Below are positions 1-40,215 of a stretch of 40,215 bases of DNA, one piece after another. Numbering within the stretch: position 1 is the stretch's first letter; each line of letters starts with the position of its first letter. The notes below the pieces were generated by a model. It was not told the origin of the DNA, did not search any database, and saw only the letters and a program-made list of their open reading frames with translations. Origin of the DNA: Bacteroidales bacterium (GTDB taxonomy: Bacteria > Bacteroidota > Bacteroidia > Bacteroidales > WCHB1-69); assembly GCA_017525245.1 (NCBI GenBank), contig JAFXTE010000016.1:1-40215 (forward strand). The letters are read 5' to 3'. A program made the translations under genes and the position numbers.

Positions 1-1
1 C

Positions 2-3000
2 AGCATGGGCGCGAAGCCGATTTACTATCACGAATCACCGCTGGCCGCCGGCGTCATCAAGGCGAACGACCGCTGTCTGTTCATGTACAACGGCCCCGGT
101 GAACGCTACTACCTGATTGCCATCGACCGTTGGGGCGTGGACCTCAACGCACTCGCCACAGTGGCTCACACCGGCGACTACAACGACCTGACCAACAAGC
201 CGACAATCCCGCAAAATGTCGGGGATTTGACGAACGATGCAGGTTATATCACCGCCAATGACATCTCCGCACAGGTTAATGCCGACTGGAACGCCACGGA
301 AGGTCCTGCGGAAATCTTGAACAAGCCTGTCAACGCCGATTTCGGACAGGGTGTTGTACGCAACAAAGTCAACAATCCTTCAGGTGCGACCAATATTGCG
401 GTCAACTTCTCCACTTACCAATTAGTGAACGGCGGCGTGGTGTCGTTAGTCTTCGCCCGTGCCGTCCCTGCTGGTGCAACCCTGAACATCAACAACAAGG
501 GCGCGAAACCGATTTATTATCACGAATCACCGCTGCCCGACGGACTCATTAAGGCGAACGACCGCTGTTTGTTCATGTACAACGGCCCCGGTGAGCGCTA
601 CTACCTGATTGCCATCGACCGTTGGGGCGTGGACCTCAACGCACTCGCCACAGTGGCTCACACCGGCAGCTACAATGACCTGACAGACAAGCCGAACATC
701 CCGACAAACGTGAGTGCCTTTAATAACGATGCGGGCTACATTACGGAGGAGCAGATGCCAGCGGGTATGACTGGCACACAGACGGGCGACATCATGTACT
801 GGGATGCGGCCACCGGCACGTGGATCATGATGCCGGCGGGCAGCGCGGGACAAGTGTTGACCGTGGAAAACGGTGTTCCTGTGTGGGCGAATCTTCCTGA
901 TCACGTTACCATGAATTTGCCACCGACCGTAACTACTTCCGCTCCTTCGGAGGTGACACAAGCGTCGGCTTTGTGTGGCGGAGAAGTGACCAGCGACGGC
1001 AGTGTGCAGCTCACCGCCTGCGGTGTCTGCTGGAGCACCCACCATTTCCCGACCATCGCGGATGCGCATACGGAGAATGACTTGAGTGTCAGTGCGTTCA
1101 CCTCGCACGTTACGGGCCTTGCCCATCATACCACCTACTATGTGCGGGCATACGCCACCAACAGCATAGGCACCACCTACGGCGCGGAGATGACCTTCAC
1201 CACAGAAGACATCCCCTCTGGCGACGTGACTATGCCAGACCCTTGTTCGGCAGACACCAACACCATTTGGCATCCGACTCTCGGTTCTGGCAGCACCCTC
1301 TGCGCCGGCACCGACAGCGTGGAACTCACCTTGAACAACTACCAGTATGGCAACATCCAGTGGCAGTATTCCACCGACACGATTTCCTGGTATGATATCC
1401 CTGGTGCCAATGACACGTTGTTGGTTTACAAACCAGACCAGACGCAATACGTCAGAGCTTCGGTCTCGACTGCCAATTGTCCGCCGGAGTATTCGCCGGT
1501 GAAGCTGTTGCTGAAAACGCCGTTGGCATACGCGGGCATCTCGCGCACGGCTAATGTTGGCGACACTGTACGTTTGCAGGCCTATATGGAGGAAGACGCG
1601 ACCGGCAGTTGGCAGATTCTGCAAGGCACGGGCGGTTTCCTTTCCCATCCGAACGAAGATTACACAAAGTTCTACGGCACCGACTCGCTCTACCGCCTGC
1701 GCTGGACCTTGACCAACTCTTGCGGTTATAGTTCTGATGACATCAGCGTCCGTTACGTGCAGACAGTCGTGAGTGACAGAGTGGTGATGGTGGATACCAC
1801 GGACATCATCTTCAGCGATTCGGCGCAGATGGCGCAGGGTTACTACGTAATCTCTTTCAGTGACCCGAACATCGTGATTGGAGACTCCACTATTTTGGTC
1901 AGTTTGATCAACGGCGGTTTTATGCGCATGGTCGATTCTTGGTCGATGGCCAACGATTCCACATACGCCATGTACACCACACAGGCTACGCTGTATGACA
2001 TTTTGGAGAGTGGCGTCATCCAGTTTGATGCCATTTCCGGCGAGAGCGAGGCAGATAGTGCAGTCCAAAATACGCAGCCGGCACAGGAAGTGTTGTACCT
2101 TGACCATATCCCCACACGAGAGGAGATACGTTCGAATCCGGAAATGACTAAATCGGGTAAGGTTTATATGTTAAAGTTGGATTTGGCCAGAGAAGAGAGT
2201 GGTCTTGGGGAACATACGCAAGGTTTTTCTCTGCGAGGGTTAAGACAACAGAGCACAAGTACGAATAAAAAAGACACAACAGTAAAGTGGTTAGTCCCGG
2301 AATATGCCCCTGACTTTAAATATAAACTTGAAAATGTGAACTTCTTTTTGGATGCCAACCCCGTTTTTGAATATGATAAGGACATGCGTCATTTTCAATT
2401 TGGCATTTACGATGCAAAACTCCATTTGGAGGCGGATTTTGTTCCTAATATAACGTTGGGTCAATTTACGCTAACTTTCGTTGAATGGAATCCCATCAAG
2501 GTTGAGGTTCCTTTTGCTGTCCCTATCGGTCCCGTTGTTGTTCCGTTCACTGTGGATTGCGGGGTTACTTTAGGTGTTGAGGGTTCCGTAGATATTTCTG
2601 CGGAACTTCGATACAAGTTAACTGCTGATGCAACTCTCACCGAAGGAGTCAACTATTGGGGGAAATCCCATACATTCACGACAGATAGGGGTAGAAGTGG
2701 AAGTTTCAATGTAGAACGTGTCAGTGACAATCTTGAGGGATCGGTGGATTTTGAAGTGTCAATTGCTGGCTATATGAATGTAAAGTTGGCGGCGGTGGCG
2801 GGCCCTCGCGTACAGACGGGTTTCAAGGCCAAAATGAAATATTGCTATGGTCTAAATGAAAAGCAAGGCTGGAAGGGAAAAATAGATGCCAAGTTGTATA
2901 CGAAACTTGATCTCAAAGCTATTAAATTAGTTGATAAAATTATTCCGGAAAATTGGTCAACCGAGTGTACGATTCCCCTTGTTGAGCGAGAGTTTCCAGA

Positions 3001-4411
3001 TACGATGTACCTTTATAGCGGCAACAATCATACCATTCAGAATACTCAGGCGAGCAATATCGTCAAGGTCAAGGTGGAAGGGAGTGGCGGCAAGCCCATC
3101 CGCAACGCCTTGGTCTATTTTGAGCCGAAGGACGGTGGCGCTGTTTCCAATCATGTAGCTTTCACTGACACGAGCGGCATTGCCCAAACGATATGGACAC
3201 CCAGCCCAAGTTCTGCTGTTCATCAGTTGTACGCTTACGCATACGATTGTGAGCAGAACCCTATCAAGGGTGCCCCAGTGGTGTTCACAGCCTACGAATA
3301 CGCAGGCTGTACCAGCTCCACACTCAATTTGCGATATCTCCTCACGGGCAACACCCTGACATTGCAAGCATCAGGAGGTGAACCACCCTACACCTATTCG
3401 GTGGATGGAGAGCATTTTGTGCCTTTGAGCGAGTTGCCACCGCTGTCGGCCTTGGCTAGTTATGTGTTGTCGGTGAAGGATACGAACGGGTGCATCCGTT
3501 CCATCACATACGGCATTCCAGCCAATACAGATTGCGATTGGTCAAACCTTGATATGGACGCTGAATTCAGCAATGGCGCACTGATACTTCAGGGGACGGG
3601 CGGAACCCCTCCTTACCGATATTCTCTAGGCGGGATTTCCTATTCCACAAACAACGTTTTTCCTTCTTTGTCGCCCGGGGTCTATACGGCTTACGTGATG
3701 GATGCCACAGACTGTGACTACAATAGGAGTATCACCGTTGAAGACGATGATATCTTGGATCTCACTTCCTATAATTCACAACCCTGCGCCGGTACAACCA
3801 CCGTCACCGACTACGACGGCAATGTCTATCCCACGATTCAGATCGGGCAGCAGTGCTGGATGAAGGAGAACCTCCGCACCACACACTATGCCGACGGTGA
3901 AATCATCCCGATAGGGTCTGCGTGTTACTATCCCAACGGCAATGCCGGCAACCGGGCGCAGTATGGGCTTTTGTACACGTGGTATGCGGCCACGCGGAAT
4001 ACGTCCAGCAGCAGTAACCCCAGCGGTGTGCGGGGAGCCTGTCCCTACGGCTGGCACGTGCCGAGCGACGATGAATGGAGTCAACTCTTAAGCCAGCCCC
4101 AATTGTTGGTGTGCCCCGCCAAGGCACTGGCGTCGAAGTTTGGTTGGAATATTTCCACCACTGCCTGTTCTCCCGGTTACGAAAATTGGTATAACAACGG
4201 CAGCGGATTCAATGCGCCGCCGGCGGGTCTGTATAACAATGGATATGGCAATTTCGGTTCGGTTGCTTGGTTCTGGAGTACTACCAATTACCCCTACAAC
4301 GTGTGGAGCCGCTTCCTGAGCTACGACGGAGCAGGAGTGGGACGCGACTACAACGGCAGCGACATCAACTATAAGGCGCGCGCCTACTCTGTCCGCTGCC
4401 TCCGCGATTAG
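2..4411 (+). CDS. Giant FISUMP-domain surface protein, 5' end outside the window
   Basis: About 1,469 residues are visible and the frame is open to the left edge. The first visible residues fall in the middle of a repeat seen again at 500, so the true start lies upstream. Order of parts (numbered from the ATG at 5): two near-identical modules starting at residues 2 and 166, each ending in a YNDLT(N/D)KP motif like those in phage and Bacteroidetes tail-fibre proteins; an FN3-like domain with a GVCWST motif (about 300-400); Ig/PKD-like segments (about 425-590); a beta-rich core (about 600-1000); a Big_1-like domain (about 1020-1100); SprB-like segments; and a C-terminal FISUMP domain from about 1262, with the QCWMKENLRTTHYADG signature, ending VRCLRD. 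No T9SS sorting domain follows. It is presumably secreted or cell-surface, with unknown ligand. The middle and C-terminus are paralogous to the gene at 21613. The family call is sure; the function is not. Confidence 0.88.
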   Translation, partial: SMGAKPIYYHESPLAAGVIKANDRCLFMYNGPGERYYLIAIDRWGVDLNALATVAHTGDYNDLTNKPTIPQNVGDLTNDAGYITANDISAQVNADWNATEGPAEILNKPVNADFGQGVVRNKVNNPSGATNIAVNFSTYQLVNGGVVSLVFARAVPAGATLNINNKGAKPIYYHESPLPDGLIKANDRCLFMYNGPGERYYLIAIDRWGVDLNALATVAHTGSYNDLTDKPNIPTNVSAFNNDAGYITEEQMPAGMTGTQTGDIMYWDAATGTWIMMPAGSAGQVLTVENGVPVWANLPDHVTMNLPPTVTTSAPSEVTQASALCGGEVTSDGSVQLTACGVCWSTHHFPTIADAHTENDLSVSAFTSHVTGLAHHTTYYVRAYATNSIGTTYGAEMTFTTEDIPSGDVTMPDPCSADTNTIWHPTLGSGSTLCAGTDSVELTLNNYQYGNIQWQYSTDTISWYDIPGANDTLLVYKPDQTQYVRASVSTANCPPEYSPVKLLLKTPLAYAGISRTANVGDTVRLQAYMEEDATGSWQILQGTGGFLSHPNEDYTKFYGTDSLYRLRWTLTNSCGYSSDDISVRYVQTVVSDRVVMVDTTDIIFSDSAQMAQGYYVISFSDPNIVIGDSTILVSLINGGFMRMVDSWSMANDSTYAMYTTQATLYDILESGVIQFDAISGESEADSAVQNTQPAQEVLYLDHIPTREEIRSNPEMTKSGKVYMLKLDLAREESGLGEHTQGFSLRGLRQQSTSTNKKDTTVKWLVPEYAPDFKYKLENVNFFLDANPVFEYDKDMRHFQFGIYDAKLHLEADFVPNITLGQFTLTFVEWNPIKVEVPFAVPIGPVVVPFTVDCGVTLGVEGSVDISAELRYKLTADATLTEGVNYWGKSHTFTTDRGRSGSFNVERVSDNLEGSVDFEVSIAGYMNVKLAAVAGPRVQTGFKAKMKYCYGLNEKQGWKGKIDAKLYTKLDLKAIKLVDKIIPENWSTECTIPLVEREFPDTMYLYSGNNHTIQNTQASNIVKVKVEGSGGKPIRNALVYFEPKDGGAVSNHVAFTDTSGIAQTIWTPSPSSAVHQLYAYAYDCEQNPIKGAPVVFTAYEYAGCTSSTLNLRYLLTGNTLTLQASGGEPPYTYSVDGEHFVPLSELPPLSALASYVLSVKDTNGCIRSITYGIPANTDCDWSNLDMDAEFSNGALILQGTGGTPPYRYSLGGISYSTNNVFPSLSPGVYTAYVMDATDCDYNRSITVEDDDILDLTSYNSQPCAGTTTVTDYDGNVYPTIQIGQQCWMKENLRTTHYADGEIIPIGSACYYPNGNAGNRAQYGLLYTWYAATRNTSSSSNPSGVRGACPYGWHVPSDDEWSQLLSQPQLLVCPAKALASKFGWNISTTACSPGYENWYNNGSGFNAPPAGLYNNGYGNFGSVAWFWSTTNYPYNVWSRFLSYDGAGVGRDYNGSDINYKARAYSVRCLRD
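8..712 (+). repeat. Long near-identical coding direct repeat with 492-bp period
   Basis: The module beginning at 8 recurs at 500, an offset of 492 bp or 164 codons. Both copies encode GAKPIYYHESPL, then a stretch ending VDLNALATVAHTG, then a YNDLT motif. Differences are few and mostly at third codon positions, implying a recent duplication or ongoing gene conversion. The left copy continues out of the window, so more copies probably lie upstream. Confidence 0.9.
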
Positions 4412-4434
4412 TGGGACTTGAGACTGTGGACTTT

Positions 4435-4466
4435 AGAAAGGGCGTGGCCGAGGCTGCGCCCTTTCT
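4435..4466 (+). terminator. Hairpin after the first FISUMP gene
   Basis: A perfect 10-bp stem (AGAAAGGGCG paired with CGCCCTTTCT) and a 12-nt loop lie 24 nt after the stop codon. No long U-tract follows, so it is a candidate terminator or 3'-end stabiliser. Confidence 0.5.
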
Positions 4467-4469
4467 TGC

Positions 4470-4531
4470 GATGAAGGGCGATGAAGGGCGATGAATGAAC
4501 GATGAAGCGATGAAGCGATGAAACGATGAAA
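4470..4531. repeat. GATGAA-based short tandem repeat
   Basis: Imperfect tandem units GATGAAGGGC and then GATGAAGC/GATGAAAC. This is the reverse complement of the TTTCATCG/TCTCATCG array at 28762-28853, so the same repeat type occurs at two loci in opposite orientation. Confidence 0.8.
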
Positions 4532-4535
4532 GGAG

Positions 4536-4647
4536 CCCTTGCGAGTTCCGGTTTCCGTTTGGCCGGTCAGTGCGTCGCGTTAACGTTATATTGTGGGTTT
4601 CGGCAAATCGAGTTGTTTCCGGTTGTGGAGGGTGGCCAAACGGAATG
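4536..4647 (+). repeat. ~111-bp interspersed repeat, family A, copy 1
   Basis: Roughly 85% identical by eye to 5832-5942, with the last ~36 bp identical. It contains a perfect 12-bp inverted repeat (TTCCGTTTGGCC at 4553-4564, GGCCAAACGGAA at 4634-4645) and the palindrome TAACGTTA, so a transcript could fold into one long hairpin. With copy 2 it brackets the nuclease-like gene at 4856. MITE-like in appearance; family not recognised. Confidence 0.8.
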
Positions 4648-4794
4648 GAGATGAGTTGGTCGAGTCGGTTTTGCTGCGAATCTTTCGAGAATCTGCGAAA
4701 TCTGAAAACATTATTTACAAAAAGTTGTTAAAATATTTTCAATATAAAAATCTAATTTGTTGATATTCAGCAATAAAAATTTTTTCTAAAAAGT

Positions 4795-4826
4795 GTTGAC
4801 AAAGAGTGTTATTTGTTTTATCTTTG
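4795..4826 (+). promoter_or_regulatory. Bacteroidetes-type promoter of the coiled-coil nuclease gene
   Basis: A -33-like GTTG at 4795-4798 is followed by 20 nt and a TATCTTTG -7 box at 4819-4826, matching the Bacteroidetes consensus (TTTG, 19-21 nt, TAnnTTTG). The ATG is 29 nt downstream of the -7 box. The promoter lies inside the repeat-bracketed interval, so the gene carries its own. Confidence 0.75.
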
Positions 4827-4855
4827 CGGCATGTTTAGTTTAAAATTTACAGACC

Positions 4856-5803
4856 ATGAAGGAAGAAGTATCACAATTAGAATTAGAAGTGCCGAAATTA
4901 CGGCAGATGGTGTTGGAGAACACCAAAAGAATCGACAGAAACGAATTGACGATCAACAAAATGCGTATGGAAGCCACCGAACAGACCCGTAAAATCAGCG
5001 AACGCGATGAGAGTTTGGAACTCTCCCGCAGGGAACATGATCGTCGCATGAAAAGCATTGATGAACGGCTGGACCGAATCGCACAGCTTACGGAAGCCTC
5101 GAAAATCAAACAGGAAGAGCACGAAAACGAACTCAAAGAGACTTGGAGGCTTGTAAAGGAGAACTCTGCACAGATGAAAGAGAGCAGGGAGGAGTTCGAC
5201 AGAGGGCTAAAAGAGAGCAGGGAGGAGTTCGACAAACGAATGAAAGAGAGCGAGGAGAAATTCAATAGGGAGTTGAGAGAGAGCAGGGAGGAGTTCGACA
5301 GACGGATGAAAGAGACCGACAGGCAAGTCAAAGATATGTTTGCGGAGACCAATGCATCGATAAGGCGTGTTTCAGTGGAATTCCTCGGTGTCACGGGCCA
5401 CATCGTGGAGGGCTTGGTGAGTTCCTCCGCCGAAAAAGTTTTCAAGGATGCCGGTTTCAATTTGCATAACAGTGGCAAGAATCTGAAACGTGAACTTGCT
5501 TCGGAGAACAGACAGATGGAGTTGGATGTCATGCTCGGCAATGAGAAGATTGTCGTGCCTGTGGAGGTCAAGGCGAACTTCACAAAAAAGAAAGTGAAAC
5601 GCTGGTTACACAAGATGGAGACGTTCAGGGATTTCTTCCCCGAATGCGCCGACAAGGAGGTCGTCGCCGCCGTCGCCGCTATCAACTACGAGGCGGGTGC
5701 GGCCGAACTCGCCCACGAGGAAGGGCTGCTTGTGATCCGTGTCAGCAGTGATGACATCTTCTCCCTTGACCCGGTTGACGAGGAGAAGCTGCGGAAGTTC
5801 TGA
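4856..5803 (+). CDS. Coiled-coil protein with C-terminal PD-(D/E)XK nuclease-like domain
   Basis: 315 residues, soluble, no signal peptide. Residues 1 to about 170 are a charged coiled coil, with tandem units of the form (M/R)KESREEFDR between about 105 and 155. The C-terminal third (about 180-315) has the restriction-endonuclease-fold signature E222-L-D224 then E237-V-K239, with a downstream segment resembling the final strand of such folds. This matches the widespread DUF3782-type family of uncharacterised coiled-coil nucleases (assignment from motif and layout). Nuclease activity is inferred. The start follows a good promoter. The gene is bracketed by ~111-bp direct repeats (4536-4647 and 5832-5942), which suggests it travelled as a unit. 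No partner gene is adjacent. Confidence 0.8.
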   Translation: MKEEVSQLELEVPKLRQMVLENTKRIDRNELTINKMRMEATEQTRKISERDESLELSRREHDRRMKSIDERLDRIAQLTEASKIKQEEHENELKETWRLVKENSAQMKESREEFDRGLKESREEFDKRMKESEEKFNRELRESREEFDRRMKETDRQVKDMFAETNASIRRVSVEFLGVTGHIVEGLVSSSAEKVFKDAGFNLHNSGKNLKRELASENRQMELDVMLGNEKIVVPVEVKANFTKKKVKRWLHKMETFRDFFPECADKEVVAAVAAINYEAGAAELAHEEGLLVIRVSSDDIFSLDPVDEEKLRKF

Positions 5804-5831
5804 AGGAAGGCTCTTTTTTCGTATCCTCCTG

Positions 5832-5942
5832 CCCTTGCGAGTCCCAGTTTCCGCTTGCCCAGACAATGTATCGCTTTAACGTTATGTGTGGGTTTCGGAA
5901 ATGCGTGTTGTTTCCGGTTGTGGAGGGTGGCCAAACGGAATG
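5832..5942 (+). repeat. ~111-bp interspersed repeat, family A, copy 2
   Basis: Direct-orientation partner of 4536-4647. Its 3' third is identical to copy 1, while the left arm of the inverted repeat has decayed (TTCCGCTTGCCC at 5849-5860 against a perfect right arm). It begins 28 nt after the nuclease stop codon. The rest of the spacer, 5943-6111, shows no gene. The only promoter hint before porX is TATTTTTT at 6080-6087. Confidence 0.8.
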
Positions 5943-6111
5943 ATGCATTTGCTGCACGGTTCGTTGGCATGGTTGTGCCGTTCGCGAAGCAGCTGTGGGG
6001 CTGAAGAGCTCGGTAGCCGCGCCGGGGCACCCAAATAAAAAACAGAGACATCAATAAAATAAATCGAAAAAATCGCCGTTATTTTTTCGTTTTTCAAATG
6101 AATAGTAAGAT

Positions 6112-7668
6112 ATGAATACGAAGATTTTATGGGCGGATGACGAGATTGATTTGTTGAAACCGCATATTTTGTTTTTGAAATCTAAAGGTTACGATGTGAT
6201 TCCCGCCATGAGCGGCATGGAGGCGCTGGAAATCCTGAAGACGGAGTTCGTGAACATTATCTTTTTGGACGAGAATATGCCTGGCTTGAGCGGTTTGGAA
6301 ACTCTTCAGCGTCTGAAAAAGGACTATCCGCATATTCCCATCGTGATGATCACCAAGAGCGAGGAGGAGCATATCATGGAGGACGCCATCGGCTCCAACA
6401 TCGCGGACTACCTCATCAAACCGGTGAATCCCAACCAGATACTGCTTTGTCTGAAGAAGAATATCGACAACAAGAAGTTAGTGAGCGAGAAAGTGACCAG
6501 CAACTACCAGCAGTCGTTCCGCGAACTTTCCATGCGCATTTCCGACCGTTTGAGCGTTTCGGAATGGGAGGAACTGTACAAAGAGCTGGTCAACTGGGAA
6601 CTGCAAATCGAAAAGATTGAGGATGAGAGTATTACGGAAATGCTTGCGGCCCAGAAGGAGGAGGCTAACATCCAGTTTGCCAAGTTCGTGCAGCGCAACT
6701 ACCTTGACTGGGTCAACGGTCGCGCCGACGACAAGCCGCTGCAGTCGCATACGGTGCTGAAAGAGAAGCTGTTCCCGAAGCTCAACGACCAGAAGAGCAC
6801 CTTCTTGTTCGTCATTGACAACCTGCGTTACGACCAATGGCGCAGCATCTATCCGATGGTGCATGACTATTATTATATACAAGATGAAAGTATCTGCTAC
6901 AGCATCCTGCCCACAGCCACGCATTATGCCCGCAACTCTTTGTTTTCCGGTCTGATGCCGTCGGTGATCGCCAAAAAATACCCTAACTATTGGCTTAACG
7001 AGAGCGATTCCGGCAGCAAGAACCAGTACGAGGAGCAGCTTTTGGGCGAGTATCTGAAACGCTACGGGAAAAACATAAAATATTCCTACCATAAGATTCT
7101 GAATCCGGATTTTGCCAAGAAGGTGTTCGACAATTTCCACCAGATGTTGAACAACCCGCTGAATGTCATCGTGTTCAACTTTGTGGATATGCTTTCGCAC
7201 GCAGGCACCGACGTCAATGTGGTGCGCGAGTTAGCCGACGACGAGAAGTCCTACCGCAGCGTAACCGCCTCTTGGTTCGAGAACTCTGTTTTGTTTGAGA
7301 TGATCAAGTGGCTGTCGGAGAAGAAGATACCGGTGATGATTACCACTGACCACGGCACCATAAAGGTCGATCGTGCGCTGAAGATGGTGGGCGAGCGCGA
7401 CCTGAACACGAACCTGCGCTACAAGGTGGGCCGCAGCAGCATGGATTATCCCGCCAAGGAGGTCTTCGAAATCAAGAACCCCGACGATGCTTTCCTGCCC
7501 AAAGAAAGTATGACCCAGCGCTTCATCTTCGCCACCAAGTCGGACTTTTTCGCCTACCAGAACAACTTCAACCAGTACGTGAATATGTACAAGAACACGT
7601 TCCAGCACGGCGGAATTTCAATGGAGGAGATGATGATCCCGTTCGTGATTCTCGCGCCGAAAAGTTAG
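6112..7668 (+). CDS. porX: PorX-type response regulator with PglZ domain
   Basis: 518 residues, the same length class as Porphyromonas gingivalis PorX. An N-terminal receiver domain (about 1-120) has the acidic pair D9-D10, phosphoacceptor D53 (FLDENMPG), T81 and K103 (LIKP). A helical linker (about 125-210) leads to a C-terminal PglZ domain of the alkaline-phosphatase superfamily, with metal-site motifs VIDNLRYDQW (D236), PTATHY (T268/T270) and TTDHGT (D413, H414). In characterised Bacteroidetes, PorX with its sensor PorY controls T9SS genes and the PglZ domain is a phosphodiesterase. The cytoplasmic role here is by homology. No porY lies in the window; the neighbours are unrelated. The T9SS context is supported by the sorting-domain gene at 21218 and the PorE-like gene at 32278. 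Confidence 0.93.
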   Translation: MNTKILWADDEIDLLKPHILFLKSKGYDVIPAMSGMEALEILKTEFVNIIFLDENMPGLSGLETLQRLKKDYPHIPIVMITKSEEEHIMEDAIGSNIADYLIKPVNPNQILLCLKKNIDNKKLVSEKVTSNYQQSFRELSMRISDRLSVSEWEELYKELVNWELQIEKIEDESITEMLAAQKEEANIQFAKFVQRNYLDWVNGRADDKPLQSHTVLKEKLFPKLNDQKSTFLFVIDNLRYDQWRSIYPMVHDYYYIQDESICYSILPTATHYARNSLFSGLMPSVIAKKYPNYWLNESDSGSKNQYEEQLLGEYLKRYGKNIKYSYHKILNPDFAKKVFDNFHQMLNNPLNVIVFNFVDMLSHAGTDVNVVRELADDEKSYRSVTASWFENSVLFEMIKWLSEKKIPVMITTDHGTIKVDRALKMVGERDLNTNLRYKVGRSSMDYPAKEVFEIKNPDDAFLPKESMTQRFIFATKSDFFAYQNNFNQYVNMYKNTFQHGGISMEEMMIPFVILAPKS

Positions 7669-7705
7669 TTTCGCAAAGGGCTTTCAATATCCGGTTGTTA
7701 TACTT

Positions 7706-7746
7706 TTGGCTGTTAGCTTTTGGCTTAGCAAATAGTTAACAGCCAA
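7706..7746 (+). terminator. Candidate hairpin after porX
   Basis: TTGGCTGTTA (7706-7715) pairs perfectly with TAACAGCCAA (7737-7746) across a 21-nt loop, followed by TTTATTG. It is a weak terminator candidate because the loop is long. The left arm resembles the TTGGCTG heptamer array at 35600, so it may instead be repeat debris. Confidence 0.4.
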
Positions 7747-7760
7747 ATTTATTGTCATTA

Positions 7761-7808
7761 GTCTAAGTCTAAGTCTAAGTTTATGTCTAAGTCTAAGTCT
7801 ATGTCTAT
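7761..7808. repeat. Hexamer tandem repeat GTCTAA/GTCTAT
   Basis: Eight consecutive 6-bp units, mostly GTCTAA with GTTTAT and GTCTAT variants, in the spacer between porX and the acyl-CoA synthetase. Confidence 0.85.
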
Positions 7809-7878
7809 GTCACAGTGAAATTTTGGAGCGGTCTTTGTCCTACTCAATCAAAATGGGGAGGTGGTCCGAAAAAAAATG

Positions 7879-7886
7879 TATTTTTG
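7879..7886 (+). promoter_or_regulatory. -7 promoter box (TATTTTTG) of the acyl-CoA synthetase gene
   Basis: Matches TAnnTTTG and lies 24 nt before the ATG at 7911. No clear -33 element. A GTG 64 nt upstream of this box opens the same frame, but a start there would precede the promoter, so 7911 is preferred. Confidence 0.6.
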
Positions 7887-7910
7887 CCGTTTGTTTCAAA
7901 ACGTACTATT

Positions 7911-9671
7911 ATGGAAGTTACGCGATTGTTTGACATGCTCGAACGGGACTTGAAAGAGTTCCCAAAAGAGGATGCCTTGTGCTGTAAAGAGAACGGTATT
8001 TGGGTGAAATACAGCACTGCAAAATATGTGGAGATTGTTAACAACCTGTCATACGGCTTGATGCAGTTAGGCATCAAGAAGGGTGACAGTGTTGCTACAA
8101 TTACCCCGAACCGTCCGGAATGGAATTTCCTGGACATGGCCATCATGCAGATCGGTGCCCTTCACGTGGCCATCTATCCGACCATCAGCGAAAACGATTA
8201 CCGGTATATTTTCGATGATGCCGATGTGAAACTCATTTTCGTCGCCGGTTGGGACTTGTTGCGCAAAATCACCCAGATACTGGATGACAAGCCAGAACTG
8301 AAAGACAAAGTCTATACGTTCCGTAACCTTCGTGGTTACAAGCACTTGAACGAGGTGATAGAGCTTGGACGCGCCAACCCTTCGGCGCAGTATCTGCAAG
8401 AGATCAAAGACAGCATACAGCCTGAGGATGTGGTCTCGTTGGTTTACACCTCCGGAACCACGGGTTTCCCGAAGGGCGTGATGCTGTCCCACCGGAATTT
8501 CCTCTCGAACGTGGAGGCGGTTCTGCCCATCATCCCTACCACCGAGAACAACCGGATTTTAAGTTATCTGCCTCTGTGCCACGTGTATGAGCGTATGATG
8601 AACTACGCTTGGCAATATCTGGGACTCCCGATTTACTATGCGGAGAACCTTGCCAAGATTCAGGAAAATATGGTGGAGCTGAAGCCGGATATCTTCACGA
8701 CGGTGCCTCGACTGTTAGAGAAGGTTTATGACAAAATTCTGGCTAAAGGTCACAAGCTGAGCAAGTTCAAACAGAAAATCTTCTTCTGGGCGAACGAGAT
8801 TGCGTTGCAATACGGCGATAATCCGGGCAAACGTTACGACCGCAAGTTGAAGTTGGCTCGCAAGTTGGTGCTGAACCAGTGGAACAAAGCGTTGGGTGGC
8901 AACCTGAAGGTCATCGTGACGGGAGGAGCGGCCATCCAGCCTCGTATCTCCAAGATATTCTGGGCTATGGGTATTCCTGTTCTGGAAGGTTACGGTACCA
9001 CGGAAACCTCTCCCGTGATTGCAGTGAGTAACTTCTTCGAGGGTGGGGTGGAGATCGGCACGGCCGGTCCGGTGTTGCCCGGCACTCGCGTACGCATCGC
9101 CGAAGATGGCGAAATCCTCACCAAAGGACCGCATGTGATGAAAGGTTACTACAACCATCCCGAACAGACTGCCGAAGTCATTGATTCTGACGGCTGGCTG
9201 CATACCGGCGACCTCGGGCAGCTCACTCCGGAAGGCCGTCTGAAAATCACCGGACGTAAGAAAGAGATGTTCAAGACCGCTTTCGGAAAGTATGTGGTGC
9301 CCACCATCATCGAAAACAAGTTCCTCGAAGAGTCGCTTATCGACAACATATTGGTGGTCGGCGAGAACAAACAGTATGCCGCCGCACTCATTGTCCCGAA
9401 TTTCAGTGACTTGCGTTCGTGGTGTATCAACAAAGGCATTAACTACACTACCAACGAAGAGATGATTGAGCATCCCGATGTCAAAGACAAATACAAACGA
9501 ATTGTGGATGAGTTCAATAAATTTTTCGGCGACACCGAAAAGGTGAAACGCTTCCTGCTGATGAACCACGAATGGTCCATCCAGTCCGGCGAGCTCACCC
9601 CCACATTGAAACTCAAACGCAACGTCCTCATCAAAAAGTACGAAGATCAAATCGAAAAACTCTTCGCCTAA
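7911..9671 (+). CDS. AMP-forming long-chain acyl-CoA synthetase
   Basis: 586 residues. Activates a fatty acid to acyl-adenylate and then acyl-CoA (family knowledge). Visible motifs: the adenylate-forming P-loop YTSGTTGFPKG from residue 179; GYGTTETSP; GWLHTGDLG; and the hinge/lysine region GRKKEMFKTAFGKYV. The length and the C-terminal segment fit the FAA1/FadD-type synthetases found across Bacteroidetes. Chain-length preference cannot be read from the sequence. No signal peptide, so cytoplasmic or membrane-associated. It is followed after 64 nt by cysS, in the same direction and without an evident promoter, so cotranscription is possible although the functions are unrelated. Confidence 0.92.
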   Translation: MEVTRLFDMLERDLKEFPKEDALCCKENGIWVKYSTAKYVEIVNNLSYGLMQLGIKKGDSVATITPNRPEWNFLDMAIMQIGALHVAIYPTISENDYRYIFDDADVKLIFVAGWDLLRKITQILDDKPELKDKVYTFRNLRGYKHLNEVIELGRANPSAQYLQEIKDSIQPEDVVSLVYTSGTTGFPKGVMLSHRNFLSNVEAVLPIIPTTENNRILSYLPLCHVYERMMNYAWQYLGLPIYYAENLAKIQENMVELKPDIFTTVPRLLEKVYDKILAKGHKLSKFKQKIFFWANEIALQYGDNPGKRYDRKLKLARKLVLNQWNKALGGNLKVIVTGGAAIQPRISKIFWAMGIPVLEGYGTTETSPVIAVSNFFEGGVEIGTAGPVLPGTRVRIAEDGEILTKGPHVMKGYYNHPEQTAEVIDSDGWLHTGDLGQLTPEGRLKITGRKKEMFKTAFGKYVVPTIIENKFLEESLIDNILVVGENKQYAAALIVPNFSDLRSWCINKGINYTTNEEMIEHPDVKDKYKRIVDEFNKFFGDTEKVKRFLLMNHEWSIQSGELTPTLKLKRNVLIKKYEDQIEKLFA

Positions 9672-9683
9672 CCAACCTCGCCC

Positions 9684-9725
9684 CTTGAACTTTGACCCTG
9701 AAACCTGAAACTTGAAACTTGAAAC
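9684..9725. repeat. Heptamer array CTTGAAC/CTGAAAC/TTGAAAC
   Basis: Six successive 7-bp units fill most of the spacer before cysS. A TTG inside the array at 9712 opens the cysS frame but is not a plausible start. Confidence 0.8.
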
Positions 9726-9735
9726 AATAAAAGAT

Positions 9736-11226
9736 ATGAACAAAGAAGATAATAAAGGTAAAGTATTTTTATTCAATACATTAAGCAAACGAAAAGAGCT
9801 GTTTAAGCCGATTACGCCCGACCACGTGGGACTTTACGTCTGCGGGCCGACGGTGTATGGCGAGCCGCATCTGGGACACGCGCGTCCTGCCGTGACCTTC
9901 GATGTGGTGTTCCGCTATCTCTCCCATATCGGCTACAAGGTGCGTTATGTGCGCAACATCACCGATGTGGGCCATCTGGAACACGATGCCGACGAGGGTG
10001 AGGACAAAATCGCCAAGAAAGCCCGTTTAGAGCAGCTTGAGCCCATGGAAGTTGCGCAATACTATATGGACAGCTATCATAAGGCGATGGATGCGCTCAA
10101 CGTGAAAGGCCCCTCCATTGAGCCGCGCGCTTCCGGCCACATCATCGAGCAGATTGAGATGGTGCAGAAAATCCTCGACGCGGGCTACGCATACGTGTCG
10201 GAAGGTTCCGTCTATTTCGATGTGGAGAAGTTCGACAAAGACTTCGGCTACGGCAAGCTCTCGGGCCGTGTGTTGTCCGAGCTCATCGCCAACACCCGCG
10301 AGTTGGACGGGCAGAGCGAGAAACGCAATCCCGCCGACTTCGCCCTCTGGAAGAAGGCCGCGCCGGAGCACATCATGCGTTGGAACTCCCCGTGGAGCGT
10401 CGGTTTCCCTGGTTGGCACATCGAATGTACGGCTATGAGCACCAAGTACTTGGGCGAGCAGTTCGATATCCACGGTGGCGGTATGGACCTGCTGTTCCCG
10501 CACCACGAGTCGGAGGTGTGCCAGAGCACCGTTGCCAACGGCAAAAGTTCCGTCAAATACTGGATGCATAACAATATGATCACCATTGAGGGACAGAAGA
10601 TGGGCAAGTCGTTGGGTAACTTCATCACCCTCAACGAGTTCTTCACTGGAAATCATCCCAAGTTGGAGAAGGCTTACTCGCCGATGACCATCCGCTATTT
10701 CGTGTTGCAGGCCTCTTACCGCGGCACGGTCGATTTCAGCAACGCCGCCTTGCAGTCTGCCGAGAAGGGTTTGGAGAAGCTCTACGCCGCCGAGCGCCAT
10801 CTTGACAGTTTGAAGGCCGGAAACACCTCCACCGAAAACATCGAAGCGTTGCAGGAACGTTGCTACGAAGCGATGAATGACGACTTCAACACCCCGAAGG
10901 TGATTGCGGAACTGTTTGACGCTGTGCGTATTATCAATGCCGTGAAAGACGGTCACGCGACGCTCACGGCTGACGATATCGAGTTGCTGAAGACCACCTT
11001 CCGCACCTTCTTCTTCGACATTTTGGGCATCAAGCCCGAGCTGGCACAGGGCGACACCCGCGAGCACGATGCTTTGGAGAAGGCCATGCAGCTCGTTTTG
11101 GAGATGCGCAAGACCGCCAAGGCCGAGAAAAACTGGGCATTGTCGGACAAGATCCGTGACGACCTCAACGCCGCCGGCATTGTGGTGAAAGACACGAAGG
11201 ATGGCGCAGAGTGGAGCCTCGCGTAA
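9736..11226 (+). CDS. cysS: Cysteinyl-tRNA synthetase
   Basis: 496 residues, a class I aminoacyl-tRNA synthetase charging tRNA-Cys. Seen: zinc-site C36 in CGPTVYG; the HIGH-box variant HLGH (45-48); the other zinc-ligand regions ECTAMS and HHESEVCQS; and the KMSKS-box variant KMGKS at 288-292. The C-terminal helical anticodon-binding region is complete. The start is taken at ATG 9736 (MNKEDNKGK...) rather than TTG 9712, because the latter lies inside a short tandem repeat. The gene is followed by a perfect 28-bp palindrome at 11267 that could terminate it. Confidence 0.96.
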
Positions 11227-11266
11227 TCCGTTTGCTTCGATAATAAGAATCTTATAGACAACAATA

Positions 11267-11294
11267 GTAGGGGCGAATAATTATTCGCCCCTAC
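11267..11294. repeat. 28-bp perfect palindrome (GTAG-capped), possible terminator of cysS
   Basis: GTAGGGGCGAATAA is followed directly by its reverse complement, then ATTATTTTTG. It shares length and the GTAG/CTAC ends with palindromes at 15383 and 30513 in this window. The GTAG foot is characteristic of REP elements mobilised by RAYT (Y1-type) transposases. The hairpin plus the T-rich tail could also act as a terminator. Confidence 0.75.
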
Positions 11295-11350
11295 ATTATT
11301 TTTGATATCCCAATTCAATATTATTAAATCCTCGTTATTCTCAAAAATAC

Positions 11351-11358
11351 TATTTTTG
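11351..11358 (+). promoter_or_regulatory. -7 promoter box (TATTTTTG) before the alpha-2-macroglobulin gene
   Basis: TAnnTTTG match followed by CAAC. It is 60 nt before the ATG, and the untranslated leader consists largely of the AGTTAT hexamer array. No convincing -33 box. Confidence 0.5.
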
Positions 11359-11374
11359 CAACATCATTCGTTTT

Positions 11375-11411
11375 AGTTATAGTTATAGTCATAGTTATAG
11401 TCAATAGTCAT
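11375..11411. repeat. Hexamer array AGTTAT/AGTCAT
   Basis: Six imperfect 6-7-bp units directly upstream of the alpha-2-macroglobulin start, downstream of its -7 box and so probably within the mRNA leader. Confidence 0.75.
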
Positions 11412-11418
11412 AATCAAT

Positions 11419-14400
11419 ATGAAACGAACCTTAATCACCGCCACCATGGTCATCACCACACTCATCGCCGCCTCCGGGCAGACGCAGGATCCTTCGGAAA
11501 TCTCCCGCAAATGGAACGAGATCCGTCAGCTATGCGAAAAGTATGACGACGGCGCGGACTCCGCGTACCGCATCCTCAACGAACAGCTCGCCGCCACGAA
11601 ACGCGACCCCGTAGCCAATGCGATATGGCACAGTTGCCTGGGGCAGTTCCTGTCGGATTATTGCGACGGGAACCGTTTCCTCCTTCGCGACCGCACGGAA
11701 GTTGCGGGCGAGACTCCAACAGACTTCAAAGAGTGGGACATTCGCACTTTCAAGCGTCGCGCCCGAGAGGAGTATCTGCTGTCATTGAAGAATGCCAAGA
11801 CATTGCAGGCTGTGGATGCGAAATCCTATTCGCTTCTGCTGCAGAAAATGGAAAAACAGCATCCGGTCAAGACGTTGTATGAAGTGCTGGCCTACCGTGC
11901 CATCGAGCACTTAGTTTCGGATCTGAATAATGAGGCACCTGACCGTTCGCTTTCCGGTGATGCCCTTTGGCACAACGATCAGTTTTTGAAAATGCCGTTG
12001 GCAATCACGGAAGATGCTTCGGTGTTGCGGATGATATTGTCTGTTTATCAAGAAATTATCCGCTACCACAGTGTACAGAACCACGAGATGGATCTTGTCA
12101 TGCTGACTCTTGAACGTTACGATTTTATGCGTGGTCAAGGTCTTGCGCCCGACAATTCTTTGGACTGGTATATCCCATTTTTGGAGAAATGGGCGAAAGA
12201 ATGCGAACAAATGGAGGGTTATGGCCTGATTGCGTACAAGATAGGCAGTTTGTATCTGGAACGTGATGTTAACAGATCCGGTTATGAAGGAAAGGATGCA
12301 GAGAACCCTTATCACGATGATTTGCTCAAGGCGGAATCCTGGCTGAAGATTGCCCTAAACGCATCGGGCAAATCCTTTTATGAGGTGCCGGTGTCCGAAA
12401 CGATTCAAGGACTGCACACCCGCACTATTTCGGCTTCCCCGCTTTTTGGCAAGAATGCGATTTTTCCCACGGGTTCTGCCACCCTTTGGCGTATCAACTA
12501 CGCGAATAGCAAACAGTTGTATGTCAAAGTCGTGAAAGCCACGTCCACTTCACAAGGGATGATAAACAACAAGGTTTTTGAATATGTGACCCTCGGAAAG
12601 TCAGTATATGACGAGGTGGTGGAACTTCCCGACAAACAAGATCTGATGGATCATTGGGGATTCTATCTGCTGCCCGAACTGCCTGCCGGGGCTTATTGGC
12701 TGTTGATTTCAGACGAGCCTTCCTCGAAATGGGACAAGAGTACACCGCGCGAGTGCTATTTGTTCCAAATCAGCGATATTGAGATTTTACCGCGAGTCAC
12801 GGAGTTTGGTTTGGAAATCCTGGCTCTGCACAGAAAAACCGGCGAACCTCTTTCCAACGCCAAAGTGTCCATGTATAGGAACAAACAAACTTTTACCCAG
12901 ACTACAGATGGTGACGGCTTCTGTCAGTTTGGGCGTTTGCGGGATGGCGAATACGGTGGCACAAACGGCTTTACGGTCTCTTGGCACGGGCAGACCTTGT
13001 CTCACGGGGGATTCAATTGGTGGCAGCACAATCGTAGGAATCCGGAAGACCGCATTTACGGCCACCTTTTTACTGACAGGTCGCTCTACCGTCCCACGCA
13101 GACGGTCCATTTCAAAGGGATTTTTGAATTTGTAGATAAGAATGAAAATTCCCGTTTGTTGGCCGATACTCTCGTAAAGGTCACGTTGAAAGACGTGAAC
13201 TTTCAGCAGGTGGAGGAGATAGAACTGAGAACCAATGAGTTCGGTTCCATTGCGGGTGAGTTTATGTTGCCCGAGGGCGGTCTGACAGGGACATATCATA
13301 TTTACGCTAACGTGGGCAACCAATCGTTCAGCCATACTATTTCTGTGGAAGAATATAAGCTGCCGGCTTTCGAGGTGGAGATTGAAACTCCGGAGGAGAC
13401 CTTCTCTATTGGACAGAAAGTGACGGTGAAGGGCAGTGCGATGGCCTTGGCGGGTTACCCGCTTGACGGTGCTTCGGTGAGCTACCGCGTGACCCGTAAC
13501 AGTTCTTTCCCGTGGTGGCGTAGTTATTGGTGGCATCCCACCGTTGAACCGCTCACCGTGGCGCACGGCACGCTGGAAACCGACGATGATGGTGTCTTCC
13601 AAATCACCTTCCCCACTGAGGAGGACATGACGTTGCGTCGCTACACGCCGCTTTACCGCTACGAGGTCAGAGTCGATGTCACCGACATTAACGGCGAGAC
13701 CCACAGCGGCAGCACCGTGGTCTATGTCAGCAGTCGTAACTTGCTGTTGTCTTGTGCTTTGCCTGGTGAAATAGACGTGAATAAGTCGGACAATCAGTAT
13801 CGGATTTCGCTGACCAACACGGCAGGGAAACCGCAAAGTGGCACGGTCGGATACGAGCTTTTCCGTCTGCAAACGCCCAAACATTATATGTATGAAATAG
13901 AGAAGAAGACGGATGTTGTGATCAGTGACACGAATCTGATTCACAAAAAGTTCCCATGGGTTGCCTTCCATGGTGAGACCCAAAAAGAAAACTGGACGGC
14001 CGTTTCTCTGCAGAAGGGCAATGTCATGGTGAACAAAGACTCTGCCGCCTATTTCGCATTTCCAGACCTCAATAATCTGCCTGACGGTTACTACAAGGTA
14101 ATGCTCTATACGGAAGATGATAACGGAAATCACATAGAATCAGAGAATTATGTGTTAGTATATCGTGATGACAGCAAGAAATGCAGTGCGTACAAGCCGC
14201 TGTGGGTCACGATGGACCATTCCATCAATATCGGGGAGACGCTGACACTTACCATCGGCAGTTTTCTGCCCGAAGCGAATGTTCTCTGCGAGATTTACTC
14301 CCACAACGTAAAGGTGTGTGCCGAGTGGGTGAACTTGAGAGGGAAGACTCACACGATCACCTATCCGGTAACGAAAGACGACATCGGTGGGCTGAGCGTC

Positions 14401-17400
14401 CATCTGCTGAGTATTCACCAGAATAAGAAAGAAGAGATGTCCCAGTCTGTCACGGTCACCGATGATACGAAAGACATCCGATTCGAGTTCCTGCGTTTCC
14501 GTGACAAGACCCTGCCGGGCAGCCAGGAGGAGTATCAGGTTCGTCTGACCGACAAAGACGGGAAGCCCGTCTCTGCTGAGCTCTTGTGCTCGATGTACGA
14601 CATGGCGTTGGATGCTTTGGGAAGCCATAACTACCACGGTATAAATTTCTTCAGCCCATGGAATGGTGCCAGAGGCGACTTCCGTGCACTTTCGTGGGGG
14701 AGAAGTTTCAGCCAATACAATTATCGCAACCTGTTTTTGTACTACTCCATTGGGCCGATTAAAAACTGGTTTGAGTTCTTCCCGAATTCTTGCACGCGCT
14801 ACTATGGCTTTGGCAAGATGATGAGCGTGCGTGGCAATCGGAGTGATGGTGCCCAAACAATTGTTGACGGTGTGCGGGTGCAGAGCAATGGTTCGTTTGA
14901 TGCTGAATTTTCTGAAGACGAAGCTGTTGTGGAGTTGGCTATGGTTGCCGATGGGGTTGAATCCGCTCCTATGGCCGCTAAAGCTACAGGAAGTGGTGCA
15001 GAGGAACCTGCCGAGCAGGTCCGCACCAATTTTGCGGAAACCGCCTTCTTCTATCCGCAGTTGCGCACCGACGAGCGCGGCGATGTCTATATCAGCTTCA
15101 CCATGCCCGACGCGCTCACCAAGTGGAAGATGCAGGGCGTGGCCCACAACCCCGCCTTCCAATATGGCCGTTTCGAGAAACTTGTACAGACTGCTAAAGA
15201 CGTGATGATCGTTCCCAACGCGCCGCGCTTCCTCCGCGAGGGCGACACCATGGATTTCTCCGCCAAGGTGGTCAACATGAGCGGCCGGAACATTTGCGGA
15301 CACGTGACGCTGGAGTTTTTCAATGCGGTGAACAACCAACCGATTGCCATGATTTGTGACGGAGGTTCGGATAATGGGGTTGGTAGAGACGCAAAATTTT
15401 GCGTCTCTACGATGACGGGTTCCCAACAATATGAAATATCCGCTGGTTCCTCCTCCGAAATCCATTTCCGCATCGTCGTCCCCGATGACATCCCCGCCAT
15501 CACCTATCGTATCATCGCGCACAACACTGACCCGAAAGACGTGGCCGGCGACGGCGAGGAGAAGACCCTCCCCGTGCTCACCAACCGCATGATGGTGACC
15601 GAAACGATGCCGTTCTACATCTCGGGGAAAGGTACGAAATCGTTTACGTTCAACAAATTGCGGGATGCGTTCGGTGCGACGGACGCGATGAATCGGAATT
15701 CGGACGCGATGAATCGGAATTCGGACGCGATGAATCGGAATTCGGACGCGATGAATCGGAATTCGGACGCGATGAATCGCATTTCGGACGCGATAAATCG
15801 CGTCCCTACATTGAAACATTATCGGTTGACCGTGGAATGCACGCCCAACCCGGTGTGGTACGCCATTCAGGCGATGCCTTACATGATGGAATACCCGCAC
15901 GAGTGCAACGAACAGCGCTTCAGCCGCTACTACGCCAACGCCCTCGCCACGCACATCCTGAAGGCCAACCCCGTCATCGAGGAGGTCTTCAATCGCTGGC
16001 AGGTGGTGAGTCCCGACGCCTTCTGCTCCGCCTTGGAGAAGAACCAGGAACTCAAGCAGGTGATGCTGGAGGAGACTCCGTGGGTGCTCGACGCGCAGCG
16101 CGAGGGCGCCAACAAACAGGCACTGGCCGCCATGTTCGACTTCAAACGGATGGCCAAGGAGGAAGCTTCCACGCTGCGGAAACTGCAACAGGCGCAGAAC
16201 GGCGACGGCGGTTGGCCATGGTTCTCCGGCGGCAAGAGCTGCGACTTCATCACACGGCACATCGTGGCGGGCTTCGGTCACCTCAAAGCCCTCGGTGTCA
16301 GCACCGACGTGGCCAACAGCACCCTCCGCAACGCCGTTTCCTACATGGACGAGCAGATGTACCAGCGTTACCTCGACCGCAAAAAATACCACTACACCTA
16401 CGTCGATGAGACGCACTACCTCTATGCCCGCAGCTTCTACAAAGACAAAGTTTCCGCCAAACACAAAGCCGCATACGACACCTGCTACAAGGTGCTGTTA
16501 AGCGGTTGGAGGTCAGAGTCCTATTATACGCAGGCGATGATTGCGCTGACAGCATGGCGCAACGGCGACCAGAAAGTGGCTAAGGAGATTGTGGCCTACA
16601 TCAAGAGCATGGCCCAGCACAATGAGGAGATGGGCATGTTCTGGAAAAAGCAGGGTGGGGGATGGTTCTGGTACGAGCAGCCCGTGGAGCGGCAGGCGAT
16701 GCTGATCGAAGCGTTCCACACCATCACGCCGGAGGACGAGGAGTCGTTAGCGCAGATGCAATTGTGGCTCCTCAAACAGAAGCAGACCCAGCACTGGAGC
16801 ACCACGAAATCTACCACGGAAGCCATCTATGCGCTGCTGCTGAACAAGACGCTCGTAGCCGAGGACAAGACCGTGGCGGTCACCGTGGGGAACGTGCGTC
16901 TGCCCGACGAGACTGTACAGACGGAGGCGGGCACCGGCTACTTCAAGAAGGCCTGGACGGGAGAGGAAATCACCGCCGACAAAGCCAATGTGCGCATCGA
17001 GAAGGGCACCGACGGTCCCGCGTGGGGCGGCCTCTACTGGCAGTATTTCGAGAATCTCGACAAGATTACCCGCAGCGACGACAAGAACCTCGTCATCGAG
17101 AAGCAGCTCTTCAAGGTGGAGAATACGGACAAGGGCGAGGTGCTGAAGGCTATCACGGCAAATCAACCGCTGCAAAAGGGCGACAAGGTGCGCGTGCGGG
17201 TGGTCATCACCGCCGACCGCGACATGGAGTTCGTGCATCTCAAGGACATGCGGGCCGCCACTTTCGAGCCCGTCAACGTCTTCTCGCAATACAAATACCA
17301 GGGCGGCCTCTGGTACTACGAATCCACCAAAGACGCCGCCACCCACTTCTTCATCGACTGGATGCCGAAGGGCAAATACGTTTTCGAATACACCCTCTTC

Positions 17401-17505
17401 GCCACGCAGTCGGGCGACTTCAGCAACGGCATCACGCACATCGAGTGCATGTACGCGCCGGAGTTCCAGTCGCATTCGGCAGGGGTGAGGGTGAAGGTGC
17501 GGTAA
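11419..17505 (+). CDS. Bacterial alpha-2-macroglobulin family protein with thioester
   Basis: 2,028 residues. A signal peptide (about 1-20, MKRTLITATMVITTLIAASG) predicts export. An N-terminal helical region is followed by a CarboxypepD_reg/MG-like domain near 455-540, the MG2 signature DRSLYRPTQTVHFKG near 550, further MG domains, then the thioester motif C1496-N-E-Q1499 in HECNEQRFSRYY. A toroid-like helical domain (about 1500-1800) and a C-terminal MG domain complete it. Alpha-2-macroglobulins trap proteases and attach covalently through the thioester; the conserved C and Q suggest that chemistry is retained (inference). Oddities: a TonB-plug-like stretch, SVRGNRSDGAQTIVDGVRV, near 1136; a 28-bp palindrome coding for about residues 1322-1331; and a DAMNRNS heptapeptide array at about 1421-1464, just before the thioester region. 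No adjacent penicillin-binding protein (pbpC-type) gene. Confidence 0.92.
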   Translation: MKRTLITATMVITTLIAASGQTQDPSEISRKWNEIRQLCEKYDDGADSAYRILNEQLAATKRDPVANAIWHSCLGQFLSDYCDGNRFLLRDRTEVAGETPTDFKEWDIRTFKRRAREEYLLSLKNAKTLQAVDAKSYSLLLQKMEKQHPVKTLYEVLAYRAIEHLVSDLNNEAPDRSLSGDALWHNDQFLKMPLAITEDASVLRMILSVYQEIIRYHSVQNHEMDLVMLTLERYDFMRGQGLAPDNSLDWYIPFLEKWAKECEQMEGYGLIAYKIGSLYLERDVNRSGYEGKDAENPYHDDLLKAESWLKIALNASGKSFYEVPVSETIQGLHTRTISASPLFGKNAIFPTGSATLWRINYANSKQLYVKVVKATSTSQGMINNKVFEYVTLGKSVYDEVVELPDKQDLMDHWGFYLLPELPAGAYWLLISDEPSSKWDKSTPRECYLFQISDIEILPRVTEFGLEILALHRKTGEPLSNAKVSMYRNKQTFTQTTDGDGFCQFGRLRDGEYGGTNGFTVSWHGQTLSHGGFNWWQHNRRNPEDRIYGHLFTDRSLYRPTQTVHFKGIFEFVDKNENSRLLADTLVKVTLKDVNFQQVEEIELRTNEFGSIAGEFMLPEGGLTGTYHIYANVGNQSFSHTISVEEYKLPAFEVEIETPEETFSIGQKVTVKGSAMALAGYPLDGASVSYRVTRNSSFPWWRSYWWHPTVEPLTVAHGTLETDDDGVFQITFPTEEDMTLRRYTPLYRYEVRVDVTDINGETHSGSTVVYVSSRNLLLSCALPGEIDVNKSDNQYRISLTNTAGKPQSGTVGYELFRLQTPKHYMYEIEKKTDVVISDTNLIHKKFPWVAFHGETQKENWTAVSLQKGNVMVNKDSAAYFAFPDLNNLPDGYYKVMLYTEDDNGNHIESENYVLVYRDDSKKCSAYKPLWVTMDHSINIGETLTLTIGSFLPEANVLCEIYSHNVKVCAEWVNLRGKTHTITYPVTKDDIGGLSVHLLSIHQNKKEEMSQSVTVTDDTKDIRFEFLRFRDKTLPGSQEEYQVRLTDKDGKPVSAELLCSMYDMALDALGSHNYHGINFFSPWNGARGDFRALSWGRSFSQYNYRNLFLYYSIGPIKNWFEFFPNSCTRYYGFGKMMSVRGNRSDGAQTIVDGVRVQSNGSFDAEFSEDEAVVELAMVADGVESAPMAAKATGSGAEEPAEQVRTNFAETAFFYPQLRTDERGDVYISFTMPDALTKWKMQGVAHNPAFQYGRFEKLVQTAKDVMIVPNAPRFLREGDTMDFSAKVVNMSGRNICGHVTLEFFNAVNNQPIAMICDGGSDNGVGRDAKFCVSTMTGSQQYEISAGSSSEIHFRIVVPDDIPAITYRIIAHNTDPKDVAGDGEEKTLPVLTNRMMVTETMPFYISGKGTKSFTFNKLRDAFGATDAMNRNSDAMNRNSDAMNRNSDAMNRNSDAMNRISDAINRVPTLKHYRLTVECTPNPVWYAIQAMPYMMEYPHECNEQRFSRYYANALATHILKANPVIEEVFNRWQVVSPDAFCSALEKNQELKQVMLEETPWVLDAQREGANKQALAAMFDFKRMAKEEASTLRKLQQAQNGDGGWPWFSGGKSCDFITRHIVAGFGHLKALGVSTDVANSTLRNAVSYMDEQMYQRYLDRKKYHYTYVDETHYLYARSFYKDKVSAKHKAAYDTCYKVLLSGWRSESYYTQAMIALTAWRNGDQKVAKEIVAYIKSMAQHNEEMGMFWKKQGGGWFWYEQPVERQAMLIEAFHTITPEDEESLAQMQLWLLKQKQTQHWSTTKSTTEAIYALLLNKTLVAEDKTVAVTVGNVRLPDETVQTEAGTGYFKKAWTGEEITADKANVRIEKGTDGPAWGGLYWQYFENLDKITRSDDKNLVIEKQLFKVENTDKGEVLKAITANQPLQKGDKVRVRVVITADRDMEFVHLKDMRAATFEPVNVFSQYKYQGGLWYYESTKDAATHFFIDWMPKGKYVFEYTLFATQSGDFSNGITHIECMYAPEFQSHSAGVRVKVR
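15383..15410. repeat. 28-bp perfect GTAG-capped palindrome inside the alpha-2-macroglobulin gene
   Basis: GTAGAGACGCAAAA followed by its exact reverse complement, in frame, encoding GRDAKFCVS. Same length and caps as 11267-11294 and 30513-30540. It looks like a REP-type element that landed in a tolerant coding position. Confidence 0.8.
15681..15809 (+). repeat. 21-bp coding tandem repeat (DAMNRNS) ending in a GTAG-type palindrome
   Basis: Five 21-bp units starting at 15681, 15702, 15723, 15744 and 15765 (GGACGCGATGAATCGGAATT plus C; the last unit diverges), then a closing unit at 15786-15809 that is a palindrome: GGACGCGAT, AA, ATCGCGTCC, then CTAC. Each unit adds exactly seven residues. The tandem unit carries the left arm of that palindrome, so the array appears to have grown from the REP-like element. 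Confidence 0.9.
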
Positions 17506-17506
17506 T

Positions 17507-17617
17507 CCTCACCCCCTGGCCCCTCTCCAAATGGAGAGGGGAGACTAATGTCTCGGTAATCGTTCCGATTCAACGCTATCAGTGGGCTCCTCCCCTTTAG
17601 GAGAGGCCGGGAGGGGT
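17507..17617 (+). repeat. ~111-bp interspersed repeat, family B, copy 1
   Basis: About 92% identical by eye to 18060-18171. It has a hairpin CCCCTCTCCA-AA-TGGAGAGGGG near its left end and imperfect terminal inverted repeats: the left end ACCCCCTGGCCCCTCTCC resembles the reverse complement of the right end, ACCCCTCCCGGCCTCTCC. It begins one base after the alpha-2-macroglobulin stop codon. Confidence 0.85.
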
Positions 17618-17643
17618 AAAAAATACGTAGAAAGGAAGTAATC

Positions 17644-18024
17644 ATGAAACAAGACTTCAGTAAGACAAAAATTTTTCAAGGGGCATCGCCAGAGATATTT
17701 GCACGGGCAAAAGAGCTGCGACGCAATATGACACCAGCTGAGAAAATCCTCTGGCAGTATTTGAGAAATGACCAACTCAATGGTTATCATTTCCGCCGCC
17801 AACATCCTATCAAACAATTTGTTGCTGATTTTTATTGTGCCAAAGCCGACCTGATAGTAGAATTGGATGGTGGTATCCATAATAACCCCGAAGTACAAGA
17901 ACATGATATTAACCGCACGGTAGAGCTTGAAAACATGGGAATTACGGTTATTCGCTTTACCAATGAGGAGATTTATAATGACATAAATAATGTAATCGAA
18001 AAAATAAGAAGTTATCTGCATTAA
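17644..18024 (+). CDS. DUF559 endonuclease-like protein
   Basis: 126 residues, no signal peptide. The whole protein matches the DUF559 family, a small restriction-endonuclease-fold group related to very-short-patch-repair endonucleases: MTPAEKILWQYLR, then FRRQHPIKQFVADFYC, the acidic core LIVELDGGIH (candidate catalytic residues E and D) and the C-terminal VIRFTNEEI. The biological role of DUF559 proteins is unknown. A purine-rich AAAGGAAG lies just before the ATG. The gene nearly fills the 442 bp between the two family-B repeats, so gene plus repeats look like one mobile or duplicated unit placed between two unrelated genes. Confidence 0.9.
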   Translation: MKQDFSKTKIFQGASPEIFARAKELRRNMTPAEKILWQYLRNDQLNGYHFRRQHPIKQFVADFYCAKADLIVELDGGIHNNPEVQEHDINRTVELENMGITVIRFTNEEIYNDINNVIEKIRSYLH

Positions 18025-18059
18025 CTGCTTGGCCGCTCTTCAAATGGAAGAATGTTTTC

Positions 18060-18171
18060 CCTCACCCCCTGGCCCCTCTCCAAATGGAGAGGGGAGACCA
18101 ATGCCTCGGTAATTGTTCCGATATAACGCTATCAGTGGACTCCTCCCCTTTAGGGGAGGCCAGGGAGGGGT
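18060..18171 (+). repeat. ~111-bp interspersed repeat, family B, copy 2
   Basis: Direct-orientation partner of 17507-17617, differing by about nine substitutions and a 1-bp insertion. Its right end runs into a short tandem duplication at about 18162-18201 (AGGGAGGGGTGATTTGGAG twice). Confidence 0.85.
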
Positions 18172-18257
18172 GATTTGGAGGCTAGGGAGGGGTGATTTGG
18201 AGACCGTGAGAGGCAAAACACGTAGATTGACGCTGTTTCCCATATCGGAAATTTTTG

Positions 18258-18265
18258 TATTTTTG
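18258..18265 (+). promoter_or_regulatory. -7 promoter box (TATTTTTG) of the SulP gene
   Basis: TAnnTTTG match followed by CCGCC, 50 nt before the ATG at 18316. Lies just outside repeat copy 2. The -33 element is unclear. Confidence 0.55.
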
Positions 18266-18315
18266 CCGCCGATTTTGATTATTTATAAAATATTGATTAT
18301 AAACGAAATAGAAAT

Positions 18316-20016
18316 ATGGCATTTATCAAAACCGACAATCTGAAAGGAGATATATTTGGCGGCATCACCGCGGGTATCGTGGCGCTGCCGCTGGCATTGG
18401 CATTCGGCATCCAGGCGTTCGGGGGCATTGACGATCCTTCCGCCAGCTCCATGGGTGCTCTCGCAGGTTTGATCGGAGCTACGTTCCTCGGCTTCTTCGC
18501 CTCCCTCTTCGGCGGCACCCATTCGCAGATCAGCGGCCCCACCGGACCGATGACGGTCATCACCGCCTCGCTGCTCAGCGGCGTGTGGGCGGCGCAGCAT
18601 TCCATGAGCGCGGTGCTCATCAGCATGTCGCTGGCGGGACTCTTCTGCGGTATCTTCCAGATTCTGTTCGGCATCCTCAAAATCGGCAAGTATGTGCGCT
18701 ATATCCCGTACCCGGTTTTGTCGGGCTTCATGAGCGGTATTGGCGTCATCATCATCATCCAACAGCTTTACCCGTTAATCGGCTGTAAATCACCTGTTTT
18801 GGTGGTGGATATGATTACGCAGTTCCCAGAACGCGTGGCTGGCGGCGTGTCGTTCACGGCTTTGCTGCTCGGCTTGGGCACTATCGCCATTATCTATCTT
18901 TTCCCGCTGATAACCAAGAAGATACCTTCCACTTTGGTGGCTCTCTTGGTGATGACCATCATTTCGTTGTTCCTCAATATGGACGAGAAGCTGCTCATCG
19001 GTCAGATTCCCGCCGGATTCCCGATGCCCGCATTTGCGAAGGAAGGTTTGGATTTGTCAGGCCTTGATTGGGGGTTGGTACTGAAAGCCTCTGTCATTCC
19101 GGGACTTACGCTCGCTGGCTTGGGTAGCATCGACACGTTGCTGACCTCTGTGGTGGCCGACAATATCACGAAGACGCACCATAACAGCAACCGCGAGTTG
19201 ATAGGGCAGGGCATAGGCAACATGATCAGCGGCCTCTTCTGCGGTATCAGCGGCGCGGGCGCGACCATGCGCACGGTGGTGAACGTGAAGAGCGGCGGGC
19301 GTACGCAGATCAGCGGAATGGTGCATTCCCTGCTGCTGTTGGCTGTGCTGCTCGGTCTGGGCAGTCTTGTTCGTTACGTGCCGCTGGCAGTGTTGGCCGG
19401 CATCCTGATCACCGTCGGTTGGGGAATCATCGACTTCAAGGGATTCAAGGATCTGCTCAGAATACCCCGTGCCGATGCGGTGGTGCTCATCATTGTCTTC
19501 CTGCTCACCGTTTTTGTGGATCTGCTCACGGCTGTCGGTATAGGCATGGTGATTGCCTGCGTCCTCTTCATGAAGCGTGCCAGCGACCTCGTGGAAGGTA
19601 GCTACAGCACCGCCGAGATGACCAATTTCGACAAGGAAAGTCCGTGGCAGGATGAAGGCGGTATGCCCGACAAAGTGAAGCATAAGATTTACATTCAGCG
19701 ACTTAACGGTCCGATCTTCTTCGGCACCATCACCAAGTTCCAGCAGGTGATGAACGATGTGCCCGAGGATGCCAAAATCGTGATTATCCGGATGCGCCTC
19801 GTCAGCTTCATGGACCAGTCCGGTCTGTATGCTATGGAGACGGCCATCAAGGAATTGCAGGATCGTGGCGTACTGGTGCTGATGACCATCATCCAACCGC
19901 AACCGATGTACATGCTGAAGACGATGAAGGTTATCCCCGAACTCGTCCCCGAACTGCACACCTTTGAGACGTTCGAGGACTGCACGGAGTTCTTGAAGAA
20001 CCAGGTCGAAGGGTGA
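18316..20016 (+). CDS. SulP-family anion transporter with STAS domain
   Basis: 566 residues. The N-terminal ~430 residues form a multi-helix membrane domain with SulP hallmarks: GITAGIVALPLALAFG near the start, GGTHSQISGPTGPMTV in the first third, and ADNITKTHHNSNRELIGQGIGN. The C-terminus (about 455-566) is a cytoplasmic STAS domain with RMRLVSFMDQSGLYAMETA. SulP proteins carry sulfate, bicarbonate, dicarboxylates or other anions. The substrate cannot be told here, and no sulfur-assimilation or carbonic-anhydrase gene is adjacent. It has its own promoter at 18258. Confidence 0.93.
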   Translation: MAFIKTDNLKGDIFGGITAGIVALPLALAFGIQAFGGIDDPSASSMGALAGLIGATFLGFFASLFGGTHSQISGPTGPMTVITASLLSGVWAAQHSMSAVLISMSLAGLFCGIFQILFGILKIGKYVRYIPYPVLSGFMSGIGVIIIIQQLYPLIGCKSPVLVVDMITQFPERVAGGVSFTALLLGLGTIAIIYLFPLITKKIPSTLVALLVMTIISLFLNMDEKLLIGQIPAGFPMPAFAKEGLDLSGLDWGLVLKASVIPGLTLAGLGSIDTLLTSVVADNITKTHHNSNRELIGQGIGNMISGLFCGISGAGATMRTVVNVKSGGRTQISGMVHSLLLLAVLLGLGSLVRYVPLAVLAGILITVGWGIIDFKGFKDLLRIPRADAVVLIIVFLLTVFVDLLTAVGIGMVIACVLFMKRASDLVEGSYSTAEMTNFDKESPWQDEGGMPDKVKHKIYIQRLNGPIFFGTITKFQQVMNDVPEDAKIVIIRMRLVSFMDQSGLYAMETAIKELQDRGVLVLMTIIQPQPMYMLKTMKVIPELVPELHTFETFEDCTEFLKNQVEG

Positions 20017-20025
20017 TTTTTAATG

Positions 20026-20088
20026 CTGAATGCTGAATGTTGAATGTTGAATGTTGAATGAAGAATGTTGAATGTTGAATGAAGAATT
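20026..20088. repeat. Heptamer array CTGAATG/TTGAATG
   Basis: Nine 7-bp units (two CTGAATG, then TTGAATG with AAGAATG/AAGAATT variants) beginning 9 nt after the SulP stop codon. Confidence 0.9.
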
Positions 20089-20164
20089 AAACTTATAAGG
20101 AATAAGTTGGTCAATAACTTATTTGTGACGGGAAAATGTATTTTAATCTAAAATACTACCTTGA

Positions 20165-20258
20165 GCAGTCCCGAAGGGACAAGACGCGCTAAGCGCTGAT
20201 AACCCCACATAAGCGCAGCGCAGCGTGGGGCTGGATGCCGAAACGGGTTTCGGACTGC
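20165..20258. other. 94-bp multibranched structured intergenic element
   Basis: A closing stem GCAGTCC (20165-20171) with GGACTGC (20252-20258) encloses further hairpins: GCGC/GCGC (20186-20196), CCCCAC/GTGGGG (20203-20230) and CCGAAAC/GTTTCGG (20238-20253, overlapping the closing stem by two bases). GTCCC/GGGAC (20168-20180) is a competing hairpin. It could be a palindromic mobile repeat or a structured RNA upstream of the gene at 20332. No known family was recognised. The rest of the 20017-20331 spacer shows no gene. Confidence 0.6.
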
Positions 20259-20331
20259 GGGAACAGCGATGATGGCAGAGCGAAACGTAGTGTGTGTGTG
20301 AAACAAAAACAAACAAACAAATAGTAACAAT

Positions 20332-20904
20332 ATGAAAAAACTGATTCTTTTGGCTTTAGTAAGCCTGATTACGCTGGGCGTGAGTGCGCAGCAGAGCAAA
20401 ACGGCCTCCAAAGGGGAGCAGACCGTGACGATTCAAACCAATGGTGTGTGTCAGAAGTGCGCTGACAAATTCAAAGAGAACGTGCCTTATTTCAAGGGCG
20501 TGAAGTCGTACACGTACGATATGAAAACGGCGAAGCTGACCATCAACTATGACGCGAAGAGAACCAATCCCGACCAGTTGCGTCAGGAGGTGAGCAAGCT
20601 GGGTTACAATGCCGACAACGTGAAGGCTGATCCAGCAGCAAGAGCCAAACTGCCCGCTTGCTGTCGTGCAGAAAAAGGTGCTGGATGTTGCAGTGGCGGT
20701 GCCGGACATGGATGCGGCAACCACGATGCCAATAAAGCCGGTCACAGCTGCGGTAACCATCAAAGCGGTGCCAAGAGCTGCGCTGGTCACCAAGACGGTA
20801 AAGGTTGCGCTGGTCACCAGAATGGTCAGAAGTGCGCTGGACACCAAGATGGTAAAGGTTGCGCCGGTCACCAGGATGGTAAAAGCTGCGGCAACCACCA
20901 ATAA
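20332..20904 (+). CDS. Secreted HMA-like metal-binding protein with Cys/His-rich repeat tail
   Basis: 190 residues. A signal peptide (1-19, ending VSA) predicts export. Residues about 30-100 resemble a heavy-metal-associated domain, with the metal-site pair C40-x-x-C43 (NGVCQKC) and the typical ending QEVSKLGYNADNV. From about 108 on, the tail is Gly-, Cys- and His-rich: a CCRAEKGAGCCSGG segment, then repeats of about eight residues such as CAGHQDGK, each with one Cys and one His. The tail suggests extracytoplasmic binding of soft metals (Cu, Zn, Ag, Hg or similar); metal identity is inference. No metal ATPase or regulator is adjacent. A strong hairpin terminator follows at 20951. Confidence 0.82.
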   Translation: MKKLILLALVSLITLGVSAQQSKTASKGEQTVTIQTNGVCQKCADKFKENVPYFKGVKSYTYDMKTAKLTINYDAKRTNPDQLRQEVSKLGYNADNVKADPAARAKLPACCRAEKGAGCCSGGAGHGCGNHDANKAGHSCGNHQSGAKSCAGHQDGKGCAGHQNGQKCAGHQDGKGCAGHQDGKSCGNHQ

Positions 20905-20950
20905 AGAAACGTGAAAAGTGTCTTGGTGACAAGACGCATTCCGCTAAAAA

Positions 20951-20991
20951 AAACATTACTGTCATTAAAGTTTTTCGTGACAGTAATGTTT
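20951..20991 (+). terminator. Strong intrinsic terminator, probably bidirectional
   Basis: A 14-bp perfect stem (AAACATTACTGTCA with TGACAGTAATGTTT), a 13-nt loop, A-tract before and T-tract after. Lies 46 nt downstream of the Cys-rich gene. Confidence 0.9.
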
Positions 20992-21120
20992 TTTTGTTTC
21001 TTCGGCATCGTGCTGTCCATCAGTCCGATGCGGCTGCTGGGGGCGTGGTGGTTTGGGACGGTGTGGTGTCCTCTTTTTTACTTCTTAAGGACAAGGCTTC
21101 AACCTCATTGATATTTATTG

Positions 21121-21128
21121 TATTTTTG
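21121..21128 (+). promoter_or_regulatory. -7 promoter box (TATTTTTG) of the sorting-domain/FISUMP operon
   Basis: TAnnTTTG match followed by CAACG, 89 nt upstream of the ATG at 21218. No clear -33 element. The rest of the 20905-21217 spacer holds the terminator and a leader hairpin. Confidence 0.6.
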
Positions 21129-21157
21129 CAACGTCATATTCTCGGGTTTTGCTTAAA

Positions 21158-21209
21158 GGACCTCTCATGACTTGGGAATATGGCGCAAAAATGGTAAAAT
21201 AAGAGGTCC
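21158..21209 (+). promoter_or_regulatory. Leader hairpin just before the sorting-domain gene
   Basis: GGACCTCT (21158-21165) pairs with AGAGGTCC (21202-21209), closing 8 nt before the ATG, with a 36-nt loop. It could affect translation initiation. Only an eight-pair stem, so tentative. Confidence 0.3.
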
Positions 21210-21217
21210 CTTTCTGT

Positions 21218-21604
21218 ATGAAAAAGACACTGATAATTTCGCTTATGTTTTTTTTCTGTTGGAGTATGCACGGACAAAACGTGGTGACGTTGCAGCTTCC
21301 GGAACCCTGCGTTGGGACTTCTGTGCCGCAGTATCCGTCATCCGAGCGTCTCCACTTCACGGTCTCCCCAAACCCTGGCAACGGAGACTTTACTTTATAC
21401 ATAGCGTCATCCACCTCTTTAGGCAAAGTGCATTTGACTGTAACTTCTATGGAAGGCACTATGCTTTACAAGCAAGACTTTTACACTATTGAGCCTAAGC
21501 TACAGAGTGCATTGCATCTGCGTCACCTTGCAGCAGGTATCTACATGGTGACCCTTCTTTGTGAACAGGGCACTTCAACACAAAAAATCATCATTCAGAA
21601 ATAA
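21218..21604 (+). CDS. Mini-protein: signal peptide plus T9SS type A sorting domain
   Basis: 128 residues. A signal peptide (about 1-20, MKKTLIISLMFFFCWSMHGQ) and a linker of only about 25 residues are followed by a C-terminal T9SS type A sorting domain (about 46-128). Its hallmarks are VSPNPGNGDFTLYI, the middle strand VTSMEGTMLYKQDF, then HLAAGIYMVTLLCEQG and the terminal KIIIQK. T9SS sorting domains route proteins through the outer membrane and are normally cleaved from large cargo; here there is almost no cargo. The next gene, a 1,558-residue FISUMP protein with no sorting domain of its own, begins 8 nt after this stop. An operon is very likely, and a helper role in trans is an inference. 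Confidence 0.85.
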   Translation: MKKTLIISLMFFFCWSMHGQNVVTLQLPEPCVGTSVPQYPSSERLHFTVSPNPGNGDFTLYIASSTSLGKVHLTVTSMEGTMLYKQDFYTIEPKLQSALHLRHLAAGIYMVTLLCEQGTSTQKIIIQK

Positions 21605-21612
21605 TCGCCATT

Positions 21613-24600
21613 ATGAAAAAGTTTTTACCACCTTTTATCGTACTTTTTTTCATGGCGTTATCAGTTTATACAGACGCCCAGGTCATAGATGTCTGCGCAG
21701 GTGCGGACTCCGTTACGTTGAGGCTCGGAGGCTTTCAATACGGCGAAATCCAATGGCAGATATCGTATGACAACGAGCAATGGGAGGACATAGAAGCTGC
21801 AAACGACACCAACTATCGCTTCATGCCGGAGTTTAGTGCATACTACCGAGCAGTAGTGGCGCATCCCAACTGTGTCGCCGATACTTCGGAGGTGAGTCAT
21901 GTGCAACTGCCCCCTTTGTGCCACGCCGGGCCTGACCGCTTGCTGAACTATGGTGACAGTTATCGGATGAAGGCTACTTTCGACAACAACGCTTTGGGTG
22001 AGTGGCATATTTTGTCGGGTACGGGAGGTAGCTTGTCGGACCAGTATGACCCTAGAGCCGTTTTCACAGGTGGTGACACCGCCTACACGCTCACTTGGTC
22101 GCTTACTAATTCCTGTGGAACCACCACAGATACGGTTGTGATTAGATACACAACCACGGAGTTTAACAATGATATCGTATATGTGGATACTACGGACCTG
22201 ATTTTGAGCGATACGGCAGAGATGGTAGAGGGCAAGTTCGTGATTGTGTTCAGTGACCCTGTGCCTGTGGTGACAGACTCTTCGGTGATTGTGAGTTTGG
22301 GCGGGGAATTCATGCGCAAGGTGCTGTGCCGAGAGATGCGGGGGGACACCTGCATAATGCTCACGCGACAAGGAACCATTGATGACATCCTCCTGCACGG
22401 GGTCATCAACGTTGACCTACTGCTGCAAGAGATTGCCGATGATACAACTAGTGGGGACAGCTCTCGCTTTGTGCGCCTGAATCATCTTCCTACAAGAGCT
22501 GAAATTTTGGCAGATAGCGGAAAAAGAGTCTTCTACTATAACCCAAATTCGTTGCGTGACGAGTCGGAGGGGGATCATTTGAGTATTCTTAAATATTTAA
22601 CGGTGTCTGATCTTTTAGGTATTCATCTCAACAATCCAATCTCCCTCAATTTTAATTTTGATGCTGACGTGTTGTGCTCCTTTGAAAGGAATAATAGAAA
22701 TGAGATTACATCTTACAAGATTGGCCTCAGCCATATCGAATTCGGCCTTTCCGGCGGGCTTACCTTTCTTGATGGATTGGATGTCGAGGGTCAGCTAGAT
22801 CTTGTGCAACTTTACCATTTGATCGTCTCAGGTCCCGTTGTTGTAAAGACCAAATTTCACGCTCCTATAAAAGTTTCCTTTCACTTTCCTTTATTGAATT
22901 TTAATTTGTCGTTTTCAGCTGGTGGACGTGGCTATCTGTACTATGACAATAATCATGGAAAGCCTCGTGTTGAAAAGTCGTGGAATTGGTTTGCAGAAAA
23001 ACAAAGTACACTGACTACTACTCAATTCACCTGGGGAGTATCATTTGTCCCTGAATTTTCAAGCGAATTGTATGGAGTTCTTGGACCGTATATTAACATT
23101 TCCCTCCCTGAGTACAAAAGCGTGAACTGTAAATCCGTAGAGTATCCCTATGGAACATCAAATACTAGTATCGTGAATATTGCATTAGGATTTGGTGTTA
23201 AAGCGCGTTTTTTAAAATTATTTAATTTTGATCTGTTCAAAGGAGTGCTCAATCTCTATTCTTATACCATTAAAACACCCTCGAAAATCGATATTGTTAG
23301 TGGAGACGGTCAAATTTTCACAAGTGGAACAGTGTTAAATGATTCATTGGTTTTCAAAGTGATGGATAACAAGTCGAGACCGGTGACGGGTGCAGTTGTA
23401 CATTTTTTGTCTGACGATGGCTTTTTCAATACAACAGTGGCTGTTTCAGACGAAAATGGTAATGTGAGTGTACAGTTTACTCCTATCGTCGGCAATGCCA
23501 ATATGGCCACCATGAGGGCCTGTCTATACGATTGCGAAAATGAAATCATTGACGAGAAGACCCTAAACGCCTATCGTGGAAGTTACTATTGTCCGAACTC
23601 CACGCTCTCGGCCTCTTTTGTGCGTCGTAATGAGGTGATGGAGTTGCGCGTCACGGGGGGACAACCTCCATATCAGGGATACATCAGTGAGTTTACAAAC
23701 ACATGGGATCCATATTTCTATGCTCCTTTTATTCCGCAACAGGGTGTCATTTATCGAGGTCTGGTAAGAGACCAATATGGCTGTCAAGCGCATGCCATCT
23801 TTGTCTCGCCCTCAGACCAGTGCGCTGAGTCTGACCTTTCTGTTTCCTATTATGTTTACTCATTGGACGGGGTCACTAATGTTACTTTGACAGGAGAAGG
23901 GGGTACTCCTCCTTATCAATACCAGATTGATGGAGATTTGAGTAACTTTCAGGAAGAGCCGCATTTCTCTGGTATAGCCCCTGGGGATCACATCGCCTAC
24001 ATCAAGGATGCAGCTCAGTGCATCAAAGAGGTTCCCTTTCCTGTTGTTCAGGCGGGCGATGAATTGTCTTTTATGGTATATAGTATTCATGACATTGCGC
24101 CGCAATCCGCGAACATCACTTGCGCTATTATTTCATCGGATGCGGCGACATTGGACAATTATGGCGTTTGCTGGAGTACGTCACACGAACCCACGTTGCA
24201 GAATGCTCATGTTGCAGGTCACATCACCAACCCCAACAGCGACAATTTCTATTTCTATGACTGCGAAGTGGAGGGGTTGCAACCTAACACTGACTATTAT
24301 GCCCGGGCGTATATCACACGATATGGCATCACGGAATACAGCAACGAGCGTCATTTCACCACCCCGTTACCCAATGCGCCAGAGGTTATTACCGGTTCTG
24401 TGTTCAACGTTACCAAAAATAGTGCAACTTGCGGGGGGATCGTGACGAACGATCATGGTTACCCGGTTACGGCACGTGGTGTCTGCTGGAGCACATCCCC
24501 GATACCCACTTTGAACGATTCTTTCACACAGGACGGTAGTGGTGTGGGTGACTTTACGAGCCAGATCTCTGGACTCACCCCCAACACACTTTACTGGGTG

Positions 24601-26289
24601 CGTGCTTACGCCACGAACAGCAATGGCACCTCCTATGGTGACGTTGACACGTTCCGAACACTGCCAAATCTGCTCCTCACAGTAACTACCGAGGTTCCCA
24701 ATCTGGTAACCGCTACAACTGCTACGTTGCACGGCACGGCCATTACCACCGGTGCCCCAATTGTCTCGCGCGGGTTCTGCTGGGGCCAAGACAATAACCC
24801 TTCGATCGGTAATCCAGACAGCCAAATCATCCTTGGTGAGGGAAGTGGTAATAGTTTTTCCGCCACAATCACGGGTCTGTCACCCAGTACAACGTATCAG
24901 GTCAGTGCTTTCGCTGACAATGGACAAGGGGTCGAGCTCGGGAATGTAATATCTTTTACGACAAGTAGTTGTATCCCGATTGTCAATACACTGGAACCGA
25001 CCGCAATTATCAGCAACACCGCTACCTTGCAAGGGCATATATACAACGAGTGCGTCACTGCTATGCCCATTACAAGCTGCGGCTTTTGCATGGACACCAT
25101 CGCAAATCCGTCGGTGGGCGGCAACCAACAGGTTTACAGCACGGAGTTCAATCAAGCGGACGGTGACATCTATTATTTGGCCTCAAATTTGCTGACGGGG
25201 GTGACCTATCATGTGCGGTGTTACGCCATCAATGCCAATGGTGTCCACTATGGCGATGATCGCACCTTTGTGATTGAGGATGACTGTAACTTGCCACAAG
25301 TGAACACCTTGAATGTTGCAAATATAGGAACATACTCTGCTACGGCACGATTCACCGTATTTTCCGATGATGGTTGCGAGATTACGCAGTGTGGTGTTTG
25401 TTGGGGTACGCAGCCCTCTTTGAGCATAGATAGCGACACTTCTATCTCCATGAGTGGCAGTATGGGAGAAAACACACTTAACATTAACGGGTTGGAACCT
25501 GAATCTGTCTATTATGTGCGGGCGTTTGCCACTAACTCTGCTGGTACGACATACGGGCAGATTGTGGCTTTCCGGACGGATTCAGAAATTGGCGCCAGTT
25601 GTGGCACTGTGATGGATGCAGACAGCAATGTTTACCACACAGTGCAGTTAGGAGACCAATGTTGGATGAAGGAGAACTTGCGTACAACTCACTATGCTGA
25701 CGGCACGGAGATACCTCTCGGCACCTTTGCTTCCACAACAGATGCCTACTGTTATTACCCCACGGGTAATTACGATGATAATGTCAACTTCAGGAATGTG
25801 AATCTGTATGGTTACTTGTATAACTGGTTGGCTTTGATGCATGGTGCCTCCACCAGCAGTACCAATCCCAGTGGGGTGCAAGGGATTTGTCCTACAGGCT
25901 GGCATGTCCCAAGCAACGCTGAATGGACTCAGTTGGTGGATTATCTCTCATCCGATGGATTCCAGTGCGGCAGCAACCCTACAAATGTGAGTAAGTCGTT
26001 GGCAAGCGTGAACGGTTGGAATAGTAGTACTACCGTCTGCAGCGCGGGCAACGACCCTTCGATGAACAATGCTTCTGGCTTCACCGCAGTGGCTGGAGGA
26101 TACAATATAGGGTCTTCCATCTGTAGCCCTCCCGGAGAAATGGCGTACTTTTGGACGTGTACTTCACGAAGCGGTCCTGTGCTCAATAACTTTGTTTATC
26201 AATACAGTATAAATTACAGTAGTGCTGAATTCAACAGCGGCAATGGCATGAAGAATTGGGAATTGTCGGTCAGATGCGTCAAAAATTAA
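21613..26289 (+). CDS. Giant FISUMP-domain surface protein with FN3-like array
   Basis: 1,558 residues. Signal peptide 1-22 (cut before Q23), Ig/PKD-like segments (about 25-180), a beta-rich core (about 190-560), a Big_1-like domain (about 565-650), SprB-like segments with GG(Q/T)PPY motifs (about 660-815), five FN3-like repeats (about 817-1325) with recurring GVCW(S/G)T and YYVRAYATNS-type motifs, and a C-terminal FISUMP domain from about 1327 with QCWMKENLRTTHYADG, ending SVRCVKN. No T9SS sorting domain. Likely a secreted or surface protein with unknown ligand. It shares core, Big_1-like and FISUMP parts with the gene at 2-4411, but its FN3 array sits after the core rather than before it. 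Cotranscribed with 21218-21604. Confidence 0.9.
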   Translation: MKKFLPPFIVLFFMALSVYTDAQVIDVCAGADSVTLRLGGFQYGEIQWQISYDNEQWEDIEAANDTNYRFMPEFSAYYRAVVAHPNCVADTSEVSHVQLPPLCHAGPDRLLNYGDSYRMKATFDNNALGEWHILSGTGGSLSDQYDPRAVFTGGDTAYTLTWSLTNSCGTTTDTVVIRYTTTEFNNDIVYVDTTDLILSDTAEMVEGKFVIVFSDPVPVVTDSSVIVSLGGEFMRKVLCREMRGDTCIMLTRQGTIDDILLHGVINVDLLLQEIADDTTSGDSSRFVRLNHLPTRAEILADSGKRVFYYNPNSLRDESEGDHLSILKYLTVSDLLGIHLNNPISLNFNFDADVLCSFERNNRNEITSYKIGLSHIEFGLSGGLTFLDGLDVEGQLDLVQLYHLIVSGPVVVKTKFHAPIKVSFHFPLLNFNLSFSAGGRGYLYYDNNHGKPRVEKSWNWFAEKQSTLTTTQFTWGVSFVPEFSSELYGVLGPYINISLPEYKSVNCKSVEYPYGTSNTSIVNIALGFGVKARFLKLFNFDLFKGVLNLYSYTIKTPSKIDIVSGDGQIFTSGTVLNDSLVFKVMDNKSRPVTGAVVHFLSDDGFFNTTVAVSDENGNVSVQFTPIVGNANMATMRACLYDCENEIIDEKTLNAYRGSYYCPNSTLSASFVRRNEVMELRVTGGQPPYQGYISEFTNTWDPYFYAPFIPQQGVIYRGLVRDQYGCQAHAIFVSPSDQCAESDLSVSYYVYSLDGVTNVTLTGEGGTPPYQYQIDGDLSNFQEEPHFSGIAPGDHIAYIKDAAQCIKEVPFPVVQAGDELSFMVYSIHDIAPQSANITCAIISSDAATLDNYGVCWSTSHEPTLQNAHVAGHITNPNSDNFYFYDCEVEGLQPNTDYYARAYITRYGITEYSNERHFTTPLPNAPEVITGSVFNVTKNSATCGGIVTNDHGYPVTARGVCWSTSPIPTLNDSFTQDGSGVGDFTSQISGLTPNTLYWVRAYATNSNGTSYGDVDTFRTLPNLLLTVTTEVPNLVTATTATLHGTAITTGAPIVSRGFCWGQDNNPSIGNPDSQIILGEGSGNSFSATITGLSPSTTYQVSAFADNGQGVELGNVISFTTSSCIPIVNTLEPTAIISNTATLQGHIYNECVTAMPITSCGFCMDTIANPSVGGNQQVYSTEFNQADGDIYYLASNLLTGVTYHVRCYAINANGVHYGDDRTFVIEDDCNLPQVNTLNVANIGTYSATARFTVFSDDGCEITQCGVCWGTQPSLSIDSDTSISMSGSMGENTLNINGLEPESVYYVRAFATNSAGTTYGQIVAFRTDSEIGASCGTVMDADSNVYHTVQLGDQCWMKENLRTTHYADGTEIPLGTFASTTDAYCYYPTGNYDDNVNFRNVNLYGYLYNWLALMHGASTSSTNPSGVQGICPTGWHVPSNAEWTQLVDYLSSDGFQCGSNPTNVSKSLASVNGWNSSTTVCSAGNDPSMNNASGFTAVAGGYNIGSSICSPPGEMAYFWTCTSRSGPVLNNFVYQYSINYSSAEFNSGNGMKNWELSVRCVKN

Positions 26290-26324
26290 AAGTAATTATA
26301 TAGATAATCTGCCATCAGCCGTCG

Positions 26325-28688
<2,364 letters not shown>

Positions 28689-28695
28689 TATGAAT

Positions 28696-28723
28696 GGTTA
28701 TTGGTTATCGGTTATTGGTTATT
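28696..28723. repeat. Heptamer array GGTTATT
   Basis: Four 7-bp units (GGTTATT, GGTTATC, GGTTATT, GGTTATT) immediately upstream of the metH start. Confidence 0.75.
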
Positions 28724-28761
28724 GAAGCTTTACGTTAATAGTGCTTAGTGTATTGTTTAAA

Positions 28762-28853
28762 TTTCATCGTCTCATCGTTTCATCGTCTCATCGTTTCATC
28801 GTTTCATCGTCCTTCATCGTCTCATCGTTTCATCGTTTTTCATCGTCTCATCG
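28762..28853. repeat. Octamer array TTTCATCG/TCTCATCG overlapping a gene 3' end
   Basis: Eleven or so 8-10-bp units. The right part (28814-28853) lies inside the end of the reactivation gene and encodes its tail DETMKNDETMRR. The complementary GATGAA array at 4470-4531 is the same repeat type. Confidence 0.85.
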
Positions 28854-29551
28854 TGATAGCACGTCGTTCCCCGACGCCGATATGCGCAACTCTCACGCGC
28901 CACGCACCCCGCGCAGCTTTTCCGGCCGTCGCCGCCGATGCGCACGATGCCCGTCATCGACTTCATCGGGATCATCAGCCCCGAGTCGAGGAAGCTGATG
29001 CCGATCTTGTTGGCTTTCACCAAATTGGCAATTCTGAGGTTGTCCTCCAACGGGGTGCCTTGGTAGCCCGGACAGAACCGGAACCCCAACGAAGGGTAGG
29101 GGAGTGCCTTCTCGAACTCATCGGCTTTGCGCTCGATCCAGACCCCGGCGGTGGCGTCGAAGACCACCGCGTAGGCCATGTCCTCCATCTGCAGCCGTTT
29201 CAGCCGCCTATCGACCGCGATGCCGATAGTCGTGGCGCAAAGCAGGTAACCCTCCGAACCGTGTAGGTACTCCATATATGCCGGGTGCGCTAACATGAAC
29301 TCCTGCGGGTAGTCGTAGGAGGCATACACGTACTTGAACTCGGCCAATTCTTCAACTTCACGCAAAGCACGGTCAATTAAGCGCTCGGTGTGCTCGTCCA
29401 CAATTGTTTCCCCCGATTGTTGTAGAGACGTTTCCTGAAACGTCTCTCGAATAACAGGATGAGTTTTTGGAGACGTTTCAGGAAACGTCTCTACGGGGGA
29501 GGTCGGTTCATTGACGGAGTATCCCAAATATTTTAGAATTTCCCGCTTCAT
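28814..29551 (-). CDS. Stand-alone methionine synthase reactivation (AdoMet-binding) domain protein
   Basis: 245 residues. Matches the B12-dependent methionine synthase activation domain: FRFCPGYQGTPLEDN is the AdoMet-loop region, followed by KIGISFLDSGLMIPMKSMTGIVRIG. This domain reductively remethylates inactive cob(II)alamin using AdoMet and works in trans with a short MetH such as the one encoded downstream (family knowledge). A Cys cluster, CAGCVARESC, precedes the C-terminus and may bind a metal (inference). The ATG overlaps the metF stop (TAATG), implying translational coupling. Odd features: residues about 20-43 (ETFPETS and ETFQETS) are encoded by two REP-like palindrome halves, and the last ~12 residues are encoded by an octamer array. 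Confidence 0.88.
   Translation of the reverse strand: MKREILKYLGYSVNEPTSPVETFPETSPKTHPVIRETFQETSLQQSGETIVDEHTERLIDRALREVEELAEFKYVYASYDYPQEFMLAHPAYMEYLHGSEGYLLCATTIGIAVDRRLKRLQMEDMAYAVVFDATAGVWIERKADEFEKALPYPSLGFRFCPGYQGTPLEDNLRIANLVKANKIGISFLDSGLMIPMKSMTGIVRIGGDGRKSCAGCVARESCAYRRRGTTCYHDETMKNDETMRR
29422..29494. repeat. Pair of REP-like palindromes inside the reactivation gene
   Basis: 29422-29449 begins GTAGAGACG and folds with an 11-bp stem (AGAGACGTTTC/GAAACGTCTCT). 29469-29494 ends CGTCTCTAC and folds with GAGACGTTTC/GAAACGTCTC. Each keeps one intact cap, left in the first and right in the second, so the two look like facing, partly trimmed copies. Both are in frame. Confidence 0.75.
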
Positions 29552-30429
29552 TACCGCAATTCCTTGTCTATCACGTGGTGGATGCGCTGGTAGATGTCAG
29601 CGGCCACCTTCGGATTGTTCATTGTGTAGATGTGGATGCCGTCGGCGTCGTTGGCCAGCAGCTCCAGTATCTGGCTGACACTGAATGCGATGCCGATTTC
29701 GAACATCGCTTCCTTGTCGTTGCGGAAACGTTCGAACAGTACTCGCAGCTCAAAAGGAATGGAGGCTCCGGCCATGTGCATGATCTTGTTGAACATGGTC
29801 GCGCTGGTGAGGGGCATGATGCCAGGGATGATGGGGATGGTGATGCCCATGGTGCGAGCAACCCGTTTGAGACGGTAATAATAGTTGTTGTCGTAGAACA
29901 GCTGCGTGATGAAAAACGACGCCCCCATGTCCTGTTTGACCTTCAGGTGGTGCAGGTCGTCATAGAGACTTTCGCTCTCGATGTGCCCTTCGGGATAGCA
30001 AGCGCCGCCCATGCAGAACTTGTGCGTGCTGCGCAGGTAAGCCATGAGCTCCGAGGCGTGCCGGAAACATTTCAGATAGCTTTCGGGAGAGTCGGCGGGC
30101 TTGTCACCGCGCAGGGCGAGGACGTTTTCTAGGCGCTCCTGTTCCAAGACGGCGGCCACCCGGTCCACATCCTCCTTGTCGAGGGAACCGCAGGTGAGGT
30201 GTACCAGCGGCTCGGCGCTTGTGTGTTCCTTGATGTATCGCGCCAGGTCGATAGTGTGTTGGCTGTTGTCGCCCGATGCCTTGAAAGTCACGCTGATGAA
30301 ATCAGGCCGGAACTGTTGCAGCTGGTCGATGGTGCGGTAAATGTCATCAAGGTCGCTGACTTCCGGTTTCGGCGGAAAGACCTCGAAGGAGAACGTTTTT
30401 TTTGTTCGTAATATGTCGCAAATACGCAT
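29551..30429 (-). CDS. metF: 5,10-methylenetetrahydrofolate reductase
   Basis: 292 residues, the usual bacterial MetF length. Flavin-dependent reduction of methylene-THF to methyl-THF, the methyl donor for the MetH encoded downstream. Motifs: TFSFEVFPPKPE near the N-terminus (active-site Glu region), VHLTCGSLDKEDV, LALRGDKP, and GASFFITQLFYDN. The start is taken at 30429 (MRICDILRTKKTF). The frame extends to 30558, but that extension includes a 28-bp palindrome and lies beyond a -7 box at 30465-30472, so it is not likely coding. First gene of the metF-reactivase-metH operon. Confidence 0.95.
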   Translation of the reverse strand: MRICDILRTKKTFSFEVFPPKPEVSDLDDIYRTIDQLQQFRPDFISVTFKASGDNSQHTIDLARYIKEHTSAEPLVHLTCGSLDKEDVDRVAAVLEQERLENVLALRGDKPADSPESYLKCFRHASELMAYLRSTHKFCMGGACYPEGHIESESLYDDLHHLKVKQDMGASFFITQLFYDNNYYYRLKRVARTMGITIPIIPGIMPLTSATMFNKIMHMAGASIPFELRVLFERFRNDKEAMFEIGIAFSVSQILELLANDADGIHIYTMNNPKVAADIYQRIHHVIDKELR

Positions 30430-30464
30430 AGTTCGATTGTTTACATCTGAAATGTTTTTGGCTG

Positions 30465-30472
30465 CAAATGTA
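30465..30472 (-). promoter_or_regulatory. -7 promoter box (TACATTTG, minus strand) of the metF operon
   Basis: CAAATGTA on the plus strand reads TACATTTG on the minus strand, 35 nt before the metF ATG. The -33 element is not evident. No recognisable SAM or cobalamin riboswitch lies between here and the start. Confidence 0.55.
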
Positions 30473-30512
30473 CATAAATTACGAATATACACAGACAGAT
30501 AAAATTGACGCT

Positions 30513-30540
30513 GTAGAGACGTTTCATGAAACGTCTCTAC
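30513..30540. repeat. 28-bp perfect GTAG-capped palindrome upstream of metF
   Basis: GTAGAGACGTTTCA followed by its exact reverse complement. Same class as 11267, 15383 and the pair at 29422-29494. The rest of the 30430-30742 divergent spacer holds the two promoters and no gene. Confidence 0.85.
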
Positions 30541-30713
30541 AATTTCGGAAAGGTACAAAATTTCAGCATATTATTTCTCTTGACAATGCCGTGGCGATAG
30601 GGACATGATTTGTACACGAAGCAATCTGTATTTTTATAGATCATACTCTGTTTAAGTATCTTTCAAAATTAAAAAAAATTTTTCTATTACTAAATATTGA
30701 ATGAAATTTTTAT

Positions 30714-30721
30714 TATTTTTG
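30714..30721 (+). promoter_or_regulatory. -7 promoter box (TATTTTTG) of the VapBC-like operon
   Basis: TAnnTTTG match followed by CAG, 21 nt before the antitoxin ATG at 30743. A TTG at 30697 is too close to be a standard -33 element. Confidence 0.55.
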
Positions 30722-30742
30722 CAGTTCATAAAACAAATTATT

Positions 30743-30883
30743 ATGGCACCGAAAAAAGTAAAAAAAGAGAGCCCAAAAGCAACGGGCAAAAAGACCAGAA
30801 GGAAGACGGATCTTGCCGGGATTATTGGTATTTTCAAAGATAGAATCCATTATAAGGACGATTCGATTTTCAATCTGGGATAA
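30743..30883 (+). CDS. Putative minimal antitoxin of the VapBC-like pair
   Basis: 46 residues: a Lys/Arg-rich N-terminus (MAPKKVKKESPKATGKKTRRK) and a short hydrophobic/acidic C-terminus (DLAGIIGIFKDRIHYKDD). No ordinary AbrB, MetJ/Arc or Phd DNA-binding domain fits. The basic end could contact nucleic acid and the C-terminus could wrap the toxin (inference). Its stop overlaps the toxin start (TAATG), the usual antitoxin-toxin order. The start is placed at 30743 because the longer frame from 30701 begins before the promoter box. Confidence 0.65.
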   Translation: MAPKKVKKESPKATGKKTRRKTDLAGIIGIFKDRIHYKDDSIFNLG

Positions 30884-31278
30884 TGCGACGATATTTATTG
30901 GATACATGCACCCTGATTTGGATGTTAAAGGATGACCCGAGAATCAAAGGTGTAAAGGAGGATATTGATTGCTATCAGGGCGACTATGCCATTTCGGTAG
31001 AGTCCATAAAGGAGTTTGTCTATTTGATTCAGAGTGGAAAAATTAAAACGGATATATCTTTTGATGAATTAATGACTGCGTTGGATGACAAGCACATACT
31101 TATTTATAAATATGATAGAGGAACGTTGAGGGTCCTTTCGGAGTTGCCTTTCTTCAAAAAACATCAAGATCCATCAGATCGCGTGATAATAGCTAATGCC
31201 ATAGCTGACAATAGGATACTCATATCTGGAGATCATAACTTTACGCTGTACAAAGACCTCAATCTAATGATGGTCTAA
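30883..31278 (+). CDS. PIN-domain ribonuclease toxin, VapC-like
   Basis: 131 residues, the usual PIN-toxin length. Acidic active-site candidates: D7 (MRRYLLDTC), E44 (VESIKEF), D96/D99 in the HQDPSDRVIIANA motif, and D117 in RILISGD. The H-x-DP-x-DR form places it with the Sll0205-like PIN branch. PIN toxins are Mg-dependent ribonucleases that cut tRNA or rRNA; the target here is unknown. Translation is coupled to the small upstream gene through a TAATG overlap. Confidence 0.88.
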   Translation: MRRYLLDTCTLIWMLKDDPRIKGVKEDIDCYQGDYAISVESIKEFVYLIQSGKIKTDISFDELMTALDDKHILIYKYDRGTLRVLSELPFFKKHQDPSDRVIIANAIADNRILISGDHNFTLYKDLNLMMV

Positions 31279-31309
31279 AAGTCGATTCAGGGAACGTATC
31301 TGCTAATTG

Positions 31310-31339
31310 TTGTGTGATAATGTTTTTTTTGTAACTTTG
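31310..31339 (+). promoter_or_regulatory. Promoter of tpiA
   Basis: TTG at 31310-31312, a 19-nt spacer, then TAACTTTG at 31332-31339 followed by CC. A full match to the Bacteroidetes -33/-7 layout, 64 nt before the ATG. Confidence 0.75.
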
Positions 31340-31403
31340 CCTCATTATTCCAAGTATATTTTTAAGTTTTTAACGAAAAGCAAATCAAATAATTATAATC
31401 ATC

Positions 31404-32189
31404 ATGATGAAACCTAAGATTGTTATCGGAAACTGGAAAATGAACAAGGACTTCGAAGAGGCTGAAGACCTTATCACCAAAATTGAAGAAGAACTGGCTG
31501 ATTATCAGCTGCAGACGGAGGTCGTGCTGTGTCCGCCGGCTGTGTATGCCGAACTGGTCACCGACCACGCCAGTCTGGAGGAGAGTCGTTTCTATGCCGG
31601 TCTCCAGAACGTGAGCGAGTTCCCGAACGGCGCCTACACGGGTGAGATTTCCGCCGAGATGCTCGCCTCCATGGAAGTCGATTTCTGCATCGTGGGACAC
31701 AGCGAACGCCGCAAGTTTTTCGGCGAGACCGACGAGATTGTCCTCAAGAAGATGCACCGTCTGTTGGACAACCAGATTGTTCCGGTGATGTGCTGCGGCG
31801 AGACCCTCGAGGAACGTAAGGCCGGCAAGCACTTCGAGGTGGTTGGCAAGCAGATTGAAGCCACCATCTGTACGCTCACTCCTGAAGAGCTGGAGCGCAC
31901 CATGATCGCTTACGAACCCATCTGGGCCATCGGCACTGGCGAGACCGCCACGCCCGCGCAGGCACAGGAGATGCTCGCGTTCATCCGCTCCCTCATCGAG
32001 AAGAAGTTTGGCACCGAACACGCCATTTCCACCTACATCCTCTACGGTGGCAGCTGCAACGCCAAGAACGCCCTCGAACTCTTCTCCCAACCCGATGTCG
32101 ATGGCGGTCTCATCGGTGGCGCCTCCCTCAAACCCGAGGATTTCGTCAAGATCATCGAGGCGGCCGAAACGGTGATCAAGGATAATTAG
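31404..32189 (+). CDS. tpiA: Triosephosphate isomerase
   Basis: 261 residues with the first ATG; a second ATG follows immediately at 31407. Interconverts dihydroxyacetone phosphate and glyceraldehyde 3-phosphate in the cytoplasm. Catalytic set visible: N10 and K12 (GNWKMN), H99 (VGHSERR), E171 (AYEPIWAIGTG), then YGGSCNAKNA and GGLIGGASLK for phosphate binding. Own promoter at 31310. The stop codon runs straight into the GGACTGA heptamer array; the PorE-like gene starts 88 nt later with no clear promoter. Confidence 0.97.
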   Translation: MMKPKIVIGNWKMNKDFEEAEDLITKIEEELADYQLQTEVVLCPPAVYAELVTDHASLEESRFYAGLQNVSEFPNGAYTGEISAEMLASMEVDFCIVGHSERRKFFGETDEIVLKKMHRLLDNQIVPVMCCGETLEERKAGKHFEVVGKQIEATICTLTPEELERTMIAYEPIWAIGTGETATPAQAQEMLAFIRSLIEKKFGTEHAISTYILYGGSCNAKNALELFSQPDVDGGLIGGASLKPEDFVKIIEAAETVIKDN

Positions 32190-32264
32190 GACTGAGGACT
32201 GAGGACTGTGGACTGAGGACTGTGGACTGGACTTAATATCCCCCAAGTCTCAAGTCTCAAGTCT
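32189..32264. repeat. Two heptamer arrays, GGACTGA and CAAGTCT
   Basis: 32189-32229 holds six GGACTGA/GGACTGT-type units, starting within the tpiA stop codon. 32244-32264 holds three perfect CAAGTCT units just before the next gene. Confidence 0.9.
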
Positions 32265-32277
32265 CAAAAAAAAACAA

Positions 32278-34296
32278 ATGAATCGCTTCTTGCTCATATT
32301 GTTCGTGTTATGCCTCGGCATCACCTGCGCGGGCTACGCGCAGGACGATGATCCGTGCAAGCAGACTATGGACAAGAACAGCGAGAAGATTTTCAAGAAA
32401 GCGAGGGATTTTCACAAGTCGGGAAAAAAGGAGGAGGCTTACGAACTCTATGAGGAGATCCTTGCCGACCATCCTGAATACCTCGACGTGAACTATTACT
32501 ATGCGTTGGGGTATTATCTCTCCTTGCAGGATAACCAGTTCATGTCCAAACGGAGTGACAAGTCCGATGTGACCAAGGCGTTGGCGGCCTTCAACCGCAT
32601 CTTCGAGGTATGCCCGTATTTCAAGCCATACTGCAACCTCTACGCCGCCCGCATCGCCTATTTCAACGAGAAGTATTCGGAGGCGGTGAAGTTCGCGGGC
32701 ATCATTGTGGATAATCCAGATCTGTTCCCCGATGCGAAAGATGCCGACAAGATTAAGGAGGCTCAGCTGATTCTGAGGAAAGCCGTTTTCTATGACAACA
32801 TCCTCAACCATCCGGTGCCATTCGACCCGCATCCGGTGCCGAACATCTCCACCAAGGCGGATGAGTATCTCGGCACGCTTTCGCCCGACGGACAGCTCTT
32901 TTACTTCACCCGTCGCCAAATGGTGGCGGACAATTCTCCCTTTGGACAAGGAGGGACTGTGAGCAAGGAGTTTTTCAGCCATAGTGTCAGGAAGGATGGG
33001 AGGTTTGATAGTGGCGAACCTTTGCCTCTTCCGTTCAACCGAGCGGAAGGGGAGGGAAGCCCTGCCATCAATCTTACCAACGACCTGCTGATTTTCACCC
33101 AGCGGCATACGGTGAAGCTGCAAAACACCAATTATCCGAACTACGACCTCTACTATTCCGAGTACGACGGGTTTGAGTGGTCGGCACCGAAACCGTTGCC
33201 GGGCAAGATCAACCGTAACGACTCGTGGGAGTCGCAGCCCTCGCTCAGCTCCGACGGCAAAGTTCTCTTCTTCGCCAGCGACCGGCCGGGCGGCTATGGC
33301 GGCTCCGACATCTGGTATGCCACCCGCAAGAGCGATGGCTCTTGGAGTGACCCCATCAACATGGGACCCACGATCAACACCACCAAGAACGAGCGCTCAC
33401 CGTTCCTCCACACCGACAGCAAAACGCTCTATTTTTCCTCCAACGGTCACGATGGTCTCGGTGGGCAGGATGTCTTCTATTCCAAACTTGACCCCAAAAA
33501 GCGGTGGACGGAGCCTGTTAACATCGGCTATCCCATTAATACCGAGAACGATGAGGTCGATTTCTTCGTTAGTCTTGATGGTAAGACGGGCTATTTCTCC
33601 TCCAACAACTACGGCGATCAGGACTGGAACATCTACCAGTTTGAGTTGTATGAGGAGGCGCGTCCGCACACGATGGTCATCGTGAAGGGCAAGGTCACCG
33701 CCGACGAGGGCGACTTGGAGAATGCTGTGGTCGAGATTCGCGACACCAATGCGAATGTCGTCGCCACGGGCATCGTCAGCGCGACGCAGGGCAAGTATGC
33801 CGTGGCGACTGAAGTGCATCACGATAACCCGCAACCGCTGATCCTGAATGTGAAGAAGGAAGGATATTCTTTTGATACGCAAATTATTAAGCCAGAGGAT
33901 ATTACAGAGGAGGTTATAGAGAAAGATGCCGAAGTGAAGGCCGTGGAGACCGGCAAAGTGTGCGACTTGCGCGACATCTACTATGAGACCAACGACTACA
34001 GTCTGACCCAGGAGTCGAAAATGTTGTTGGCCCTCTTTATTGAGTTTTTGAAAGAGAATCCTACCGTGAAGGTGGAGATTCAGGGCCATACGGACAATAT
34101 AGGCAATGATGCGGATAATCTGCTGCTCTCCGAACAACGTGCCAAGTCGGTGTATGACTATGTGATAGGGCAGGGGATTGGTGCTAACCGTTTGAGATAC
34201 AAGGGGTACGGTGAGTCAAGTCCGATTGCTTCCAATAATACCGAGGCTGGGCGCGCCAAGAACCGCAGAACCGTTTTCTTGATTTATGAAAAATAG
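32278..34296 (+). CDS. porE: PorE-like protein: TPR, beta-propeller, carboxypeptidase-regulatory and OmpA domains
   Basis: 672 residues, close to P. gingivalis PorE (PG1058), with the same domain order. Signal peptide about 1-21. TPR-type helices (about 30-150). PD40/WD40-like propeller repeats (about 190-460; LSPDGQLFYFTRRQ, LSSDGKVLFFASDRPGGYGG, LYFSSNGHDGLGGQDVFYS). A CarboxypepD_reg-like domain (about 465-545). An OmpA C-terminal peptidoglycan-binding domain (about 560-672; EIQGHTDNIGNDADN, LSEQRAKSV, GRAKNRRTVF). PorE is thought to tie the T9SS to peptidoglycan. Other Bacteroidetes OmpA proteins share this plan, so the symbol is tentative. It overlaps murC by 11 nt. Confidence 0.8.
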   Translation: MNRFLLILFVLCLGITCAGYAQDDDPCKQTMDKNSEKIFKKARDFHKSGKKEEAYELYEEILADHPEYLDVNYYYALGYYLSLQDNQFMSKRSDKSDVTKALAAFNRIFEVCPYFKPYCNLYAARIAYFNEKYSEAVKFAGIIVDNPDLFPDAKDADKIKEAQLILRKAVFYDNILNHPVPFDPHPVPNISTKADEYLGTLSPDGQLFYFTRRQMVADNSPFGQGGTVSKEFFSHSVRKDGRFDSGEPLPLPFNRAEGEGSPAINLTNDLLIFTQRHTVKLQNTNYPNYDLYYSEYDGFEWSAPKPLPGKINRNDSWESQPSLSSDGKVLFFASDRPGGYGGSDIWYATRKSDGSWSDPINMGPTINTTKNERSPFLHTDSKTLYFSSNGHDGLGGQDVFYSKLDPKKRWTEPVNIGYPINTENDEVDFFVSLDGKTGYFSSNNYGDQDWNIYQFELYEEARPHTMVIVKGKVTADEGDLENAVVEIRDTNANVVATGIVSATQGKYAVATEVHHDNPQPLILNVKKEGYSFDTQIIKPEDITEEVIEKDAEVKAVETGKVCDLRDIYYETNDYSLTQESKMLLALFIEFLKENPTVKVEIQGHTDNIGNDADNLLLSEQRAKSVYDYVIGQGIGANRLRYKGYGESSPIASNNTEAGRAKNRRTVFLIYEK

Positions 34297-35617
34297 AACC
34301 ATCTACTTTTTGGGAATCGGAGGCATCGGGATGAGTGCCTTGGCGCAGTATTTCCTGCAGCGCTGCGACACTGTTTGCGGTTACGACCTGACCCCTTCCG
34401 CCGTCACCGAGATGCTGCAGCGCAAAGGGGCGGATGTCCATTTCGAGGGTGATGTAGCGAAGATTCCGTCCGAGCTTGATTTCGTGGTCGTGACCCCTGC
34501 CGTCCCGAAGGATTTTGTTGAGTACCAGTATCTTATTGACAAGGGTGTGCCGATGTACAAGCGTTCGCAGGTGTTAGGGCACATTACGGACGAGCTGCGG
34601 ACATTGGCGGTGGCCGGCACGCACGGCAAGACCACCACCACCTCGATGATCGCCCATCTGCTCTATCCCGAGCAGCCGTTGGCCGCTTTCATCGGGGGTA
34701 TTTCCAAAAACCTGAACGACAACTACGTATGCAGTCCAAATCCTAATACTGCTGTGGTTGAGGCCGACGAGTTCGACCGCTCTTTCCTGACGCTGCATCC
34801 GGAAGTCTCCGTCATCACCTCCATGGATGCCGACCATCTGGACATCTACCGCGATGTGGAAGACTTGCGCGGCGCTTTCCGGCAGTTTGCCTCCCAGACT
34901 ATCCGCGCGGTTATTGTGGAGGAAGCTGTGGCGCAGTTTATCAACCATCCCGGGAAAAGGGTTTACGGCACCAGCGCACAATGTGACTATTATGCATATA
35001 ACATTGACTATCAGCAAGAAATATCGACATTCTCATTGCATACGCCCAATGGGGAAATTGAAGATTTGGCGTTGCCGGCACACGGGATCTACAACGTGTT
35101 GAATTCCACTGCCGCCATTGCTGCCGTGCTGGAGGCTTTCCCGGATATGCCAATTGATCATGTCCGTCAGAAAATCAGTACGTTTGCGGGGGTAAAGCGT
35201 CGTTTTGACTATATTGTGCGGCGAGAGGACTTCGTCTATATCGATGATTATGCGCACCATCCCAACGAGATGCGCTCGTTCATTACAGCGGTGCGGGAAA
35301 TATATCCCGGAAAGGTGATTTGTGGGGTTTTCCAACCGCATCTATACACCCGCACCCGCGACTTCGCGGATGATTTCGCCGCCGCCCTCGATCTCCTCGA
35401 CCGTGTCATCCTGCTGCCCATCTATCCTGCCCGCGAGAAACCTATTGAGGGCATCACTTCGGAGTTCCTGCTCCAGAAGATGACCATCGCCGACAAGCGA
35501 GTGCTCCAGAAAACAGAACTGTTGCCGTATTTGCAAGCTCACCGCCCCGATGTTCTCCTTACTATCGGCGCCGGCGACATCGATCGCCTCATTCCTCAGT
35601 TGGCTGTTGGCTGTTAG
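34286..35617 (+). CDS. murC: UDP-N-acetylmuramate--L-alanine ligase
   Basis: 443 residues. ATP-dependent addition of L-Ala to UDP-MurNAc in the cytoplasm, the first peptide step of peptidoglycan synthesis. N-terminal nucleotide-fold motif FLGIGGIGMSALA, ATP P-loop GTHGKTTT from 111, the EADEFDRSFL segment, and the Mur-ligase C-terminal motif YIDDYAHHPNEM. Starts inside the end of the PorE-like gene (11-nt overlap), implying translational coupling. It stands alone here rather than in a mur/dcw cluster. The last five residues, LAVGC, are encoded by the first units of a TTGGCTG heptamer array. Confidence 0.96.
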   Translation: MKNRTIYFLGIGGIGMSALAQYFLQRCDTVCGYDLTPSAVTEMLQRKGADVHFEGDVAKIPSELDFVVVTPAVPKDFVEYQYLIDKGVPMYKRSQVLGHITDELRTLAVAGTHGKTTTTSMIAHLLYPEQPLAAFIGGISKNLNDNYVCSPNPNTAVVEADEFDRSFLTLHPEVSVITSMDADHLDIYRDVEDLRGAFRQFASQTIRAVIVEEAVAQFINHPGKRVYGTSAQCDYYAYNIDYQQEISTFSLHTPNGEIEDLALPAHGIYNVLNSTAAIAAVLEAFPDMPIDHVRQKISTFAGVKRRFDYIVRREDFVYIDDYAHHPNEMRSFITAVREIYPGKVICGVFQPHLYTRTRDFADDFAAALDLLDRVILLPIYPAREKPIEGITSEFLLQKMTIADKRVLQKTELLPYLQAHRPDVLLTIGAGDIDRLIPQLAVGC

Positions 35618-35683
35618 CTGTTGGCTGTTGGCTGTTGGCTGTTGGCTGTTGGCTGTTGGCTGTTGGCTGTTGGCTGTTGGCTG
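35600..35683. repeat. Twelve-unit heptamer array TTGGCTG overlapping the murC 3' end
   Basis: 84 bp of twelve TTGGCTG units, one of them TTAGCTG. The first units encode the murC C-terminus. Shorter heptamer-like strings (CTGCTCA, TCAACAC) follow to about 35740. Confidence 0.95.
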
Positions 35684-35789
35684 TCATGTCAGTTATCGGT
35701 TATTACCTGCTCACTGCTCACTAATACTCAACACTCAAAAGTTAAAAAATTTTATTAAAAAAAAGCGCAAGTGTTATTGTAACTTTTTG

Positions 35790-35797
35790 TATTTTTG
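35790..35797 (+). promoter_or_regulatory. -7 promoter box (TATTTTTG) of the right-edge giant gene
   Basis: TAnnTTTG match followed by CAGCG, giving a leader of about 120 nt to the ATG at 35927. An 18-codon frame at 35815-35871 sits in the leader; nothing else supports it as a gene. Confidence 0.55.
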
Positions 35798-35926
35798 CAG
35801 CGTAAATTGTATAATGCGTATTTTGCTGAATTGTAGCTATTTGAAAATGTTAAAAACTATTAATGCTTGATAATACGTGGAGAAAGATTTGTTGAAGAAA
35901 TAATATAATGTTATAAATATTTAGAT

Positions 35927-38900
35927 ATGAAAAAGCTTTATTCATTCGGAAAGTGGAATCTTTTCAGCATTGTTGCCTTCTTGGTGATGATGGCTGGATT
36001 CCAGATGGGTGCATTAGCCCAATCAGCGGAAGATTGTATCTCCGGGGCTGTGCCAGTTCGAACCTATCTCTTCTTCGTGACCGAAGACGATGGTGCGACG
36101 TATAATACTGTCGCTGAAAAAAACATCAAGGACGGCCAGGTGGTTCCGCGCCCGGAATTCGTGGGTGTGGAGTACAGCACCTTCAAATCTTGGTACACGG
36201 TGACCGATCCCGCAGCTTTCTCTGTCGAGAACAAATTCGACGAGACCAATTTCAGCACTCCGCAGACGGTGACGGTGACGGATACCGTGAGACTGTATGC
36301 CTCCTTGAAAGCGGATGTCTTCCATGTGATTTTCATGGAAGGTGTGGGCAGCGACGCTCGTGTGTTCCGCGTGTGGGAACGCGTGGCCGGCACTCCGAAC
36401 CTTAACCCTGACAATGAGCAGGTGATTGTGGATGCCACCACCAAGTCAGTGGGTTGGTATTACGACCAGGCTCTCACACAGCGCGCCACCACGTTCACCA
36501 TGCCCGCCCACGACACCACTCTTTACCCAGACATCAAGACGGGCAAGTGGGTGTATTATGTCAGCAACGGCGGCACATACGTGGAACCCGACTTCTACCA
36601 AATTGAGGAAACCACCCAAATACCCGACAACCCGACGAGAGTGGGCTATACCTTTGTCGGTTGGGACAATGGTGCCGATGCTTGGTACAGAACTGACGGC
36701 AGCGTGGACCAATTCGGCAGCACCCTCACCGAATCCATCACCTTGGATGCAGTGTGGACTCCCAACGAGGTGGCTTATACAGTGGTCTATTGGGTGGAGA
36801 ACGCTGATGACGAGGATTACTCCGTCAATAACATTCGCACCGCCACAGCATTGGCCGGCGATCACATTACCGCGTTAGAAAGCGGCTATACCAGCTACGA
36901 CAATATCTTGGATGGTCTGGACCAACACGTGACCAGCTTCTCCTACGACAGAAACACACAGGTCAGTTCAACGGATGTCACCGTGGCCGGCGACGGCTCC
37001 ACCGTCATCAACATTTATTACAAACGTAAATCCTATACGCTCACCTTTAATCCAAATAGGGTTTATAACTCCCTTCTTTTTACATCTACCGCTTTTTGTA
37101 ATTGGTATAATTTAACTTTTTGTTTGGGAACTGGACAGCCCTCTGAGGTTATTACGGCCAAATATGGTGCGAATATCTGGGATCGTTTCCCAATAAACAG
37201 ATTTTATGGACAAGAATGGGGTGGAGCAGCTTCTACTTCCATGTGGAGGGCTACGAATGCTAATGTCTATAATTACGCCTTGCAGACCATCTCCACTATG
37301 CCCGGCAGCGATGTGACATTCTATCTTTATGTAAACTTCAATGTCGGCGATAGTCCAAATATGATATATTATGACCTCGAGAATATTGAGGGAGGATTTG
37401 ACAGAAAAGAGGTGCCAACATATTTCCAATTCATCACTTATGGGGAAGAGTATTGCGATATTCAAGGATTTAGTAAGCAGACTGAAGCAGAAGCAGGGTT
37501 CAATACATCCACGCATCGGAAAGATTTCAATTCAGACCACACTGTCACGTTGTTGTATTTCCGGAACTCCTACGATCTCCGATTCTTCAATGGTGGTACG
37601 GAATTGACATCTATGGCTCAGACGCGCAAGTATGGACAAGTGATTGACGAGTTAGCATCACTTTCTGATGCGGACGCTCCGGCTGGCAAGGAAGGTTTCT
37701 CCTTCGGAGGTTGGTATGCGAACGAGCTGTGCGAAGGTGATCCCATCGATTTCACTTCCACCATGCCTGCTGCGGATGTAATCCTTTACGCCAAATGGAT
37801 TGCACCTGACTACACCGTACGCATCCACCACACCACCACAGGGAGTGGCGAATATACCGACGTCACAGTGCCTTATGGCCAGACTGTGTCGGGAACCGAT
37901 TTGGAAAGCGTTCACCCCTGCGCCGGTGGCACCAATGCCTACGGATGGAAAATCCTCAATGATGACGAATCCATGTCCGCATTTGCCACGGATATGCAGG
38001 TTTATCGCGACCTCGCCCTTGTGCCTTTCTGCCTTCTTTCTGGTGAGGAATACACTATCACCTATGACATGAACTGTGCAGGCGCTGCCGCCGTGGAAGA
38101 TGACCACATTTACGCCGACGGTGCCAATCCTATGGTACAGGCACCTTCTGTGGAGGCTTGTGAAGAAAACATATTCCTCGGTTGGGTTGATGCCAGCAAC
38201 ATTCTGCATTATCCCGGCAACGGCATCTATATGACGGAGAATAAAACTCTGACCGCCCTTTGGGGATCTGGTACCGAGCATACTGAGGTGTCCATGGTTG
38301 AAAACCATCCGACCACCGGTACACAAACCGCCTCTTTGGATATCGTGACCAACGGAACCACTCCGCTGAATTTGCCAGAGAATTTCGAGAGACCCGAACG
38401 TCCCAACGATCTGTTCTTAGGATGGTCAACGACCGAAAACGCCACCATGCCGGAATACGCTCCCGGTGAGTCGGTGGTACTCTCCTGTAATGTTTCTGTT
38501 TATCCTGTGTGGATGCAGATTGTCCCCGATGCGACAATTCCGACGCTGTGTCCGGGTATTGACGTGGATTTGAAGGATTTTCTCGCGTATAATGTCGAAA
38601 ACGATGCCTATACGTTCGGTACGGCGGATAATATCCAGAGTTTCACCTGGGAGGTTACCAAGGACGGTGCCGAGTTTACCGACCACACGGATCTGGTCGT
38701 CACCAACATCCAGCCTGGCGTATATGTTGTCAACCTGACCCTTACCACTACAAAGGGAGTGGAATATCCCCTTACCACCACCGTCAATGTTACAGGAACT
38801 AATATTGATCCGGTGTTCCCGTCTTTGCAGACCACAATTTGCCAAGGTTATAGCGTGGATCTGCCCATGGGTTCGGAAGAGATCTCTGCAACAGAGACTG

Positions 38901-40215
38901 ATCCTGCTATCCCTTCTGTGATGGGTGCATGGATGTATGCAGACGGTTTGGGAAGCATAACGGAGGTCACGCGGGTGCCTACGGAAGATGAGGGGAATGT
39001 CACCATCACCTTTGTCCCCGATGCAGGCCAATGCGCCAATGACGCGAACATCATTTTCACCATCGTCGCGCCTCCTACCGTTACGATTACGGGTGAGAGT
39101 ATGATTTGTGACGGCAGTAGCATTTCCTTGACCGCCAATGTTGATCCGGCCACTTCTGCAACATACCAGTGGTTTGAGTTTGCTGAAGCGGACAAGTGGC
39201 GTGAGATAACAGGTGCCACGGGTACCACGTTGGATGTCTCCGATGCCAGCAGCTACCTGGTTGAAGTTACCACTGCTGACGGCTGTATTGTCAATAGCGG
39301 TGAATTTGAGGTGACGGCTGCTGCTACTCCTGTGATTACCGTCACAGGGGAAACTGAAATCACCTACGGCGAGTCCGTGAATATCACGGTCAGCTGCGCG
39401 AACGGAACGCTTTCCGCTCCGGACGCTGCCGACATTCCTACGGGTCTTGCGGTTGATGCCACTTCAAATCCGAATGAAATGGTCATCAGCGGTACTCCAA
39501 ATGCCAACACATACAATCTTGTCTTTACCGGTACGAGCGATTGCGGCAACGTTACAGAAACGGTTGTGATAACTGTCAACCCACTTGACGTGACGGTAAC
39601 AGTTATAGGTGAGCAGAACACTGCAACCTATGACGGTGACTGGCATACCGTTGCGTCTTGGGATATCAGCGCAGATAATTCACTTTATAATCTTGAAAAT
39701 GATATTTCCTATTATTGTAACCCCTATGCCTCGCAACAAGATGTCGGCACAACTGAAATGAGTTTATCGGATGGTTGTTTTGAGAACATTAATCCTAACT
39801 TCAATGTGTCATTCGATGTGACGGACGGCTATCAGGAAATCACTCCTGCCGAGATGACGATCGTCGTGACGGGCGCAACAGAAACTAAAGTTTATACCGG
39901 TGCCGATTTCAACGTGTCGGGCTACACCCTGTCTTGCGACAACACGTTGTATGACGAAGCATTGGTGACCTTCACGGGTGATGATTTCGTAACGGCCTCC
40001 TCTATCGGTACGCATCCGATGGGTCTCGCAGCCGATCAGTTCAGCTACGGTAATGATAACATTGATGTGACGTTCGATGTGACAGACGGTTGGTTGTTGA
40101 TTACCGCTCCTGGTGAAGTGGTTGTGACCATCACGGGTCATACCGCCACGGCGACATACGATGGTGACGAGCATTTTGCAAGTGGCTACGATGTGAGCAT
40201 CAGCAACCCGTCATA
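35927..40215 (+). CDS. Giant surface protein with InlB-type and MBG-type repeats, 3' end outside the window
   Basis: About 1,429 codons are visible with no in-frame stop, so the gene continues right. A signal peptide (about 1-32, ending MGALAQ) predicts export. The N-terminal half carries Listeria-Bacteroides InlB B-type repeats: (F/Y)(V/G)GW with a strand ending in LYA(K/S) or LDAVW; FSFGGWYANELCEGD is the clearest. The middle (about 860-1200) has Ig-like/PKD-like cell-surface domains (CPGIDVDLKDFL, CQGYSVDLPMG, SISLTANVDPA). The visible C-terminal part has about three MBG-type units of roughly 95 residues, each opening with a TYDGD- or VYTGA-like motif. Likely a cell-surface adhesin or matrix protein (inference). 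Own promoter at 35790. Whether it ends in a T9SS sorting domain cannot be seen. Confidence 0.88.
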   Translation, partial: MKKLYSFGKWNLFSIVAFLVMMAGFQMGALAQSAEDCISGAVPVRTYLFFVTEDDGATYNTVAEKNIKDGQVVPRPEFVGVEYSTFKSWYTVTDPAAFSVENKFDETNFSTPQTVTVTDTVRLYASLKADVFHVIFMEGVGSDARVFRVWERVAGTPNLNPDNEQVIVDATTKSVGWYYDQALTQRATTFTMPAHDTTLYPDIKTGKWVYYVSNGGTYVEPDFYQIEETTQIPDNPTRVGYTFVGWDNGADAWYRTDGSVDQFGSTLTESITLDAVWTPNEVAYTVVYWVENADDEDYSVNNIRTATALAGDHITALESGYTSYDNILDGLDQHVTSFSYDRNTQVSSTDVTVAGDGSTVINIYYKRKSYTLTFNPNRVYNSLLFTSTAFCNWYNLTFCLGTGQPSEVITAKYGANIWDRFPINRFYGQEWGGAASTSMWRATNANVYNYALQTISTMPGSDVTFYLYVNFNVGDSPNMIYYDLENIEGGFDRKEVPTYFQFITYGEEYCDIQGFSKQTEAEAGFNTSTHRKDFNSDHTVTLLYFRNSYDLRFFNGGTELTSMAQTRKYGQVIDELASLSDADAPAGKEGFSFGGWYANELCEGDPIDFTSTMPAADVILYAKWIAPDYTVRIHHTTTGSGEYTDVTVPYGQTVSGTDLESVHPCAGGTNAYGWKILNDDESMSAFATDMQVYRDLALVPFCLLSGEEYTITYDMNCAGAAAVEDDHIYADGANPMVQAPSVEACEENIFLGWVDASNILHYPGNGIYMTENKTLTALWGSGTEHTEVSMVENHPTTGTQTASLDIVTNGTTPLNLPENFERPERPNDLFLGWSTTENATMPEYAPGESVVLSCNVSVYPVWMQIVPDATIPTLCPGIDVDLKDFLAYNVENDAYTFGTADNIQSFTWEVTKDGAEFTDHTDLVVTNIQPGVYVVNLTLTTTKGVEYPLTTTVNVTGTNIDPVFPSLQTTICQGYSVDLPMGSEEISATETDPAIPSVMGAWMYADGLGSITEVTRVPTEDEGNVTITFVPDAGQCANDANIIFTIVAPPTVTITGESMICDGSSISLTANVDPATSATYQWFEFAEADKWREITGATGTTLDVSDASSYLVEVTTADGCIVNSGEFEVTAAATPVITVTGETEITYGESVNITVSCANGTLSAPDAADIPTGLAVDATSNPNEMVISGTPNANTYNLVFTGTSDCGNVTETVVITVNPLDVTVTVIGEQNTATYDGDWHTVASWDISADNSLYNLENDISYYCNPYASQQDVGTTEMSLSDGCFENINPNFNVSFDVTDGYQEITPAEMTIVVTGATETKVYTGADFNVSGYTLSCDNTLYDEALVTFTGDDFVTASSIGTHPMGLAADQFSYGNDNIDVTFDVTDGWLLITAPGEVVVTITGHTATATYDGDEHFASGYDVSISNPS

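Follow-up and report, generated by a model that had tools for sequence, protein, structure and literature searches.

When a palindromic repeat occurs twice in direct orientation with a single gene in between, does that gene owe its place to the repeats, and if so, how? The question is raised by the window, a stretch of 40,215 nucleotides that makes up the entire contig C105 of its genome (G000, a 3.68-Mb draft of a rumen-type Bacteroidales). An earlier note on this DNA had described two direct copies of a repeat of about 111 bp around a nuclease-fold gene, and had proposed a minimal mobile unit consisting of such a gene and its flanking repeats. Here the repeat (REP A) and the gene (P0001) are followed through G000 and other genomes, all of which are drafts.

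The repeats around P0001

The arrangement itself is readily confirmed (Table 1). The two copies of REP A lie in direct orientation, are 86% identical across 113 bp, and enclose a single ORF. Copy 1 contains a perfect 12-bp inverted repeat, TTCCGTTTGGCC/GGCCAAACGGAA (4553-4564/4634-4645), and the left arm of copy 2, as read from the sequence, has decayed to TTCCGCTTGCCC. The leader of P0001 includes a TTGACA (4796-4801) and a TATCTTTG (4819-4826), which by eye resemble a promoter of the Bacteroidetes type and which we liken to the -33/-7 consensus of that group. The long ORF on the left is presumably FISUMP-like. The likeness of the two copies is more than chance, REP A recurring elsewhere in G000 with matches up to E=6e-34.

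Table 1. Position of the repeats, genes and promoter-like sequence within the window
Feature	Position	Strand	Basis
Left neighbour, long ORF running off the contig start	2..4411	+	
REP A copy 1, with perfect 12-bp inverted repeat	4535..4648	+	repeat comparison
Promoter-like TTGACA...TATCTTTG, in the 207-bp leader between REP A copy 1 and P0001	4796..4826	+	by eye
P0001 (315 aa), with an N-terminal coiled-coil-like region and a putative PD-(D/E)XK-type domain at the C-terminus	4856..5803	+	
REP A copy 2, beginning 28 bp past the P0001 stop codon	5831..5942	+	
Right-hand neighbour, conserved, anchor for comparisons ("porX", a name given in the earlier note)	6112..7668	+	
Repeat B copy 1	17507..17616	+	
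P0002, DUF559 (PF04480), 126 aa	17644..18024	+	Pfam, 132.2 bits against a cut-off of 20.6
Repeat B copy 2	18060..18169	+	

A structured RNA was considered for the repeat region and set aside: Rfam gives no match above the gathering score between 4300 and 6150, and single-strand folds are no better than those of shuffled sequences (z -0.2 to -0.9). Several repeat regions, in the window (6010-6060) and at L045, L046 and L044, finish in another dispersed motif, which by eye is GCCGCGCCGGGGCRCCCAAAT-like.

The protein is best described as a putative PD-(D/E)XK-type nuclease, judging from a D...ExK motif; an alignment of 18 sequences chosen from 35 loci of the family, P0001 among them, shows no variation at D224, E237 or K239. 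Its N-terminal part is repetitive and coiled-coil-like, with 33-bp repeats at the DNA level. Pfam finds no family over its cut-off, a sequence search of the PDB returns nothing better than E=0.6, and PADLOC gives weak coiled-coil matches and no defence family beyond these. A phage origin was also considered and dropped, the matches being weak only.

Bracketing is not a rule of the P0001 family. Among 35 loci of the family (part of the homologue matches, usually a single one for each genome, and flanks of up to 1.5 kb), REP A is absent at 33, and direct repeats lie fully outside the gene on both sides at only 2, the window and C296 of G050. The gene at this second locus (L097) is a distant homologue from another family, and its 106-bp direct repeats (1250-1355 and 2436-2541; 83% identical) are unrelated to REP A. 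When four extra named or overlapping loci were scanned for REP A, it was present at two, both in G025, and absent from the other two. A 299-bp repeat on C11 of G017 (L087) overlaps the end of a P0001-family gene and represents a tandem gene copy. In G016 (L078), two elements with REP A arms and an unrelated core (2788-2914 and 3161-3287) lie together upstream of a P0001-family gene.

REP A and the genes beside it

REP A is a dispersed intergenic palindrome that is not private to P0001. A search of G000 yields 38 matches at E<=10, of which 17, on 12 contigs, reach E<=2.5e-9; the copies are 73-87% identical to copy 1. Near-full copies have conserved arms, with sequence conservation that extends slightly outside the inverted repeat. 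Between the arms lies a core of rather constant length: a two-arm pattern picks out 70 distinct cores in the DNA retrieved, and 64 of these measure 68-78 nt; as this DNA is enriched in repeat matches, the core counts are not genome frequencies. Clustering at 62% linkage gives classes of 36, 14 and 5 members plus smaller ones, with unrelated sequences. The repeat, spread through part of one Bacteroidales genus, occurs in 10 of 60 genomes (G000 included in both counts; E<=0.01), every one of that genus, and the orientation of the adjoining genes relative to it is not constant.

REP A is associated with several families of single accessory genes. In G000, besides P0001, it lies beside Rpn genes (PF12784) at C11, C60 and C98 (two at the last), a YhcG gene and a deaminase/HATPase gene at C102, an Abi_2 gene at C89, and DUF5618 genes at C86, C19 and C109; on C38, an ORF6N gene lies near partial copies. 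Four of the six Rpn genes of G000 are within ~350 bp of REP A, and the other two have no REP A within 1.5 kb. PADLOC assigns YhcG to PDC-S02, ORF6N to PDC-S05 and the Abi protein to AbiD; two Rpn proteins give weak matches only, and DUF5618 gives none. Pfam identifies the DUF5618 and AbiD genes as DUF5618 and Abi_2 only. In view of these PADLOC results, the defence label is presumptive for DUF5618 and for P0001, where it is a guess from the company that the gene keeps; for Rpn it follows Zhong et al. (PMC10327210).

Tentatively, and with somewhat less than even confidence, we read REP A as a short, palindromic, non-autonomous element that marks single accessory genes, often of defence type, and assists in their exchange. 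The element has two conserved arms, which carry TTCCGTTTGGCC in inverted form and flank a core of near-constant length. Recombination or breakage at REP A could then underlie the gain, loss, duplication or replacement of single genes, and the repeat would act as portable homology for single-gene cassettes, with P0001 as one cargo.

The association was quantified with ten query families picked from the REP A neighbours in G000. Within G000 itself, 9 of 11 REP A regions hold a query family, a count that is largely circular, the families having been taken from there. The relatives provide a fairer test of enrichment, because the query families came from the neighbours of REP A in G000. Loci were obtained for 29 matches, and removal of three from G000 and two that overlapped left 24 distinct regions. 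Twelve of these hold a query family, versus two matches in a 400-kb control from G000 (Fisher 2e-10, with the control taken as 148 bins); this control was hand-picked once the REP A positions were known, so that its gene counts are usable and its absence of REP A is uninformative. If the two regions with a recognised orthologue among the G000 sites are set aside, the comparison is 10 of 22 versus 2 of 28 porX loci (p=0.002). Of 29 porX control loci, 3 contain a query-family match, which in the case of G025 is its own P0001.

These counts bear on a rival explanation, in which REP A is an ordinary palindrome that piles up in poorly conserved spaces, as accessory genes also do, and the two meet by coincidence. 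Copies at C73 and C100 of G000, and a 39-bit match on C78, do lie between other genes with none of these families beside them, and most P0001 homologues lack REP A. Yet the same unrelated families are enriched beside the repeat in several genomes, which counts against a chance meeting. The earlier note had named two findings that would tell against its mobile unit, a repeat common throughout the genome with no enrichment beside such genes and a gene fixed at its locus. The repeat does prove to be dispersed genome-wide; it is, however, over-represented next to such genes, and P0001 is not fixed.

Rpn, YhcG and, by its motif, P0001 are all of the PD-(D/E)XK type. This would suit a homing process, in which the gene would be copied into the repeat or an empty site during repair of a break made there by its own nuclease, and overexpression of RpnA-D is reported to have raised RecA-independent recombination in E. 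coli (PMC5350276). Nevertheless, REP A also borders DUF5618 and AbiD genes, the sequence specificity of RpnA in vitro was low or absent (PMC5350276), and Zhong et al. consider a role of Rpn proteins as transposases highly unlikely (PMC10327210). Homing is therefore regarded as very unlikely. P0001 would more probably be a nuclease that serves in defence than one that drives its own movement. The ORF6N protein at L055 (4727-5743) contains a stretch, HDRFLIID, which we take to resemble a phospholipase-D-type nuclease motif, so that more of the REP A cargo may be nucleases. Of the earlier proposal of a minimal mobile nuclease unit, then, the enrichment of REP A beside nuclease- and defence-type genes stands, together with the polymorphism described below, but not the restriction to nucleases, given the DUF5618 and AbiD genes, the 33 family loci that lack the repeat, and a second P0001 copy of G025 (below) that went into a gap without one.

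Sites with changing gene content

P0001 and REP A are present at the porX locus in G000 and one relative and absent in others, in keeping with the earlier expectation that the gene would be polymorphic there. A search of 40 genomes for porX gives a match in 35 and none in 5, and loci were obtained for 30 of the 35. P0001 and REP A lie upstream of porX in two of these (G000 and G025), and neither is found within 1.5 kb in the other 28. In G020 and G013, whose porX genes are 99% and 98% identical, respectively, the last ~85 bp before porX are kept and a different gene lies further left. Thus, a single clean insertion does not account for the change at this locus.

P0001 occurs a second time in G025. 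Contigs C37 and C118 of that genome each end inside the gene, and C37 runs into one gene, and C118 into the other, of a pair that adjoin on C100 of G000; we infer that the two contigs carry halves of one P0001 gene. Between the two copies in G025, identity is 98% across 306 bp, an alignment that reaches the stop codon. Half a REP A lies about 206 bp upstream of this second copy and none lies downstream, where the gene and its neighbour meet stop codon to stop codon. In G000, the gene pair is separated by 14 bp with no repeat, and the nearest REP A is 2.3 kb off, past the next gene. Because the gap that corresponds to the second copy has no repeat in G000, less trust is placed in exchange and in cassette readings, and more in coincidence.

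Gene content differs at other REP A sites as well. At the C11 site, G000 has a broken Rpn gene between two copies of REP A, G025 has an Rpn gene and a truncated REP A, and G020 has one REP A joined to both flanks with no Rpn gene, part of an Rpn-type leader lying beyond; this last is a single-repeat counterpart of a bracketed site, of the kind that the earlier note had suggested looking for upstream of porX. At the C102 site, YhcG is common to G000 and G020, and the next gene is the deaminase/HATPase gene in G000 versus ORF6N in G020, with repeat pieces between. A further site, locus X, is where relatives have the left flanks of the C60 and C98 sites side by side: G020 has Rpn1 and REP A, G025 has ORF6N between REP A halves plus another gene, G006 and G026 have another gene without REP A, and G013 and G011 have no gene. 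The ORF6N gene between repeat halves had suggested that genes insert inside REP A, an idea discarded as not general, P0001 lying outside the arms. On C83 of G025, the junction of an additional 4-kb stretch does not fall exactly at REP A.

Copies of one gene also occur at several sites. Three close copies of Rpn1, which form one lineage, lie at different sites in G000 with REP A pieces at one or both ends. The right flanks of two of the Rpn1 sites, L049 6600-8760 (C60) and L044 12010-14195 (C98), lie ~1 kb apart in G020 and G013, and it appears that G000 has been rearranged through Rpn1 units or that the contigs are chimeric. The repeat pieces at the ends of the three copies, like the genes between repeat halves, argue against the meeting of REP A and accessory genes being mere coincidence, an explanation that the repeat-free gap in G000 favours and that we judge rather improbable. 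With an identity of 73-87% to copy 1 over ~110 bp, REP A copies would be poor substrates for RecA recombination, a point against the exchange reading.

The same sites can be read as the work of a composite of miniature elements (MITEs): REP A would be moved by a transposase acting in trans, and two copies would carry a gene between them as a TIME-COMP-like unit. Inverted repeats, a fixed length and conserved arms around unrelated cores all fit such an element, as do direct copies around one gene (P0001 in the window; DUF5618 in G013 and G009, which is one shared locus and counts as one case) and several copies of one gene per genome (P0001 twice in G025; Rpn1 at three sites in G000). But no target-site duplication is seen by eye at the porX, C11, X and C100 junctions inspected, whose flanks have diverged, and the conserved sequence continues past the inverted repeat. 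Among the transposase genes examined, none of three of the Y1 type has REP A within 1.5 kb, and a gene on C98, which we take to be transposase-like, has no inverted repeats at its ends. A composite MITE is unlikely, if by no means negligible, and together with coincidence it is the main rival of the reading of REP A as an aid to gene exchange.

Repeat B and known mobile units

The earlier claim of a second nuclease-fold gene with the same layout and an unrelated repeat is borne out by P0002, a DUF559 gene that lies between two copies of repeat B. These are 91-93% identical to each other, and nothing better than E=0.6 is found for them elsewhere in G000. Repeat B is matched in 12 of 118 genomes (G000 included). 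Besides the window, full or nearly full copies are present in G013 (the same locus, with both copies), G020, G016 (two), G008 and G063. DUF559 adjoins repeat B in G013, on C25 of G016 and on C25 of G008 (one full copy in the latter two) and is absent at the other three sites; the other matches, of 35-38 bp, have no DUF559 in the fetched flanks.

In the boldest reading, REP A would be the recombination site of an undescribed system of single-gene phage-defence cassettes: an enzyme would recognise the conserved arms, and genes with their own promoters would be inserted, swapped and lost around the chromosome. The DUF559 gene and repeat B would then provide another, independent case. We consider this distinctly doubtful.

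Integrons offer one known precedent for such cassettes. As in an integron, there is one gene per imperfect palindrome, in direct orientation, in a local array; the gene content of the C102 array changes, and truncation points recur in the REP A arms, as might be seen if REP A were a site for integron-like, site-specific recombination. Unlike integron cassettes, the REP A genes have promoter-like leaders, vary in orientation and are at dispersed sites. The core of attC is GTTRRRY, from which the arm motif GTTTGGC departs. No integron integrase (TIGR02249) exceeds the cut-off in the 9 draft genomes searched (best about 85 of 265 bits), and on this ground the integron reading was rejected; it must be reckoned exceedingly improbable.

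REP sequences, which are common in some prokaryotic genomes (PMC3733652), are likewise dispersed intergenic palindromes. In contrast to REPs and REPINs, REP A is ~112 bp long, has conserved arms and a variable core, and is absent within 1.5 kb of the three Y1 genes. A RAYT/REPIN reading was rejected on this lack; the unusual shape of REP A alone would not exclude it, given that a Bacteroidetes subclass with atypical structures is reported (PMC6006769).

The closest kind of known element is the TIME-COMP, described as a MITE-bracketed composite (PMC13367494). In both cases, two short non-autonomous repeats surround one passenger gene whose place varies. However, TIME-COMPs are found on plasmids, whereas REP A lies in contigs with housekeeping neighbours, has several core classes, no known parent transposon and no visible target duplication, and some copies of its cargo lack a pair of intact repeats. 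REP A units may be likened to MITE-bracketed composites in the way that they would work, and are no more than candidate members of that class, as neither parent element nor target duplications were found. The literature, as partially covered here, yielded no repeat-bracketed single defence gene in Bacteroidales.

A further comparison is with Rpn itself. Rpn genes (COG5464/PF12784) are described by Zhong et al. as defence genes that are gained and lost singly by an unknown route, with no identifiable inverted terminal repeats (PMC10327210). The sites described above are similar in that single defence genes of the PD-(D/E)XK type come and go singly, but differ from the published cases in that a single repeat family adjoins four Rpn genes, and pieces of it lie at one or both ends of the three close copies. 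Because this family borders both Rpn and other single accessory genes, and relatives differ in gene content at the same sites, the mechanism by which such genes move one at a time becomes testable at specific loci.
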